Positions 1-64,000 of a stretch of DNA of 64,000 bases are shown here, one piece after another. The stretch is from Chloropicon primus (Eukaryota; Chlorophyta; Chloropicophyceae; Chloropicales; Chloropicaceae), in NCBI GenBank assembly GCA_023205875.1, contig CP060754.1:248001-312000 (forward strand). Reading direction: 5' to 3'. Each line of letters starts with the position of its first letter. The first letter of the stretch is position 1. The notes beneath the pieces were generated by a model. The model saw only the letters and a program-made list of their open reading frames with translations, searched no databases and was not told the origin of the DNA. The translations under genes and the position numbers were made by a program.

Positions 1-1101
1 GGACTCGTTGGCAAGGGGAGGACCAGAGACAGCTGGTCCAGGACGAACTACCTGTACCAGCACGTCAGCATACCAGAGGTCATCAACGAGTTGGCGGCCC
101 AGAATCTCATCATCAATCAGGACAGGCTGACGAAGAACTTTTACGTGTACTACGATCCGAGCACGGCGGAATGGATGAAGCTGCCCTGGGACCTCGAGGC
201 TGCTTTCGGGTTGAGCCCCAAGCTGGGCGGCCAGCCCTCGGAGCTCTACTGCGTCCTTGCCTGCGAGCAGTTTAACTCCCCCCTCTACGGGGACAGCGAG
301 CACCCCCAAGACATCAGGGACTTCTTCGACGGCGGGAGGTGGAACAGGAAGCTGCAATTCATTTACAGGCCCCCGACGCCTTCTTACTGGGGAGGGCACC
401 ACCACAGCAACGAGGAGCCCGAGTGGACATGCGAGGACCCCGGGCAGGATGGAACCCAGTGCTTTGGGGACAAGAGCCCAAGGTACGCCGATGGGACGTT
501 CAACTACCTATACGACGCAGTCCTGGACGTGAAGAGCACGAGGGAGATGTACTTGAGAAGGCTCAGGACCCTCATGGACCACTTCATGAACGGGCGCCTG
601 GAGCAGATGATCACGGAGCACTACAAGCAGATAAGGCCGTCTGCCAAGTTGGACAACTCGATCTGGAAGAGGGGGGACATTGACGAGGGGTACGAGCAGC
701 TGCTGACGGAGCAGCTGCCCCTCAGAAGGGAGCAGCTGTACGACACGTATGGTCCGTCTGGTTCTGGGCTCATTCCGGGGCCGCAGAAGGAGAACCCCCG
801 GGCGGGCATCGAGGTGGAGCCCCGCTACGGCGTGATCGAGATCAGCAACAAGGAGCAGGAGGCCATCGATGTGAGCGGCTGGGAAGTTCAGGGGGGGGTC
901 AGGTACAGCCTGAAGCCAGGAACGGTCATTCCCTCCGACTCCAAGCTGGTCCTTTGCGGCGACGTCCTGAAGTGCAAGAAGATGGGCAAGTACGCGGACG
1001 CTCACCTCCTCGTGGTGGGGCCATTCAAGGGAAGCTTGCCCGATCAGGCAGGCGGGATCAGGCTCCTGGATGCCAAGGGGCGCCTGGTCGACGAGCTGTG
1101 A
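1..1101 (+). CDS. CotH-kinase-family protein with C-terminal lamin-tail-like domain (5' partial)
   Basis: The reading frame is open from base 1 to the TGA at 1099-1101, so the N-terminus lies outside the window. The visible 366 residues start inside a CotH-type domain: an Asn/Ile-rich stretch, then a Tyr/Asp segment ending in the typical WDLEAAFG motif (roughly residues 62-69), followed by cysteine-bearing loops. The last ~110 residues, with 'ISNKEQEAIDVSGW' and later 'KLVLCGD', resemble a lamin tail domain, which often accompanies CotH domains in secreted or surface proteins. CotH proteins are atypical kinases of spore coats and cell surfaces; the role in an alga is unknown. A TGTAA lies 16 bases after the stop. 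The gene is convergent with its neighbour, 83 bp away. Confidence 0.7.
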   Translation, partial: GLVGKGRTRDSWSRTNYLYQHVSIPEVINELAAQNLIINQDRLTKNFYVYYDPSTAEWMKLPWDLEAAFGLSPKLGGQPSELYCVLACEQFNSPLYGDSEHPQDIRDFFDGGRWNRKLQFIYRPPTPSYWGGHHHSNEEPEWTCEDPGQDGTQCFGDKSPRYADGTFNYLYDAVLDVKSTREMYLRRLRTLMDHFMNGRLEQMITEHYKQIRPSAKLDNSIWKRGDIDEGYEQLLTEQLPLRREQLYDTYGPSGSGLIPGPQKENPRAGIEVEPRYGVIEISNKEQEAIDVSGWEVQGGVRYSLKPGTVIPSDSKLVLCGDVLKCKKMGKYADAHLLVVGPFKGSLPDQAGGIRLLDAKGRLVDEL

Positions 1102-1116
1102 GACAAGCAAAAATCG

Positions 1117-1121
1117 TGTAA
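1117..1121 (+). terminator. TGTAA polyadenylation signal after CotH-like gene
   Basis: TGTAA lies 16 bases past the stop codon. UGUAA is the known near-upstream poly(A) element of chlorophyte algae. Assignment rests on position only. Confidence 0.45.
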
Positions 1122-1184
1122 AAGAAAAAAAAACTAATTTCAAGAGACAAATCCCCTTCCTCTTCTTTCTCGCCGGCTCTCCCA

Positions 1185-2726
1185 CTAGTTCAGGTTGAGG
1201 CTCCTGCAGTCGTCCGCGATCAGTGGAGTCGGCTGGTCCACGTCCGTGCACAGGGCCGAGGTCAGCACTTCTTGGGCCGGTGCGGAGTACATGTTTCTCA
1301 TCCACGTCAGGCTGTGCTTTGGGTTAATGATGAGCCCCGAGTAGGTTGGGTGGAGGGCGAAGATGATGTCCTCCAAGAGGACGTCAGCCTCCGGGTACCT
1401 CGCCTCGAACCAGTCGTCCCCGGCGGGGCTATTGTCGTTGATTCTGCGGTCCGATCTCCACAGGGCCTTGTCCTGGATAAACTTGAACTTCGACTCGTCG
1501 GTGATGTTGTAGGCCTCGACGATCTTCTCCGCGGTGATGTTCTGCATGTAGGTCTCGTCGATCACCACGTCCGCCTGCTCCAAGAGGGCGTGGAAGCCCT
1601 CGGGGTCGCTCAGGTTGAAGACGTAGCCGTTGCTGGCAGTCAGCCCATCCACGGCGGAGGTTTCGATCAGGGGGGTGGCGCCGGCGTCCTTGATGTACTC
1701 GCTCCAGTACGCAGAGTCCGAGACCTTGAAGTAGCCATCCGATTTCATGGTCGGGCCATAGTCGTAGGGGAAGCTCTTTTGCACGACGGCGACCTTGATC
1801 GGGTCGAAGTCCCGCGCGAAGACGCTCACCTTGGACTTGTGGCACTCGTACCTCTCCTTCACCTTGCCGAAGATGTCGTTCGCCGCGCACTCCTGGCCGA
1901 AGAACGGGGCGAAGAACTTGATCCACTCCGAAGTCCCGAGCATCGACCCGTCCTTCTGCTCGGCGGACACCGCGAACTGGATCGTCTCCGGGGCGATATC
2001 CCCGTTTGACATGTACCCCACGAACGTCGGACCGGTGCCGTTGAGCTGGCTCCCGGAGAAGTCGTACACGTTGCCGGCGAAGGACGTGGTCAAGCCCTCC
2101 TCCTTCATCTTGTTCAGGCAGGGGGAGGTGCCGTACTGCGAGAAGGACGAGATCGCCGACCTGTACCCCAGGAGCTCGACGTACGTGATGAGCTGCGTCT
2201 CGGCAACCGTGATGTTCCTCAGGGGGGTCCTCAAGTAAGCCGTCTCGTAGCCGCTCGGGACGAGATCCAGCTCGGTCAGGTTCTTCGCCCTCACCGCCTC
2301 GTCCGAGGCCCCCTCAGGGGTCAGCACGTACGCCCTCTTGTTGTACTTGTTCGTCACGACCGTGGACTCCGTGCCGGCGACCCTGGACACGTTGAAGAAC
2401 TGCGCCGCCTCCACCACGACGTCGCATTTCGGCGACTGGCCGCTCGTCGCGACGTCGGGGTTCTCGATCAGGGACCTGCGGACCGACTGCGAGCCCGAGG
2501 GGCTCCCGCCCGAGCCCTCGCCCACGCCACCCACGGTGAACGCCAGGGTCAGCGCGAGCGCCGTCGCAAGCAACCCCACCCCGATCCCGCCCAGCACGAC
2601 CTTCCCACGGCTTCGGTTCCTTGGCCTCGTCGTCACCCCCCATTCCTCCCCGGAGCCGTCCTCGAGGTCCTCCTCCGCGATCCCCACCCCCCCCTCTCTC
2701 AGGTCCTCTCCTCCCTGTCTCCCCAT
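1185..2726 (-). CDS. Type II membrane protein with periplasmic-binding-protein-like ectodomain
   Basis: The protein has 513 residues from the ATG at 2726. The frame is open further upstream, but this is the first ATG before the membrane segment. Residues 1-42 are acidic then basic, residues 43-67 form one hydrophobic helix (signal anchor), and the rest is a soluble domain with many N-x-S/T glycosylation sites (for example NVSR, NITV, NLTE, NITD) and scattered cysteines. Overall layout and motifs such as VELLGYR and ADVVIDETY recall the TroA/FepB-like binding proteins found in some fungi, diatoms and green algae, where one diatom member (FBP1) is implicated in siderophore-iron uptake. Substrate and family assignment are inference. 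It is divergent from the CFAP97-like gene. Confidence 0.5.
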   Translation of the reverse strand: MGRQGGEDLREGGVGIAEEDLEDGSGEEWGVTTRPRNRSRGKVVLGGIGVGLLATALALTLAFTVGGVGEGSGGSPSGSQSVRRSLIENPDVATSGQSPKCDVVVEAAQFFNVSRVAGTESTVVTNKYNKRAYVLTPEGASDEAVRAKNLTELDLVPSGYETAYLRTPLRNITVAETQLITYVELLGYRSAISSFSQYGTSPCLNKMKEEGLTTSFAGNVYDFSGSQLNGTGPTFVGYMSNGDIAPETIQFAVSAEQKDGSMLGTSEWIKFFAPFFGQECAANDIFGKVKERYECHKSKVSVFARDFDPIKVAVVQKSFPYDYGPTMKSDGYFKVSDSAYWSEYIKDAGATPLIETSAVDGLTASNGYVFNLSDPEGFHALLEQADVVIDETYMQNITAEKIVEAYNITDESKFKFIQDKALWRSDRRINDNSPAGDDWFEARYPEADVLLEDIIFALHPTYSGLIINPKHSLTWMRNMYSAPAQEVLTSALCTDVDQPTPLIADDCRSLNLN

Positions 2727-3250
2727 CCTCGTCGTCGCTAGGGTCGTCGTCGTCCCCCGCACCTCCGTCCCGACAAGGCCGCCGCCGCCGTCAACTTCTC
2801 TCTCTCCCCTGCCCTGCCCTTCCGTGCGCCGCGATGGCGACACTCTAACCTTAACGCTCCGCTCGGTAGGTACGTTATGGCATATGTCCCCAAATCCCCC
2901 CAAAACAATTTTCGGCTCGGAAGTTAGTCGACAAGCCCCCTTTCCATTCCTTTCCTTTGACCTTTGACTAATGCATACGACGAACGATGACGTACCTGTA
3001 CGACGGTGTTTGATTAAGGAAAAACGGACGAGGGGCCCTTTGCCTTGGCTTGCCTTGAGGAGGAGGATGAAGAGGTGGAGGCATCAATCATCAATCTTGC
3101 TCGAGCTCGAGGAAAGAACGACGTTCGAGTGGGGCAACGACAAGAGCGCGCGGTCTCGGTGCTGGTGTTGACCGAAGAAGGGGGGGGTCTGTCGTTCCGA
3201 GGGGCGAGCGTAGCGAGAGCGGGGCGACCTAGGGAGCGAACCGGAGCACA
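2727..3250. promoter_or_regulatory. Divergent promoter region (PBP-like / CFAP97-like)
   Basis: 524 bp lie between the start codons of two divergent genes. I see no convincing coding frame; short frames here lack homology and sit on C-rich or purine-rich DNA. A GGGGGG run follows 3180. It presumably carries both promoters and 5' UTRs. Confidence 0.5.
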
Positions 3251-4082
3251 ATGCGCGGCCTCACGGTAAGTGAAAACATTCTTCACGCGAGCGTGCCTGG
3301 TCGAGGACGAGGGGGGAGAGGCGAGGGGTTTGAGGGGGAACTTCTCCCCGCGGAAGGAAGACCGCTTCCCTTTCAATCTCGTCCTCTGGTTGGTTCGAGC
3401 GCACGCGCGGACGCGGCAGCACTCCCTGACTCTCGAAACACACACGCCCACGCACTGACTGACTGACTGACTGACTGAAAAAAATGTTCGAACTCTCGCT
3501 GCCCTCGTCTTCCAGGGAGGCGGTGGCGGAGGAGAAGTCTCGGCGTGGCTGAGCAACAAGGTCATGGGAACCTACTGGGAGGAGAAGGTGAAGCAGAAGC
3601 ACGTTCACAAGCTCTCGTCCATCAAGCCGAGCATAGACAACAAGCCACCAGCAACTTACCCCCACTTGCAGAACAAGAGGAAGAAGATGCAGCTCCAGGA
3701 GGAGCGTTTGAAGGCCATCCAGCGAGAAAACGGGATTCTCCTCTCCAAGCTGTCCCGCATCGCAGCCCGCAAGGGTCCCGAGGGAAGTGGGATGGAGAGA
3801 GCTCACAGAGCCTTGCACCCTGGGGAGGCTTGCTCTCTTGGAAGCCTAAACGGCCTGTCGAGGAAGAGAGAGCTGCAGAGAATTGCGAGGGACAACCACG
3901 CCATCCTGAGCAGGATTCAGGAAAGGCAGTCCCAAAAGTCTTGCTACGACAGACAGATGATGGACAACGAGTGGCAGCAGACGCTCATGTACAGAAGGTT
4001 GGCAAGCCAGCACCAGGAGAGCCCCACCAAGGACAGCAAGAAGAGCGTCGTTCTCCCACCAATTGACGTGGGGACCAACTGA
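3251..4082 (+). CDS. CFAP97/Hemingway-domain ciliary protein
   Basis: Two exons: 3251-3265 and 3516-4082, 193 residues. Exon 1 encodes only five residues (MRGLT) and ends at a GTAAGT donor; the intron ends in TTCCAG and resumes in phase 0 with a Gly run. An internal ATG at 3564 could also start translation, but the splice explains the open frame upstream of it. The segment HKLSSIKPSIDNKPPATYPH followed by RKKMQLQEERLKAIQRENGI matches the Hmw/KIAA1430 domain shared by Hemingway, CFAP97 and CFAP97D1, which act in axoneme assembly or maintenance. The C-terminus is basic and coiled. A TGTAA lies 33 bases after the stop. It belongs to a local group of ciliary genes. Confidence 0.8.
3455..3478 (+). 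repeat. (CTGA)6 tandem repeat in the CFAP97-like intron
   Basis: Six CTGA units lie 37 bases before the 3' splice site at 3515. CTGAC resembles the branch-point consensus, so the repeat offers several overlapping branch sites. Confidence 0.7.
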
Positions 4083-4114
4083 CGTGGGACACCTTAAAGC
4101 ATTTTCTGAAAGAA

Positions 4115-4119
4115 TGTAA
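4115..4119 (+). terminator. TGTAA polyadenylation signal after CFAP97-like gene
   Basis: TGTAA lies 33 bases past the stop of the CFAP97-like gene. Confidence 0.45.
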
Positions 4120-4475
4120 GAAACAAAACTTTACTTTTTTACTATTGTTGGGCAAGAGGCGGGCATCACATGCACCTCGCGGCCCAGCTTATCCAGCTCT
4201 CGAACCGAGACTTCGTGAGGCTCGTTCCGACGCTTTCTGAGATGATGGCGCAGATGTCCTCCATCGTTTTCAGGTCCTTGTCGATCAACGGGACGGAAAG
4301 GAGGGGGAAAGGACACGTGGGCCATGGTGGTGGACACGGCATCAGGAACACAACAGGGGTGGTGGGTAAACTCAAAGTTAATTATTATCCGCCTTATTGT
4401 TATGGTAAAACTTTTTTTGTTATTTTCTCAACTATGAAACACTCCCTTTTTCTTCACCAAACTTCCAAATTCATG

Positions 4476-4480
4476 TTACA
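4476..4480 (-). terminator. TGTAA polyadenylation signal after PACRG
   Basis: The minus-strand TGTAA lies about 100 bases past the PACRG stop. Confidence 0.35.
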
Positions 4481-4578
4481 AAAGATCCACAGAAAGATCC
4501 GCCTAGCCTAGTCCTAGCCAAGGCTCTTCCCTTGTTCACTACGTCCTTAAACGGTCCTTCTCTCATTCGTTGAATGCC

Positions 4579-5609
4579 TTAGCTGTTGATGACGCACGAC
4601 TCGTATGTTGGAACCATGTACTTGATGTTGATGAAAGCATCCTCTCCTCCCTTCATCTCAAAGAGGTTGAGGGTCTCCATGATGAGCTCCCCCAAGCAGC
4701 GCTTCTGGGCCTGGGCGTAGTCAATCTTGTCTCCCGAGTTCAAGTTCTTGTTCTTGAACAAGTTCAGGATTGGCAAAATCTGTCTGTAGTAAGGCACGAG
4801 GGCCTCACCAACATAGTCCGCGCTCTCCACGAGCTTCTGGAGAATCTGAAGAGTCACGCAGATGACCTCGTGGTCACGGGTGTTCAGGGCGGTCTTGATT
4901 GGGATGATCAGCTGAGGAATGACCGGAAGGATCTTGGAGCCACCTTCCTTCAACATGTCTTCAACCCCCTTGACTGCCAAGAAACGGTATGGGTCCTCCT
5001 TCTCCCTAATGCCATCGAAGAAGATTGGAAGGTAGTGGTGGTAGTCCAGCTTGTCGATGTCCACCTTCCAGCTAATCACGTTCTTCTGCTTGTGTTCTAC
5101 GGCTACAGGAAGGTCGTTCCTCTCGTAGAACTTCCTGAAGAGCGTGTTTGGCGGGTTGGCGCGGGTTTTGAAAGCCTGGGCCTTTGGCGGTTTCGGGTCC
5201 TCTCTTGAGGACTTCAACAAGCCTGCCTTGATCTTCATGCCGTCCCCCTTCTTCGTGTGCTCGAAAGTCACCTTCCTTGGCGACTTGAACCTATGGGCGA
5301 GAGTGCACCCACTCCACTCGGGGAGGTTCCTGGTGTCGAGCTTCTCGTGCCCGCCAGGTCTGGAGTCCTTTGCGAGCCCTTTCGTCATATCGAAGCACTG
5401 GGGGGAGAGAGACAAGACGGGAAGAAAGAGACGGGGGGGGGTGGAGGAGGGCGTCAGCTCGGGGATCGCACAGCGGAACAGAGGCGTCTTCGACTTACCG
5501 AGCCAGTCTCTGCTGCAAGTGTGTTGGATCTCTTTCCACGGATTTTCACATCTCGATAGGTGTTCGTGAAGAGAGCACCGGCAACGTCTCCTACTGCGTA
5601 GTCACCCAT
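4579..5609 (-). CDS. PACRG: Parkin co-regulated gene protein (PACRG), axonemal inner-junction protein
   Basis: Two exons on the minus strand: 5609-5499 (37 residues, starts [11 protein letters not shown]) and 5397-4579. The intron has a GTAAGT donor and a CCCCAG acceptor and is phase 0. The product is 309 residues, close to animal PACRG (~296). The core is strongly conserved: [17 protein letters not shown], then [20 protein letters not shown], and the C-terminal [23 protein letters not shown] forms the inner junction between A- and B-tubules of doublet microtubules together with FAP20. An alternative start inside exon 2 would lose a reasonable N-terminus. The identification is secure. Confidence 0.97.
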
Positions 5610-6459
5610 GTCGTAAATCGAAGCGCGTCAAGTCTTTCCCTGGGATCGCAGCGGCGAAGAGGAACAGAGGACGGGTCAGTGTCTTTGCTCGAGCTGGTCT
5701 TCGCCCAGGAGGAGAGAACATGGTCTTCACGCGCGCTCCAATTTCCAAGGCGACCCCGGGTGCGACCCTCGCGCGGAGGGTGTCCCCGCGCAGGGCTTGG
5801 GCCCCACGGGCCAGGCCCCCTGGCGTTCGAGCGCGGGGAGGGAAACCCTTTCCCTCCCGCAATTGCTTTGAAAAACTCACCTTGCGTGCAAAAATGTTAT
5901 AATTGACCCGAGAAAGGATTCCCTTTTTCCCCGGAGCTTGTCGTCAGCAAAGGTCAGCAAAGTCCCCCTCCGCAGATACAGTCTTGTCGTCTTTGCCGTC
6001 GGCTCTGACTCTTCGTGTTTTAATTCCACCCGGTCGCGCAAAGACTTCACACCCTTCTCCAAGACTTGGCAAGCTCAACTCGTCGTCAAAGGGTCAAGAA
6101 TATGATCCCCCCCTTCCACACCAGGGATAGGATAGTCTCCCTGCCCGGAAAGCGAAAGAGGGAAAAATATGCCCCGGGCACCGATTTCACACTTGTTTTC
6201 TAGGGCTGGATTGACTGACGGGTGGGAAGGAAAGGAAAGAGGGACACACGCCCCCCAAGATGGAAATTCTGTTGCCGGCGATTCGGATTTTGACCGAATC
6301 CCTGGTCAACAAACCAAACACAAGGGGGAGACAAATTGGGTGCAAATAGTGTAAAAGTACAAAGTCGCTCTCCCCCCCTCGTCCCCTCAAGACGAAGACG
6401 AAGACGAAGACGAATTTTATAACGGATCTGGATCTGGATCTGGACGAACTCCCAGAGGA
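5610..6459. other. Intergenic region with two short tandem repeats
   Basis: 850 bp lie between the PACRG start and the 3' end of the 888-residue gene. I see no gene. It contains GACGAA x4 at 6391-6414 and GGATCT x3 at 6424-6441 near the 3' end of the upstream neighbour, and a GC-rich block at about 5740-5860. It should hold the PACRG promoter and the 3' UTR of the next gene. Confidence 0.5.
6391..6441. repeat. Adjacent hexanucleotide repeats (GACGAA)4 and (GGATCT)3
   Basis: Two unrelated six-base tandem repeats lie within 51 bp, 19 bp downstream of a stop codon, so probably in a 3' UTR. Confidence 0.75.
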
Positions 6460-9126
6460 TCAAAAGTTCCCGACGAGGAAGTCTGCCGTGTAAGAGGACC
6501 CCGCCTTCCCACCTGGGTTCGGGCTCGAGTCCTTGGAGTGGACGATGGAGGGTACCTCGCTGCCCGGGGAACGAGTCGGGCGGATGGAAGGCGAGCCCAT
6601 GTCCTGCGACACGTCGTCCGAGGAGGACAAAAGAAGGCTGTCCTCTCCGTCCAGGGAGGTCGGCTCCTCGGTCCCCCGCCAGAAGTGGCTGTGGGTCATC
6701 TCACCTATGCGAGTCCAAAAGTACCCATTCGACTTCCTTCCCGAGTTGACCTGTGAGATGAAGAGCCTGTAGAGCTTCCAGGCCTGCTCCGCGTCCACCC
6801 TGTCCTTGTACTCCCTGATGAGGGCGTCGTACGTCTCCACGAACTTTTTCACGATGGTGGACTGGATCCCGAGCTTGACCTTGAGCTCGTCCGCGTCCGC
6901 CACGCTCATGTCAAACAGCTTGGACTTGAGCACGTGGTCCAAGATGTTGAACAAGGGGTTTCCCGTCGTCTTCCGGGGCATCTTGTTCTTCGAATAGCTC
7001 TGGTCGTTCAACTTGGGCGGCGATATCTCTGGGAATACGTCCAGCTTCCACAAGCCGATCCCGTACTTGAGGATGGCTTTCTGCACGATATCCAGGGTCA
7101 TCTCCTTCGTCTCGATGCACAAGGACCTGCACTCGTCGTACACCGCGGTCACGACCTGCGGCCTTGGCTTGTGTGTCACCTTGCCGAGAATCATCGCGAA
7201 CTCGTCATAGGCAAGCATGCTCTGGCCCTCGGGAACGGAGAAGTTGTAATACGCCTCCAGCTTGGCGCACATCTTGTTCCTCTGCCTCTCCCACTCGGAC
7301 TGCATCGCGAACAGGATGTCCTCGGACTTGTACATGTCCATGATCGGGTCAAGGAGCCTCTCCACGTGGTTGGCCATGAAAGTCCTGGCGTTCTCGTCGC
7401 TCCTCATGGTGTTGAATATCTCGTTGATCACGTCGTAGACCTCGAGGGGCTTGACCCAGAAGCTGCCTTCCTCCGGGAACAAGCAGCTCACGTCCTTTGA
7501 CCGAGAGAGGCACTGCATCGTGTACATGACGAAGACGATCTGCTCGTTGTAGATCTTCGCCCTGTAGTCCCAAATCCCGCAGAAGTACGCAAACATGCGG
7601 ACGTGCTTGTTGGAACGCGCTATCCGGTGCACGCTTATGATCAGGTCCGCGAGGTTCGTTTCCGCGACGTAGGGGAGGCCATACCTCGTGAAATGCCATC
7701 GCCGCACAAAGTCCTTGAACGTGTAACCCGTACCCTGCCTCGAGAACCTGATGAACTTGCTGTCTCTGATGGCGTCGTTGTACAAAGCGGCGATCGTGCT
7801 CAGAACCCATTGCAGGGACTGGTTCTGGCCCACCGATACGTACATCAACTCCCACGAGCCCAGGGTAGTGTCGGCAATGATGTCGGTCTCGCTGCTGTTT
7901 GCGCTGACAATGTCAGAGCTCGAGGAGCTTTCCAAGCTGCTTGCGGACAGGTCCTTCCCGTTTACGACCTCCGTCTGCACCGTCGCGTTCTTGTGAAGTC
8001 TGACGAGGCTGTCCGAGGAGTCGGCCTGGGCCTTCTTCACTTGGTGCTCCAGGATCAGCAACTTCTGTTCCATGGACTCCCACTCCGACAAGGCGACCGT
8101 GAGGTCCGACGAGAGGCTCTTCGTGGCACTGAGCACGGCATTCTCCCTGTCCGCCTTCAAGCTCATTATCTGCTGCTTGTAGATGGAGAGCTCGCTGGTC
8201 AATATGGTTTTCTCGGCAAAATACCTTGCCATGAGGTTGCTACTGTTCAAGTTCCTTTCGCTCAGCGCCTTGTTGCTGCTGCCCAACTCTTTCTCCAGCT
8301 TCTTCCTGTCCCGGCTGCCGGAGCTCACGACTTCGGTGAAGTAGTCCAGCTTCTTCGTCAGGTAGTCAATTTGCTCCTGAAGACTTTCGTTCTTTCTTCT
8401 GTGAGACTGCAAACTTCTCTGCATGCTTTCCATCTTTCCTCTGCAGATGGAGTTCAGTTTGTTCACGCGCAGGTGCACCTTCTTCATCAGCTTGGAGTGC
8501 TGCGCAGAAAGCTTCCCGAGTTCCTGAATTTCTTGGTCCATGACCGAGTCAACGATCTCAAAGGCCTTCCAGTGCCTCATCATGTCCTCCCCGCTCTCCT
8601 CTCGCAGGGAGTGGCTCTCTGGTACCACGGCCAAGGTCTCCAAAAGCTCCTCGGGGAACCTGTCCTCCAGAGCCTCCTCCAGAATTTTGGTCGTAGTCAA
8701 GTCCTCCCTGTCCACGGTGAGCTCCCTCTTCAGCTCGTTCAGGGTGAGGGATATGTTGTTGATCTCCTCCACGGCTTTGAACATGGGAACACCGCGGCCC
8801 TCTTCTGGCTTGGCGCTCTTCATCCAAACTTCCGCGTCCACCTTTTCAATGTGGGCCTTCACCTTCTTCTCGAAAGATCTCGTGCTCGTCGCGTTAAAGG
8901 GCAGGCTCGGGGGGACCCTCGAGGCAGACTTGGACTTGACTTTCGCCCTCTCCTTCTCCTGCTCGTACTCCAGGAGCTGGACACCCAAGGGTATGTCAGA
9001 CACCTCCTCCTCACTCCTCACCGAGAAGGCCTCCTCCCCCGGGCCCTCCTCCCCCTCCCCCTCCCCTTCCACCTTTGGTGGAGGCGGCCCACGGCCCACC
9101 ATAACAATTTTCTCGAGGGCTGACAT
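6460..9126 (-). CDS. Unknown 888-residue coiled-coil protein, candidate ciliary component
   Basis: This intronless frame runs from an ATG at 9126. I recognise no named family. Residues 1-90 are acidic and Pro/Gly rich; about 110-400 are heptad-like coiled coil rich in Glu/Lys/Leu; about 400-450 form a Ser-rich linker; about 450-800 are a globular, aromatic-rich region with 'FVRRWHFTRYGLPYVAETNLADL' type sequence and 'VRMFAYFCGIWD'; the C-terminal ~90 residues are Ser/Pro rich. It sits between PACRG and CFAP65 and is head-to-head with CFAP65, which suggests, by inference only, a role in the cilium. Coding nature is supported by length, codon pattern and domain-like composition. Confidence 0.7.
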   Translation of the reverse strand: MSALEKIVMVGRGPPPPKVEGEGEGEEGPGEEAFSVRSEEEVSDIPLGVQLLEYEQEKERAKVKSKSASRVPPSLPFNATSTRSFEKKVKAHIEKVDAEVWMKSAKPEEGRGVPMFKAVEEINNISLTLNELKRELTVDREDLTTTKILEEALEDRFPEELLETLAVVPESHSLREESGEDMMRHWKAFEIVDSVMDQEIQELGKLSAQHSKLMKKVHLRVNKLNSICRGKMESMQRSLQSHRRKNESLQEQIDYLTKKLDYFTEVVSSGSRDRKKLEKELGSSNKALSERNLNSSNLMARYFAEKTILTSELSIYKQQIMSLKADRENAVLSATKSLSSDLTVALSEWESMEQKLLILEHQVKKAQADSSDSLVRLHKNATVQTEVVNGKDLSASSLESSSSSDIVSANSSETDIIADTTLGSWELMYVSVGQNQSLQWVLSTIAALYNDAIRDSKFIRFSRQGTGYTFKDFVRRWHFTRYGLPYVAETNLADLIISVHRIARSNKHVRMFAYFCGIWDYRAKIYNEQIVFVMYTMQCLSRSKDVSCLFPEEGSFWVKPLEVYDVINEIFNTMRSDENARTFMANHVERLLDPIMDMYKSEDILFAMQSEWERQRNKMCAKLEAYYNFSVPEGQSMLAYDEFAMILGKVTHKPRPQVVTAVYDECRSLCIETKEMTLDIVQKAILKYGIGLWKLDVFPEISPPKLNDQSYSKNKMPRKTTGNPLFNILDHVLKSKLFDMSVADADELKVKLGIQSTIVKKFVETYDALIREYKDRVDAEQAWKLYRLFISQVNSGRKSNGYFWTRIGEMTHSHFWRGTEEPTSLDGEDSLLLSSSDDVSQDMGSPSIRPTRSPGSEVPSIVHSKDSSPNPGGKAGSSYTADFLVGNF

Positions 9127-9877
9127 CCTTCCCCTCTAAATCACACAATAGACCAACTTGTAGACCGACTTCCCAAGGTGCCTTGTCCTCTCTCCCCCCT
9201 GTGGTGCTCCCCTGGCTTCAGGCGTTCTCCTGGCTGCGCCACCAGACCAACTCGTTCGCGATCAGGTGAGCCCTCTCTCAACGTCCTACCAAGGTCGAGG
9301 TTCCTGCCTCACCATGTCTTTCGGGTTTCGGGGCTTCGCTTCGCTCCCCCGCCAGGCTTTGGTCCCAAGCCATTCCCATTCATTCTACAGGAGACGTTTG
9401 TACGATCTTTCCAGTTTTGACTTTCCTTCTTCCTTCTTGCTTGGGCTTTTCCAAGGTTTTACGAAGTCCCTAGTACCGAGTTTACAAAGGAGAGGTTTGA
9501 AAATTGGGGCTTTCCCCCATCCCATCCCACGCGAGAGAGGAGAGAGGAGGGCGTGTAGGTGGTACGGTGCGGGTGTGGGCTCTCTGGGTGTAGGAGCCAA
9601 AGGAAAGAGGGACTACCTCTCGAACAGGAGGGGAATTGAGACCCGCCTCGTGGCTTGCAGGGAGGGGGAGAACCAAGAGGAGAGGCACGAAGGTGTTGTG
9701 TGGACGACAGCCTGTTGATTCGGGGACCTGGAGTCGAAGCCAAGGGGAGTTATGGTGGAGTGAGAGAGCTCACATGAAGCAAGCCAGGAAGTTATAGAGT
9801 TGTTGCCGAAGACCAAGCCTTGGACGAGAGACGAAGAAGAAGGTGCGCTCTGCTGCTCTCGGAATTCCAATTCCACC
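9127..9877. promoter_or_regulatory. Divergent promoter region (888-residue gene / CFAP65)
   Basis: 751 bp lie between divergent start codons. A CAGGTGAGC donor-like site near 9263 could mark a 5' UTR exon of CFAP65. Frames in this stretch are short and unlike proteins. I see no other feature. Confidence 0.45.
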
Positions 9878-12800
9878 ATGGGGAAAGGCTCGCAGTCCGG
9901 GGGGAACACCCGGAGTAATGTCATGGGGCCAGAGTTCACGGACTTCCTGCCGCGGGAGGATCGAATTGCTTGTTACGGGCTGGACTGTGCTGACACACTG
10001 GAGTGGCGCATGTGGACCCCGGGTGGGGAGTACACGCTCAACTTGAACATGAAGAACGTGTCCACCAAGCCGCTCAAGCTCAAGTACAAGCTGCCCGCGA
10101 CCAAATACTTTAGCATGGACTTTCCAGAGCCAATAAAGCTGAGTCCCGGGATGAGCTTTCCGGTGAAAGTCACTTTCAGGCCAGTGAAGAAGGAGACCTA
10201 CGACGACTACATCGAGTTTATCACTGCAACGGGCGGCTTCAGGATACCTATTCGGGCGACGCTTCCTCTCGTGGAGATGCTGGTTCCGGCACAGCTCCAC
10301 TTCGGGTACGTGCCAGCCAACGAGGTCGCCTCGAAGTCCTTCACAATCAAGAACGCTGGCGAGATCGGAATCCACTACAAGTGGAAGCTCAACGAACCGT
10401 TCTCCATCGAGCCGGGGGAGGGGTACCTCGATCCGAAGAAGAGTGCGAGTGTCACTGCGACCTTCAAACCAGAGGACGCCTCCGTGTTTGTTGCCTCTGC
10501 GTTGTGCACCTTGCAAGACGGGGAAAGGGTGGCGAGCTTGAAGGTCGTTGGAGTCGGAAAGTACTCCCACATCTCGCTGGAGACAAACCTCATAGACTTC
10601 GATTCGGTCTTGGTTGGGCACAGCGCAACCAAAGTCGTGAGGCTGTCGAACCACTCGGTTGCCGACGCGGCCTACGCCATACAGAGGAAGGACAAGGAGC
10701 ATGACAGGGTCTTCAGAATCTCTCCCACGAAGGGGAGGCTAAGGGCCTCCGAGTACGAGAACGTGAATGTGACCTACACCCCAAACGCCTCTGGGGTCTT
10801 CTCCTCGGAAAGCTTTGTGTTCACGACTGCGAGCGGAAACACAGTGTCCTTGTGCTGCAGGGGAACGGCCGTGAGCCCGGAGGTTAAGGTGTCCACGGAG
10901 TTCTTGAACTTTGGAAACACCAAGGCCGGGGATCAGCTCTCGAGGACGTTTCACATCGACAACCTCTCGGGGGTACCGGTGTTGTTTCAGATCATGGCGG
11001 AGAAAGATTCTGCCTTTAGGTTCTCGAGAACGTACGGGGAGTGCGCTGCGCACTCTCAGGTCCACGTCTCGGTGACGTTCTCGCCCCTGGAAGCTGCGAA
11101 TTACTGGAAGAGAATTTATATTCTCGTTCACGACTGCCAGCCGCTCTTTATCAACCTCATCGGAACGTGCTACGACGAGAAGAGAAGGCCGCCTCCATTC
11201 CACAAGAAGCATATTGAGGCTTACCTTCTCCACTCGAGCAAGGGTAACGTGCCGACCTTGGACGAGATGTCTGCGGCGGTCGAGAGCATGTCCACAATCA
11301 AGAGGGAGGTGGCGGTACCCGACGTGCCCCGGACTCCGCTTCCAGGAAAGGAAGGTGACGCGAGCAGCAACGAGTACAAGCACTGGGAAGAGTTCTTCAA
11401 CGGCCACGACCCAGCAAAGGCCCTTTCGATCAACGAGTACGAAATTGATTACGGAGCGTGCAGCCACCTGAGAATGTCCGAGTACAGGACGATAGTGGTC
11501 ACGAACAACTCAGATTACAAGCTCACGGCTTGCTGGCTTCTTCCGGACGTTCCTTCCACCGAGGGAACTGACAAGAGGAGGCGCAGAAACCCCGTCTTCC
11601 AAGTGTTTCCGGACTCTTCTGATATCAAGCCAAGGTCTTCGGTCAAGTTCAAGGCGCAGTTCAGACCAACGAAGGAGAACCAGTACTACTGCCAGACCCT
11701 CGAGTGCCTCGCCTTTGTGAAGTCCCAGAGGAACTTCAGGCTCGTCAGCGGCGAGAAGCTCTTGCCGCCATGGACAACGAGTGTCCAGGCGAGAGGCCAC
11801 ACTTTCTACGGAAACGTTGAGGAGTTTCTTCCACGAGCGAACTTCCTCACCAGGAAGCTGAACTTCCCGCCCTGCCCCATCGGATGCTCGGTCTATTTGA
11901 CGACGGTTCTGCAAAACAACGGAGACACCCCGGTGAAGTTCGAGTTCCAGGACTCCCTTCATTCCGTGCACCTGAACGAGCAGAAGGACATCCTTGTGAG
12001 GCCCAGAGTCGGCATTGTACCTTCAGGAGGGTCCCAAATCATAGGCTTGTGCTTCAGCGCGAAGGAGGCAAAGGTGTACAACGAGTCTCTCTTGTGCATC
12101 CTGAACGACTCTCCTAGGAATGCTATCGAGCTTCACCTCACGGCGAGCGGAAACGTGCCAAACGTGATCATGGACAAGAACCTTTATTTCAAGCCAACGT
12201 GCGTAGGCGCGCTCAGTCACAGGGTCATGGAGATCCAAAACGCAAGCCGGATCCCCGTGAGGTTTGCGTGGTCGATACCTGAAAAATCCCAGAGCATCTT
12301 CAATGTCGAGCCCCAGTTTGGAATCTTGAGGGGCAACGAAAAATCGCACGTCACTTGGACGATGATTCCGAACAAGCTGAAGAAGTTCGAGACGAGGGTG
12401 TCGTGCGGCATCACAAACGCCCAAGACGCTTCGGTGAGCTTGACGAATGCGGAGTCCGTGAACACCGTGACGTTGCTAGGCGAAGGCACTGAGGGTGAGA
12501 TAGTCTCCGACCCTTCTCAGCTGGACTTTGGCACTGTTTGCATCGGAAAGAGTTACACGCAGACATTGACCCTTCTCAACCAGGCGGCTGGCGTCCTGGC
12601 ATATGATCTGGACCCTGTCTTCAGCTCACAGGCCGAGGCGAGCGTGGAAGAAATACCCACGGTCGAGATAAGCGAGAGCACTGGGATCCTTCCTGCAAGA
12701 GCATTCAAGACGGTCGACGTGTCCATAACGGCCACGAAGCAGGGGTTGTACGAGTTTGATCTCACGTGCTACGGCACTGCCGGGCAGAAAGTGAAAGGGA

Positions 12801-14788
12801 TGAAACAACCCACTCACCCGCTGCTTACGACTCGGTTGAAGGCTCAAGCGGCGTACCCCACCATGCAAATCACTGATTTGAAGGGCAGAATGTTTGAGAA
12901 GCGATTCTTGTGGGACTTCTGCGGCATCGGCCACATCAACAAGGAACTGAGCTCTGACCTGCTACCGTCTGAGGTCGAGCTCGACTGCATGGGCGCCAAG
13001 GAGGTCGTCACGACTGAGCACGCTCTTAGCATGCTTCCTCCGATATCCCTGCAGTTGGGAGCGGAGGAGGAGGGGGACGACGATACTGTGGTTTTCATCG
13101 AGTTCACGAATACGGGGGGCCTTCCAACGGAGTTCAAGTTCCATTTTCAGAATGACGCTGAGGTCGAGGTGGAGAACTGGATCGACGTGGGCGAGCCGCA
13201 GACAGAGGAAGGGAAACACCACAGCAAGATCATTGAGAACAAGATCTTTGATATTCAGCCTCGGACGGGAGTTTTGAATGTCGGCCAGAGCACAGTGGTC
13301 AAGATCACGTACACGCACCAGGAGTTCGGGTATCACGAGCTTCCGGTCCTTCTGCACATCAAGGATGGCAGGAGGATCAACTTGCACCTTAAGGGAGAGA
13401 CCATCATGAAGGAGGACATGAGGACTGCGTTGCCGCAGAAGCACGTGTTCAACCCTGTCGTGATCGGGGACGAGAAGCCTCCAGTTCAAGTGATCACCTT
13501 GCACAACAAGTGTGTTTGCGAGGTTCCCTTCTTCTTTGAGATGGAACCCCTTGAGAAGCTGAGGGAAGAGAACTACGGGTGCGACATCTTTGAGTTCCTT
13601 GATAGCGAAGGCATCATCCCGGTGAGCGGGGTCTCCAACATCAGGTGTATCTTCAGACCGCTGGAGCACAAGGAGTACAACGTCGACCTCCCTGTCATCC
13701 TTGGGAACGGAGAGAAGAACGTGGTGACCTTCTGTGGGAGCGGGTTCCATCCGAGCGAGCCGAAAGACTCCGTGTGCAAGTCCGTCCCATCGCTGCTGCC
13801 GGCGACCGAGCTGCCTGGGTTCCACATCACGCCCCATTTGATCACCTACGACCACTTGGGCTCCGTCAGCATCGAGCACTTGGACTTTTCCAATGTCCGT
13901 GAGGGGGCAATTAGCACGAAGATTCTGGCGATCAAGAGCAACAGCACGGAGGACTTGAAGTTCTCTTGGTACATCGACGAGGCGAGGGACATCCTCGGGG
14001 AGAACTTGGAGATCCACCCGATCGAAGGCGTCATTGAGCCGGGCAACACCGCTCTGTGCAAGGTGTACTTCGACGCTCGCATGGAGCCGATCATCTGCTC
14101 CACGCGCATGAAGTGCCTCCTGGAGTCCACGGAGTCTTCGAACGTGACTCAGCTCGAGTTCCAGGAGGATGACGGGGAGACGGAGGAGATCATAGCGGAG
14201 CACCCGCCCCCTGAGCTGTCGAACACGAAGAAGCGCAGGGACAGGGCCGGGGTGTACGAGGGGATCACCTTCTCCACCAGGATGAAGTTTGACAGGCTGA
14301 ACGAGCTTTACACCTCAAGGTTCAACGGGGAGCCTCAGGACGAGGACGAGGGCAACGCCGGCGCCTCCCCGCAGGAGCCCCAGCTCATCTACGTGGGCAT
14401 CGACGTCTCCGTCCTTCCCAAGGAGCACATCACGGTGGCCGACCTCCGGGCCGAGCTCGAGAAGCTCTCGGGTCCGACCAAGGAAGCCGAGGAGGAGGCG
14501 GACAACGGCGGGGGGCTCTGGGACGCCGTCGAGGGCATCCTGGACAACCTCTGCCTAGAAATCGTGAACGATGACACCACCTCGAAGTCTCTCAAGAAGC
14601 TGCAGCAGCAGCATGAGTCCGTGTACAAGAAGTTGCTCTCCGAGGAGCCCAAGCCCGAGGAGCCAGAGGGACAAGTGCCCCTGGCCGGAAAGCTGCACGA
14701 TTTTGTAAAGTTCGTCCTCGAGACGGCGGTCTACCAAATCATTGAGGAGGAGATGCACACCACTTGCACCTCCGTGCCTTCACCTTAA
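9878..14788 (+). CDS. CFAP65: CFAP65-like ciliary protein with multiple ASH/MSP domains
   Basis: A 1,636-residue intronless frame starts at the ATG in CACCATGG (9878); the frame is open upstream but has no better ATG. Successive ~100-residue beta-sandwich units of ASH/MSP type repeat along the protein, each with a 'DFG/FGxV.vG' strand followed by a 'VTFxP' strand (for example FPVKVTFRPVKKETYDDY, SVTATFKPEDA, VHVSVTFSPLEAANYW). The N-terminal order and the WTPGGEY motif fit CFAP65/MOT37 better than HYDIN, which is far longer. CFAP65 acts in central-apparatus and flagellar assembly. The C-terminal ~200 residues are acidic and helical. A TGTAA lies just after the stop. Confidence 0.82.
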   Translation: MGKGSQSGGNTRSNVMGPEFTDFLPREDRIACYGLDCADTLEWRMWTPGGEYTLNLNMKNVSTKPLKLKYKLPATKYFSMDFPEPIKLSPGMSFPVKVTFRPVKKETYDDYIEFITATGGFRIPIRATLPLVEMLVPAQLHFGYVPANEVASKSFTIKNAGEIGIHYKWKLNEPFSIEPGEGYLDPKKSASVTATFKPEDASVFVASALCTLQDGERVASLKVVGVGKYSHISLETNLIDFDSVLVGHSATKVVRLSNHSVADAAYAIQRKDKEHDRVFRISPTKGRLRASEYENVNVTYTPNASGVFSSESFVFTTASGNTVSLCCRGTAVSPEVKVSTEFLNFGNTKAGDQLSRTFHIDNLSGVPVLFQIMAEKDSAFRFSRTYGECAAHSQVHVSVTFSPLEAANYWKRIYILVHDCQPLFINLIGTCYDEKRRPPPFHKKHIEAYLLHSSKGNVPTLDEMSAAVESMSTIKREVAVPDVPRTPLPGKEGDASSNEYKHWEEFFNGHDPAKALSINEYEIDYGACSHLRMSEYRTIVVTNNSDYKLTACWLLPDVPSTEGTDKRRRRNPVFQVFPDSSDIKPRSSVKFKAQFRPTKENQYYCQTLECLAFVKSQRNFRLVSGEKLLPPWTTSVQARGHTFYGNVEEFLPRANFLTRKLNFPPCPIGCSVYLTTVLQNNGDTPVKFEFQDSLHSVHLNEQKDILVRPRVGIVPSGGSQIIGLCFSAKEAKVYNESLLCILNDSPRNAIELHLTASGNVPNVIMDKNLYFKPTCVGALSHRVMEIQNASRIPVRFAWSIPEKSQSIFNVEPQFGILRGNEKSHVTWTMIPNKLKKFETRVSCGITNAQDASVSLTNAESVNTVTLLGEGTEGEIVSDPSQLDFGTVCIGKSYTQTLTLLNQAAGVLAYDLDPVFSSQAEASVEEIPTVEISESTGILPARAFKTVDVSITATKQGLYEFDLTCYGTAGQKVKGMKQPTHPLLTTRLKAQAAYPTMQITDLKGRMFEKRFLWDFCGIGHINKELSSDLLPSEVELDCMGAKEVVTTEHALSMLPPISLQLGAEEEGDDDTVVFIEFTNTGGLPTEFKFHFQNDAEVEVENWIDVGEPQTEEGKHHSKIIENKIFDIQPRTGVLNVGQSTVVKITYTHQEFGYHELPVLLHIKDGRRINLHLKGETIMKEDMRTALPQKHVFNPVVIGDEKPPVQVITLHNKCVCEVPFFFEMEPLEKLREENYGCDIFEFLDSEGIIPVSGVSNIRCIFRPLEHKEYNVDLPVILGNGEKNVVTFCGSGFHPSEPKDSVCKSVPSLLPATELPGFHITPHLITYDHLGSVSIEHLDFSNVREGAISTKILAIKSNSTEDLKFSWYIDEARDILGENLEIHPIEGVIEPGNTALCKVYFDARMEPIICSTRMKCLLESTESSNVTQLEFQEDDGETEEIIAEHPPPELSNTKKRRDRAGVYEGITFSTRMKFDRLNELYTSRFNGEPQDEDEGNAGASPQEPQLIYVGIDVSVLPKEHITVADLRAELEKLSGPTKEAEEEADNGGGLWDAVEGILDNLCLEIVNDDTTSKSLKKLQQQHESVYKKLLSEEPKPEEPEGQVPLAGKLHDFVKFVLETAVYQIIEEEMHTTCTSVPSP

Positions 14789-14800
14789 TTCTTTTGTTGT

Positions 14801-14805
14801 TGTAA
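14801..14805 (+). terminator. TGTAA polyadenylation signal after CFAP65
   Basis: TGTAA lies 12 bases past the CFAP65 stop. Confidence 0.5.
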
Positions 14806-14928
14806 GATTATCAGCTTGGTATTATTACCGACCAACCTCCCCTCCCCTCCCTCGTCATCCATAACCGCATTTTTCGGTCGAGACGGCGAAAGAAAAAAAA
14901 TAGGAGCGCCCGCAGTGAGCGAGCGGAA

Positions 14929-14931
<3 letters not shown>

Positions 14932-14981
<50 letters not shown>
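14932..14981 (+). repeat. (GA)n microsatellite
   Basis: About 50 bases of almost pure GA end 12 bases before the start codon of the next gene, so it is in its 5' UTR or core promoter. Confidence 0.9.
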
Positions 14982-14983
<2 letters not shown>

Positions 14984-14993
14984 AAGAAGAAAG

Positions 14994-15647
14994 ATGGGAG
15001 GAGGAGCCGCGGGAAGAACCTTTAGCCAGATCTGGTTGTCAGACAAAGCGGTAAGTCCTCGGTTCGAGAGGGGGAAAAACGCGGGGGTGGGCGTGGAGTC
15101 TGCCAAGCCCTTTTCTTTCCTTTTTTTTTGCTCTTCGGGCGTGAGTTCGAGGGGGAGGGGGGTCGCGAGGGGTCCGGGCGTCCCTATCGCTCGGCGTTGC
15201 GAGTGTCCAGCCACCCTGCCCGAGCAATTGAGCTCACGAGTCTGACCGTCTTCGAATTCTTCTTTTCTTTCTTTTCTTCACAATTGTCAGACCTACCCAC
15301 TCATTATCACCATGACAGCGGGCATGGCCCTTCTCGGGTTCAGGTTGGTCCACTCGTCCACGGCGCCTGAGGTGACGTAAGTGGAAGCCCTTTCGTTCTC
15401 GCCCGTTCCGCTCTTGCTCTTGAATCAATGTCCTGGAAGTTTGCCGTTCCTAACCCTCGTCTTCTTCTTCCTCCTCAGTTTCTCCAAGAAGAACAGGGGA
15501 AACTTCGAGCACTGGACCGACAACGACGGCAAGGACGCGTCGGCGCAGGGGGAGAGATTCAGGAAGCATCCAATCAGGAACTTCTTCGGAACGGTGAAGC
15601 CTTCCATCATGCCCGACTTGAACGAGTACATGTCAAAGTCCTCCTAA
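14994..15647 (+). CDS. Small single-span mitochondrial protein, B12D/NDUFA4-like
   Basis: Three exons: 14994-15050, 15291-15376 and 15479-15647, 103 residues. Junctions are GTAAGT...GTCAG (phase 0) and GTAAGT...CTCAG (phase 2), and the joined frame is open. After a short N-terminus the protein has TYPLIITMTAGMALLGFRLV (one membrane span) and a downstream FSKKNRGNFEHW segment. A YPL-start helix, an Arg after it and a Lys-rich tail resemble the B12D/NDUFA4 family of small respiratory-chain proteins. The similarity is short, so the family call is tentative; the gene structure is better supported. Confidence 0.55.
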
Positions 15648-15834
15648 GTCAGCTCGCCTGAAAATCAAATCAATGGGACTTTCATATAGGTGTTGTTCGT
15701 GGGACAAAAGATAGCAGAACGTTCTAGACTTGGAGCGATAATTTTGTTTCGCACTCGCAAACCAAGGGCTCAAAAATACATCTTTAGTAGTTCGGTTTTA
15801 TTCCCTTTCGTCTCGTCGTCTCGGTTTGTCCCAT

Positions 15835-16603
15835 TCAGTACTTCTGCAAGACGTCCCTCTGGTAATTCAGCGCCCGGGCCTGCCTCTTTGGAATCACCAA
15901 GTGGATCATCAGGCACACCAGTCCACAGAACGCTCCGAAAGAGACCAAGACCATTACCGTTATCCTTGGTATGAAGTTGTTGTCATAACCCTGTGTACGG
16001 CAGGCACGAAGAAGAGGAAAGGAGCGCCACGTCAGTGTCGGGTTTTGGGTTGCGGTCCGACCAAGATGCCGAGGAAACAGGCCAGGATCCCCTGGGTTCC
16101 TCGAGCCAAGCGTACCTCGAAGTCGACCTCCTCGCTGTCGTCCCCTCGAGGAGTAGTGAAAAGGATCAACAACAGAATCCCCAGCACAAACGTAGTGGAC
16201 ACGGATATCACTCTGCAAGGCGAAACGCGAGGAAGGCGCAAGTCAGTCAAACACGAGCGCGCCGCCAAGGGTGTCGCTCTCCACGGAGAACTCGCGAACA
16301 AAGGCGACGCTTACCCTGGACTCCTGGTGTTCGATCCAAACCAGCATATCAGGCAGGAGAAGAGACTGTGGACGCGAGCAAACGAGTCAAGAAAGAGAGT
16401 CAGGGGCCCAGCCAAGGTTGAGAACGAGAAAGCTATTTCGCCTACCATAGCAGCAAGACAGCGAATGCCCCTATCCCGATTCCAAATATTCGCGTGGACT
16501 CCAATTCGCTCGTCGTCTGAAGGAGCAACCGACGCGGGGCACCAAGTCCCTGACTTCTCGAAGCCAAGGACCGCGCAGCGTCAACCGCCTGCTGTGACCA
16601 CAT
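15835..16603 (-). CDS. TMEM218: TMEM218-like ciliary transition-zone membrane protein
   Basis: Four exons on the minus strand: 16603-16446, 16365-16315, 16212-16116 and 15990-15835, 153 residues. All introns are GT-AG (GTAGGC, GTAAGC and GTACGC donors) with consistent phases (2, 2, 0). The product has three membrane spans: about 40-63, 71-90 and 112-134. The first runs GIGIGAFAVLLLCLFSCLI, the second ends LLLILFTTPRGDDSEEVDFE, and the third ends VCLMIHLVIPKRQARAL. Span order, the acidic loop after span 2 and the Ile-His near the end of span 3 match animal TMEM218, a Joubert/Meckel-linked transition-zone protein. It would be missed without splicing. Confidence 0.75.
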
Positions 16604-17083
16604 AAAGTCTCGGACTCTGCTTCGCCAGTGTTCTGTCTCTGTGTGCGAACCGCTAGTAGACGGAGTTCCTCTCTGCAGCTCAGGCCGCCTTCCTTCCCTT
16701 CTGCATACTCCCCTACTCGAGCAAAAACACAAGCAAACACGAGAGCGGAGTCCGCGTCCGACGGCCAAGCAAACACGAGCGAACGCGAGAAAGCTCTCCC
16801 GAGGCGACGCAGTCTCGCGAAAGTGTCAACCCGGCTTCCGTCCCAGACAGAAGACAGTGCACCCTCTTCACAAAGGCCAACCACCTTCCAAAGGCAAAGC
16901 TATGACATCGAAAAGAGAGACGTTCCCGCGCTCCTAAAAATTACATCGCTGGACGTTCAGACGACGGCGAGGGGCGTCTTCTGAAAAGAGTGGGTTGGTT
17001 GGCGGTGGAAGGGCGCGGGTTGGGCTGGCGCGGGTCTTGGCTCTTGTGGGTTCACCGGTGACATAGCGCTTTTCGACGAGGTG
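16604..17083. promoter_or_regulatory. Divergent promoter region (TMEM218 / RCC1)
   Basis: 480 bp lie between start codons. Frames in it are compositionally biased and unlike proteins. I see no other feature. Confidence 0.45.
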
Positions 17084-18574
17084 ATGATGGAAGATAAGAG
17101 GGCGGAGGCGAAGGGCCACCTGCGGGCGCTGAATGAGCAGTTTGCGAGTTACATTCAGGGTCAGAGCAGGACGAACGCTACTGGGATATGGGCTTCAGCT
17201 TGCAAGGACTACATAATGCACTTGAACGAGCTCGAGAGGGAGTACGGGACCGGCCTGGTGGCCGCGAACGGTTCCTCCGAGGTCGGGGGGGCGAGCGGCG
17301 GGTCCCAGATCTTCATGTTCGGCACCGGGGACTGCGGCCAGCTGGGCTTTGGCGAGGACGTCCCGGAGCTCCCCTTCCCGAAAGCGCTGAGTTGGAAGGG
17401 GCTCACGTTCCAGAAGTTGGTCTGCGGGGGAATGCACACCGTGGCCCTGAGCTCCGACGGCACGGTCTGGTCCTGGGGGGTCAACGACGAGGGGGCCCTG
17501 GGGCGGCTAGCCAAGTCGAACAACGACTTTGTGGACGCCAAGGCGATGGGGCTCGGGGGCTCGGCGGACGCGATACCGGAGAACGTCCCCGGGAAGGTCG
17601 ATCTACCCGCGGGGTCAAGGGTTGCGGCCCTGAGCGCGGGAGACAGCCACTGCATGGCGCTGCTCACTTCGGGCGAGGTCTGGGGCTGGGGTTCGTACAG
17701 AAACTCCAGCGGGGTGCTGGGCTTCTCGGAGCAGACCAAGATTCAAAGACTGCCGACCAAGGTGGACATCCCCATAACCTCGGGGAAGATAGTTGAGATC
17801 GCGTCGGGCGCGGACCACGTTCTGGGGCTTTCGGACAAGGGCGAGGTATTCTCGTGGGGTTGCAGCGAGAAGGGAAGGCTTGGCCGGCTGGACAAAACCA
17901 CTGCCGACAAGAGTCCAAAGGAGGACGCCACCGTCAAGGCCAAATCCCTTGGGGTGGGGAGGGTGACCTCCCTCTCTGACGTCAAGCACGTTGCGTGCGG
18001 ATTCTTCAGCTCCTTCGCCCTCCGCAAGGACGGCACGGCATTTGGCTGGGGCCTGAACAACTACGGACAGCTGAGTCTTCCCGACGAGGGCCCTTTCTAC
18101 GAGCCACAGCGCCTCGAGTCCCTCAGTCGTCACGGCATCAAGTGCATCTCCGGAGGAGAGCACCACACCCTCGCCCTGACTCAAAAGGGAAAGGTGCTTG
18201 CCTTCGGCAGGCCCACGTACGGGCGCCTGGGACGCGCGGACGTGTCCGCCGGGGAGGATGCATTCGTGTCCGAGCCCAACTTTGCAGAGGGGATCTCGGG
18301 AAGGGTCGAGAGCATAGGCACTGGCATGGCCGTTTCTGGCGCCGTGACTGTTGAGGGGGACGCCTACGTGTGGGGTTACGGCACGACAGGGCAGTTGGGC
18401 AAGGGGGAGGATGAGGAGGACGAGGTTTTGCCCTACCTCCTGAAAACGAAGCGACTCGCGAAGGCAGACGTTCAGATGATATCGTTTGGCGGCCAACACT
18501 CTGGACTCGTGGCGAAGCCCAAGGCCACGAGCGAAGAGCCCGCTCAGCAGAACAGGAAGCGCGTTCGTCTTTAA
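17084..18574 (+). CDS. RCC1: RCC1, Ran guanine-nucleotide exchange factor
   Basis: An intronless 496-residue protein from the ATG at 17084. After a ~75-residue N-terminal extension come seven RCC1 repeats, visible as recurring 'G..HT.ALS..G.V..WG.N..G.LG' units: FGTGDCGQLGFG, CGGMHTVALSSDGTVWSWG, AGDSHCMALLTSGEVWGWG, SGADHVLGLSDKGEVFSWG, CGFFSSFALRKDGTAFGWG, GGEHHTLALTQKGKVLAFG and VWGYGTTGQLGKG. The C-terminus is basic (NRKRVRL). A single full-length propeller with these loops fits true RCC1, which loads GTP on Ran at chromatin, rather than a multi-domain RCC1-like protein. It is convergent with the PHD gene, 63 bp away. Confidence 0.85.
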   Translation: MMEDKRAEAKGHLRALNEQFASYIQGQSRTNATGIWASACKDYIMHLNELEREYGTGLVAANGSSEVGGASGGSQIFMFGTGDCGQLGFGEDVPELPFPKALSWKGLTFQKLVCGGMHTVALSSDGTVWSWGVNDEGALGRLAKSNNDFVDAKAMGLGGSADAIPENVPGKVDLPAGSRVAALSAGDSHCMALLTSGEVWGWGSYRNSSGVLGFSEQTKIQRLPTKVDIPITSGKIVEIASGADHVLGLSDKGEVFSWGCSEKGRLGRLDKTTADKSPKEDATVKAKSLGVGRVTSLSDVKHVACGFFSSFALRKDGTAFGWGLNNYGQLSLPDEGPFYEPQRLESLSRHGIKCISGGEHHTLALTQKGKVLAFGRPTYGRLGRADVSAGEDAFVSEPNFAEGISGRVESIGTGMAVSGAVTVEGDAYVWGYGTTGQLGKGEDEEDEVLPYLLKTKRLAKADVQMISFGGQHSGLVAKPKATSEEPAQQNRKRVRL

Positions 18575-18623
18575 CTTCCTCTCCTGTTTTTGGTAGATCC
18601 ATCCAAGCGTATTATATAATAGT

Positions 18624-18628
18624 TTACA
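18624..18628 (-). terminator. TGTAA polyadenylation signal after the PHD-finger gene
   Basis: The minus-strand TGTAA lies 9 bases past the stop codon, inside the short gap to RCC1. Confidence 0.45.
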
Positions 18629-18637
18629 AGAGTACTA

Positions 18638-20674
18638 CTAACCTCGGCGGTGATGCTTCCTGCACTTGCTACAGATAAAGTTTTCAGGGCAGGGCGCAGA
18701 GTCTGGATACCCATAGCACCTCGTGTGAACCCACCTGCTGCACCTCTCGCACTCGACCATTCTCTCTCCATCGTCATCTTTAGTCCCGCAGATACAATCG
18801 ACAATCCAGTCCTCCACCCCCCCGACGTGGTAGTACAACGTGTTCTTGCTAATCCCAACGCCCTTTGCGACGATGAACCTGTCTATCTTCAGGTCGCGCA
18901 GCCTCGCCTGATCCGAGATCTGGCTGGCCCTGATGCCAGAGAGGATGTCGGTCACCTTGAAGTTCTCGAAGATGGTATAAAGGTCTTTCATCGCCCGAGA
19001 AATCTCCTCCTTGAGCTGCCTCACGGTCGACGATTCGGGCAAAACGAGAACTTCGCACGGAATGGCGACCTTGTGTGCCCGGGAATGGCCCTGAGACTTG
19101 CCCCTCGGCGTTGCTATCCCGTCCTCCAGCTTAACGCTGACCAGTAAGCGAATCGCGTTCTTCATCACGGTAGGAGGTTCCCTGCTCTTAGACTCCACCT
19201 CGCAATAATAATTTTTCTCAAACTGCTTGGTGTCCAGCAAAAGCCTCACGTCCCTCTGCCACGAAGGCACGGAAGAAGACCTCGCAGACTTTGCGTCGAG
19301 TTGGTGAACAAGGGCGTTGTACAGCAGCTTCAAGTCGTTCTGGGGGTTCAAGTCCGACTTCGCCTTTGGCGTGGCCTGCCCATTCATTCCCGGCAGCACA
19401 ATTGGCAGAGCCTTCTCCCCCCTGAGAATTTCTACCTTGTATTCCAACACTCTTGTGTTGGAGTTAAACTCCCGTCTAATCATGTTCCCCCCAATGACCT
19501 GGTTCCCCATAACCTTGAGGACGAAGTCCAGCAGCCCCGTGTCCCCGATGTAGTGCCTCGCCGCATCCCTCACGTCCTGCCTCGACATCCAAGAGCTGCT
19601 GGCAGAGAGCGTGTTCAGAACGACGTAGGCTGCGAGCTTGAGCCGGTTGTCAGACCACCGGCAGGCAGGGAACTGAAAGTCGTCTATCTTGATGTTCGCC
19701 GCCTCCATGTTCGACACCAACGTCTGCTTGAATTTGGGCTTGGCAGTGTGAGTGATCTTGTTCGCCGTGGCCTGCTTCCCCTTGGCGCTCATCAACGTGG
19801 TGTTTGCCCTGTGAAGGAGGACGGACATGAGGTCGCCCAAGGTCTTCAACTTCGTTTTCCCGCCCTCTTCGTAGCTCGAGAGGGACACTATGAACTGAAG
19901 TCCGTGTTTCCTCACCTCGTTCTTGAAGGTCGATAGCGGAAAGCTGTGAAGCCTCGACACTGCGCTCTTCCACTTGGACTCGGTGATGTTGAACGGCCCA
20001 CGGCAGAAGCTGTACCCCCACTTGCCGTACCAAGTGGTCTTGTGCGCTATCGAATGCAGGAGGCGGTAAGGCAGCCCGCACTTGTGCGAGACGTCCTCTA
20101 CCGTGACCACCCTGGCCTTCAGCAGGGTGCACAGGTTGGTCCACACCTCCATCATTTGCCTCCCCGACAGGAGCAAGGACCCCCCCTCGTACCCGTTCAC
20201 CCGGAGCAGGTGGCCGAACCCGTTCGCGTGCAGGGTGCCGTGAAGGAGATGCGCCTGATTCTCCAGGAGCGCCGCCTTCACCACGCTCTCTCCGGCCCTC
20301 CAATTCAGCTCGAGCTTCCTCGCCGGGACGATGAAGTGATACGTCAGGTTACAAACGGGGTGCGAGTTCCAACCGGCTACCCTGCAGTTGTCACAGACCA
20401 CCACGCCCGTGTCCAGCACCATGCACTGTTCGAACACGTACAGATCGAGTAAATTCTTCTTCGAGCTGCTCCCTTGCGAGAAGCTCAGAGGGACGGTCCA
20501 CATTCTGCTGTAAAGGCTGTTTTGCCTGTGCTTGCTTGACCTCAAAGGGGACTTGAGGGTCCCGTAGTCCTCCAGAAAAGTTCGAACGTTCGTTCGGAAA
20601 GGCCCCACGTAGCCTCCATTCGGCGGCGAATTGGCCAGCCATGGTGAAGGCTTCGGCCTCTTCTGGCCCCCCAT
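18638..20674 (-). CDS. MMD1/MS1-type PHD-finger protein
   Basis: A 678-residue intronless protein from the ATG at 20674. The middle holds the family signature of plant MALE MEIOCYTE DEATH1 / MALE STERILITY1: a 'HANGFGHLLRVNGYEGGS' block, 'CGLPYRLLHSIAH....WYGKWGYSFCRGPF', and later a winged-helix-like 'RWSDNRLKLAAYVVLNTL...SRQDVRDAARHYIGDTGLLDFVLK'. The C-terminus is a PHD finger of Cys4-His-Cys3 type, beginning CICGTKDDDGERMVECERC and including WVHTRCYGY and CSKC. In land plants these are transcription or chromatin regulators of meiosis and pollen development; in a unicell the role is unknown, possibly the sexual cycle. It is divergent from CDKD with 150 bp between start codons. Confidence 0.8.
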   Translation of the reverse strand: MGGQKRPKPSPWLANSPPNGGYVGPFRTNVRTFLEDYGTLKSPLRSSKHRQNSLYSRMWTVPLSFSQGSSSKKNLLDLYVFEQCMVLDTGVVVCDNCRVAGWNSHPVCNLTYHFIVPARKLELNWRAGESVVKAALLENQAHLLHGTLHANGFGHLLRVNGYEGGSLLLSGRQMMEVWTNLCTLLKARVVTVEDVSHKCGLPYRLLHSIAHKTTWYGKWGYSFCRGPFNITESKWKSAVSRLHSFPLSTFKNEVRKHGLQFIVSLSSYEEGGKTKLKTLGDLMSVLLHRANTTLMSAKGKQATANKITHTAKPKFKQTLVSNMEAANIKIDDFQFPACRWSDNRLKLAAYVVLNTLSASSSWMSRQDVRDAARHYIGDTGLLDFVLKVMGNQVIGGNMIRREFNSNTRVLEYKVEILRGEKALPIVLPGMNGQATPKAKSDLNPQNDLKLLYNALVHQLDAKSARSSSVPSWQRDVRLLLDTKQFEKNYYCEVESKSREPPTVMKNAIRLLVSVKLEDGIATPRGKSQGHSRAHKVAIPCEVLVLPESSTVRQLKEEISRAMKDLYTIFENFKVTDILSGIRASQISDQARLRDLKIDRFIVAKGVGISKNTLYYHVGGVEDWIVDCICGTKDDDGERMVECERCSRWVHTRCYGYPDSAPCPENFICSKCRKHHRRG

Positions 20675-20824
20675 CCCCTCTCTCGTGTCCCCACGCAAGC
20701 AACACCCAGCCCCTCCTCCCTCTCCTTGCGCGGCTCCGCTGATTCAAAATCATCTTCGGCTTGAGGGGCAGAGGATCTCCCCCGTCGTCGAGAGGAGGGA
20801 CTGCGGGAGGTGCGTGCGTGCGCG

Positions 20825-22144
20825 ATGGAGAACTACGAGAAGGGGCCGACCCTGGGAGAGGGAACCTTCGGAAGGGTGTTCCGCGCCAAGGACAGGAGGA
20901 CGGGCCGGCTCGTGGCGATCAAGAAAATAAGGATGGGGAAGGCGAAAGAGGGGGTGAACGTCACCGCTATTAGAGAAATAAAGTTCCTCAAGGAGCTCCA
21001 GCACAAGAACGTGATCGAGCTGATAGACGTTTTCCCGCACAAGCGGAACCTCTACCTCGTGTACGAGTACATGACGAGCGATCTGGAGGCCATCATCAAG
21101 GACAAGGCGAACATAAGGCTGAAGCTCGGGGACATCAAGGCGTACATGCAGGCGATACTGGAGGGCCTCGCGGCGTGCCACAGGTACTGGATCATGCACA
21201 GGGACGTGAAGCCAAACAATATTTTGTTGGGGCCGGAGGGGCAGATAAAGCTCGCAGATTTCGGTGCGGGGAGAATATTCGGCAGCCCTAACGACAGGAA
21301 GTTCACCACCCAGGTCTTCGCCAGGTGGTACAGGGCCCCCGAGCTCCTGTTCGACTCCCAGCGGTACAGCTCCGCGGTGGACATGTGGGCGGTCGGGTGC
21401 GTCTTCGCTGAGCTCATGCTCAGGCGACCTTGGCTTCCGGGGAACAACGACCTGGAGCAGCTCTCCCTGATCTTCGACGCGTTGGGGACTCCGACAGAGG
21501 AGCAGTGGCCCGGGATGAAGTCCCTGCCGACGGCGAGCCAGGTGGTCTTCAAGCCCATAGCGCCCCCAAGCGCGGCTTCTCTTCGTCAGCTCTTCAGGTG
21601 CGACGCGGACGCCGTCGACCTCTTGCAGCAGCTTCTGTGCTTCGATCCCTCGAGGAGGATAAGCGCGGAGCACGCGCTGAAGCACCCGTACTTCAAGAGC
21701 AATCCGAGAGCCACCAAGTACGCCGACCTCCCCAAACCGACCGTGCCGTTCGGGGAGGAGCGGACGGCCGCGAACCAGGGGCTGGGCGAGCAAGTGGAAG
21801 GCTCGAAGGGAGAGGGGGGCGAGTACAATGGGGACGGGTTGGGCAAGAACTTCCTGGAGGGGATTCGGCGGAGCTCGTTCCCACCCGCCGCGAGCGACCA
21901 GATGCAGAGGGACCAAACCCAGAAGGAGTCCACGAGCGGCATGAGAATGAGCCTGCCCGCTGACGTGAAGATACAGGAGAACCAGCAGACCCCAAACATT
22001 TTGAAGAACGGGCACGACGATGAGTTCGGGAAGAGGGATAGCATGGAGCTGGAAAGGCCTCAGCTGGGGTCAGCGGACAAGGCCTACCTGAGGAAGAGGA
22101 AACTGGACATGGACCAAGCCTTTCTAGAGGCTTCGAACGACTAG
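20825..22144 (+). CDS. CDKD/CDK7-type CDK-activating kinase (TFIIH kinase)
   Basis: A 439-residue kinase from the ATG at 20825. Visible motifs: Gly loop GEGTFG (11-16), catalytic Lys in AIKK (33), NVTAIRE helix (PSTAIRE position), HRDVKPNN (125-132), DFG (145-147) and the CDK7-specific activation segment FGSPNDRKFTTQVFARWYRAPE. GSPN supplies the conserved Ser (154), while the position of the human CDK7 Thr170 is Ala (166), as in plant CDKDs with VFARWYR or VFATWYR. The C-terminal 'SADKAYLRKRKLD' also matches the plant CDKD tail. Role: activation of cell-cycle CDKs and RNA polymerase II CTD phosphorylation in TFIIH. DFGAGR replaces the usual DFGLAR. Confidence 0.9.
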   Translation: MENYEKGPTLGEGTFGRVFRAKDRRTGRLVAIKKIRMGKAKEGVNVTAIREIKFLKELQHKNVIELIDVFPHKRNLYLVYEYMTSDLEAIIKDKANIRLKLGDIKAYMQAILEGLAACHRYWIMHRDVKPNNILLGPEGQIKLADFGAGRIFGSPNDRKFTTQVFARWYRAPELLFDSQRYSSAVDMWAVGCVFAELMLRRPWLPGNNDLEQLSLIFDALGTPTEEQWPGMKSLPTASQVVFKPIAPPSAASLRQLFRCDADAVDLLQQLLCFDPSRRISAEHALKHPYFKSNPRATKYADLPKPTVPFGEERTAANQGLGEQVEGSKGEGGEYNGDGLGKNFLEGIRRSSFPPAASDQMQRDQTQKESTSGMRMSLPADVKIQENQQTPNILKNGHDDEFGKRDSMELERPQLGSADKAYLRKRKLDMDQAFLEASND

Positions 22145-22167
22145 TAGTGGAAGGAAAGCGAGCTACT

Positions 22168-22172
22168 TGTAA
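22168..22172 (+). terminator. TGTAA polyadenylation signal after CDKD
   Basis: TGTAA lies 23 bases past the CDKD stop. It is 6 bases from the opposite-strand signal of the convergent gene. Confidence 0.5.
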
Positions 22173-22178
22173 TGAAAC

Positions 22179-22183
22179 TTACA
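22179..22183 (-). terminator. TGTAA polyadenylation signal after cyclophilin-SYF2 gene
   Basis: The minus-strand TGTAA lies 13 bases past the stop of the fusion gene. Confidence 0.5.
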
Positions 22184-22196
22184 AACGCGCGTGTAT

Positions 22197-23570
22197 TTAA
22201 TCTGGCAGCGCCGTGCCCCTCTCCAAGTTCTGCTTGATCTCCTTCGTGTACTTTCCGAAGGCCCTCTCCGCCTTTCTGTTGAAGTGGGCATTGCGGTCGT
22301 TGATGGCCCCAAAAGTCTCGTCCCTGTCCTTCCTTCTCCTGCTGAACTTCTCTGCCTTCTCCTTGCGGGCCTCGAGCTCCTTCACCATCCTGTCAACGCC
22401 AGCCTCAGACACCGGAGGGGCGACGCCGTGTAGCAGGGAGTCGCCTTCCCTGTAAAACTCTGGGTTGTTTGCCTTTGCCTTCTCATACTCCTCCATGTTG
22501 ACGTCGATCTGCTTCGTTCTCTTCTTATACGCGTTGTAGAGGCTCTTCTGGTTGAAGGCATCCCAACCGAACGCAGCTGGCTTCTTCTTCTTCTTCTTCT
22601 CGTACGCCTGCTCGGCATCCTCAGCAGACTCCAACAGGTGAGACTGCTCCTTGCTCAGACCATAAGCCTCCAGCTGCTTTGCCCTCTTCGACTTGCGCTC
22701 CTCCCACGCCATCTTGCCTCTGCTCTCTCTCTCCTCCCCAGAGCTGGCGGCTGACTTCTTCTGCTCGGCGACAACGGCGCCCTGATTGAGCTTCCTGGAC
22801 TGCTTGAGCTTCATCCTGAGGTCGAAGAGTTTTTTCTCCCGAGCCGACAGCTTCTCGTATCCCTCCGTGTCCACCCCACCCTCCTCCTCTTCCTCCTGCC
22901 CCTCTGCTCCATCCCGCTCCCCCTCCCTCTCCGCCTTCGCCTTCCCCGCCTCCTCGGCGTCCCTGAGACGCTTCAGCGACTGCGCATCCGGGTTGGCCTC
23001 CCTGTCTGCTTCTCGTGCCCTCTGCCTCTGAAGAGCCTCCTCCTTTCCGAGCTCCACCCCGCAGTCCCGGACGACAACTTCCTTGCTCGTCTTCCCGGAC
23101 TTGGAGCCCACGCTCTCAATGTACCGCACCACGTCCATACCCTCCACCACCTTGCCGAAAACGACATGCTTGCCGTCCAGCCAAGGACACGCAGCAGTGG
23201 TGAGGAAGAACTGGGATCCGTTGGTGTTCGGCCCGCTGTTCGCCATGCTCAGCACCCCAGGCCCCTCGTGCTTCAGAACGAAGTTCTCGTCGTCGAACGT
23301 TCGCCCGTAGATGGATTCCCCTCCGGTGCCGTCGTGGTTGGTGAAGTCCCCCCCCTGGCACATAAAGTTTGGGATCACCCTGTGGAAGGTGGAACCACGG
23401 TACGCAAGCTTCCTCCCACTCGTGGACGCACTCCCGCCCACGCAAAGCTCCCGGAAGTTTCTGCAAGTGTTCGGGACCACGTCATCCCTCAGCTCCGCCA
23501 CAACCCTCCCGGCCCTCTCCCCCCCCACCTCCATCTCCAAGTACACCCTCGACTTCATCCTCGACTTCAT
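22197..23570 (-). CDS. Cyclophilin-SYF2 fusion, spliceosomal peptidyl-prolyl isomerase
   Basis: One uninterrupted 457-residue frame starts at tandem ATGs (23570, 23558). Residues 7-173 are a complete cyclophilin with catalytic-site residues Arg64 and Phe69 (FHRVIPNF), Gln72 (CQGGDF), Trp130 and His135 (CPWLDGKH), so it should be active. After a charged linker, residues ~240-457 are a full SYF2 domain: [71 protein letters not shown] and the terminal [12 protein letters not shown]2 (NTC31) is a NineTeen-complex splicing factor; cyclophilins are common in spliceosomes. The frame stays open upstream of the ATG across the neighbouring gene, but that part is antisense to NOP4 and not credible. It is head-to-head with NOP4. 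Confidence 0.93.
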
Positions 23571-23762
23571 CCTCGACTGCGTCTGGCAGTCTGGCAGCTG
23601 CTGAAAGACGTGCAGGACCGGCCGGCGGCTCCGTTGCAGAGTGAGGAGTGAGGAGTGCCCAGGACGGGAGAGGGGGTCGCGAGAAGGCCGAGGGAGAGGA
23701 ATATTCGACTTATCGTCGAGTTTCAACAGGGATTTGGGGAAGAGAAGGACTTGCAAGGAAAC
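23571..23762. promoter_or_regulatory. Compact bidirectional promoter (cyclophilin-SYF2 / NOP4)
   Basis: Only 192 bp separate the start codons of two RNA-processing genes on opposite strands, so both promoters must lie here. I see no clear TATA box. Confidence 0.5.
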
Positions 23763-26159
23763 ATGGATGACCCAGCAGTGAAGAGGAAGGTGATCCTGTA
23801 CCCGGAGAGCCGAGACGTGAGCTTCGATGAGATTCAGGAGGCGGTGGAGGGCGTCGTGGGGAAGGTGCGGGGGGCGAACCCCCTGGGAAACGGGGGATGG
23901 ATTCTCCGTATGTCGAACGCGACGGAGGCAATCGAGCTCCTGCAGGCCGCGAAGAAAGGGAAGGTGATTATTGGGGGGAAGAAGGTCTCGGCGCAGCGGC
24001 CGTCTCAGGGCCAGGCCACGGACGCGAACCGCATACCTCTTGGCGGAGTGTGCGCGACCCAGGCCAGGGCCGGTCCCTTCAGAAAGGACAGGGACAACAA
24101 GAGGCAGAGGGCCTGCACGGTCGTTATCGCTCACGTCAAGCCTTCGACCAAAGAATTGATACAGAAGGTGGTTGCTGAGGCAGGCAAGGTCGGAGAGGTG
24201 AAGACTGTGAAGGGCCCGCTGAGCCCCGAGGAGATCACCGAGGAGGAGATCTCCCTGTCCCAGATCGAGGGGAAGAGGGTCGGCAGCTTCGCTGCCTCTC
24301 CGGGAATAATTCTGGCCGAGTTTGGCGCCGTTGCGCACGCCTTCGCCGCAGTGAAACTGCTGCACGGAAAGTCGGTAAAGGGTCTGCACAAGCCTCTTTG
24401 GGCTCGCCAATTGGGAGGCGAGGGAGCGAAGATCAAGTACTGGAGAATCATCGTGAGGAACCTGCCCTTCAAGATTGACGAGACGAAGTTCAAAAAGCAC
24501 ATGAGCCTGAAGAACGAGCTCTTTGTCTGGGATGTTCACATCCCCAAAGGGGCGGACGGCAGAGTCAGGGGTTTTGGCTTCATCGGGTACATCTGCAGGT
24601 CTGACGCCGAGAAGGCCATCAAGAAGCTGAACGGAACCAAGCTTGAGGGCCGCACGATCGTACTGGATTGGACCGTGGGCAAGAAGGAGTTCCAAGAGGG
24701 AATGAAGAGCCAAGAGCCGGGCGCGGTGGCCACGGAAAACGACGAGGACGACGAGGACAGCGACGGCGAGGGCGAGGAAGCTGGGGAGTACAACGAGGGA
24801 GACGAGGGCAACGATCCCGAAAGCGCAGTCGGAAACGTGGACGAGGAATCCGCAATGATGGAGAGAATTGTTAGCTCGTTCCAGGCCAATTCCACGGAGA
24901 AGCCTGAAAGTGCGAAGCAGGATCATCAAGGCGCTCGTGCTCCAATGCCCCCGAAGAGCAAGGAGGAGGAGGAGGAGGCGATCGGCAGGACAGTATTTGT
25001 GTCCCACATTCCTTTGAACGCGTACAAGATGGACGTGCAGAGGGTGATGGAGAAATTTGGACAGGTCTCGAGCTGCAGAATGGTCATCGACAAGAAGGCG
25101 AGGAAATTCTCCGGCAAAGCCTTTGTGGAGTTCGCCAAAGCGGCTTCAGCAAAGAAAGCCTCCGAAGCTCACAGCGATGCCAAGTCAGGAAAGAGGGAAA
25201 AGGTGTCCATCAACGGCCACATCGTCAACATCTATTTGGCGCTGAACAAGAACGGGATCCAGGACCTTTCTGACCAAATCAAGAGGAAGACGAACAGGCC
25301 GGACAAGAGGAACTTGTACCTTGCTGACGAGGGCCACATCGACCCAGAGTCCGGCGCCGGGGAGGGCATGTCGGAGGGCGATCTGAGAGCGAGGGAGAGG
25401 TCGCACAGGGAAAAGCTTGAGAAGCTGAAGAATCCGAACATGTTTGTGTCCAAGACAAGACTCATGATAAGAAATCTGCCGAGGGAGATGACAAAGGGAC
25501 AGCTTCGCGCGCTTTGCATCAAAGCGGTAAAGGAGAGGGCGACCAAGGCGAGGCCGAAGGTGACTCAGTGCAAGATCATGTACACCGAGAACCCGAATAC
25601 AAAGGTGCTCAAGTCGAGCGAAAGGGGATTCATCGAATTCACTGATCACGAGCACGCCATTTGCTGCCTGAGGATGCTGAACAACAACCCAAGCACGTTC
25701 ACTGTTTCTCGGCGGCCCATCGTCGAGTTTGCTGTTGAGAACACCCTCAAGGTCCAGAAGCTCAAGAAGAGAGCCTCCACAGCTTCCGAGAAGTTGGCGT
25801 TGCGCAAGTCTGAGGCGTCGACTCCGAGAGGTGGAGATGAAAGAGAGGAGGGAAGGAACGGCAAGAAGTCGAGAGAGGGGGGCAAGAAGGAAAAGACTGC
25901 AAAGGAGACCGCGGGAGAAGACGGTTGCCAGGGATCCAAGGGAAGCGAGAAGAAAAGGAAGAGCTCGGTGGAGAAGCCCGATAGGAAGAAGCCAAAGAAA
26001 TCTGCTGCGAAGGATGAAAGGGGGGACTCCGTCCAGCGGGAGGAGAGGCCTGCCAGGGCCAAGAAGAACAAAAAGCGGAAGGCTGAGGAGAAAGACAACC
26101 TTGATGACCTCATTCAGAATTACCAAGCCAAGTACTTTAACACAAGCCTGGACTACTGA
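23763..26159 (+). CDS. NOP4/RBM28-like nucleolar protein with several RRMs
   Basis: A 798-residue intronless protein from the ATG at 23763. RRM-like domains: a divergent N-terminal one (about 10-90); a divergent one near 115-210; a clear one at about 225-305 ([18 protein letters not shown] ... GFGFIGYI); then an acidic linker and another at about 405-500 ([18 protein letters not shown] ... GKAFVEFAK); and a last one at about 560-665 with [16 protein letters not shown] and [24 protein letters not shown]. The last domain, including '[11 protein letters not shown]', is typical of yeast Nop4 and human RBM28, required for 60S pre-rRNA processing. The tail is Lys/Glu/Ser-rich with nuclear-localisation-like clusters. 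Confidence 0.82.
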
Positions 26160-26720
26160 AGAACTAAGCACCAAGCCTTCAATGCAATGAATGATCAACA
26201 ACACAACATCAGCAACATCAGGAAGCTTTCCGAGTTTTCCCGAGTTTTCCATTAGTTTTCCGTTGGTCAACAGACGGTGGCCTCCTGCTGCTTCCCTACA
26301 ATGGGAATTCCACTCTCCTGAAAATTCTTCTTGCCTCCTCCCCCTTTCACCAGTACTGGCCCATTGGTGAGATCTAATTAATTAAGAAAATACGACACAT
26401 TCTCCTCCTTCTCCCCCATGGCATTGACCTTGGCTTGGCTTGGCGAGCGCGAGACCGAGAGCGAGAGCGACGAGAGAGAGAGGGAGAGGGAGAGAGAGGG
26501 AGAGAGGTACGAAGAGGCAGCGCGAAACCCCTGCTTGTGTTGGACAGAGGGAGAACCACTGTGCAGAAGACGGGAATTGTTTCGGGAGCGGCGTCGTTGG
26601 ACGAGGAGGACGGAGCCTTGAGAGAGGGGCTACGGGGAGAGAAATTGGCGGAGAACGCGTGAGGTCGGTCGAGTTTGCTGGTAAATTTGTTTTTTGTTGT
26701 TGTTGTGACAAGGTGGAGCG
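26160..26720. promoter_or_regulatory. Intergenic region upstream of CFAP210
   Basis: 561 bp lie between two tandem genes. It includes an imperfect GA-rich stretch at about 26446-26512 and frequent short GA/CG repeats. I see no coding frame that looks real. The bases just before the CFAP210 ATG contain TTGTTGTTGTTG-like DNA. Confidence 0.4.
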
Positions 26721-28115
26721 ATGGATATGAAAGGTGTGACCGTGCTTGGGCAGTCCGACCTGTTTCGGATGATTGAGACCGTGAAGCCTCGGAAGGCGAC
26801 GGAGGAGAAGAGGGAGAAGCTCGAGCTGAAGAAAAAGAGTGAGGCGCGGGCTGCCAAGTGGCCGAACACCATCTCAGCCCAGAGGGCGAAGAAGGAAAAG
26901 CTGAGGAGGGCGAGGCTCGATGTGGAGGAGGACGAGAGGAGGAAGATAGACGCCATCGAGGCCGAGATCATGGCCGAAAGCAGGAGGCTCCAAATCGACC
27001 GCGCGAAGAAGAAGTTGTACGACAACAACGACAGGGTGAAAGCCCTTCATAGCAGTCTTCTCCTCTCGGAGGTGCTGGACGAGCGCGTTTCCCAGATAGA
27101 GTACAAGAAGAAGATCAAGGAGCTCAGGAAGTTGGAGGCCATCGCTTTCAACGTGCAGCAAGCCAAGGAGCTCGAGGTCAAGGAGGAAGAGGAGGAGCGG
27201 GCAATCTACGCAAGAAGGAAGGCCGCCCTCGAGCAGAAGCACGAGCAGCTGAAGCAGCTCGAGCAAGTGAAAGCCAAGATCGCTTTGGAGAAGAAGCGGG
27301 ACTTGGAGGAGGGCGAGCTTCTCAGGCGGGAGGCCGAGGAGGAGGCCATTAGGCAGCACGAGAAGGAGCTCAAGGTCCGCGAGGTTGCGAGGAAGCACAC
27401 GATGGAGACGATGAAGGCCAACGATGCCCTCCAGAAGTACAAGCTCAAGGAGCTCAACAGGGAGAAGGCGGCCGAGAAGGCCCAGGAGGCGTACGCCGCG
27501 AAGAAGGAGGCCTTCCAGCTGGAGAGGAAGAGGAGGGAGGTGGAGAAGGAGAACGGGAAGCAGAAGGCGAGGGACAGGATGATCAGGCTTATGGAGGACC
27601 AACTGGAGGCCGCCAGGAAGAAGAACGAGAGGAATTACGAGCTCCAGCACCAGCAGGCGGTCGCGAAGGAGGACGGAATCCTGGCCGAGAGGGCCGAGAG
27701 GAGGAGGAAGGAAAAGATCGCGATCGACAAGAGCAGGAAGCAGCAGCTCGCCATCAGGAACGCCATGAAGGAGCAGAAGAACGCGGACGACAAGGCCTTC
27801 CTGGACGCCTGGAAGGAGAGGACGAAGGAGCTGGCCGAGGAAGACGAGCTCGAGACGAAGATGAAGTTCTGGGAGAACAAGCAGCACCAGCAGTTCTTGA
27901 AGCACCAGATGGACTTCAAGGCGAAGAAGAAGATGCAGAGGAAGACCAAGGAGTTGGAGGGCGCCTACGTCGCCGCCCTCTCTATCGCCGAGGAGGAGGA
28001 CACTTTCAAGGCCTACGCCTCCGTCTGCATCGACGAGTGGAACAAGAGAGGAAAGTCTCTCAGGCCCATGCAGCTGCTCCTGAACGCCAAGGACGCTCTG
28101 GGCTCCACCAAGTAA
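26721..28115 (+). CDS. CFAP210: CFAP210 (CCDC173)-like microtubule inner protein
   Basis: A 464-residue intronless, almost wholly alpha-helical protein rich in Lys, Glu, Arg and Ala. The N-terminal third carries the family block WPNTISAQRAKK, then RRKIDAIEAEIMAESRR, and NNDRVKALHSSLLLSEVLDERVSQIEYKKK, which aligns well with animal CFAP210/CCDC173. The C-terminus 'EEEDTFKAYASVCIDEW' matches the family's end region. CFAP210 is a filamentous protein inside the doublet microtubules of motile cilia. CFAP45 and CFAP53 were considered, but the 'DRVK.LHS.LLL.EVL.ER..QIE.KK' block favours CFAP210. A TGTAA lies 42 bases after the stop. Confidence 0.82.
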   Translation: MDMKGVTVLGQSDLFRMIETVKPRKATEEKREKLELKKKSEARAAKWPNTISAQRAKKEKLRRARLDVEEDERRKIDAIEAEIMAESRRLQIDRAKKKLYDNNDRVKALHSSLLLSEVLDERVSQIEYKKKIKELRKLEAIAFNVQQAKELEVKEEEEERAIYARRKAALEQKHEQLKQLEQVKAKIALEKKRDLEEGELLRREAEEEAIRQHEKELKVREVARKHTMETMKANDALQKYKLKELNREKAAEKAQEAYAAKKEAFQLERKRREVEKENGKQKARDRMIRLMEDQLEAARKKNERNYELQHQQAVAKEDGILAERAERRRKEKIAIDKSRKQQLAIRNAMKEQKNADDKAFLDAWKERTKELAEEDELETKMKFWENKQHQQFLKHQMDFKAKKKMQRKTKELEGAYVAALSIAEEEDTFKAYASVCIDEWNKRGKSLRPMQLLLNAKDALGSTK

Positions 28116-28157
28116 GCCAACTACTTACTTGTGTACCTTTAAGACAAACAAAACCCC

Positions 28158-28162
28158 TGTAA
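28158..28162 (+). terminator. TGTAA polyadenylation signal after CFAP210
   Basis: TGTAA lies 42 bases past the CFAP210 stop. Confidence 0.45.
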
Positions 28163-28376
28163 TCCTAATTCAAAAAGAAGAAGAAGAAAAGAGACATGTC
28201 CCATGGCACTCGGAGTGGAGCCTTCTCCCCAAGTAGCAGACTCACGCATTCGCTGCCTGGCTTCTTGCAACTTCCTTCTATCCATCCTCTTCTCCACCGC
28301 CACCGAGCTCTTCCTCGGGCGACATTTCCAGCCTCCACCGAGCTTTGCCTCTTCCTCAAGCCGCCGGGCAAGAGGG

Positions 28377-29166
28377 ATGGGCGACACCGCGGACGACGAC
28401 GCCGCGGGGCGGCTGCAACGGCTCGGCCTCGTGGGAGAAGGGAGGTGAGTTAGGGAGAGAGGGAGGGGCGTCCCGGATCTGCGGACCCGCGTTTTGCACG
28501 AGGACTGACTCGGTTTTTTTCCCTCTGCGCAGCGACCTCGCGCACGACGGTAACTCGCGGAGCGAGGAGGTCGTGGGCTCTTTCGACTCCGTGGGTCTTT
28601 CCTCGGGGTCAGCGTCGTCGCAGTCCCTCGGAACGCTCGCGTTGACCTCGAAGAGGATTGTGTGGACTCCCGACGACTCCAGCTCGGGCCCGGCCTGCTT
28701 CATAGATCTTCTCAAGGTCGTAATACACGCGCAGTCCAGCCCGACCGAAGGCAGCAAGGGTGGGATCTACCTGCAGGTCGAGGTCGAGGGCGAAGGCGAG
28801 GGCGCGGAGACCACGGAGTTCGTTCTCACCCCTCAAGACCAGTCGCTCTGTAAGTCAAAATTGCCTTTTGGCACACACCGCTTCGATCCCGTTGGCGCGG
28901 GTGACTCCAGGAAATGTTGACAGCGTTGTTGGGTTCCTCTCTCTCTTCACTGCTTCCTCTCAGTGGGCCAGATCTTTAGCACGCTCTGCGACTGCGTTGC
29001 GATGAACCCGGACCAGGGTTTTCTTGATCAGGAGGAGGGAGAAGAAGACTGTGGGGAGGGCAACGGAGCGGCGTTCTTCGTGAGCAACGGCCCCGCGAGC
29101 AGTGCCGGCGACGGCGACCTCCAGGACCTCGTGAGGGACGATCCGGACAGGTTCGCGGACGCCTGA
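28377..29166 (+). CDS. CLNS1A: pICln (CLNS1A), methylosome subunit for Sm protein assembly
   Basis: Three exons: 28377-28444, 28533-28849 and 28964-29166, 195 residues. Introns are GTGAGT...CGCAG (phase 2) and GTAAGT...CTCAG (phase 1). The spliced protein contains the PH-fold pattern of pICln: SQSLGTLALTSKRIVWTPDD, FIDLLKVVIHAQSS, GGIYLQVEVEGEGEG with a following TEFVLTPQDQSLLGQIFSTL and CDCVAMNPD, then an acidic C-terminal tail. pICln binds Sm proteins and PRMT5 and chaperones snRNP assembly. The frame cannot be read without both splices. It lies a few kb from two other RNA-processing genes. Confidence 0.85.
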
Positions 29167-29315
29167 TGGGAGTTCGGAAGCGCGATGCTCTCTTTTGGAG
29201 CAAAGCCTGTCGAGATTTTTGTGCTGTTCGCTTCCTCGCGAAAGGTAAACCAGCGACCTCGCTTTTTCCTCCCGTGAGAGATGATGCTGGTGCTGATGCT
29301 CGTAAGAGTCGCGCG

Positions 29316-29389
29316 GCGCGGTGATGATACCTTTCCATGTCAGTTCTGCTACTGAATACCAAGTGAACGATACTTTTGGATCTGAGCGC
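29316..29389 (+). ncRNA. Candidate C/D-box snoRNA
   Basis: Box C GTGATGA (29321-29327), D' CTGA (29352-29355), C'-like GTGAACGA (29363-29370) and box D CTGA (29382-29385), with a 4-bp terminal stem GCGC/GCGC (29316-29319 with 29386-29389). Order and spacing are right and it would lie inside an inferred intron. The motifs are short, so chance is a real alternative; I could not assign a rRNA target. Confidence 0.25.
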
Positions 29390-30391
29390 AACGACGACGA
29401 CGACGACGATGACGACCGGTGGTGGTGGCTTCCCTCTTCTCTTCGTGCGCGGGACTTGTTCTGACCTCGAGAGACCTTTCCTCGTTTCCTCCGCAGAAGC
29501 TTGTCGCGAGGCGCAAGTCTCTCGGTTCTTCACGGGCCCTAGCGAGGTGAGTGCAATCGAACCAAACTTGCGTGTGCGTGCGTGCGTGCGTGCGAACAAC
29601 ACGAGCGGGGCGGGCAAGGCCAAGGATTATATCTCAGAATATTTGCTACTCTTGAAGCATTTTTCTTCCAAAAGATGTGTTAATGATGCCATCACCAAGA
29701 TCTCTGAGGCCACAACAACTGCCCGCGCCTCGCTCGTGCGCGGCTATTCTTTCAGGTGCGATGACGAACCCTTTATATTAGTACATGTTAGACTACCGAA
29801 AGTCTTAACTAATTGGGCTTTGTGAGTTCGAAACCAACTCTGAGCACACGGAGAGCCAGCCACCGCGGGGGAGCTGTGATGATGATTTGTTTCGCGGAGA
29901 CTTCACGGGGTGATCCATTTTCTTGACTACAATTCTCTGATGCTCTCCGAGTGATCCATCCATTGATCCATCCATGACAGGGCACGTGAGGGGTGGTTTG
30001 GTTTTCTCTGACATCATCGTTCACCACCTTTCTTTCTTTCTTTTCCGTCGATCTTTTCCGTCGATCGATTGCAGGTGGTGGTTGAGGGTAGGAGAGGAGA
30101 GAGGAGGAGTCTCGAGGAGTCTCGAGGAGTGTACCAAAAATATGACCAACACGCACCACATGAACACATGCAGAAGATGCGTGCGTGTTGTGTGTACAAA
30201 AGGTGTGTACAAAAGATGAAGAAAAGAAGGGAGAGAGAGAAAAGTGGATGATGGGATGGACCGACTCTTTCATTCTTCATTGCGTCGTGTCTGTGTATTA
30301 CACATTACAGCTGTACAACAACAAACAACAAAGAGCACTAGTCGTTGAGCGCGTCACGATCTTGTCCCACCAAGATCCTCAGTCTTTTTCG

Positions 30392-30479
30392 GGCAAAAAC
30401 GTTTTGGGTCTTCTAAAATGGATTTTAGCAAAAAAACCATTTAGAGCGACCCTAGAGTGGATTTGTCACGTTTTTTGCC
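30392..30479 (+). repeat. Nested inverted repeat / long hairpin
   Basis: Three paired blocks in order: GGCAAAAACG (30392-30401) with CGTTTTTTGCC (30469-30479); GGGTC (30406-30410) with GACCC (30448-30452); CTAAAATGG (30413-30421) with CCATTTAG (30437-30444). The loop side also holds CTAAAA-TGGA-TTTTAG. The arms differ by small indels. Confidence 0.6.
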
Positions 30480-30669
30480 ACATCGACCTGGGAGGCGGGG
30501 AGAGGGGAGCCAGAGTGCGCGCGCTTTCTGTTCTGGGTCGATCAGAGGGGAGAGAGGGTCGTCATCGTGGTCGAAGATGGTCTACCGGTAGCGGGGAGCG
30601 GTTTAGCGAGGTCGAACCTTTGTGGCTGAGAGTTAGAGAGTCTTGAGTGACGGAATTCGTGCAGGAGAG

Positions 30670-32045
30670 ATGTGGAGCAAGAGCGGATTGTGTCGCCGCA
30701 AGGTGGCGGGCTCGTCTTCCCGCGTCGAGGGTGCGAGGAGGGGCCTTGTGCGCGCGAGAGCGCTGCACAACAACAAGTACGTCTCGTCCCTCGGGCCCCA
30801 GAGGAGGCCGAAGATAAACGCGGTGTCGTACTCGGGGAACAAGGTGAGTCTCCTCTCTCTTCTTCCGGATGCGCCGCGCGCAAGCACGTGTGCATGTCGA
30901 CTCAGCATCATCATCATCATCACCCCCCACCCATGACGTCTTCCCTGAAACCAGCTGAGACACCCAGCTGAAAACTGACTCTGTGCCTCCTCGTGGCCGC
31001 GCTCCCCCGGCAGGTCAACGGCGCCGGCTCGCTCGGCTCGGCGAGCGACCTGAGCGAGAGCGAGACGCCCTCCATCGCGGGGCTCACCAACCCGTCCCTC
31101 GGCGGCCCGCTGAAGATCTTCTCGGGCAGCGTGAACGAGCCCCTCGCCCAGGAGGTGGCGAACTACCTCGGCATGGAGCTCGGGAACATCACCATCAAGA
31201 AGTTCGCGGACGGGGAGACGTACGTCCAGCTCCAGGAGTCCATCAGGGGCTGCGACGTGTTCCTCATCCAGTCCACGAGCCCGCCCACGAACGACACGCT
31301 CATGGAGCTCCTCGTCATGATCGACGCCTGCAAGCGCGCCTCCGCGAGGAACATCACGGCCGTCATCCCGTACTTCGGGTACGCCAGGGCGGACAGGAAG
31401 GCCTCCGGCAGGGAGGCCATCACGGCCAAGCTCGTCGCCAACTTGCTGACCGAGGCGGGGGCTGACAGGGTCCTCGCGCTGGACTTGCACAGCCTGCAGT
31501 GCGTCGGGTACTTCGACATCCCCGTGGACCACGTGTTCGGGCAGCCCGTCCTCCTGGAGTACCTCGCCAGCAAGGACATGGGGGACGACCTCGTGGTGGT
31601 CTCCCCGGACGTCGGGGGCGTGGCCAGGGCCCGCGCCTTCGCCAAGCTCCTGAACGACGCGCCCCTCGCCATCATTGACAAGAGAAGGGCCTCGCACAAC
31701 GTCGCGGAGGTGATGAACATCATCGGAGACGTCAAGGGCAAGATGTGCGTGATGGTGGACGACATGATCGACACCGCGGGAACGATCACCAAGGGCGCGG
31801 AGGTCCTGGTCGACCAGGGGGCCAAGGGCGTCATCGCTTGCGCGACCCACCCCGTCTTCAGCGGCCCCGCGATAGAGAGGCTGTCCAGCGGCGTGTTCGA
31901 CGAGGTCATCGTTACGAACTCCATCCCCCCGATGCACATGCGCGGGGAGTTCCCCCAGCTCACCGTCCTTTCCGTTGCCAGCCTGCTCGGCGAGTCCATC
32001 TGGAGGGTGCACAACAGCTCCTCCATCAACGCGCTCGGAATGTAA
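30670..32045 (+). CDS. PRS: Ribose-phosphate pyrophosphokinase (PRPP synthetase), probably plastid
   Basis: Two exons: 30670-30843 and 31014-32045, 401 residues; the intron is phase 0 with a GTGAGT donor and a CGGCAG acceptor. The first ~75 residues are Arg/Ser/Ala rich, a transit-like leader. The catalytic part begins PLKIFSGSVNEPLAQEVANY and carries SPPTNDTLMELLVMIDA, YFGYARADRK, the divalent-cation site DLHSLQCVGYFDIPVDH, the flexible loop SPDVGGVARARAFAK, and the PRPP-binding VMVDDMIDTAGTI. Making PRPP from ribose-5-phosphate and ATP feeds purine, pyrimidine, His and Trp synthesis. The length beyond bacterial Prs (~315) is explained by the leader. Confidence 0.92.
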
Positions 32046-32065
32046 AAAGTTTGGCCGCCGCGAAA

Positions 32066-32070
32066 TGTAA
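32066..32070 (+). terminator. TGTAA polyadenylation signal after PRPP synthetase
   Basis: TGTAA lies 20 bases past the stop. Confidence 0.45.
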
Positions 32071-32207
32071 TTCAATTGTATTGAAACATGTGGTTTTGGT
32101 CCGGTCCTGGGTCCGGGGAGCACTCAAGGCAGGTCCATGACGGTCGAAGAAGAAGAAGAAGGTGTCGTTTTTTTTTCTAGTCCTCCATGTACACATTAGG
32201 CCCGCTC

Positions 32208-33833
32208 TCACGGCGTCACCAGCCACCTCAAGACCCGGAGGAGCAAGGCAAAGCACGGGAGGAACACCATGGCGATGATGGAGACTTGGAGGGCCCTGTC
32301 CCTCCTCTTGATCTGCCCGGCCTCCGCGAAGGACATGTTGTGCTTCTGCAGCATCCGGATGCAGTTGGTGGAGAAGACTTGGGGCAAAAGCTTGTGGAAG
32401 ATGGAGTCCAGAATAATCGGCAGAACGAAGAACAAGAATCCGCCGTCAAAGGTCCTCGACATCTTCACCAGCGTCTCGACGTTCCTCTTGTGCCCCTCCG
32501 TGAACGCTGCGAGGGCTTTGTCCAAGCCGTCGTCCCCGGGGTTGTCCACGTGGTGAGCCTCCAGGCACGCTTTGAGCACCCCCACGTCTTCGAACGCACT
32601 GTTCACGCCCAAGCCAAAGTACGGCTTTACGGTGTGGATGCTGTCCCCCACGCAGACCGTCTTTGGCCCGTGAAGCGCATTCTTTGCGTACTGGAACAGT
32701 GGCAGCTTCTGGTCCCTCTGGGACGCAAAGTCGGTGAAAGACCGCTCCGGCACGACGTCGTAAAACTGGGGGAAGTTGGTCTTGAAGAGCTCCTTGGCCT
32801 TCTCTGCCGTGTCCGCGCCCTTGATGGCCTCGTTGTCGGGCTTGTAAAGTGTCACGCCGACGCCTTTGCCCTCCATCGTGGGCAGAACCTCCAGCGTCAC
32901 GTCCGCCCCCCCCTGCGAGTTGGCCGAGAAGTTGAGGTCCCTCTTCCACTCCCCGGGGTTCCCGCAGATGTCGTAATCCAACGGGACGGTCTTGTACACC
33001 CTGGTGTTCTTATCCGCCCAGGACTGGATCTTGAACTCAGAGAGCTTGGACTCGTCCAGGGCCCTGGCCACGACGCTGTTGAAGCCGTCGGCGCCCACAA
33101 GGAGCGAGGGCCTCACCACCTCCCCGCCCTGCAGGGTGACCTCTGGACTCCCGCTCGGCCAGGTCACCGAGTCCACCGCGACGCCGTGGGAGACTTCTAT
33201 CTCCTCGTACCTCTCGCAGTACTCCAAAAGGACTGCCGTGAGCCTGTCCCGCTGAATGCATATCGCTTGGTAAATCTCCTCTGCTATTTCCGGGCGCAGA
33301 GTGACCGTCGAGTTGCCTTGCTCGTCCCAGGTCATTCTGCCGAAGTTCTCCGCGCTGAACCTCTTGACGTCGCCGAGCGCGCCGATCGAGTCCAGGAACT
33401 TTTGGCCACGACCGCTGACCCCGAGGTTGTACGACCTCTCCGGGGCGTTGCTGTAGATCGGGTGGGACGCCACCGGAGGCGGGGGGAGGCGGTCCACAAC
33501 CTTGACCCCACTCCAACCCTGCTGCGCCAGCATTATCGCAGCAGCCAGGCCCGCAGGCCCCCCCCCGACCACGAGGGCGTTCGAGAAGGCCTTGTCGCCG
33601 CCGCCATCGGAAGCGGACGACGTCGACGCCACAGACGCCTCTCCCAAGACAGAAGATGAGGAAGTCCCCTGAGTTGTCGTCGTCGTCGTCGTCGTCCTCC
33701 TCCTCCTCCTCCCCCTCCACCGCCTGACTCCCGACGGAGCCAAGGCCTCGTGACGAGCTGACCTCGGACCGTGGCCGCAAGCCACGGCACCCCTCCTCAC
33801 CACCCACGGTTGTGGATCCATCCTCGTCGCCAT
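32208..33833 (-). CDS. Plastid-targeted FAD-dependent monooxygenase, KMO-like, tail-anchored
   Basis: 541 residues from the ATG at 33833 (the first ATG in a long open frame). The leader is Arg/Thr/Ser rich with an Arg run and a Thr run encoded by a CGA/CGT-type repeat. Then the FAD dinucleotide fold ALVVGGGPAGLAAAIMLAQQ, RSYNLGVSGRGQKFLD, the Arg contact region CIQRDRLTAVLLEY, LLVGADGFNSVVARAL, and the second FAD motif CVGDSIHTVKPYFGLGVNSAFED. The C-terminus has two hydrophobic segments (FLFFVLPIILDSIF and a span ending the protein), as in kynurenine 3-monooxygenase. The substrate is unknown. Its start codon is 57 bp from that of the divergent ABA4-like gene. Confidence 0.75.
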   Translation of the reverse strand: MATRMDPQPWVVRRGAVACGHGPRSARHEALAPSGVRRWRGRRRRRTTTTTTTTQGTSSSSVLGEASVASTSSASDGGGDKAFSNALVVGGGPAGLAAAIMLAQQGWSGVKVVDRLPPPPVASHPIYSNAPERSYNLGVSGRGQKFLDSIGALGDVKRFSAENFGRMTWDEQGNSTVTLRPEIAEEIYQAICIQRDRLTAVLLEYCERYEEIEVSHGVAVDSVTWPSGSPEVTLQGGEVVRPSLLVGADGFNSVVARALDESKLSEFKIQSWADKNTRVYKTVPLDYDICGNPGEWKRDLNFSANSQGGADVTLEVLPTMEGKGVGVTLYKPDNEAIKGADTAEKAKELFKTNFPQFYDVVPERSFTDFASQRDQKLPLFQYAKNALHGPKTVCVGDSIHTVKPYFGLGVNSAFEDVGVLKACLEAHHVDNPGDDGLDKALAAFTEGHKRNVETLVKMSRTFDGGFLFFVLPIILDSIFHKLLPQVFSTNCIRMLQKHNMSFAEAGQIKRRDRALQVSIIAMVFLPCFALLLRVLRWLVTP

Positions 33834-33890
33834 TCTCCCGCGATCGTACGAGAAGTGGAAGGCGCGGATAAGATCTCCTCCGAAGAGACT
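33834..33890. promoter_or_regulatory. 57-bp gap between divergent start codons (FAD monooxygenase / ABA4-like)
   Basis: This is the shortest head-to-head spacing in the window. The transcripts must start within or overlap this gap unless alternative upstream starts are used. Confidence 0.5.
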
Positions 33891-34832
33891 ATGGCTATGG
33901 AGCTGGGAAAGACCCTCCCTGGGGCCAGGAGGCGCGGGGTCCGGGCGTGTTGCGGGAGGAGCGGCGAGGCCACTCGCGCGGGTCGAGGGGGACCGGGCCA
34001 AGTGGGTCTTGGGCGAAGGGGCAACGGCCTGCGAAGTGATGCGAGGAGGAGGAGGGGGTTGAAAAGTGCAAAAGCTGCCGTGGCTTGGCTTCCAGACTGC
34101 CCGGCTCAGGTGGTCGGCGCGGTCAATTTGTGAGTCGTGGCTTTCGCCCCTTACCTTTCCCACCCATCTTTGACACACTGACGAGGACGACGCGCTGCGT
34201 TCTTCGTGCTCGCTTCTTCTTTCCCCGCAGGTATGCCGGGGCTCTCCTCGTGCTGCTCCTGAGCACGTCCGTGCTGCGCTGGTCCAGGGTCACCGTGAGG
34301 CGCTTGAAGTGAGTGCCGAGGTCGAGGAGATCAAAGCGTGGTTGCCCTGGAGAAGGAATCTCGGACTGACACGAAAAACCTCTTGCTCGTTTACTACAAT
34401 TTTTCCCCTTGCTTGCAAAGGGCGGAGATACTCCTGCTGCCGATTTGCCTCGCCTACCTGTTCTTGCTGTACTCGTCTTGGAGACCAGACACGATACAGA
34501 TTCTGTTCCCAGGCAGCCTGGAGGCTGGTCTGACCAGCAAGAGGTTCAACCCCCAGTTCTTCCCCACTTTGCCAGGAATAGCTCACCTCTTCTCGAGGTG
34601 CGAGATCACAGCCTCTAGCATGTGGCTTCATCTGCTGGCGGTGAACCTTTTCGCGGCCGTGCAGATTTGCCTCGACGGCATCAGGAAGAACATTTTCACG
34701 TTGCACTCCGTCGCGCTGTGCGCTTTCTCCGGAATTCTCGGCTTCTTCAGCCATTACCTCACGACGTTGATCCACCAGCGGGACGGAAGAATAACCAAAA
34801 AAGGCGATGGCTCCATCGTCTACAAGTTCTGA
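33891..34832 (+). CDS. ABA4-like (DUF4281) plastid membrane protein, neoxanthin-synthase family
   Basis: Three exons: 33891-34129, 34231-34308 and 34421-34832, 242 residues; donors are GTGAGT in both, and phases are 2 and 2. After a ~60-residue Arg/Gly-rich transit-like leader come four hydrophobic spans. The core matches ABA4: AEILLLPICLAYLFLLYSSW, then PDTIQILFP, LPGIAHLFSRCEITASSMWL, HLLAVNLFAAVQICLDGIRK and NIFTLHSVALC. In plants ABA4 is needed to make neoxanthin from violaxanthin; algal relatives may act on other xanthophylls. It is head-to-head with a FAD monooxygenase and convergent with the SUN gene (55 bp). Confidence 0.83.
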
Positions 34833-34887
34833 CAAGTTCTGACAAGTTTTGTGTAGTGTAGTGTACCAACAAGAACTAGGAGTGCGC

Positions 34888-36060
34888 CTACTCCGGGTCC
34901 CCGTAGATCTTGAGCCTGTACAAGCACGTGTAACTCTCGCTCCCGTGGTTGGAGTTCACCTGCAGCCTCAACTGCGAGACGACCAGGTCGTCCGCGCTCT
35001 CCCCCCCTTGGAGGACGGGGAACGTCTGCACGGGGGTGCTCTCGATGTCGTAAGAAAACGATGCCAGCTTTCTGGGCTCAAACCCGTCTTGGTCCCCCCT
35101 CAGAGAGTACAGCGCCATGTCCTTTGGCGCTGTGGTGATGTTGAAGGCTGAGACTCTGGGTATGTGCTCCACAGAGAAAGATTTCAAGCGGATCGCCCTC
35201 CGGAGCTTCACGTCCACGTACCCCGTGCTTCCGTTCAGCGGCAAGCAGTGGCCAGGCAATTCGATCCCATTGCTCGGAGCGGAAAGGAGCCACACGCTCG
35301 CTTTCGGGTGCACCGGAAACGCCTTCTTCACGGCCGAAGCCACGAGGCTCGGAATGCCTTGGACGTACGGCAGCGAGAACAAAAACCAGTCCCCGTCCCT
35401 GCTCGGCAGCAGCCAGGGGTCCCCTCGCCTCGGGTAGAGATCCGAGTGGCCCACCACGCGGCCGTTTGCTTCGTAGGAGGCATAGTCCGGATCGGTCCAA
35501 GCGGTGTCTGATTGGTCTGCTTTCCCACCCCTGTGAGCTGTCTGCACCTCCGTGAGGAGAACCTCCAGCTTCTTCAACCTCTGCTCTGCTTCTCCCTGCA
35601 ATAGCCCGATGCTCTGCTGGTGATGCGTGAGGACCCCGGCATCCGACTCGAGCTTGCTCAGCCTCCGCTCGAATCGCGCTAGACTGGCCCCGAACTGGTT
35701 GGGGTCGTCGTGGACTCTCGGTTGAAACCGTGGCACGACCGAGACAGACAGGTACACGGACACCGCTATGCTCAGGACGAGACACGCGATTGTGCTCGGC
35801 GACACCGCGCTTCCGGTTCTCTGGCTCTGCACCGGTCCCTCCAGGAAGTCTTCCCCGTCATCCGGGAGGGGGTCTGCCGCAGCAGTTCTAGGAACAGGAG
35901 TGAAAGGCTTCGCTGGAGACCGAGATCGAGGAGGGGGTGAAGGTGTTCTCGGTTCTTCCAAGGCGTCACGCTTCGCGCCTCGCCTCGTCGCCTTCCTTCT
36001 CGCGGGCGGGGACGCATCCCGCACTCCTCCCGTTGCTCGTCTCCTCGTTCCAACCGCCAT
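34888..36060 (-). CDS. SUN-domain nuclear-envelope protein
   Basis: 390 residues, intronless, from the ATG at 36060. The N-terminal ~85 residues are basic and Pro/Ser rich (nucleoplasmic), 89-109 is the transmembrane helix (STIACLVLSIAVSVYLSVSV), about 125-180 is a short coiled coil, and the rest is a SUN domain with DYASYEANGRVVGHSD, HPKASVWLLS, GSTGYVDVKLRRAIRLKS, VEHIPRVSAFNITTAPKD and the end motif NHGSESYTCLYRLKIYG. SUN proteins pair with KASH proteins in the LINC complex, tethering nucleus to cytoskeleton and, in meiosis, telomeres to the envelope. Confidence 0.93.
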   Translation of the reverse strand: MAVGTRRRATGGVRDASPPARRKATRRGAKRDALEEPRTPSPPPRSRSPAKPFTPVPRTAAADPLPDDGEDFLEGPVQSQRTGSAVSPSTIACLVLSIAVSVYLSVSVVPRFQPRVHDDPNQFGASLARFERRLSKLESDAGVLTHHQQSIGLLQGEAEQRLKKLEVLLTEVQTAHRGGKADQSDTAWTDPDYASYEANGRVVGHSDLYPRRGDPWLLPSRDGDWFLFSLPYVQGIPSLVASAVKKAFPVHPKASVWLLSAPSNGIELPGHCLPLNGSTGYVDVKLRRAIRLKSFSVEHIPRVSAFNITTAPKDMALYSLRGDQDGFEPRKLASFSYDIESTPVQTFPVLQGGESADDLVVSQLRLQVNSNHGSESYTCLYRLKIYGDPE

Positions 36061-36216
36061 TCGCTCCAACGCAACTGTTTCTTCTGCTTTTCAAAAATCC
36101 ACCTCCGTCCACCTCCGTCCAACTCCGTGGTGGGGTGGGGAGGAGGAGGGATGGGGGGACGGGCCCGTGAGCGGTGGGGGACCCGGCCCAGCTGGGCCCT
36201 CTGCGGGAAACTTGCT

Positions 36217-36221
36217 TTACA
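36217..36221 (-). terminator. TGTAA polyadenylation signal after enoyl-ACP reductase
   Basis: The minus-strand TGTAA lies 22 bases past the stop. Confidence 0.45.
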
Positions 36222-36243
36222 AAAATCTGCTTTACTTTTCAAC

Positions 36244-37440
36244 TCAGTCATCCACCCTCTCCAGCGCTTTGCTATCCATGGCAAGGCCCATTGTGTTCAG
36301 GCCGTTGTCCACGTAGATGCAGGACCCAGTGATCGCGGAAGCCAGCGGGGAGCACAGGAATGCCGCCACGTTCGCAACCTCTTCTGCGGCAAGCTCCTTC
36401 TCGATTGGAGCGTTGGCCATGGAGTAGTTGATCATGTCGTCGATGAATCCGATAGCTCTCGCGGCCCTGGACCCGAGGGGACCAGCAGAGATGGTGTTGA
36501 CCCTAACCCCGTACTTCCTTCCGGCCTCAAATGCGAGCACCTGCGTGTCAGACTCCAGGGCGGCCTTGGCGGAAGACATTCCTCCGCCGTACCCTGGGAT
36601 GACCCTCTCGCTGGCAAGGTAAGTCAGCGAGACGGCCGCGCCGCCCTTGTTCATCAGGGGACCAAAGTGCTGCATCATCGAGATGAAGGAGTACGACGAG
36701 GCTGAGAGCGCCGCGAGGTAGCCGTGCCTTGAGGTCTCCAGCAGGGGCTTCTGGACCTCTGGACCGTTCGCGAGCGAGTGGATGACGATGTCCACGTTCC
36801 CGTAGTCCTCCTTGACGCGCTTGGCCACCCCCGCGACGGAGAAGTCGCCGTCCGCGGCCTCGTACCTCTTGTTCGTCCTGACCTCCTCGGGAACGTCAGC
36901 CAGCGTGTCGAAGACGGCGTCCATCGGGTACACGTGCTTGAATTCCATCTTGCTTCCATCGGACAACATCGCGTTCTCGTCGAATTTCCCCCTCCTGTAG
37001 CTCGTCTCAAAGATCTTCAGGGCCGGCACCCACGTCCCGAGGATGATCTCGCAGCCGGCCTCCGCGAGAGCCTTGCTGATGGCCCAACCAAAGCCCTTGT
37101 CGTCCGCAACCCCAGCAACAAAAGCCTTCTTTCCTCTGAGATCTATTCCAAGAACACGCTGCACCTCGGACACTGTGGACGTAACCTGCGACGAGGACGC
37201 GGACAAGTTCCTCCTCGCACCCTTAGCGCCACCCGCAGAGGCGCCCGCGCCCGCCAGGCTCCCCGCCCCCACGCAAGAGAGAGAAACCTTTCCTGGACCG
37301 CTCCTGACTGGAGCCCCAACGCTCGCGGCTCTCACCGCCGTCGAGCACGTCGTGCGCACCCTCGAACCATACCTCGTCGCAAGGACTACCTTCGCTCCAG
37401 CCCTCGCGCAACTCCTCTGCATCATCACTCCCTCTACCAT
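36244..37440 (-). CDS. FabI: Plastid enoyl-[acyl-carrier-protein] reductase (FabI/MOD1 type)
   Basis: 398 residues from the ATG at 37440 (a second in-frame ATG at 37425 is possible). About 90 residues of Ser/Ala/Arg-rich leader precede the SDR core: [20 protein letters not shown] (NADH-binding loop of ENR), [37 protein letters not shown], and the catalytic Tyr region [19 protein letters not shown] with Lys in SAK. Plant-like features include the 'P.DAVFD....VP.E' insertion. It catalyses the last reduction of each cycle of type II fatty acid synthesis in the plastid. It is divergent from SecA (295 bp). Confidence 0.96.
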
Positions 37441-37735
37441 GCTCTCTCCCCTCGGTTCTCCAACGCCCCCCTCGTTGCGAGAGTCCCGTCCTTTCTCGTT
37501 CCTGAGCGGTCACCTCTCGTCTTATCCGTCCTTGAAAACGGCTTTTGTGGACGAGTCGAGTGAGGGTGGACGGTACCTGTCACCGGACTAGGCCTCAAGG
37601 GCTTTCCATCGGGAACCCCCAATCGACTCGTGTTTTTGTAGGGTGGGGAACCGGAGGAGGGAGTGCGTGATAACACGAGGATGGCTTTCGCCTGAGAGTC
37701 CTCGCTCGCAAGCGGCGCGCTGTGGGGGAGGGGGC

Positions 37736-40700
37736 ATGGCGGCCTCGAGGAGGGTGAGAGGGTCGGGGGGGGGGCGTTTGGGGGTCGGGGGGGGCGGGGC
37801 GCTGGGACGGCAGAGGGTGGGGAGGGGAGGTCGGCAGAAGAAGGGGTGGAAGGATTCTGGCGTTTGCGCGAGCCGAGACGGGGGGGATCTCGCGACGACA
37901 TCCACGCCAGCCTCAACCGGCTTGGCCAGGCTCAAGACCCCGATCTGGAAGAGGTTTCTGGGGCGTCGAAACGACCTGAGAGGCCTGGAGAACACCGTGC
38001 GAACCATCAACGACCTCGAGGACGGCATGAAGCTGCTGTCGAACGCGGAGCTTCGGGCGAAGACCGAGGAGTTCAAGCAGAGGCTGGAGGAGGGGGAGGG
38101 GCTCGATTCGATATTGCCGGAAGCTTTTGCGGTGGTCCGCGAGGCATCCAGCCGGGTTTTGGGGCTGCGCCACTTCGACGTCCAACTCCTGGGCGGGATG
38201 GTCCTGCACAAGGGCGAGATCGCCGAGATGCAGACGGGGGAAGGCAAAACGCTCGTGTCGACGCTGCCGGCCTACCTGAACGCCCTCGGTGGGAAGGGCG
38301 TCCAAGTCGTGACGGTGAACGATTATTTGGCGAGGAGGGACGCGGAGTGGATGGGCCAGCTCCACAGGTTTCTCGGGCTGAGCGTGGACGTGATTCAGGG
38401 CGACTCCACGCAGAGCGAGAGGAAGAGAGCGTACGGCGCGGACATCACTTACGTCACCAACTCGGAGCTCGGTTTCGACTACCTCAGGGATAACATGGTC
38501 TTGGACGCGAGCGAGCTCGTTCTCCAGAGGGAGTTGAACTTCGCGATCATCGACGAGGTGGACTCCGTCCTGATCGACGAGGGAAGGAACCCCTTGCTCA
38601 TCAGCTACACTCCTGAAAGGGAGGACGGGCTGTATCACGAGGCCAGCAGGATCGCCTCTTTGCTGGTGAGGGAGGAGCACTTCACCTCCGACGCGAAGGA
38701 GAAGACTGTGGAGCTCACGGAGGGCGGGATGGAGGCGGTGGAGGCACTCCTTGGGGTTGAGCAGCTCTGGGAAGGTGGCTCAGAGTGGGGCCGGTACATC
38801 TTGGATGCCCTAAAGGCGAAGGAGCACTTTCACCGGGATGTGCACTACATCGTGAGAGACAACCAAATCCAGATCATCGACGAGTTCACGGGGAGGGTCA
38901 AGCCACGGTCCAGGTGGAGCGATGGAATACACCAAGCCGTGGAAGCAAAAGAAGGTTTAGAGGTGCAAGGGGACCAGATGGTGGCGGCTTCCATTACGTA
39001 CCAGTGCTTCTTCAAAATGTACAACAAGCTCTCTGGAATGACTGGGACTGCGGCAACGGAGTCCGAGGAATTCTGGGAAACCTACGGCCTCCGCGTGGTT
39101 CCTATTCCGACCAACAAGTATTGCATCAGAGAGGACACGCCTAGCCTCATCTATCCCTCGGAGGGGTCGAAGTGGGAGGGGGTGGCGAACGAGGTCGCAG
39201 AGCGTCACTCGATAGGCCAGCCTGTTTTGGTCGGGACAACGTCCGTGGGGCACTCCGAGCTCCTGTCGAGGTGGCTGAGCGGTGTTGGAATTCCGCACAG
39301 CCTGCTGAACGCCAAGCCCGCGAATGCGGCCCAAGAAGCCGAGATCATCTCCCAAGCAGGAAGGTTTGGGGCTGTCACAATCTCGACAAACATGGCTGGA
39401 AGGGGAACGGACATTCTTTTGGGGGGGAATCCCTACGAGATGGTAAGGATCGTTCTGCTTCAGAATCTTTGCTCCGCCCTCATGAAGAGCGAAACTTGCC
39501 CCGATTTCTCTGGGCTCTCGGAGATCATAAACATAGAAATTCCTCCGGAGCTCCTGGGGCTGATGGCCCGCGCAAAGGCCTCTGCGATGTCAGAGTGCGG
39601 CCCATCACTGACCCTGAACGAGGTCGAGCAGCTCGTGATCGAGCTCTGCAACTTTGCGAGGCAGATCCTGGGTGGTGGCGAGGAGCAGAGCTTGGCCTTG
39701 GTAGAGTCCAAGAATTTTTCTGCCTTGGAAAGCCTCCTTGGGACAATGGAGCTTCCCGCCTCCCAACAATCGCTTCCCACCACAGCCTTGCAGAAGTTCG
39801 CAAACGCAGCAGTGTTCCTCTACAGCTATTGCGGCGAAGTTTGCAGCAGGGAAGGTGATCTTGTCCGGGAGTTGGGCGGCCTGCATGTTGTGGGAACGCA
39901 GCTGCACGACTCGAGGCGCATCGACAACCAGTTGAGGGGCAGGGCAGGGAGGCAGGGCGACCCCGGCTCAACTATATTCATTTTGAGTTTGCAGGACGAT
40001 CTCCTGAAGATCCACGGCGGGGACAAGACCGCGTCTTTGATGACGGCTATTCTCGACGAAACGACTGGAGTCACCAGCCGCCTGCTGGACTCGCAGCTGC
40101 TCACTCTGCAGCGCAGCGTCGAAGAGTGGTACACGGGGATAAGGAAGCAGGTCTACAAGTACGACCAGTTTCTCGACATCCAACGGAACCAGATCTATAG
40201 GCTGAGGAAGCACATATTGACCTCCAGTGCGGACGAGCTGATGCACTTGATTTTTACCTACATCCGAGCGGACGTGGCGGAGGCCGTGGAGAGGAACGTC
40301 GCGGGTCACCCCAAGCAGTGGGACATCTCAAAAGTTTGCGAGGACGTGGAGAGGTCGCTGAACGAGGAGGGGATCCTCCAGCCGCAGTGTCCTGCTGCGA
40401 TCCAAAGGGATCTGTCTTCTGGGAGCTGGAAGCGGACAAAAGAGCACAGGTTTCCGACCACGGGCAGTTACCTTTTTGCGTACCAGGCCGCCGCCCAAAA
40501 GCTGGAGCTGGGAAGGGTCGAGGCGGCGGGGGAACGCAGGAAGCGGTCTCCCGTCAGCCAGAAGTGGAGCCCCGAGGCGAACTTCGTAGTCAACGAGCTG
40601 ACGGAGCGCGTCCTCACGGAGTACTTCCTTCAAGTGCGGAGCGCGGCGACCTCCAGGAGGGGCATGTCGGACATCCTGAGCGATCAGAGGTACCTCATGC

Positions 40701-40894
40701 TGGAGCTGGTCGACAAGAGGTGGCAGAAGCACCTGAAGCACATGAGCTCCTTGCGAAACTCCGTGTCTCTCAGGGTCTTCGGGCAGCTCGACCCCTTGGA
40801 GGAGTACAAGGTCGACAGCGCAAAGGCTTTGCTCTATCTTGTGAACTCCATTCAGAGGGAAATCATCCGAGACCTGTTCTCCGCCTTGCGGTGA
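37736..40894 (+). CDS. SECA: Nuclear-encoded plastid SecA translocase ATPase
   Basis: 1,052 residues, intronless, from the ATG at 37736. The leader (~65 residues) is Arg/Gly rich. Visible: Walker A MQTGEGKT (165-172), DYLARRDAEWM, DEVDSVLIDEGRNPL (273 on), TAATESEEFWE, and the C-terminal motor IDNQLRGRAGRQGDPGST. The helical scaffold ends with WQKHLKHMSSL and NSVSLRVFGQLDPLEEYKVD; there is no zinc-binding tail. The 'PLEEYKVD' end resembles plant SECA2 more than SECA1, but this is not decisive. SecA drives protein export across the thylakoid (SECA1) or inner envelope (SECA2). A nuclear gene argues against a red-type plastid. Confidence 0.92.
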   Translation: MAASRRVRGSGGGRLGVGGGGALGRQRVGRGGRQKKGWKDSGVCASRDGGDLATTSTPASTGLARLKTPIWKRFLGRRNDLRGLENTVRTINDLEDGMKLLSNAELRAKTEEFKQRLEEGEGLDSILPEAFAVVREASSRVLGLRHFDVQLLGGMVLHKGEIAEMQTGEGKTLVSTLPAYLNALGGKGVQVVTVNDYLARRDAEWMGQLHRFLGLSVDVIQGDSTQSERKRAYGADITYVTNSELGFDYLRDNMVLDASELVLQRELNFAIIDEVDSVLIDEGRNPLLISYTPEREDGLYHEASRIASLLVREEHFTSDAKEKTVELTEGGMEAVEALLGVEQLWEGGSEWGRYILDALKAKEHFHRDVHYIVRDNQIQIIDEFTGRVKPRSRWSDGIHQAVEAKEGLEVQGDQMVAASITYQCFFKMYNKLSGMTGTAATESEEFWETYGLRVVPIPTNKYCIREDTPSLIYPSEGSKWEGVANEVAERHSIGQPVLVGTTSVGHSELLSRWLSGVGIPHSLLNAKPANAAQEAEIISQAGRFGAVTISTNMAGRGTDILLGGNPYEMVRIVLLQNLCSALMKSETCPDFSGLSEIINIEIPPELLGLMARAKASAMSECGPSLTLNEVEQLVIELCNFARQILGGGEEQSLALVESKNFSALESLLGTMELPASQQSLPTTALQKFANAAVFLYSYCGEVCSREGDLVRELGGLHVVGTQLHDSRRIDNQLRGRAGRQGDPGSTIFILSLQDDLLKIHGGDKTASLMTAILDETTGVTSRLLDSQLLTLQRSVEEWYTGIRKQVYKYDQFLDIQRNQIYRLRKHILTSSADELMHLIFTYIRADVAEAVERNVAGHPKQWDISKVCEDVERSLNEEGILQPQCPAAIQRDLSSGSWKRTKEHRFPTTGSYLFAYQAAAQKLELGRVEAAGERRKRSPVSQKWSPEANFVVNELTERVLTEYFLQVRSAATSRRGMSDILSDQRYLMLELVDKRWQKHLKHMSSLRNSVSLRVFGQLDPLEEYKVDSAKALLYLVNSIQREIIRDLFSALR

Positions 40895-40932
40895 AGTCTT
40901 CCAGGCGGTGGTTAGGAATAATGCTATTTAAA

Positions 40933-40937
40933 TTACA
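40933..40937 (-). terminator. TGTAA polyadenylation signal after NDUFB8
   Basis: The minus-strand TGTAA lies 20 bases past the stop, within the 63-bp gap to SecA. Confidence 0.45.
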
Positions 40938-40957
40938 GAACGAATTCTATCGTTGCC

Positions 40958-41575
40958 TCAAGGCAAGTTGTTCAGTTCCTCGCTCATGACTTTCCTGTTC
41001 ACGAAGGGCTTCATGCTCGCCTTGTCCCTCACGGTGAGGGTGTACCCCAGAGCAGCGAAGCCACCGAGGCCGGCGAGGAGCATACCCAAAGCCTTCTGGC
41101 TTCCCATGAAATTGTACTCGTCCAAGCAAGCCTCTGGGTACGCGGTTCCGTCGTCCCAAGTGAGCTCGTCCGTCTCCGCAAGCGGCTCCGTGGGCGCCTT
41201 GCGGTAGGCCACGGGCCCTCCGCCACCTCCCCTCCTCACTTGGAATTGGAACGGCTGGGCCACACTGGAGCCCCCCAGCCTTGAGCGCGAGCGAGCGAAG
41301 AAGGAAGAAGAAGGAGAAAGGGGGCACGAGAGTCAGTCCATCCGCATTTGCGAGGGAGGGGGAGGAGGACAAACACGCACAACAGCCATTCCAATGCCCA
41401 ACCGAGACGGGGACACTTTGGCCGGAGCAAACAAAAAAGCCTCCGCTAGAGCACCCGCCAACCAAACGAGTCCAATCCAAGACGTCACCACTCCGTTGAC
41501 GGGTGAGTCCTTTCCACCGCCTTACCTCTTGCCCAAAGCGTTCGCCACGGTTCGCACGCACACGCTGTTTGCCAT
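40958..41575 (-). CDS. NDUFB8: Mitochondrial complex I subunit NDUFB8
   Basis: Two exons on the minus strand: 41575-41526 and 41279-40958, 123 residues; GTAAGG donor, CAAG acceptor, phase 2. The first exon encodes MANSVCVRTVANALGK, a short presequence. The body has the plant-type signature PLAETDELTWDDGTAYPEAC, one membrane span (ALGMLLAGLGGFAALGYTL) and the following DKASMKPFVNRK, matching land-plant NDUFB8 (DELMWDNGTAFPEPC ... NDKAS..PFTPR). It is an accessory subunit of the membrane arm of NADH dehydrogenase. It is divergent from RPL10 (263 bp between start codons). Confidence 0.85.
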
Positions 41576-41838
41576 CGTGTTCCACGATGAAAAAACCTAA
41601 GTAGTCTTCTCTCTCTCTCTCTCCCTCATCATCCAGGAGGATTGCCCGAGATTGCTCAGTGTACACAATATTGCATCGATTCATACCAAATTCTTCGATT
41701 GTAGAAAACCCGTCTTTTCTTTTTGCGCCGCCGCCAGAAGGAGGAGAAGGAGAAAGAGAGCCGAGAAGAGAGCAGCGAGGGAAGCAGCCACACTTTTGTT
41801 TGTTTGTCGACGACGAGAGGAGAAGAGAAGGAGCAACC

Positions 41839-42852
41839 ATGGGACGCAGTAAGTGGACGAGGAGAGAGACGGATACGAGTGCAAGGGGAGCGCGAGACGT
41901 TGGCCTTGGCCCTCGGTTTCCCGCGACGCGTGCCGGGAGAGAACGCGGAAAGCGCGAGGCCAAGGGGGAAGTGGCGCCAAGACGAGGCTCCTCCGGGGGG
42001 GGGTGTCCTCGCGTGCGTGCCCTGGGTCCTTGAGCCTCGGGGCCCGGGGCTGCGACGCGACGACTTCTCCTCCGCGGCCCGGCACCGGCTCGAGCGAAGA
42101 CCCTCTTTTCTTTTGTTTTCACGGTGGCGCACCACCTGAGCGGCGAGCGTGGACGCTGACGCGAAGACTTCTCTTTTTTCCCGTTCCCTTTCCTTTCCGC
42201 AGGACCCGCCAGGTGCTACAGGCAGATCAAGAACAAGCCGTACCCAAAGTCCAGGTACTGCCGTGGTGTCCCAGACCCAAAGATCCGTATCTACGATGTG
42301 GGAATGAAGAAGTATCCTTCTGATATCTTCCCAGCCTGCGTGCATTTGGTGTCGTGGGAGAACGAGCAGGTCGGAAGCGAGGCCCTGGAAGCTGCCCGTA
42401 TTGCGTGCAACAAGTACATGACCGTCAACTCCGGAAAGGAGACCTTCCACTTGAGAATTCGCTGCAAGCCTTTCCACGTGCTCCGTATCAACAAAATGCT
42501 TTCGTGTGCTGGAGCTGATAGACTCCAGACCGGTATGAGAGGTGCCTACGGAAAGCCTTTGGGTGTTTGCGCTCGCGTCGGAATCGGCCAGATTCTCATG
42601 TCCTTGAGGTGCAAGGAGCAGAACGTCCACAAGGCCATCGAGTCCTTTAGACGTGCCAAGTTCAAGTTCCCAGGAAGACAGAAGATCGTCATCAGCAAGA
42701 AGTGGGGTTTCACCAAGTTCAGGAAGGAGGAGTACCTGAACATGAAGCAGGAGGGCCGCCTCTTGGCCCAGGGTGTCCACTCTGTTAAGCACTCCACCAA
42801 GGGACCACTCTCTGAGCGTACCGCTGACACCGTCTTCGACAAGTACGCCTAA
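41839..42852 (+). CDS. RPL10: 60S ribosomal protein uL16 (RPL10)
   Basis: Two exons: 41839-41848 (ten bases) and 42203-42852, 219 residues. ATG GGA CGC A is followed by GTAAGT, and the 354-bp intron ends TTTCCGCAG; the join restores the invariant N-terminus [20 protein letters not shown]. The rest is highly conserved ([30 protein letters not shown] and VARVGIGQ-like CARVGIGQ). uL16 completes the 60S peptidyl-transferase region. Arginine is spread over CGT, AGA, CGC and AGG, unlike neighbours that use AGG almost exclusively, a mark of high expression. The protein would be truncated without the splice. Confidence 0.97.
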
Positions 42853-42994
42853 GAAGGTTCTTTCCTTTGCATTGGTCTTTTTGCTGAGGCGAAAGAAATA
42901 TGAATGATAGAAAAATTTATTTGAAAGCTTTTGTCAAAAGTTATTTTTCTTCGGAGAGAACGCGTCGCCCTTCCTTCTTTTTCCTTTGCCACTA

Positions 42995-45076
42995 CTAGTA
43001 CCTTGACCTCTCCACCACCGCCTGCTTCATTTCCTTGATGACGTCCTCTGGCTTCATGCTTCCCAAATCGCCCTGGTGCCTGCTCCGGACCGACAGCGTC
43101 TTGGCCTCTACTTCGCTGTTGCCGATCACGAAAACGAGCGGAATCTTCTGGACCTCGGCATTGCGAACCAGTTTCCCTAGGGACTCCCCCCCCGCCATGT
43201 CGACGCGCAGGCCGTAGGATTTGAAGAGCTCAAGGCATTCTGCCGCGTACTCGTTGACGCCGTCTGTCACACACACGATGCGGGCTTGCACCGGTGCAAG
43301 CCACAGGGGAAACAGACCAGCGTAACTTTCGAGAAGAACGCCAAAGAAACGCTCTATGGAACCGAAGATCGCCCTGTGTATCATGATGGGCCTTGGCCTC
43401 TCGTTGTTCTCGTCCACGTACTCCATGTCAAATCGCTCTGGCAAGTTGAAGTCCACCTGTATCGTGGAGCATTGCCACTTCCTGCCAATGGCGTCCTTGA
43501 TTTTGATGTCGATCTTGGGCCCGTAAAACGCACCACCCCCCACGTCCTCCGTGTAGTCCCAGCCCTTCCTGCCCAGCGCCTCCTTCAGGGCGTTCTCTGA
43601 CAATTCCCATACATCGTCAGAACCCACGTACTTTTCTGGCCTGGTGCTCAGGTTGATCTCGTACTCCGTAAACTCGTACGCCGAGAGCACGTCCTCCACC
43701 AAGTTCAGCACGTTCTGAATCTCGTCCGTGACCTGGGAGGGCAAGCAAAAGATATGTGCATCGTCCTGAGTGAAGCCCCTGACGCGGAAGAGGCCGTGCA
43801 GCGCTCCCGACTTCTCATACCTGTACACGGTCCCCAGTTCCGCCCACCTGAGGGGGAACTCGCGGTACGAGTGAGGCGAATTCTTGTACAGCTCCACGTG
43901 GAATGGGCAGTTCATGGGCCTCAGCTGGTACTCGTCCTCGTCCACCTCCATGCCCTTGAACATGCTCTCGCCATAAAAGTCAAAGTGCCCGGAGGTCTTC
44001 CACAAGTCGATCTTCGCGATGTGCGGAGTGTAAACCAAGTCGTACCCGTTCGCGATGTGGATGTTCCTCCAGTGCTCCTCGATCTGGTTTCTCACCGTGG
44101 CCCCCTTTGGATGCCAAAAAACAAGTCCTCCGCCCGCGTCCTCCTGCTGGATGCTAAAGAGGTTGAGCTGGGCGCCGAGCTTCCTGTGGTCCCTCTTCAG
44201 GGCCTCCTGCTTCATCTTCTTGTACGCTTGCAGCTCCGCCGACGTCTCCCAGGTCGTTCCGTAGACCCTCTGAAGCATTTTGTTCTTCTCATCTCCCCTC
44301 CAGTACGCGCCCGAGACGTTCTCCAGGGCGAGACCCTTCGGATTGATGTGCCCCGTGCTCTCCATGTGAGGCCCGCCGCACAAGTCCCACCAGTGGTCGT
44401 CGGAACCGACCTCGCCCGTGTGCCAGATGGTGATGACCGCCTCGGGGTCCCTGGCCAAGATGCTGTCCAGGATCTCGAGCTTGTAAGGCTCCTGGTTGCT
44501 GTCGATCCTCTTGCGAGCCTCCTCCACGGAGACGGTCTCCTCCCACATCGGCAGTTTCTTCTTGATGATGCGAATCATCTCCTTCCTGATCTTCTTCAGG
44601 TCCGAGTCCGTGAAGGGCTCCTCCAAGTCGAAGTCGTAGTAGAAACCCATCTCAGTCCAAGGTCCTATCGTGACCTGGGCGCCTGGGAAAAGCTTCTGGA
44701 CCGCCTGGGCGAGCACGTGGGAGGACGTGTGGCGAAGCTTCAGCAGCGTCTCCGACTCGTCCGAGGTCTTCAGCACGACTTCGACCTCCGGCTTGGCGTC
44801 AGCGCTCTGCCTCTGCGTGGAGGACACTGCGGCGGACGTGTGGACGAGCCTCCTCGTCGCAAGCCTCTCGTACACGCCGCGGTCCGCGGCCCTGCAAGTG
44901 ACGCAGCTCTTCCTCGCTGTCAACGCAGCCCCCCCGAGCCTGCTCGAGCTCAGAGCTCGCCGCGTCGCGACAGCCCCCCCCGGCGCGTCCAGCCTCGACA
45001 GCACCGCTCTCAGGGAAGTCATTCTCCCCATGACCTGACTCGCTCTCGAAAACGCGCGAACCTTCGTGAGCTCCAT
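42995..45076 (-). CDS. Organellar threonyl-tRNA synthetase
   Basis: 693 residues from the ATG at 45076, with an ~85-residue Arg/Ser/Ala-rich leader; later ATGs at 45031 and 45022 are alternatives. There is no room for a TGS domain; the protein starts at the editing domain (LRHTSSHVLAQAVQKLFPGA), like the plant mitochondrial/plastid enzyme. Then the catalytic core: GGGLVFWHPKGATVRNQIEE, LRPMNCPFHVELYKNSPHSY, FRVRGFTQDDAHIFC, GGGAFYGPKIDIKIKDAIGR, PIMIHRAIFGSIERFFG; the anticodon-binding domain follows. A single enzyme serving both mitochondria and plastids is likely by analogy with plants. Convergent with RPL10. Confidence 0.93.
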   Translation of the reverse strand: MELTKVRAFSRASQVMGRMTSLRAVLSRLDAPGGAVATRRALSSSRLGGAALTARKSCVTCRAADRGVYERLATRRLVHTSAAVSSTQRQSADAKPEVEVVLKTSDESETLLKLRHTSSHVLAQAVQKLFPGAQVTIGPWTEMGFYYDFDLEEPFTDSDLKKIRKEMIRIIKKKLPMWEETVSVEEARKRIDSNQEPYKLEILDSILARDPEAVITIWHTGEVGSDDHWWDLCGGPHMESTGHINPKGLALENVSGAYWRGDEKNKMLQRVYGTTWETSAELQAYKKMKQEALKRDHRKLGAQLNLFSIQQEDAGGGLVFWHPKGATVRNQIEEHWRNIHIANGYDLVYTPHIAKIDLWKTSGHFDFYGESMFKGMEVDEDEYQLRPMNCPFHVELYKNSPHSYREFPLRWAELGTVYRYEKSGALHGLFRVRGFTQDDAHIFCLPSQVTDEIQNVLNLVEDVLSAYEFTEYEINLSTRPEKYVGSDDVWELSENALKEALGRKGWDYTEDVGGGAFYGPKIDIKIKDAIGRKWQCSTIQVDFNLPERFDMEYVDENNERPRPIMIHRAIFGSIERFFGVLLESYAGLFPLWLAPVQARIVCVTDGVNEYAAECLELFKSYGLRVDMAGGESLGKLVRNAEVQKIPLVFVIGNSEVEAKTLSVRSRHQGDLGSMKPEDVIKEMKQAVVERSRY

Positions 45077-45359
45077 CCGTGCGCAAGCCAACGAGCGCCA
45101 GCACCAGCCCAACTTCCTCGTCCTCGTGCTCCTCGCCACGCGCCGGTCCCGCGTCGATAGATGGTCCGCTCCTCTCCGCACTCCCCCTCTCGCGCTGCGC
45201 TGCTGCTGGAGTTTTTGGATAACGATTTGTGGAAACTTGTGGAGGGGAGAGAGGGAGAAAAAGTGCAGGGCGGGGGCGAGCGGCCTTAGTTGTCGAAGGT
45301 GAAGTGAAGTGAAGTGGAAAGGAATGTATATACATTATTGATTTGTGCTTTGCTCCTGA

Positions 45360-47593
45360 TCAGAAGAAGGTGGATGCCCGCCTCTGCGAGTGGAAGTCGT
45401 ACTTGGCCTTCTTGTCCGGATCCGAGAGCACGGTGTAAGCCTCCGAAACGATTTTGAAGAGGCCCTCGGACACGCTCTTCTCCAAGTCCGCGGAGGTCTT
45501 GTCCGGGTGGTACTTGAGGGCAAGCTTGCGGTAGGTGGACTTGATCTCCGAGGAGGAGCAGGACATGGAGACCCCGAGCACGTGGTACGGGTTCAAGGCC
45601 GTGTCCCTCGTCGCCCTCCTCTGCATCATCGCGTAGTGCCTCCTGAGGTCGGAGGGGACCCTCTCGTACCCGCCCATGCTTCTGATGTACTTCTCGAGGT
45701 CCTTGGAGGAGTTCTTGTAGTCGCCTATCTTCTCGTACGCCTCAGACCTCCTCTGGTACGCCCTGTTGTACGTCTTGTCCAGAGAGATCGCCTTGGTGCA
45801 GTCCGCGATGGCGTCGATGAGCTTGCCGAGCTTGATCGAGGCCGCGGACCTGTTGCAGTACAAGACCGCCTTCATGGGAATGTCCTCCACCTTGTGAGAC
45901 AGCGCGGTCGAGTAATGGGCCTGCGCATCCTTGTAGTTTCCTGCATTGTAGGCGTTGTTTCCAGCCTGCTTGTACTGCTCGACCTTTCCCCTCTGCCGCT
46001 GCCTCTCCTCGTGCTTCTGAAGCTGCTCCGCGGCCACCTTGAGCTTGGAGTTCTCCTGCTTCAGCTGGCTGTTCTCCTTCTCCATCACCCGGAACTTCCT
46101 TGTTCTCGGGGTCTCCTCCATGGAAACGCTCTCGGAGCTCGTCGAGAGACCGCCCGAGGAGGCCTCTTGGTCCGACGAGAACCTGCCAAAGTCAGACTGA
46201 GTGCTCACTTCGCTTCTCTCGGAGTCGGAGCGAGCTTGCTGCTGCATGGCGGCAGCGTTCCTCTCAAGGTCCCTCGACCTCCGCTGCTCTGAGTGAAGCC
46301 TCTCTCTGAGCTCCTCTATTTCGTTCTCGTACGCCTTGAAGCGGTCCTCCTGCTGGGTAGTCCCCCTGACCTCCTTCTTCTTGAAGGCGTCGAGCTGCGT
46401 GGTCAGCTCCCGAATCTCTTGCTTTCGTTCCACGAGCATGGCAGTCAACTTGGCGTTCTGCGTCGCCATCTCGGACAATGCAGCCCGTGCGCTCCTGCGC
46501 GCGTCGAGTATCTCCCTCCCAATATTCTTGGACTTCTTCAGTTCCGAGGCCAGAGCAATGTTCTCCTCCCTCGTCTTTGCGACCTCTTGCTTCAGCATGT
46601 TGTACTTCCTCGAGGTGTCTTCCATTTGCTTTTGGAGCTGCTTCTTCGACAGGTAGAAGGACTCTGCTTCTTGCTTGAGTTCCACCTGGCGGCCCAAGGC
46701 AGCCTTCAGCAGCCTGCTTTGTCTCTCTAACTTGTTCTCCAAGACGTGGATGCGATGGTCGGTCTTCTCGGCCTCCTGCCTCTGGTGGAACGAAGTTTCC
46801 AAGGACGCCCTGTGGCTGCTCATGGAGCTCTCGCCGCTGTCTTCCCTGAGGGAAGACTCAACGTCGCCACTCCCCGAGGAGTCGACCTGCCTCTCCTCGA
46901 GGCTCGCGCTGATGTTGATGCTGCTCTCGGTGGAAGACGCCCTGGACTTTGCCGTGCTAGAGCAGTCCTCGTTTCCTTTGTTCCTCGGCTTGCTGCTGCA
47001 AGCGCTGCCCAGGAGAGTGCTCGTGAGGGAAGCCCCAGAGTCCACCTCGAACTTGAAGCCTGGCTGCCCATAGCTTCCGCTGCTCTTCGTTGGCCTGAGG
47101 CCCTGGCTCGCAGCAGAGGAACTGCTCTTCTCGTCCTCCTTTGAGGTCCTCGAGCTCCCTTTCTCTTGGGCTTGCGGCTGCAGGTTGGTGCTCTCGCTCT
47201 TCTTCGCTCTCTCCGAGCTCGTCTCGCTCAGGGCGGACACGTCAAAGCTGCACGAGTCATCGGTGCTCCCGCATTCTTCCTCGCCGCCTGCAGAGAAATA
47301 GTCCGAGTCCCCCAAGCGAACGTCAAGAGGTGAGTTCAGGTTTATTTGCTGTAGCACAGAGTTCAAATTTTCTGCGGGAGCAGAAGACGAGCAGCAAGGC
47401 AAGGCGAAAGAAGACAGGAGATAAACCAGTCAGTAAGCACAGAAGAGTCGGGGAGCGAAAGTGACGGTCAGACGGTCAGCATTGGGCTTGCGGGAATCTT
47501 ACTTGTAATGCTATGCAAAACGCTCTTCTTCGACTTGTCGTAGTGCAAGTCGTGCAAGTAGTTCTCTATCCCCGTGAAGCTCTCTTTTGACAT
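45360..47593 (-). CDS. Coiled-coil / TPR / DnaJ co-chaperone
   Basis: Two exons on the minus strand: 47593-47503 and 47371-45360, 700 residues; GTAAGA donor, CGCAG acceptor, phase 1. Residues 1-220 are Ser/Glu rich and probably disordered; about 220-480 form long coiled coil; about 485-600 hold three TPRs ([59 protein letters not shown]); about 630-695 is a J domain with the HPD tripeptide ([13 protein letters not shown]). TPR plus J domains occur in DNAJC7-like Hsp70/Hsp90 co-chaperones; the long coiled coil is unusual for that group. It is divergent from VDE. Confidence 0.85.
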
Positions 47594-48287
47594 CGTGGTG
47601 CTCCCTCTCCCTCACGACTTGCGTTCTGAAACAACTTCCTCCCCTCCGTCTTCCAACAGCCCCCTCTCAAGCTTCTTCGCCGAAGTCTCGATCGCCTTTT
47701 CGATTTGTCTTGTCTCGTCCTGGCGTGTTCCGCTCCCTCCCCTACACGAGGCCGCCTTCGCACGACCCAAGCAGCCTTCCCTCCTTCCTCACCCCACCCC
47801 TTCTCTCTCTCTCTCTCTCTCCCCTGTCCCTTTCTCCCTCCTGAGACTGTTCCCGTCCTGTGTGAGTGCCTCCCCTGTCGCCCTCTCTCTCTCTCTTGGG
47901 CGCGCGTAACGGTCACTGGAGCCAAGGTCCAAGAAAACGGATCTTGCGCCTTGCCCCTGTACGAATTCCATCTTGGCCCACACCACAGCACACCACAGCA
48001 CTCGACTCACTGTACGACTCAACGGGAGAATTCCTCTTCTTCAAAGTTAAAGGTTGCGGAAATTTCTCAAGAAAGAAAATAAAACTCTGGATAATAAAAA
48101 GGGGAAAGGAGACTCTCTCTGTTGTTGTGTTTGAGGGGTTGAGGTCCGAGCGGTTGCTTCTTCCACGGCGGGATTAGCGCGAGCGACGGGTTGGGACGTC
48201 CTTCTTCGGGATTCGGCTGGGCCACGAGACGCGATCCTCCCGGTGGCCAAGAGACTTGGAAACAGGCTTCAACAACGCCCACGCAGG
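47594..48287. promoter_or_regulatory. Divergent promoter region (TPR-DnaJ / VDE)
   Basis: 694 bp lie between start codons, pyrimidine-rich on the plus strand near 47770-47900, with a (CT)n run at about 47804-47822. No credible coding frame was seen. Confidence 0.45.
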
Positions 48288-49562
48288 ATGGCCACCACCA
48301 CCACCACCACCGCCTGCATCAGTAAGTTGGAGGGCGTGGTTGGGGTGAAGGGGGGGAGGTGCAGGGGGCGGAAGGTCGGGCTTGTCGCCGGGGCTGCACC
48401 TCGGGGAGGGTCGCCGGGCGCGAGCACGAGCAAGGTCGAGGGGGGGGCGCGTTGGGCGGAGAGGTTCCACGGTTGGAAGCTGGCGGGTTTGGGTCACTGC
48501 GCTGCGGTGGCGGTGCTCACGATGGGTGTGCACGGATCTCCCAGCGTGGCGGCGGACTTTGCCAAGACGGGGGGCTGTGTTCTGAGCAAGTGCCAGCTCG
48601 AGCTCGCCAGCTGCCTCGGCGACGAGAAGTGCCTGGAGAATCTCGTGTGCCTCAACTCTTGCACCAAGTGCCCTCCGGAGGAGGAGGCGGGGTGCCAAAT
48701 CAAGTGCGGGGACTTGTACAACGACAAGGCGATCGCCGCGTTCAACACTTGCGCGGTCACCAACAAGAGCTGCGTCCCGCAGAAGATGGACAACGGGATG
48801 TACATGGAGCCCTCGAGGGACGTCCTGGTGCCGGAGTTCGACACGAGGTCCATGGAGGGTCGCTGGTACATCACGGCGGGCCTGAACCCCTTGTTCGATA
48901 CGTTCGACTGCCAGGAGCACTACTTCACGGCCCCGGAGAGCGGGAAGCTTTACGCCAAGCTCAAGTGGAGGGTGAAGAAGCCCAACGGGCAGTTCATCGA
49001 GAGGGGCGACGTGCAGACCTTCGTCCAGGACGCGGAGAGGCCCGGGATCCTCCTGAACCACGACAACGAGTTTCTGCATTACCAGGACGATTGGTTCATC
49101 CTTGGGATGGAGCCGGACAAGTACGTCGCTGTGTACTACCGGGGTTCCAACGACGCCTGGGACGGTTACGGCGGGGCCGTTGTGTACACCCGCGAACCTG
49201 CTTTGCCCAAGTCGTACGTCCCGATGCTCACGAACGACTTCAGCAAGGTCGGGCTCAAGTTCGACGACTTTGCGCTGACGGACAACACGTGCGGCCCGGA
49301 GCCGAAGCGAAAGATCGTCAGGCCGCCGGACATCGACACGTTCGTGGAAGACGTCCAGGTTATTCAGGACGACCTCAAGTCGTTCGGCAGGGGCTTCACC
49401 GTCATCCAGAACGACCTTAACGACGGCAGGCAAAAGCTTTCCAACGACCTGAGGGACGAGCTCAAGAGGGCGGAGGACGCCCTCGCGCAGGTGGAGAAGC
49501 GGTACGCCTCCAAGCTGTCCTTCCTGGACGTTTTCAGGACGACGATTTCATCCTCATCCTAA
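48288..49562 (+). CDS. VDE: Violaxanthin de-epoxidase
   Basis: 424 residues from the ATG at 48288. The leader has a Thr run, a basic region and a hydrophobic lumen-targeting segment ending PSVAAD (about residue 90). The mature protein starts with the Cys-rich domain (GGCVLSKCQLELASCLGDEKC, NLVCLNSCTKC, CQIKCGDLYND, FNTCAVTNKSCVPQK). The lipocalin domain follows: FDTRSMEGRWYITAGLNPLF, DTFDCQEHYFTA, GILLNHDNEFLHYQDDW, YYRGSNDAWDGYGGAVVYT and DNTCGPEP. The end is a charged coiled coil. VDE removes epoxides from violaxanthin in the thylakoid lumen at low pH. A GTAAGT at 48322 in the leader could be a splice donor; the frame is open without using it. Confidence 0.96.
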   Translation: MATTTTTTACISKLEGVVGVKGGRCRGRKVGLVAGAAPRGGSPGASTSKVEGGARWAERFHGWKLAGLGHCAAVAVLTMGVHGSPSVAADFAKTGGCVLSKCQLELASCLGDEKCLENLVCLNSCTKCPPEEEAGCQIKCGDLYNDKAIAAFNTCAVTNKSCVPQKMDNGMYMEPSRDVLVPEFDTRSMEGRWYITAGLNPLFDTFDCQEHYFTAPESGKLYAKLKWRVKKPNGQFIERGDVQTFVQDAERPGILLNHDNEFLHYQDDWFILGMEPDKYVAVYYRGSNDAWDGYGGAVVYTREPALPKSYVPMLTNDFSKVGLKFDDFALTDNTCGPEPKRKIVRPPDIDTFVEDVQVIQDDLKSFGRGFTVIQNDLNDGRQKLSNDLRDELKRAEDALAQVEKRYASKLSFLDVFRTTISSSS

Positions 49563-49651
49563 TCTAATATTTTTTGTTTCATTTTTGAGGCGAGGCGACA
49601 GACAAGGCAAGACCTCAAGCCAAACCACTGTCCTCGAGGGAGCACCGGCAA

Positions 49652-51274
49652 ATGTTGTCGACGGCCTTGGGCGAGTCGCTGAGGCAGGCGCTCTGCTTCG
49701 GCGCGGGGTCCTTCCTTCGCCGGACGGACGCGCTCAGCCCCGGGGACGGCCTCGCCGCGCACCGGCTCCTGCTGACCCTGCTGATTCCCACGCTCCTGGT
49801 GGGCTTGGGTGTGAACGCGGGCTCCTTCCTGGAGCCTGGCTCGAGGGTGCTCGCGGCGTGCGGCCTCGCCCACTTCCTCCTGCTCTTTTCCTCGTCCTTG
49901 CTCGGCTTCAGGAGCTTGCCTGCGAAGGACAAGGGGACGGCGACGGCGCTGGTCACGTGCGTCTCCTGCTGCTTCTCGGGCCTCCCCGGAGCGAGGGGCA
50001 GCTTGGCGCAGGCCCGGCTTGTGCTGCTGGGAGACCTTCCGGCCGCCTTGCTGTCGTTCGTCGCCGCCGCACTCGTGGTCGTGAGAACTCGGGGGAGGCT
50101 CCTGGGCGGCGCCATGCCAGGAAAGTACAAGCACGCGGATGGGGGGGTGTATTCTGGCGAGTGGAAAGGCTTCTCGAAGCACGGGTTTGGGACTTACACC
50201 TACCCGAGCGGCTCGATTTACTCGGGGGAGTGGCGGGAGAACGCCAAGGACGGGTGTGGGACGTATCGTTACGGCACAGGGGGGGCCTACATTGGAGACT
50301 GGAGGAAGGGAAACCCTTGGGGCGTGGGGATCAGGGTGTACAAGAGCGGCAAAGTGGCTCACGGGAACTTTGTGAACGGCAAGCTTGAGAGCGAGCTGCC
50401 AGCGGATGTCTGCGAAGCTGCGGTGGAGAGGAGCTTGAGGGCTTCGAAGCAGGCCTCTTCGATCGCGAAGGAGCGCAACCAACCCTTCTACCAGAGGCTT
50501 GTCACCGAAGTGGCAGACATCTTGCCCATCTGTTTGGTCCTGCTGGCGCTGAGGCTCCCTCGGGTGTTCTCCGTGCTGATCTCAGCGGAGACAACAAGGG
50601 CCGTGCTACTCTTCTTCGCCCCCCTCGCTGCGCTGGCATACGGCCTCCAGTCCGCGTTTCGTCCGCAGCTGTCGGACAGCACCTTGCTTGACGTTCAAGG
50701 CATGCTTTCATTTCGGTACGGGGTGTCTTGCCTGTTCGCAGGACTCGCACTTCTGCTTGCTCCGCCCGGGGCGGACTTTGGGATCATCCTAAGCTGTGCG
50801 TTGTGCCCGGCATCTCCCCTCTTGATGCTGGTGGTGGACAAGTACACGGCAGAGAACAAGGACTTTGTCCGAGCCGTCCTGGGTTGGAGCATGGTGCTGA
50901 GCCTGGCCTTGACCGCTTGTGCTCAGATTCTCTGCGAGGTGCAAGGTAAACACGCGACCGCCGCTTTCACGTCCGCTGCTTCTGCCGTCTTCGGGGGGAT
51001 ATACATTAGAGGTGAACGGCGGAAGCGGGCTGCGATTGCCCCCGTGTTGGCTTGCTCCTTTGCCCCCGCTTCAGCGGGGTCGCGAGGCCAGGGAGAGAGA
51101 CCAGCTGTCGTTGTGGGCAAGCCAAGCGCAGCCCGCTGCAGAGTTCTACGGGGAACCACGCACGTTCCGAGGGCTGAGGGGCGGCGCCAGCATCGGGCGC
51201 CAGGGAGGAGAAGGAATGCCCAACGGATCAGTGCGGGGAGCAAGTACTGCAAGTCACTGAGAACGAGTTTCTGA
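49652..51274 (+). CDS. AEC (auxin-efflux-carrier-like) transporter with MORN repeats in the central loop
   Basis: A 540-residue frame starts at the ATG at 49652. Residues 1-145 hold four to five hydrophobic segments with AEC-like features: FLRRTDALSPGD, LLLTLLIPTLLVGLG and CCFSGLPGARG (compare the N-G-F-L-G-L-P site). Residues 158-245 are MORN repeats (GGVYSGEWKGFSKHGFGTYT, GSIYSGEWRENAKDGCGTYR, GAYIGDWRKGNPWGVG). Residues ~285-430 hold four to five further spans, as in the second AEC half. The tail beyond ~450 is basic and may be partly non-coding: a GTAAAC near 50945 could be a donor. MORN repeats bind membranes or lipids. The AEC assignment is by topology and short motifs and is not certain. 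Confidence 0.6.
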   Translation: MLSTALGESLRQALCFGAGSFLRRTDALSPGDGLAAHRLLLTLLIPTLLVGLGVNAGSFLEPGSRVLAACGLAHFLLLFSSSLLGFRSLPAKDKGTATALVTCVSCCFSGLPGARGSLAQARLVLLGDLPAALLSFVAAALVVVRTRGRLLGGAMPGKYKHADGGVYSGEWKGFSKHGFGTYTYPSGSIYSGEWRENAKDGCGTYRYGTGGAYIGDWRKGNPWGVGIRVYKSGKVAHGNFVNGKLESELPADVCEAAVERSLRASKQASSIAKERNQPFYQRLVTEVADILPICLVLLALRLPRVFSVLISAETTRAVLLFFAPLAALAYGLQSAFRPQLSDSTLLDVQGMLSFRYGVSCLFAGLALLLAPPGADFGIILSCALCPASPLLMLVVDKYTAENKDFVRAVLGWSMVLSLALTACAQILCEVQGKHATAAFTSAASAVFGGIYIRGERRKRAAIAPVLACSFAPASAGSRGQGERPAVVVGKPSAARCRVLRGTTHVPRAEGRRQHRAPGRRRNAQRISAGSKYCKSLRTSF

Positions 51275-51326
51275 TCAAAGTACAATACACCACAGAATAT
51301 ATATAGAATTGTGTACAAAAGAATTA

Positions 51327-54289
51327 TTACGAAGTGACACCCTTCAAAACCCCGAGGATCATATCCGAAGGCAGTGACGACCCGAGCATCGGGTAGCACT
51401 CTTTCAGATTGCTCGCCATACTCTCAAAGCTTGTCTTGATTTCCCTGAAAACTTCCCTCAGCACCTGCTTGAACAAGATTTGGTCGTTCTTGAAGTGCTT
51501 TTGAATCCTGTTCCTTATCGCAACAGCCTGATTTTTGACGGAATCCGCATCCTTTGGAATGGAAGATATTGCTTTCAGGACGTCCTGGGGGGTGAAGCCG
51601 TACTGAAAACTAATGTCACTAGGAGGAATGTCTTTCCTCAGCTTCTCGAGCCTGAACAGGAACTTGAAGACGCTGGCAAATGCACTCCACTCAAGCAGAT
51701 CCATGATGTACCTCTGCTTGGCCGCTTCCTTCCTCTTCGAGGCTATCTCAAAGAACTTGGACAGGCGTGGCAGCGACGTTTGAAATGACGCAATGGAGCT
51801 GCAGTAAAACTCGTAATTTTCTATGCGCAGCCTGTCTGCGTGGCAGGACTTCATCTCCATGGAGAGCAAGTCTTCCAAAGCGTGGAAACTCTTCTCAGAG
51901 TACTTGCAGTAAGATGCCTCTATCAGCTCGGCCGAAAGCTTGTAGATTGTGGGCTCCGCGGAAGAAGTCTGCGGAAAGTTAGCAACTTCTTCTGCCTGCT
52001 GAGACAGGCGCTCAACGTGCTCGACTATCCTTGGGAATTTCAAAAAGTACTGAAGAATCCAAATGCCCTTCACAGACTTTCCTTGCAGCAGCTTGAAAAC
52101 ATTGGGATTCTGTATCGTGCTCATGTGGTTCTCCATGTAGGTATTGAAAGTGGACACCGTGATCGCTTGGATCTCTTGGAGCCACTGCACGGTCTGGAAG
52201 TACTCTTCACGACCCTGCATTCTGTAGATCCAAGACGTGATCAATTTCATGAACGGGATCGAGAAAGCATGATCCAACTTCAGGGCTTGGTTGATGAAGT
52301 CAAAGATTACGCCCGAGATGTCCTTGAGCAGGACCTTGATGGTCGACTTGATCGCGTCTTTGTCCGACCACTCGATGTCCCAATCTGCATCCAGCTCTTC
52401 CTCGAGCCACCTCCCAACGTCATCCCTGTCTTTGCTGAAGAAACAAATCCCGCAGAAGGTGCAGTCCTTGCAAATTTTGGGCATAATCTGATCAAGAATA
52501 TGCGCAAAGAGTTCCGGTATTTCCTCGTTTGGCTTTTCCAAGCTGGTTATCTTGCTCTGCCTTGTCTTTTGCTTTGCCCCGAAATTCATGTTCGCAATGT
52601 TTGAGATCGAGGACCTTGACCCGCTCTCTCCCTCCTCCGCCACCCCCTCGGCGGACGCCAACCTCTGCAGGACTTGGATCGGCCTCTCACAAATAAGCTT
52701 GACGTACCTGTCGATAAGCCTGTTGACGTTGCGCGCGTAGTGCTGCGCTAGACTTTCTGCCGCGCTGGAATCAAACATGATCAGCACATCGATGAGACCG
52801 ATGTAGGACTTGCACGTGTTGTGAAGTTCTTGAATGGCTCTGTTCACAATCTGCTTGACAGCTCTGGAACTGAAGGACTGGGGGTCGCTCATCGCACCGC
52901 TCAAGTTGCCAAGGGCCCCGTTCACACTCTTCGCAAACAACGAAATGAGGAAGGCTTTCGCGCTCGACATCCAAGTGTTCTTCAAACGCTTCAGTTCCGA
53001 CTTTTTTTCCTTGACCGCTCTCATGGAAAGAAATTCGCTGGGGAGGGCCTCCACCTCCTCGTCCTCTTCGCCGTCCGCCGGCACGTCATCGAAGCTGCAA
53101 AGCAGGTTGTGAAGCTTCCTCGCCGCGTTGACTGCCAGGTCAAGGTTGCTCTCGTTGAAGTTCGTGATGATAATGTTTTGCAGCGTGACGTCATCCAGCA
53201 CCAGTCCTTGCTGAAGGCCCTGCAACTCCTTCAGCAAAGCAGAGTTGTTCTCGGACTTTGTCTCCAGGGCGTTGTTCCTCTCCTCTATCGTGGATATGTC
53301 GATCCTCATGTGCGTCAACTTCGTGTTGAAGACGCTGAGCCACTCCTCCAAGTCGTCCACGTACTCCAGCGTGTCGTTCACTCGGCCCACCACTCCATCG
53401 ACTTCCTGGACGTTCGACAGGATCGCGTGGATGTTCGAGGAGTCCAGGTCGAACAGCTGCGCCTGCAGGAACCCCTCAAGGCCCTTGAGATTGCTCAGAG
53501 AAAATTTTGACTCCTCGATGAACGCCTCAAGGTCGCACACGTCCTTGATTTCCTCCTCCTTTTTGGTGTCCACGAGCGCGTCCTGGAAGGCGTGGCTCTC
53601 TTCCCCGTTGACGATGGCGCTGGACTCGCTTTTGGCTTGCCTCCATACCGCGACGACGGTCGCCGGATCGAAGTCCACGCAGTCAATCCTCTTCTTGCTC
53701 GCCTTTTGGTTGTACACCAGCACGCACCCCAGGAAAGCGCTTCGCTCGGAGGCGGAGTCGAACACGAACGTCTCAGTCCCAGAGCCCGTGAACGATATGG
53801 TCACCTGGGGTTTGAAGTCTGTCCTCGCCTTGCTCAGCGTCCGCAGCGACGTAACCTGCTTGACCTTCCAAGACTCGCGAATCTGAGAGAGAGAGAGAGA
53901 GAGAGAGAGAAGAGAGAGAAGAGAGAGAGAAGAGAGAGAGAGGGGGGGAAAAGTCAGAATCCTGTCGAAACGTCCTCGACATTGCTGCTGCTGCTCACCT
54001 GAGGAGGCTCGTTCGTCGAGAACTTGATCGTCGATATCCTGCACTTGAAGCCGTTGTTCTCGGGCTTGAGCGAGACGCACAAAACCTTGGCCTTCAGGAG
54101 CACCTTGCTCGAGAACTGCTTGTGTGTTATCGTGTGCGCCCGGAACGCCCCAACCACCTGTGTCGCGGACTTGCTCTCCCGAAAGCAAGCCCTGACCTTC
54201 TCCACGAGCTCCTCGTCCAGCTTGAAACACGCCGCCGAAGGCGACGAAGACGTGGACACCACCTGCCCCTCCTGACGCTCCGTCCCCAT
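51327..54289 (-). CDS. SEC3: Exocyst subunit SEC3 (EXOC1)
   Basis: Two exons on the minus strand: 54289-53999 and 53882-51327, 948 residues; GTGAGC donor, CTCTCAG acceptor, phase 0. The two exons together form the N-terminal PIP2-binding PH-like domain (AKVLCVSLKPENNGFKCRIS ... KVKQVTSLRTLSKA ... ETFVFDSASERSAFLGC). A coiled coil follows (about 220-350, LEEWLSVFNTKLTHMRIDIS), then the helical-rod CATCHR region with WIYRMQGREEYFQTVQWLQE and a late YCKYSEKSFHALEDL. SEC3 marks vesicle tethering sites on the plasma membrane. It is convergent with the transporter gene (52 bp) and divergent from the DUF1826 gene. Confidence 0.85.
53883..53941 (-). repeat. (CT)n polypyrimidine microsatellite filling the SEC3 intron 3' end
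   Basis: About 58 bases of CT repeat, interrupted by TTCT units, run into the CAG of the 3' splice site. Confidence 0.85.
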
Positions 54290-54486
54290 CCTCTCCTCTG
54301 TCCCTCCTCCAGGGGTCCTGAAATCTCTCCCGGATATTTCCGAGGGGAATTCAGATCAATATGGAGGTGACGACAAGTGTCGCTGCAGAGCTCCTGCAGA
54401 GGAGGTGACGACACAGCTGTCGCTGCAGGAGCTCCCCCCTCTCTCTCAGTTTGATCGCCAGTCCTTTCGACGGTCGTGGCCCCACG
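54290..54486. promoter_or_regulatory. Divergent promoter with two tandem dyad repeats (SEC3 / DUF1826)
   Basis: 197 bp lie between start codons. At about 54363-54386 and 54399-54427 the same unit occurs twice: GAGGTGACGACA, a short spacer, then TGTCGCTGCAG. Each copy has an inner palindrome (CGACA/TGTCG) and a TGACG core; GAGCTCCTGCAG and CTGCAGGAGCTC flank the second copy as an inverted pair. Confidence 0.55.
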
Positions 54487-55332
54487 ATGATGATCGACGA
54501 GGGCGTGGAGGTGGCGAGAGGGCTAGAGGTGCCGCCAGCGATCGCCGTGGCCCCGCTGCGGGCGTTGAGGGATGTGGAGGCGAGGGAGGAGCTCCGATCG
54601 TGGCTGAGTGGCGCGAGGGGGAGGGTGATAGAGGCCTTCGAGGCCCTGGCGTACCTGACCCCCGAGGCCTTGTTGGATCGAGCGAGGGCGTCTGAGGAGC
54701 TCCGAGCGCAGTTGGCGCTCGAAGAAAGGTTCTCTCTCGAGGATCGGAGCGGTCGTCCTTCCTCGAACGCGATCGTCGACGACGTCTTGCAGGACGTCTT
54801 GCACGTCTGTGAGGCCCACGCCCTTTCAATGCACGTGGGGTGCACGGTCACGGTGGCTCTCCACCGATCCACGACGTGTCCGCTGCTCCACCAGGACAAC
54901 GTCGAGCAGAGGGCGATCTGCACTCTGCTCGGTAGGGGGACCGAGTGGCTCTCCGAACCCGAGTTGCCCAAGACCGCGGCGATCATCGAAGCCGTGAACG
55001 CCGCGCAGGACCAGGAGGACTACGCATGCGCCAGGGCTCACAAGAAGAAGCTGGAGGCCACTGCCGCCTTTGCTGCGGCCGGGGAGCGAGAGACGGTCCT
55101 CATCCGGGGCTGCAAGTGGCCCGGCGCCGAGAGGCAGGCGCCCTTGCACAGGTCCCCGCACCTCGCGAGAAACGGCAAGCAGTTCAGACTGGTCGTGAAA
55201 GTGGATTCCGGCAGGGGTCTCCCAGGCCAGATGCAGAGAAGGATGCGCCTGGACCCCCAGCGGGTTCCCCTCCCGGCGTGCGGCGTGCTCGCCGAGCGCA
55301 TGGGAAAGATGAACTTGCTCAAAACGTTTTGA
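54487..55332 (+). CDS. DUF1826-family protein
   Basis: 281 residues from the ATG at 54487 (followed by a second ATG). Conserved features of DUF1826: SMHVGCTVTVALHRSTTCPL, then LLHQDNVEQRAICTLLGRGT with EWL (the C-P-x-x-H-x-D and G-x-G-T-E-W motifs), VLIRGCKW, and the C-terminal PLHRSPHLARNGKQFRLVVK (H-R-S-P ... R-L). In bacteria these genes are found near putative metal (zinc)-handling GTPases; the biochemical function is not established. The HxD plus HRSP arrangement suggests a cupin/2OG-oxygenase-like metal site, which is inference. An AATAAA lies soon after the stop, followed by a CA/TA repeat. Confidence 0.72.
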   Translation: MMIDEGVEVARGLEVPPAIAVAPLRALRDVEAREELRSWLSGARGRVIEAFEALAYLTPEALLDRARASEELRAQLALEERFSLEDRSGRPSSNAIVDDVLQDVLHVCEAHALSMHVGCTVTVALHRSTTCPLLHQDNVEQRAICTLLGRGTEWLSEPELPKTAAIIEAVNAAQDQEDYACARAHKKKLEATAAFAAAGERETVLIRGCKWPGAERQAPLHRSPHLARNGKQFRLVVKVDSGRGLPGQMQRRMRLDPQRVPLPACGVLAERMGKMNLLKTF

Positions 55333-55354
55333 CAAAAAAAATAAAGCTGTATAC

Positions 55355-55385
55355 AACACACACACACATATATATACACACACTC
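55355..55385 (+). repeat. CA/TA dinucleotide repeat
   Basis: An ACACAC...ATATAT...ACACAC tract lies between the convergent 3' ends of the DUF1826 and mannanase genes. A second CA tract lies at about 56986-57003. Confidence 0.85.
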
Positions 55386-55405
55386 TAGAAAATCTTAGTT
55401 CTTCG

Positions 55406-56779
55406 TCATGGCAGGACTGGGTCACTTGTCTCGTTCGAGAAGGAGGCCACCGAGGGGTTCGAGCCCGCGGGCAGGATGTGCTGGGCCCAAAACCGATTCC
55501 CGTAAAAGTTTCTGATCTTGTCGGTCACAATCTGACGCATCCAGCCCACGACGGCCATCCCGTTATGGAAAGCTGAAGCCATGCGCAGGGCCACCCTCAC
55601 GCCAAACGACTTTACCAGGCTGCTCGTCGACTCGTGCTCCGGAAGGTAAATCGCGAAGCTGTCCACGTCGGAGAAGTTCGAAGGGGAAAGCTGCCAAATG
55701 ACCGTCCCGGCCCCGTAGCCCCCGCCGATGTGATCGTCGTGCATCTTGCGCAGCACGACTTCCAGGTACTCGTCCCTCCCCTCGCCCTTCTTTCCCACCT
55801 CCTCCAAGAGAATTGGTTTCCTGAGTCCCGAGGTCAGGTGGGCTTGCACGTAGTCCTCCGAGAACCTCAGCGCGCAGTCCATCTCGCACGAGTTGAGGTA
55901 CAGGTCAGCGTAGAGGTGAAAGACACCGAAATCGATGTCGGGGATGTCGTGGTTTCGCACAAAGTCAACGCCGTGGGCGCTCGCCCAGCTCCCAGGGTTG
56001 TACCGAGTCAGGTCGGGCGTGGACTTGCCGAAGAAACCCTCGCTCCCGCTGGTCACTAGGTGCTTCTTATCGATGCTCTTGACGAAGCCCGCCATCTCCT
56101 CGATCCACGCCTGGAGCGCCGGCGCGCTCTCCGCCCTCGGCTCGTTGATCAGGTCCCACCCAAAAATGTAGTCGTCGTCCTTGTAGGCGATCCCGGTGTA
56201 CACGTTCCTCCTCTCCAGGACCGCTGCCACGAAGTTCTTGTACAAGCGTCTGCACTCAACGCTGGAGTAGAACGCGTCGGGGCCAAATGATGATGACCCG
56301 CCCTGCTGCGAGGCGTTCGCCGACGCCTTTGCCCACTGCACGTACTGATTCGTCCCGCCGTACTCGTTCCAGTGGTTTGTCAGGGACAGAAGCACCCTGA
56401 TCTTGTGCCTGCGGCTCTCGTGCAGCACGTAGTCCAGGGCTCGGAACACCTTCTCGTCGAAGACCCCGGGGTAGAGCTGCAGGGAGTTCCACTGCGAGTG
56501 CCCGTCGTTGAAAGCCCACATCCGCATCACGTTGAAGCCGTGCAGCTCAGCGTCCCCAAGGACCTCCAGGATCTTGCCCCTTCCGCTCTCGTCCGCGGCG
56601 TGGGTCATCATCTGCGGCTGGTTGAACCCGTGGACGTAGAAGTCTTTCCCGTCGAGGGAGAAGGAGGTCCCGTCCTTCGAGATCTCGACGTAGCGCTTCA
56701 ATGATTCCGCGGAGCTTGCGCGAGCGAGGAGGAGAAGGGTCCACCACCAAGCGAGTCGTCCCCGGCTCGCGGCCGTCAT
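55406..56779 (-). CDS. Secreted GH5 endo-beta-1,4-mannanase
   Basis: 457 residues from the ATG at 56779. Residues 1-24 form a signal peptide (WWWTLLLLARASSA). The GH5 (subfamily 7-like) barrel follows: FSLDGKDFYVHGFNQPQM, NVMRMWAFNDGHSQWN, LLSLTNHWNEYGGTNQYVQW, YIFGWDLINEPRAESAPALQ with the acid/base Glu in INEP, KKHLVTSGSEGFFG, IDFGVFHLYADLYL, and the nucleophile Glu region PILLEEVGKKG. It closely parallels plant mannanases. It would cleave mannan or glucomannan in the cell wall, a scale precursor or food. The frame is open upstream of the ATG, but a signal peptide begins cleanly here. Confidence 0.88.
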   Translation of the reverse strand: MTAASRGRLAWWWTLLLLARASSAESLKRYVEISKDGTSFSLDGKDFYVHGFNQPQMMTHAADESGRGKILEVLGDAELHGFNVMRMWAFNDGHSQWNSLQLYPGVFDEKVFRALDYVLHESRRHKIRVLLSLTNHWNEYGGTNQYVQWAKASANASQQGGSSSFGPDAFYSSVECRRLYKNFVAAVLERRNVYTGIAYKDDDYIFGWDLINEPRAESAPALQAWIEEMAGFVKSIDKKHLVTSGSEGFFGKSTPDLTRYNPGSWASAHGVDFVRNHDIPDIDFGVFHLYADLYLNSCEMDCALRFSEDYVQAHLTSGLRKPILLEEVGKKGEGRDEYLEVVLRKMHDDHIGGGYGAGTVIWQLSPSNFSDVDSFAIYLPEHESTSSLVKSFGVRVALRMASAFHNGMAVVGWMRQIVTDKIRNFYGNRFWAQHILPAGSNPSVASFSNETSDPVLP

Positions 56780-57067
56780 CGCGACCGCGTCGAACACGGA
56801 GGGGATTGTTGATTGTTGTATTTCGTAACGCCCCCCGCTCGGTTTCGTTGACTTGACCCACTGACCCACCCCCAGAGTGACCCACCCCCAGAGTTCAATT
56901 GCATCTGGAAAATGGGAAAATGTAATATCGAAAATTGATTCTTGGAGATCCACATGGTCAAAGGGGCGCCCTGGGGGCCTATGATACACACACACACACA
57001 CATATAGATTCGTCCGTATATTCATAACGTATATTATTCATATAATTAAGCCAGCACTACCATTGCT

Positions 57068-59095
57068 TTACCCCGAATATTTTACATCGATGTGCTCCCG
57101 GTACAGTTGCTTCAGGTCGGCCAGGTCCCCGTGGAGGTGCTCGATGTCCTCCTCCTTCTCCCCCACGAGCTCCAGAGCCATGGCCAGCTTGGCCTTAACG
57201 GCCAGCACGTCCTTGCTCCCGCTCTCGAGCTCCACCAGCCTCTTCTGACTCGCGTTCAGGAGCCTCGTCTTCGCCACGAGGTCCTCCTCGAGCTTCCTGG
57301 CCACCAGCTCGAGCCCCTCCACGTTCTTGATGTTTCCGAACGAGGTGAGGTCGGCGGCCTCCCCGGAGGCCGCCGGCAGCGGTGCCGCGACGTCGGGCTC
57401 CAGGGCGTGCAGGTCCCCGAGGCTCCCGTTGGTCTCAGCCAGCCTGCCGCTGGTCTCCGCTGCCATCTGCTTCGCTTGCCGCCTCACGCTCCTCTCGAAC
57501 TCCTTCTCGAGCTTCTTGATCTCGATCTCCAGGCCCTCCCTCTTCCACTTCTCCTCCAGCAGCTGCGCTTGGAGCTGCTCCGACTTGCTCAAGGCGGCTC
57601 GGTAGGACGCCTCGTCCAAGTCGGGCTCCGCCTTGCCGGCGCTCGCCTGGGGATTCCTCGCCTGGCCCCGAGCGCCCGCCACCCGGTCCCTCGCCTCCTC
57701 CACCTGGGCCAAGAGCTCCTCCTTCTCCTGGGCGAGGACCCTCAGCTTGTCCGCTCCATCCTTCAGCAGCCGCTGCTGCGCGGTCCCCTGCCTCTGGTAC
57801 TGCCTCACCTGGCTCTCCAGGTCCTTGACTTTTGTGGACAATGTCTTCTCGACGCTCGACCACGTGTCCTCCTTGGAAGCCAGCTCCGCCCGAAGCTGCT
57901 CAATTTGGTCCACGAGGGGCTTCGTCGCCTCCGGCACGTTCACCGCGATGTCAGCGTATTGCATCTCCCTCTCATGCAACCGCAGGGTGGACTCCCTCAG
58001 GTCCATCCTGAGCCGTTCGACGTTCTCCATGGCCTTCACCTCGGTCTGGGACTGGAGCTCCTGAAGCTCCTGAATCCTGCTCTGGTAGGACTGGAGCTGA
58101 GCTTCCATGGTCTCCGAGCTGGACTTCAAGCTCTTGTTCTCGTTTTCCAGGGACACAATCTGCTTGTACACCTCTTCCACGTCCCCAAGCCCCTTGTCCG
58201 CCGCCTTCTTCTGCTCCCCCTCGAGCTCCTTCAACCTTGCCCTCAGCTTCTTGATCGTCTGCTCTGCTTCGTGTTGCCTCCTGGACAGATTCTCGCCCTC
58301 CTCCAATATCTCTTGAACTTCCTTCTCCTTCTTCCGAAGCTTGGCCATGGCGTTGGACCTATCGGACTTCTCCTGCCTCGCCTTCTTCCTCTCCTCCTCG
58401 AGCTCGGCTATCCTCTTCTTCTGGGCGGCAATGTGGCTCTTCTGGTCGTCGTGCTGCTGCAAGAGCTCCGCAATCTGCTGGCTCTTCTCCAGGAGCTTGG
58501 CCTCTGCGTGCTTGACCCACTCGGGGCTTGGCTCCTCCCCGGCACTCCCTTCGGGCAGATTCCCTTCGGGCAGATTTTCCTGGTCCTCCCCTCCATCGGA
58601 GACGTCCTCGGCCTCCCGCTCCGCCTCAGGGGCAGCAGCAGCAGCAGGGGCGAAAGCAGCGGGCGCCTCTTCCCCCGCGTCACTCTTGCCGTCCACCGCC
58701 TCCTCGTGCCCCTGCTGTCCCTCACAAGCCTCATCGCCTGTGGCCTCCTCGAGGTCCTTCCCGTCCCCTGGTGCCGCCCCAGGACCCGCCCCAGGACCCG
58801 GCGCTGCCCCAGGACCCGGCGCTGCATCCTCTTGAGCCTCGGCTGGGCCCAAGTCCAAGTCCAGGTCGTCGTCGCCCCAGCCATTGGCCTCGTCGACGTC
58901 GTCGACGGCGACGTCGTCGTCGTCGTTGTGCCAATAGTTCACACGGTCTTCTCCCTTCTTCTTCTCGGGTATTCCCAAAGCCTCGTCCACTGTCTTCTCC
59001 ACATCGTCCTTTATCTTCCGTGCGGTGTCGTTCAGCTTCTTGCTGAGACTCTGGATGTCGAGCTTGCCGATCGAACTCAGGCCATTCCAGTCCAT
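57068..59095 (-). CDS. Golgin of TMF1/GC5 type
   Basis: 675 residues, intronless, from the ATG at 59095. The N-terminus (MDWNGLSSIGKLDIQSLSKK) leads into a region with acidic and Pro/Gly/Ala repeats, then about 450 residues of coiled coil. Family landmarks: VPEATKPLVDQIEQLRAELA, KEDTWSSVEKTLSTKVKDLE (compare plant GC5 'VPESTRPLLRQIEAMQ ... WAAVERTLNSRLQE'), and the C-terminal TMF/Rab6-binding block AMALELVGEKEEDIEHLHGD then LADLKQLYREHIDV. TMF golgins capture vesicles at the Golgi via Rab6. The plus strand carries a long antisense frame here that is only a shadow. Confidence 0.87.
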   Translation of the reverse strand: MDWNGLSSIGKLDIQSLSKKLNDTARKIKDDVEKTVDEALGIPEKKKGEDRVNYWHNDDDDVAVDDVDEANGWGDDDLDLDLGPAEAQEDAAPGPGAAPGPGAGPGAAPGDGKDLEEATGDEACEGQQGHEEAVDGKSDAGEEAPAAFAPAAAAAPEAEREAEDVSDGGEDQENLPEGNLPEGSAGEEPSPEWVKHAEAKLLEKSQQIAELLQQHDDQKSHIAAQKKRIAELEEERKKARQEKSDRSNAMAKLRKKEKEVQEILEEGENLSRRQHEAEQTIKKLRARLKELEGEQKKAADKGLGDVEEVYKQIVSLENENKSLKSSSETMEAQLQSYQSRIQELQELQSQTEVKAMENVERLRMDLRESTLRLHEREMQYADIAVNVPEATKPLVDQIEQLRAELASKEDTWSSVEKTLSTKVKDLESQVRQYQRQGTAQQRLLKDGADKLRVLAQEKEELLAQVEEARDRVAGARGQARNPQASAGKAEPDLDEASYRAALSKSEQLQAQLLEEKWKREGLEIEIKKLEKEFERSVRRQAKQMAAETSGRLAETNGSLGDLHALEPDVAAPLPAASGEAADLTSFGNIKNVEGLELVARKLEEDLVAKTRLLNASQKRLVELESGSKDVLAVKAKLAMALELVGEKEEDIEHLHGDLADLKQLYREHIDVKYSG

Positions 59096-59280
59096 GGCTC
59101 CCTCCTCCCTCCCCTCACCCCCTCCACCGACACCGACAACTACTGAAGTCAGGACGTCAGAGGAGCCTCTCGTTATTTTGCTGCAAAACCGAAACGGAAG
59201 TGAAGAAAGGGAAAGAGGGCCCAACGCAGTGCAAAGGATGGAGAAGGAGACTTGAGTGGGACTAGGGTGAACGAAAAGAA

Positions 59281-60890
59281 TCAGTTCAAGAGCATCTGGA
59301 GAGGATTCTCCATCAACTCCTTAAATTTTTGGAGCCACTTGGCTCCAACCGCACCGTCCACCACGCGGTGGTCGCAAGACAGGGTGACGCTCATGAACTT
59401 TGCCTCCTTCAGGTTGTCCGGGCCATCTTTCACCACCTCGCTTCTCAATCCCCCGACTGCCAGAATGCAGGACTGGGGAGGGTTGGCGATGGCAGCGAAG
59501 TGATCCATTCCCATCATTCCCAGGTTGGACACCGTGAAGGTGCCACCGTCCATCTCTTCCGGAGACAGGCGCATCTTCCCATCCACCCCATCCGCTGGCC
59601 TGGCCCTGGCCGCGTAGTCCTTCACGGCCCGCGATATCGCTGACACCCCCTTGAGCTGCACGTTCTTGACGACCGGCACCACGAGCCCGCCTTGGGAGTG
59701 GCCGAGGGACCCGAGGTCCATCGCCACCCCGACGTGGACGTTCTTGTGCAGCCTGATCGCGTCGCCCATCCACTCCGCGTTGCACTCCGGGACCTCCTGG
59801 CACGCCAAGGCGCAGGCCTTGACGACAAAGTCGTTCAGCGAGACCTTCCCCGCCTTCTCCGCGGTGGGGGAGGCGTTGATTTTGGACCTCAGGGACATGA
59901 GGGCATCCACCTCGCAGTCCATGGTGAGGTAGTAGTGAGGGATCGTCTGCTTGGACATGAGCAGGCGCTGGGCGATCACGCTTCGCATCTGGGAGACCGC
60001 CACGTCCTCGTACTCCTCGGGGACGAGAGAGCCGCTCGCCCCGGAGTCTTGGGCCGTTGCTGTCGTGGCAGCTGGCCTCTCCGCGGCAGGGGCGGGCGGC
60101 GCGGGGGATCCTTCCGCATGGAGCAAGTCCCCCTTCGTCACGATTCCGCGAGGTCCGGTCCCAACCACAGCACTCAAGTCGATGTTCAGCTCCCTCACAA
60201 TTCTCTGGACGGCCGGGCCGATGCGGTGGACCTTCTCCTCGTTCCTGCCCGAGGTCGTCGCCGGGGCGGCCTGGGTCTCCACCCGGCTGTCCGCCTCGGC
60301 CTCGTCCGAAGCCGCCCCAGCCTCCGTCGCGTAATTTGCAAACTTCGGAACGTCCTCCTCCTCCTCCGCCAGAATCGCGATGGGAGTGCCCACAGCAATG
60401 TCGCTCGACCCTCCCGGGACGAGAACCTTCGCCAGGAAACCTTCCTCCTGCGAGTCCATCTCCATGGTGGCCTTGTCCGTCTCTATCTCCGCGACGACGT
60501 CCCCCGCAGCCACCGAGTCACCCTGTTCCCCAACAACACGTCGGAGGCAAACCAAAAAAGTTAGCAAAAAAAAAAGCGACAGAAGAGCGACAGAAGAGGG
60601 GGGTCTTGGGAAGGGCGTGGGAGCCGCGCGTGCCCCCTCCCGTCATTCCACGCCCCCCCCCGCCTCCCAAGACCCCCTCCTGCAACACTCACCTCCGCCT
60701 TAATCCACTTGGACAAGTTCCCTTTCTCCATCGTCGGGCTCAGGGATGGCATGGTCAGCGTGTAGTGCGCCGGCCAGGACGAGAACCCTCGCGCCAGCGC
60801 GTTCCATTTCAACTCGCAAGGGGTCACACTCGTCGCTCCAAAGGCCGTTCGTAACCGGAAAACCGCCGCAGCGGCCGTTCTCGCCACCAT
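59281..60890 (-). CDS. DLAT: Mitochondrial pyruvate dehydrogenase E2 (dihydrolipoamide acetyltransferase)
   Basis: Two exons on the minus strand: 60890-60693 and 60522-59281, 479 residues; GTGAGT donor, AACAG acceptor, phase 0. The leader (about 40 residues) ends ARGFSSWPAH. The join completes the lipoyl domain: LTMPSLSPTMEKGNLSKWIK + GDSVAAGDVVAEIETDKATM with the lipoylated Lys83. Then an acidic hinge, the E1/E3-binding domain (GPAVQRIVRELNIDLSAVVG), a Pro/Ala hinge, and the catalytic core with VSNLGMMGMDHFAAI and the active-site SCDHRVVDGA. A single lipoyl domain is seen. It forms the PDC core that makes acetyl-CoA. Divergent from CSB (305 bp). Confidence 0.95.
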
Positions 60891-61195
60891 GACCACCACC
60901 CTCCACCAACCCTTCCGCCTTTTTGTCTTCGAGCCTCTCCTCTCCTCGGAGCTGTTTGAGACGGAGCGGGGAAATCGTCGATCGTGGCTGACAGTTGACA
61001 GCGCGGGAGGGAAGGGAGGATAGAGGGGAAAGGATAGAGGGGGGTGGGGGAAGAGTGGGACGAGGGGGAAGTGCATGACTGCGTCCCTCCACCACCTTCG
61101 CCTGATACTTTGTACGGCAAAGTTCCGTCGGTAGGTATTGGAAAGCAGGGACTAGTCTAGGAGAGGCAGAAAAAGTGGTCCTTCTGCCTGGCGTG
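60891..61195. promoter_or_regulatory. Divergent promoter region (PDH E2 / CSB-like)
   Basis: 305 bp lie between start codons, with a purine-rich GGGAAG/GGATAG block near 61010-61060. No gene was seen. Confidence 0.45.
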
Positions 61196-64000
61196 ATGGA
61201 GGAGGGGGAGGAGGAGAAGGGGGCGATGGGGGGCCTCGTGGGGGGCCTCGGGACCGGCGTCCGGGCGGTGGACACGAAGCAGCACGAGCGTGAGATTATT
61301 GAGGCGAAGATAGCCACGCTGAGGAAGGGGGAGGGGGAGTTGAAGAGCGAGGGGGAGTTGAAGAGCGAGGGGGAGGGGGGGAAGGAGGAGCTGGAGGCGG
61401 TGAAGAGGGAGATTCAGGCGGTGCGAGAGATCGTGGAGGATTTGGGGGAGGCGAGCGAGGGAGGCGACGTCGCGGGTGCCCAGCTGAAGGCGACGCTGGC
61501 GGAGAGGCTGAAGGAGCTGAAGAAGGAGAAGAAGAGGCTCGTGGCCTCGAAGCAGGGGAACAAGGGCAAGCCGAAAGCGAAGGTCTCGTTCCAGGGCAGC
61601 GGCCTGAGTTCCGCCCTCAAAGCCAAGTCGAGGCTTCTGGAAACCGAAAGGGACAAGCTGATTAGGACGGGGGTCCTCACCCCCTTCGATCGGATGAAGG
61701 GCTTCGAGAAGAAGCGGAAGACGCACTTCAAGGACGAGAGCGTGAACCGGGCCCTTGCTGCTGCGAGCGAGTACGCCGCCCGCAAGGCGGCCGCCGGTCG
61801 GGGGAGCGCCAAACCCGTCACGCTGGACCTGTCTGAGATCCCATCCAAGGCCGGCGACAGGAGCCAGAGCAAGTACAATTGGAGGGAGAAGAGGAAGAGG
61901 ATAAGCAGGTCCAACCAGAAGGTGACAAGGACTATGAGGTATGGCGTGGAAGCGGACGGGGACTGCAAGAGCAGGGTTTTTGAGGAGGACACGGAGTCGG
62001 AGGAGGAGTATCTCGGGGAAGAGCTGGAAGACGACGTCATTTTCGATGGGGGCTACCGCCTGTCCTCTGATCGGTACAACGAGTTATTTGATTACCAGAG
62101 GACGGGGGTGAAGTGGCTGTGGGAGCTGCACAATCAGGGGGCAGGGGGTATACTTGGGGACGACATGGGTCTCGGGAAGACCGTGCAAGTGATTTCATTC
62201 CTTGAAGGTCTCCTGAAAAGTGGAATGTACGACACGTCAATAATCGTATGTCCCGTGACTCTCATGTCACACTGGGCAAGGGAATTCAGGAGGTGGGCTC
62301 CTATGTTCAAAGTCTTCATCCTGCACGACAGTTTCTTCAAAACCAATGCGCTGAAGGAGAGCCAGAAGAGGGGGTCCATGCAGTTCCGGGTGATCAACGC
62401 TGCTTTGAAGTCGAGCAGGGGCATTCTCATCACCTCGTACGAGCAACTTCGGCTGAAGCAGGAGCACCTCTTGTGCTTTCAGTGGGGCTACGCAATCCTG
62501 GACGAGGGCCACAAGATACGCAACCCAAATATCGAGCTTACCCTCGTCTGTAAGCAGCTGTCCACCCCTCACAGGATTGTCCTTACGGGCGCGCCGATAC
62601 AGAACAGACTCGTTGAGATATGGTCCTTGTTTGACTTCGTCTTTCCGGGAAAGCTGGGAACTTTGCCGGTCTTCACCTCCCAGTTTTCGGTGCCGATACA
62701 GATGGGCGGCTATGCTCACGCCTCAAAGCTTCAGATCACCACGGCATACAAGTGCGCTTTGATCCTCCGGGACCTGATAAGCCCGTACCTCCTGAGGCGT
62801 AAGAAAGTGGATGTCAACATCAATCTCCCAAAAAAATCGGAGCACGTTCTGTTCTGCCTGCTTGGCGAGGAGCAGCTTGATTTGTACAGGGACTACCTGT
62901 CCTCTCACGACTGTGCGTCGATCATGGAAGGGAAGATCGATCCCCTCGCGGGAATAGATACGATGAAGAAAATTTGTAATCACCCAGACCTCCTTGATTT
63001 GAACACGGAGTGCGTGACTGAGTACGGGGATCCGCAAAGGTCGGGCAAGCTCCAAGTCCTGATAAAAGTGCTCGAAAAGTGGTGCTGCGATGGACACAAA
63101 GTCCTCGTGTTCTCCCAGACGAGGCAGATGCTCAATATTATCGAACACGCCGTGCAGAAGATGGACTACAGGCACTTGAGGATGGATGGCACAACTGCGA
63201 TTCAGAGGAGGCAGCAGCTCGTGGATACCTTCAACGAGACGGAGGACATCAAAATATTTTGCTTGACCACCCGGGTTGGTGGCCTGGGCTTGAACCTGAC
63301 CGGGGCAGACAGGGTGATTCTGTACGACCCGGATTGGAACCCGTCCACCGATCTTCAGGCTCAAGAACGTTCGTGGCGGATCGGTCAGCAGAATGAGGTC
63401 GTGGTTTACAGATTGGTGACGAGCGGGACGATCGAGGAGAAGATATACAATCGCCAGATATTCAAGCAGTTTCTCACCAGTAAAGTGCTGGAGGACCCGA
63501 AGCAGAGGCGAGCCTTCCAGAACGAGGACATCCGCGAGTTGTTCGTCCTGGGGGACGAATACAAGGAGGGAAACAGCAACCTGAAGGAGATCACGAACAT
63601 TGAAGCACAGCTGATGCCCGACGAGATTGTAAAGGATGAGGATGGCGCAGGCTCTGGAGCGGCGAAGGAGTCGGTGATCTTGCAATCTCTCATGGAGGGA
63701 GATGTCGTCTCAAAGGCCCTGTGTCACGAAAAGATCATGACGGCGGACACTTCGGCGCCTCCGAGTTACGACCAGAAGGCGTCGGAGATTGCTCGCAGGG
63801 CAGCGGAGCTCATGAAGAAATCGCAAAGAGACTGCGCCTTGCACGCCGTTTCAACTCCCACTTGGACGGGCAACTCTGGGTCCGCAGGAGCCCCAAGGCT
63901 CGGCAGCGCAAAGTCTCCAGGAGTCCCGAGGTTCGGCAGCGCAAAGTCCTCCTCCACCAGGCGGTTTGGTGGGCCAGTGGGCATAGCTGGCATTGGCGGC
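61196..64000 (+). CDS. ERCC6: SNF2-family ATPase, CSB/ERCC6 (RAD26) type (3' partial)
   Basis: The frame is open for 935 residues from the ATG at 61196 to the window end with no stop. The N-terminal ~290 residues are charged and helical, including an in-frame duplication of GELKSE (bases ~61334-61371). The SNF2 motor follows: DYQRTGVKWLWELHNQ, Walker A GDDMGLGKTVQ, ILDEGHKIRNP (motif II with DEGH, typical of ERCC6), VLTGAPIQNRLVEIWSLFDF, then the second lobe with KVLVFSQTRQMLNIIE, TTRVGGLGLNLTGADRVILY and RSWRIGQQNEVVVYRLVTSG. After it is a Ser/Gly-rich tail with a repeated RLGSAKSPGVPRFGSAKS unit. CSB remodels stalled RNA polymerase II in transcription-coupled repair. Confidence 0.9.
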   Translation, partial: MEEGEEEKGAMGGLVGGLGTGVRAVDTKQHEREIIEAKIATLRKGEGELKSEGELKSEGEGGKEELEAVKREIQAVREIVEDLGEASEGGDVAGAQLKATLAERLKELKKEKKRLVASKQGNKGKPKAKVSFQGSGLSSALKAKSRLLETERDKLIRTGVLTPFDRMKGFEKKRKTHFKDESVNRALAAASEYAARKAAAGRGSAKPVTLDLSEIPSKAGDRSQSKYNWREKRKRISRSNQKVTRTMRYGVEADGDCKSRVFEEDTESEEEYLGEELEDDVIFDGGYRLSSDRYNELFDYQRTGVKWLWELHNQGAGGILGDDMGLGKTVQVISFLEGLLKSGMYDTSIIVCPVTLMSHWAREFRRWAPMFKVFILHDSFFKTNALKESQKRGSMQFRVINAALKSSRGILITSYEQLRLKQEHLLCFQWGYAILDEGHKIRNPNIELTLVCKQLSTPHRIVLTGAPIQNRLVEIWSLFDFVFPGKLGTLPVFTSQFSVPIQMGGYAHASKLQITTAYKCALILRDLISPYLLRRKKVDVNINLPKKSEHVLFCLLGEEQLDLYRDYLSSHDCASIMEGKIDPLAGIDTMKKICNHPDLLDLNTECVTEYGDPQRSGKLQVLIKVLEKWCCDGHKVLVFSQTRQMLNIIEHAVQKMDYRHLRMDGTTAIQRRQQLVDTFNETEDIKIFCLTTRVGGLGLNLTGADRVILYDPDWNPSTDLQAQERSWRIGQQNEVVVYRLVTSGTIEEKIYNRQIFKQFLTSKVLEDPKQRRAFQNEDIRELFVLGDEYKEGNSNLKEITNIEAQLMPDEIVKDEDGAGSGAAKESVILQSLMEGDVVSKALCHEKIMTADTSAPPSYDQKASEIARRAAELMKKSQRDCALHAVSTPTWTGNSGSAGAPRLGSAKSPGVPRFGSAKSSSTRRFGGPVGIAGIGG

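Follow-up and report, generated by a model that had tools for sequence, protein, structure and literature searches.

The Chloropicon primus genome carries a cyclophilin and SYF2 joined in one intronless open reading frame of 457 codons plus stop, on the minus strand at positions 22197-23570 of the window (the whole analyzed stretch of DNA, 64,000 nucleotides), with zero internal stops in the translation. The observation of this fusion, made in a preliminary description of the sequence, is confirmed, and the interpretation given with it is partly supported. The encoded protein (P0001) is a further member of the described SYF2-cyclophilin subfamily. It is very probably the ordinary SYF2 of the alga, carrying a tethered, probably active prolyl isomerase, and docked among the NTC-related proteins of the spliceosome. 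The features discussed below are (window coordinates):

20810-22144, plus strand: convergent neighbor, CDK7-like kinase, 52 bp from the stop codon of the fusion gene (Pkinase in Pfam; CDK7 matches in the PDB)
22197-23570, minus strand: cyclophilin-SYF2 fusion gene (protein P0001), single open frame, 457 aa, ATG at 23570; homologues found
22221-22643, minus strand: SYF2 domain, residues 310-450 (Pfam, 1.2e-34; PDB SYF2 chains also matched)
22965-22994, minus strand: ten-residue linker motif, residues 193-202; a predicted helix, 194-215, starts here (pattern count and AlphaFold model)
23055-23543, minus strand: cyclophilin domain, residues 10-172, with the known active-site residues (Pfam, 3.6e-50)
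23571-23762, no strand: divergent intergenic stretch of 192 bp between the fusion gene and the NOP4-like gene (start-codon coordinates)
23763-26159, plus strand: divergent neighbor, NOP4-like RRM protein (RRM_1 in Pfam; PDB Nucleolar protein 4, 7.4e-31)

Both domains are complete or nearly so in Pfam. The Pro_isomerase domain (PF00160) matches positions 1-159 of the 159 in the profile with 170.7 bits, and the SYF2 domain (PF08231) matches positions 9-154 of 154 with 120.3 bits (curated cut-off 23.5). In an exon-by-exon search of the whole genome (17,584,162 bases in 20 contigs, the window lying on contig 1; the best candidates were scored), SYF2 gave a single match, which lies inside the fusion gene. 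A separate SYF2 gene elsewhere in the genome, for which the preliminary description had proposed a search, is rejected on this basis, and the fusion gene is apparently the only SYF2 of the alga. At the start codon, a 12-base unit is repeated in tandem (23547-23570, translated as MKSRMKSR), and therefore either of two ATG codons, at residue 1 or residue 5, could be the true start of the fusion protein.

Distribution and descent of the fusion

Cyclophilin and SYF2 had been regarded in the preliminary description as known only as separate proteins, which did not hold. In the available passages of PMC2713222 (Krucken et al. 2009), the "Cyps with SYF2 domain" are defined, SYF2-cyclophilins are tabulated for Toxoplasma, Plasmodium, Babesia, and Cryptosporidium muris (the SYF2 domain of the C. 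muris protein being incomplete), and similar proteins are named in Tetrahymena, Paramecium, and Ostreococcus tauri. The Tetrahymena gene is called CSY1 in PMC3143110 (2011), its specific properties being described as still unexplored at that time, and the Plasmodium SYF2-cyclophilins are mentioned in PMC11357558 (2024). A novel architecture is thus rejected by the papers of 2009 and 2011, and the well-known family that the preliminary description had named as a ground for refutation exists in substance, though it is little studied. Among the titles listed for papers that pair cyclophilin or peptidyl-prolyl with SYF2, no further one on an algal fusion was seen.

P0001 has the layout of the subfamily of PMC2713222, with the cyclophilin at the N-terminus (residues 10-172), SYF2 near the C-terminus (310-450 of 457), and a long, poorly conserved middle in one chain. 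The subfamily is further characterized there by a Cyp_ABH-type cyclophilin and a predicted nuclear localisation signal. P0001 differs in coming from another green alga and in being encoded by one intronless frame. In the published set, as far as it is described in those passages, there are no known features and few scattered conserved residues between the domains, whereas the chlorophyte-type fusions share one conserved motif.

Candidates were drawn from the protein database by shared words, and the counts given here refer to the matches listed, hence they are not frequencies. Two-domain proteins (cyclophilin and SYF2) make up 42 of the best 120 of 7867 matches to P0001. A second search, for which the query was the SYF2 portion of a long relative, gave 64 two-domain proteins out of 75 (45 of the 64 being new), a proportion that is no frequency because the length limits were set to exclude short SYF2-only proteins. 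In total, at least 87 fusions beyond P0001 were collected (88 with P0001, some of them partial); algal proteins hitting both profiles, which the preliminary description had suggested looking for, are thus abundant. P0291, without a Pfam domain, was excluded from the counts. Thirty of the 42 proteins align with P0001 over 97-100% of its length at 44-69% identity (among the matches listed), which excludes a chance joining of the two domains, and for the remaining 12 the best local alignment covers 37-49% of P0001. The three closest relatives among the matches listed, P0002-P0004 (sources jgi and ena), show 69-71% identity. Some of the fusions (e.g. P0027, P0054, and P0258) bear mmetsp transcript names, and a joined transcript is thereby supported in the relatives; expression as one polypeptide would be expected in C. 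primus as well.

The default doubt for a fused frame would be that two genes, overlapping or adjacent, had been merged by misassembly or through a missed intron or stop. This explanation is extremely improbable: no sign in its support was found, the frame is free of stops, two-domain relatives are present in several named genomes and in transcript sets, and a homologous chain of 563 residues is deposited in the PDB. Misassembly in particular is rejected by the two-domain relatives.

The named fusions come from Chlamydomonas, Volvox, Gonium, Haematococcus, Tetradesmus, Monoraphidium, Chlorella, Prototheca, Coccomyxa, Trebouxia, Bryopsis, and others; all legible organism names are of algae that we take to be chlorophytes. 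No alveolate fusion was identifiable among the matches listed in the protein searches. SYF2 occurs alone in 116 of 120 matches listed in the length range of 251-800, and the named proteins of this group are streptophyte. These proteins share the SYF2 domain with P0001 (53-60% identity over 93-100% of residues 225-457), as does the SYF2 chain 5mqf_N (8.3e-33), the land plant and human proteins being of the SYF2-only kind, whereas the cyclophilin domain is absent in all 116. Three SYF2-only sequences of the second search (P0275, P0283, and P0288) carry the tail of a cyclophilin at their start, which makes them resemble truncated fusions, but were counted as not fused. As the named fusions are chlorophyte and the named SYF2-only proteins streptophyte, the fusion would seem to be the form that SYF2 usually takes in Chlorophyta.

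In a SYF2 tree of 82 sequences, calculated without an outgroup (80 of the 88 fusions and 16 chosen SYF2-only proteins, 96 in total, before thinning), 68 fusions are split from 14 SYF2-only proteins by one branch with an SH-aLRT of 98. The cyclophilin tree was assembled from 35 chosen fusions, 23 chosen other cyclophilins, and 10 cyclophilins of the same genome, with one of each dropped (65 sequences). There, 34 fusions lie on one side of a branch, apart from 9 other own-genome cyclophilins, with an SH-aLRT of 84, which is below the starred level, and the outgroup branches are long. Both trees are short searches. The two branches together fit a single origin of the sampled fusions, within or before Chlorophyta. 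When the SYF2 tree is rooted at its midpoint, the SYF2-only proteins stand beside 13 fusions, including P0001, in a starred set of 27, and a loss of the cyclophilin in streptophytes would also fit this tree, which has no outgroup.

Catalytic residues and the linker

The active-site residues named in the preliminary description (Arg64, Phe69, Gln72, Trp130, and His135) are all correct, and M70, A110, F121, and L131 are also present in the alignment. These nine positions we take to be those of the active site of human CypA (cyclophilin A). Eight of them are identical in all 43 aligned fusions, while the ninth (F113) is kept in 41 and replaced by Ile in 2. The C-terminal NLERGTA word is found in 42 of the 43. 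Judging by these residues, the fused cyclophilin is probably active as a prolyl isomerase. Its relatives in the PDB score about 239-242 bits (PPIF), 226-233 bits (PPIE), and about 216-221 bits (PPIA); with PPIF above PPIE and PPIA below, an origin of the domain from PPIE is not supported by score.

The linker of P0001 is charged and about 70 residues long, running from residue 172 to a helix that starts at 243; in the fusions it is variable in length. The motif [DN]x[DEN]xx[SA]xxR[LI] is found in 78 of the 88 fusion linkers (58 of 65 after thinning), compared to 0.4 expected from shuffling, and in none of the N-terminal parts of 121 SYF2-only proteins. The count of 78 is descriptive, because this looser pattern was derived from the very sequences in which it was counted, with the shuffles and the 121 SYF2-only parts as controls, and shared descent accounts for part of it. 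The first, stricter form was present in 54 of the 88 linkers and missed P0001, while the ten linkers without the looser form include cut or partial sequences. We did not meet this motif of the fusion linkers in print. A role of the motif as a proline substrate is unsupported, the second position being often A, V, or L.

The AlphaFold model of P0001 (68 rows) has a mean pLDDT of 80.6 and a pTM of 0.45. The strands of the cyclophilin and the helices of SYF2 are well defined, and a helix is predicted in the linker at residues 194-215. The low pTM, together with the stretches under pLDDT 50 (residues 217-232 and 415-422), means that the mutual arrangement of the two halves is not reliable. The motif, at the start of the predicted helix, suggests a docking helix, as a guess.

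The variable, charged linker, the lack of a confident arrangement between the halves in the model, and the listed streptophyte SYF2 proteins that do without a cyclophilin could also be read in another way, namely that the cyclophilin is carried along passively or as a general chaperone, the SYF2 half alone being of importance to the spliceosome. This is unlikely in view of the eight active-site positions kept in every aligned fusion and of the motif kept in most of the linkers.

Place in the spliceosome and relation to PPIE

The best PDB match of P0001 is chain 8xi2_M of Chlamydomonas reinhardtii, "PPIase cyclophilin-type domain-containing protein" (563 aa, 2e-120), which covers residues 7-210 and 165-457 of P0001. 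Both halves match and the linker motif is present (NPDQDSLARL), while the Chlamydomonas chain is longer. 8XI2 is the entry of PMC11833078, which describes the Chlamydomonas C* complex and counts Syf2 and PPIL1 as NTC-related proteins in it. In its available passages the paper speaks of Syf2 only; in the main text, to the same extent, words beginning with "cyclophilin", "PPIase", and "fused" are absent, and "isomerase" appears twice, referring to PPIL1. As these passages are silent on the visibility of the cyclophilin half of 8xi2_M, this half may be disordered. The preliminary description had placed the isomerase on the NineTeen complex. The general part of this claim stands, since SYF2 is one of the NTC-related proteins of the spliceosome and the Chlamydomonas homologue is in a C* entry, and the placement of P0001 itself we infer from that homologue.

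By analogy with other eukaryotes, the C-terminal SYF2 half would anchor the protein among the NTC-related components of the spliceosome. The N-terminal cyclophilin, active as judged by its residues, would be tethered by the charged linker with its one conserved short helix, and would have proline-containing splicing factors within its reach as substrates; each SYF2-bearing spliceosome would then carry one prolyl isomerase in cis. An isomerase of this kind is fixed covalently to one subunit, and its inactivation by the change of one residue is possible. Chlamydomonas is a laboratory alga whose spliceosome map has been published, and its fusion offers a direct route to the role of a spliceosomal prolyl isomerase.

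The cyclophilin of PPIE (Cyp33), a protein found in late spliceosomes, is of the same broad type as that of P0001, but PPIE has an N-terminal RRM (PMC6315705), whereas P0001 is without an RRM in Pfam and carries SYF2. The genome has 24 cyclophilin matches, of which 23 frames were scanned against Pfam (L018, a 65-residue frame, was left out, and L025 matched no family). An RRM was found in one of the 23, L011, where it follows the cyclophilin, in the order of the PPIL4 type and not of the PPIE type (PMC2713222). Among these 23 frames, scanned one by one in a single genome, where an RRM in a far exon could be missed, there is no frame of the PPIE type; no RRM was seen by eye upstream of L009 and L007, which have a plain start and a signal-like start. 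We did not meet this missing PPIE-type frame in print, and on an absence of PPIE from green-algal spliceosomes, the literature search brought up only PMC2713222.

The missing PPIE-type frame suggests, without showing, that the fused cyclophilin takes the place of PPIE. Under this explanation, an ABH-type cyclophilin on SYF2 would replace PPIE in cis, on the intron-binding side, in algae and alveolates; we consider it improbable, although several observations agree with it. Besides the PPIL4 order of the sole RRM-cyclophilin among the scanned frames, Aquarius and Isy1, complex partners of PPIE (PMC6315705), have one match each in the genome. PPIE-like cyclophilins are missing in all apicomplexan genomes, where SYF2-cyclophilins are present, according to the available part of PMC2713222. 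SYF2 is among the contacts of PPIL1, and the RRM of PPIE is close to PRPF17 in one C* model (PMC6315705), on account of which PPIE and SYF2 may be near neighbors. PPIE is also listed among the human C* proteins that are extra relative to Chlamydomonas (PMC11833078), but the same list, in the portion available, contains BRR2, PRP22, SLU7, and others. These three are unlikely to be missing from the alga, and the absence of PPIE from 8XI2 need not mean its absence from Chlamydomonas.

Further points speak against a replacement. The fused domain scores higher against PPIF than against PPIE. The listed land plants carry SYF2 without a cyclophilin, and plant RRM-cyclophilins are placed in the hCYP33 row in PMC7641896 (as far as its table is available). 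The ciliate Stentor has a PPIE match and is without a SYF2 match in the accessible part of PMC9505925; this match covers 54% of PPIE, hence it may be another cyclophilin. The scan itself is of one genome, frame by frame, with L018 outside it and L025 without a family. It is doubtful that, in green algae and alveolates without PPIE, the SYF2-cyclophilin fills the role of PPIE as an ABH-type isomerase held covalently on SYF2, with the linker helix docking it at a set place instead of loosely; if it did, a similar enzyme would be delivered to the spliceosome in two ways. The linker helix and the missing PPIE-type frame are two leads, still tentative. The reading of P0001 as an ordinary SYF2 with a tethered isomerase is preferred.

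In two other cyclophilins of the genome (L008:1486-2841 and L010:1024-1995, on contigs 2 and 4), a CS (p23-like) domain stands at the N-terminus within a single frame.

Neighboring genes

The surroundings of the fusion gene agree with the preliminary description, in which the gene was said to share a 192-bp promoter with NOP4 and to lie near pICln. The gap between the ATG of the fusion gene (23570) and that of the divergent neighbor (23763) is indeed 192 bp, and this neighbor is an RRM protein whose sole PDB match at 1e-20 is "Nucleolar protein 4". The shared promoter is putative, being a matter of distance and geometry only. A single match to Voldacs (the pICln family) was found genome-wide, at C1:276630-277058 (28630-29058 of the window), about 5 kb from the fusion gene, with 32.0 bits against a cut-off of 22.1 and with one in-frame TGA. 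On the other side, all 8 PDB matches of the convergent kinase at 1e-95 are CDK7 (the best at 6.2e-99).

A protein with a TPH (trichohyalin-plectin homology) domain, a type of ciliary proteins, is found by Pfam at 26721-28115. The vegetative cells of Chloropicon are without flagella. Flagellar genes are retained, according to passages of PMC6731263. At 18638-20698, on the minus strand, Pfam identifies a PHD-finger protein with an At1g33420-like ubiquitin-like domain.
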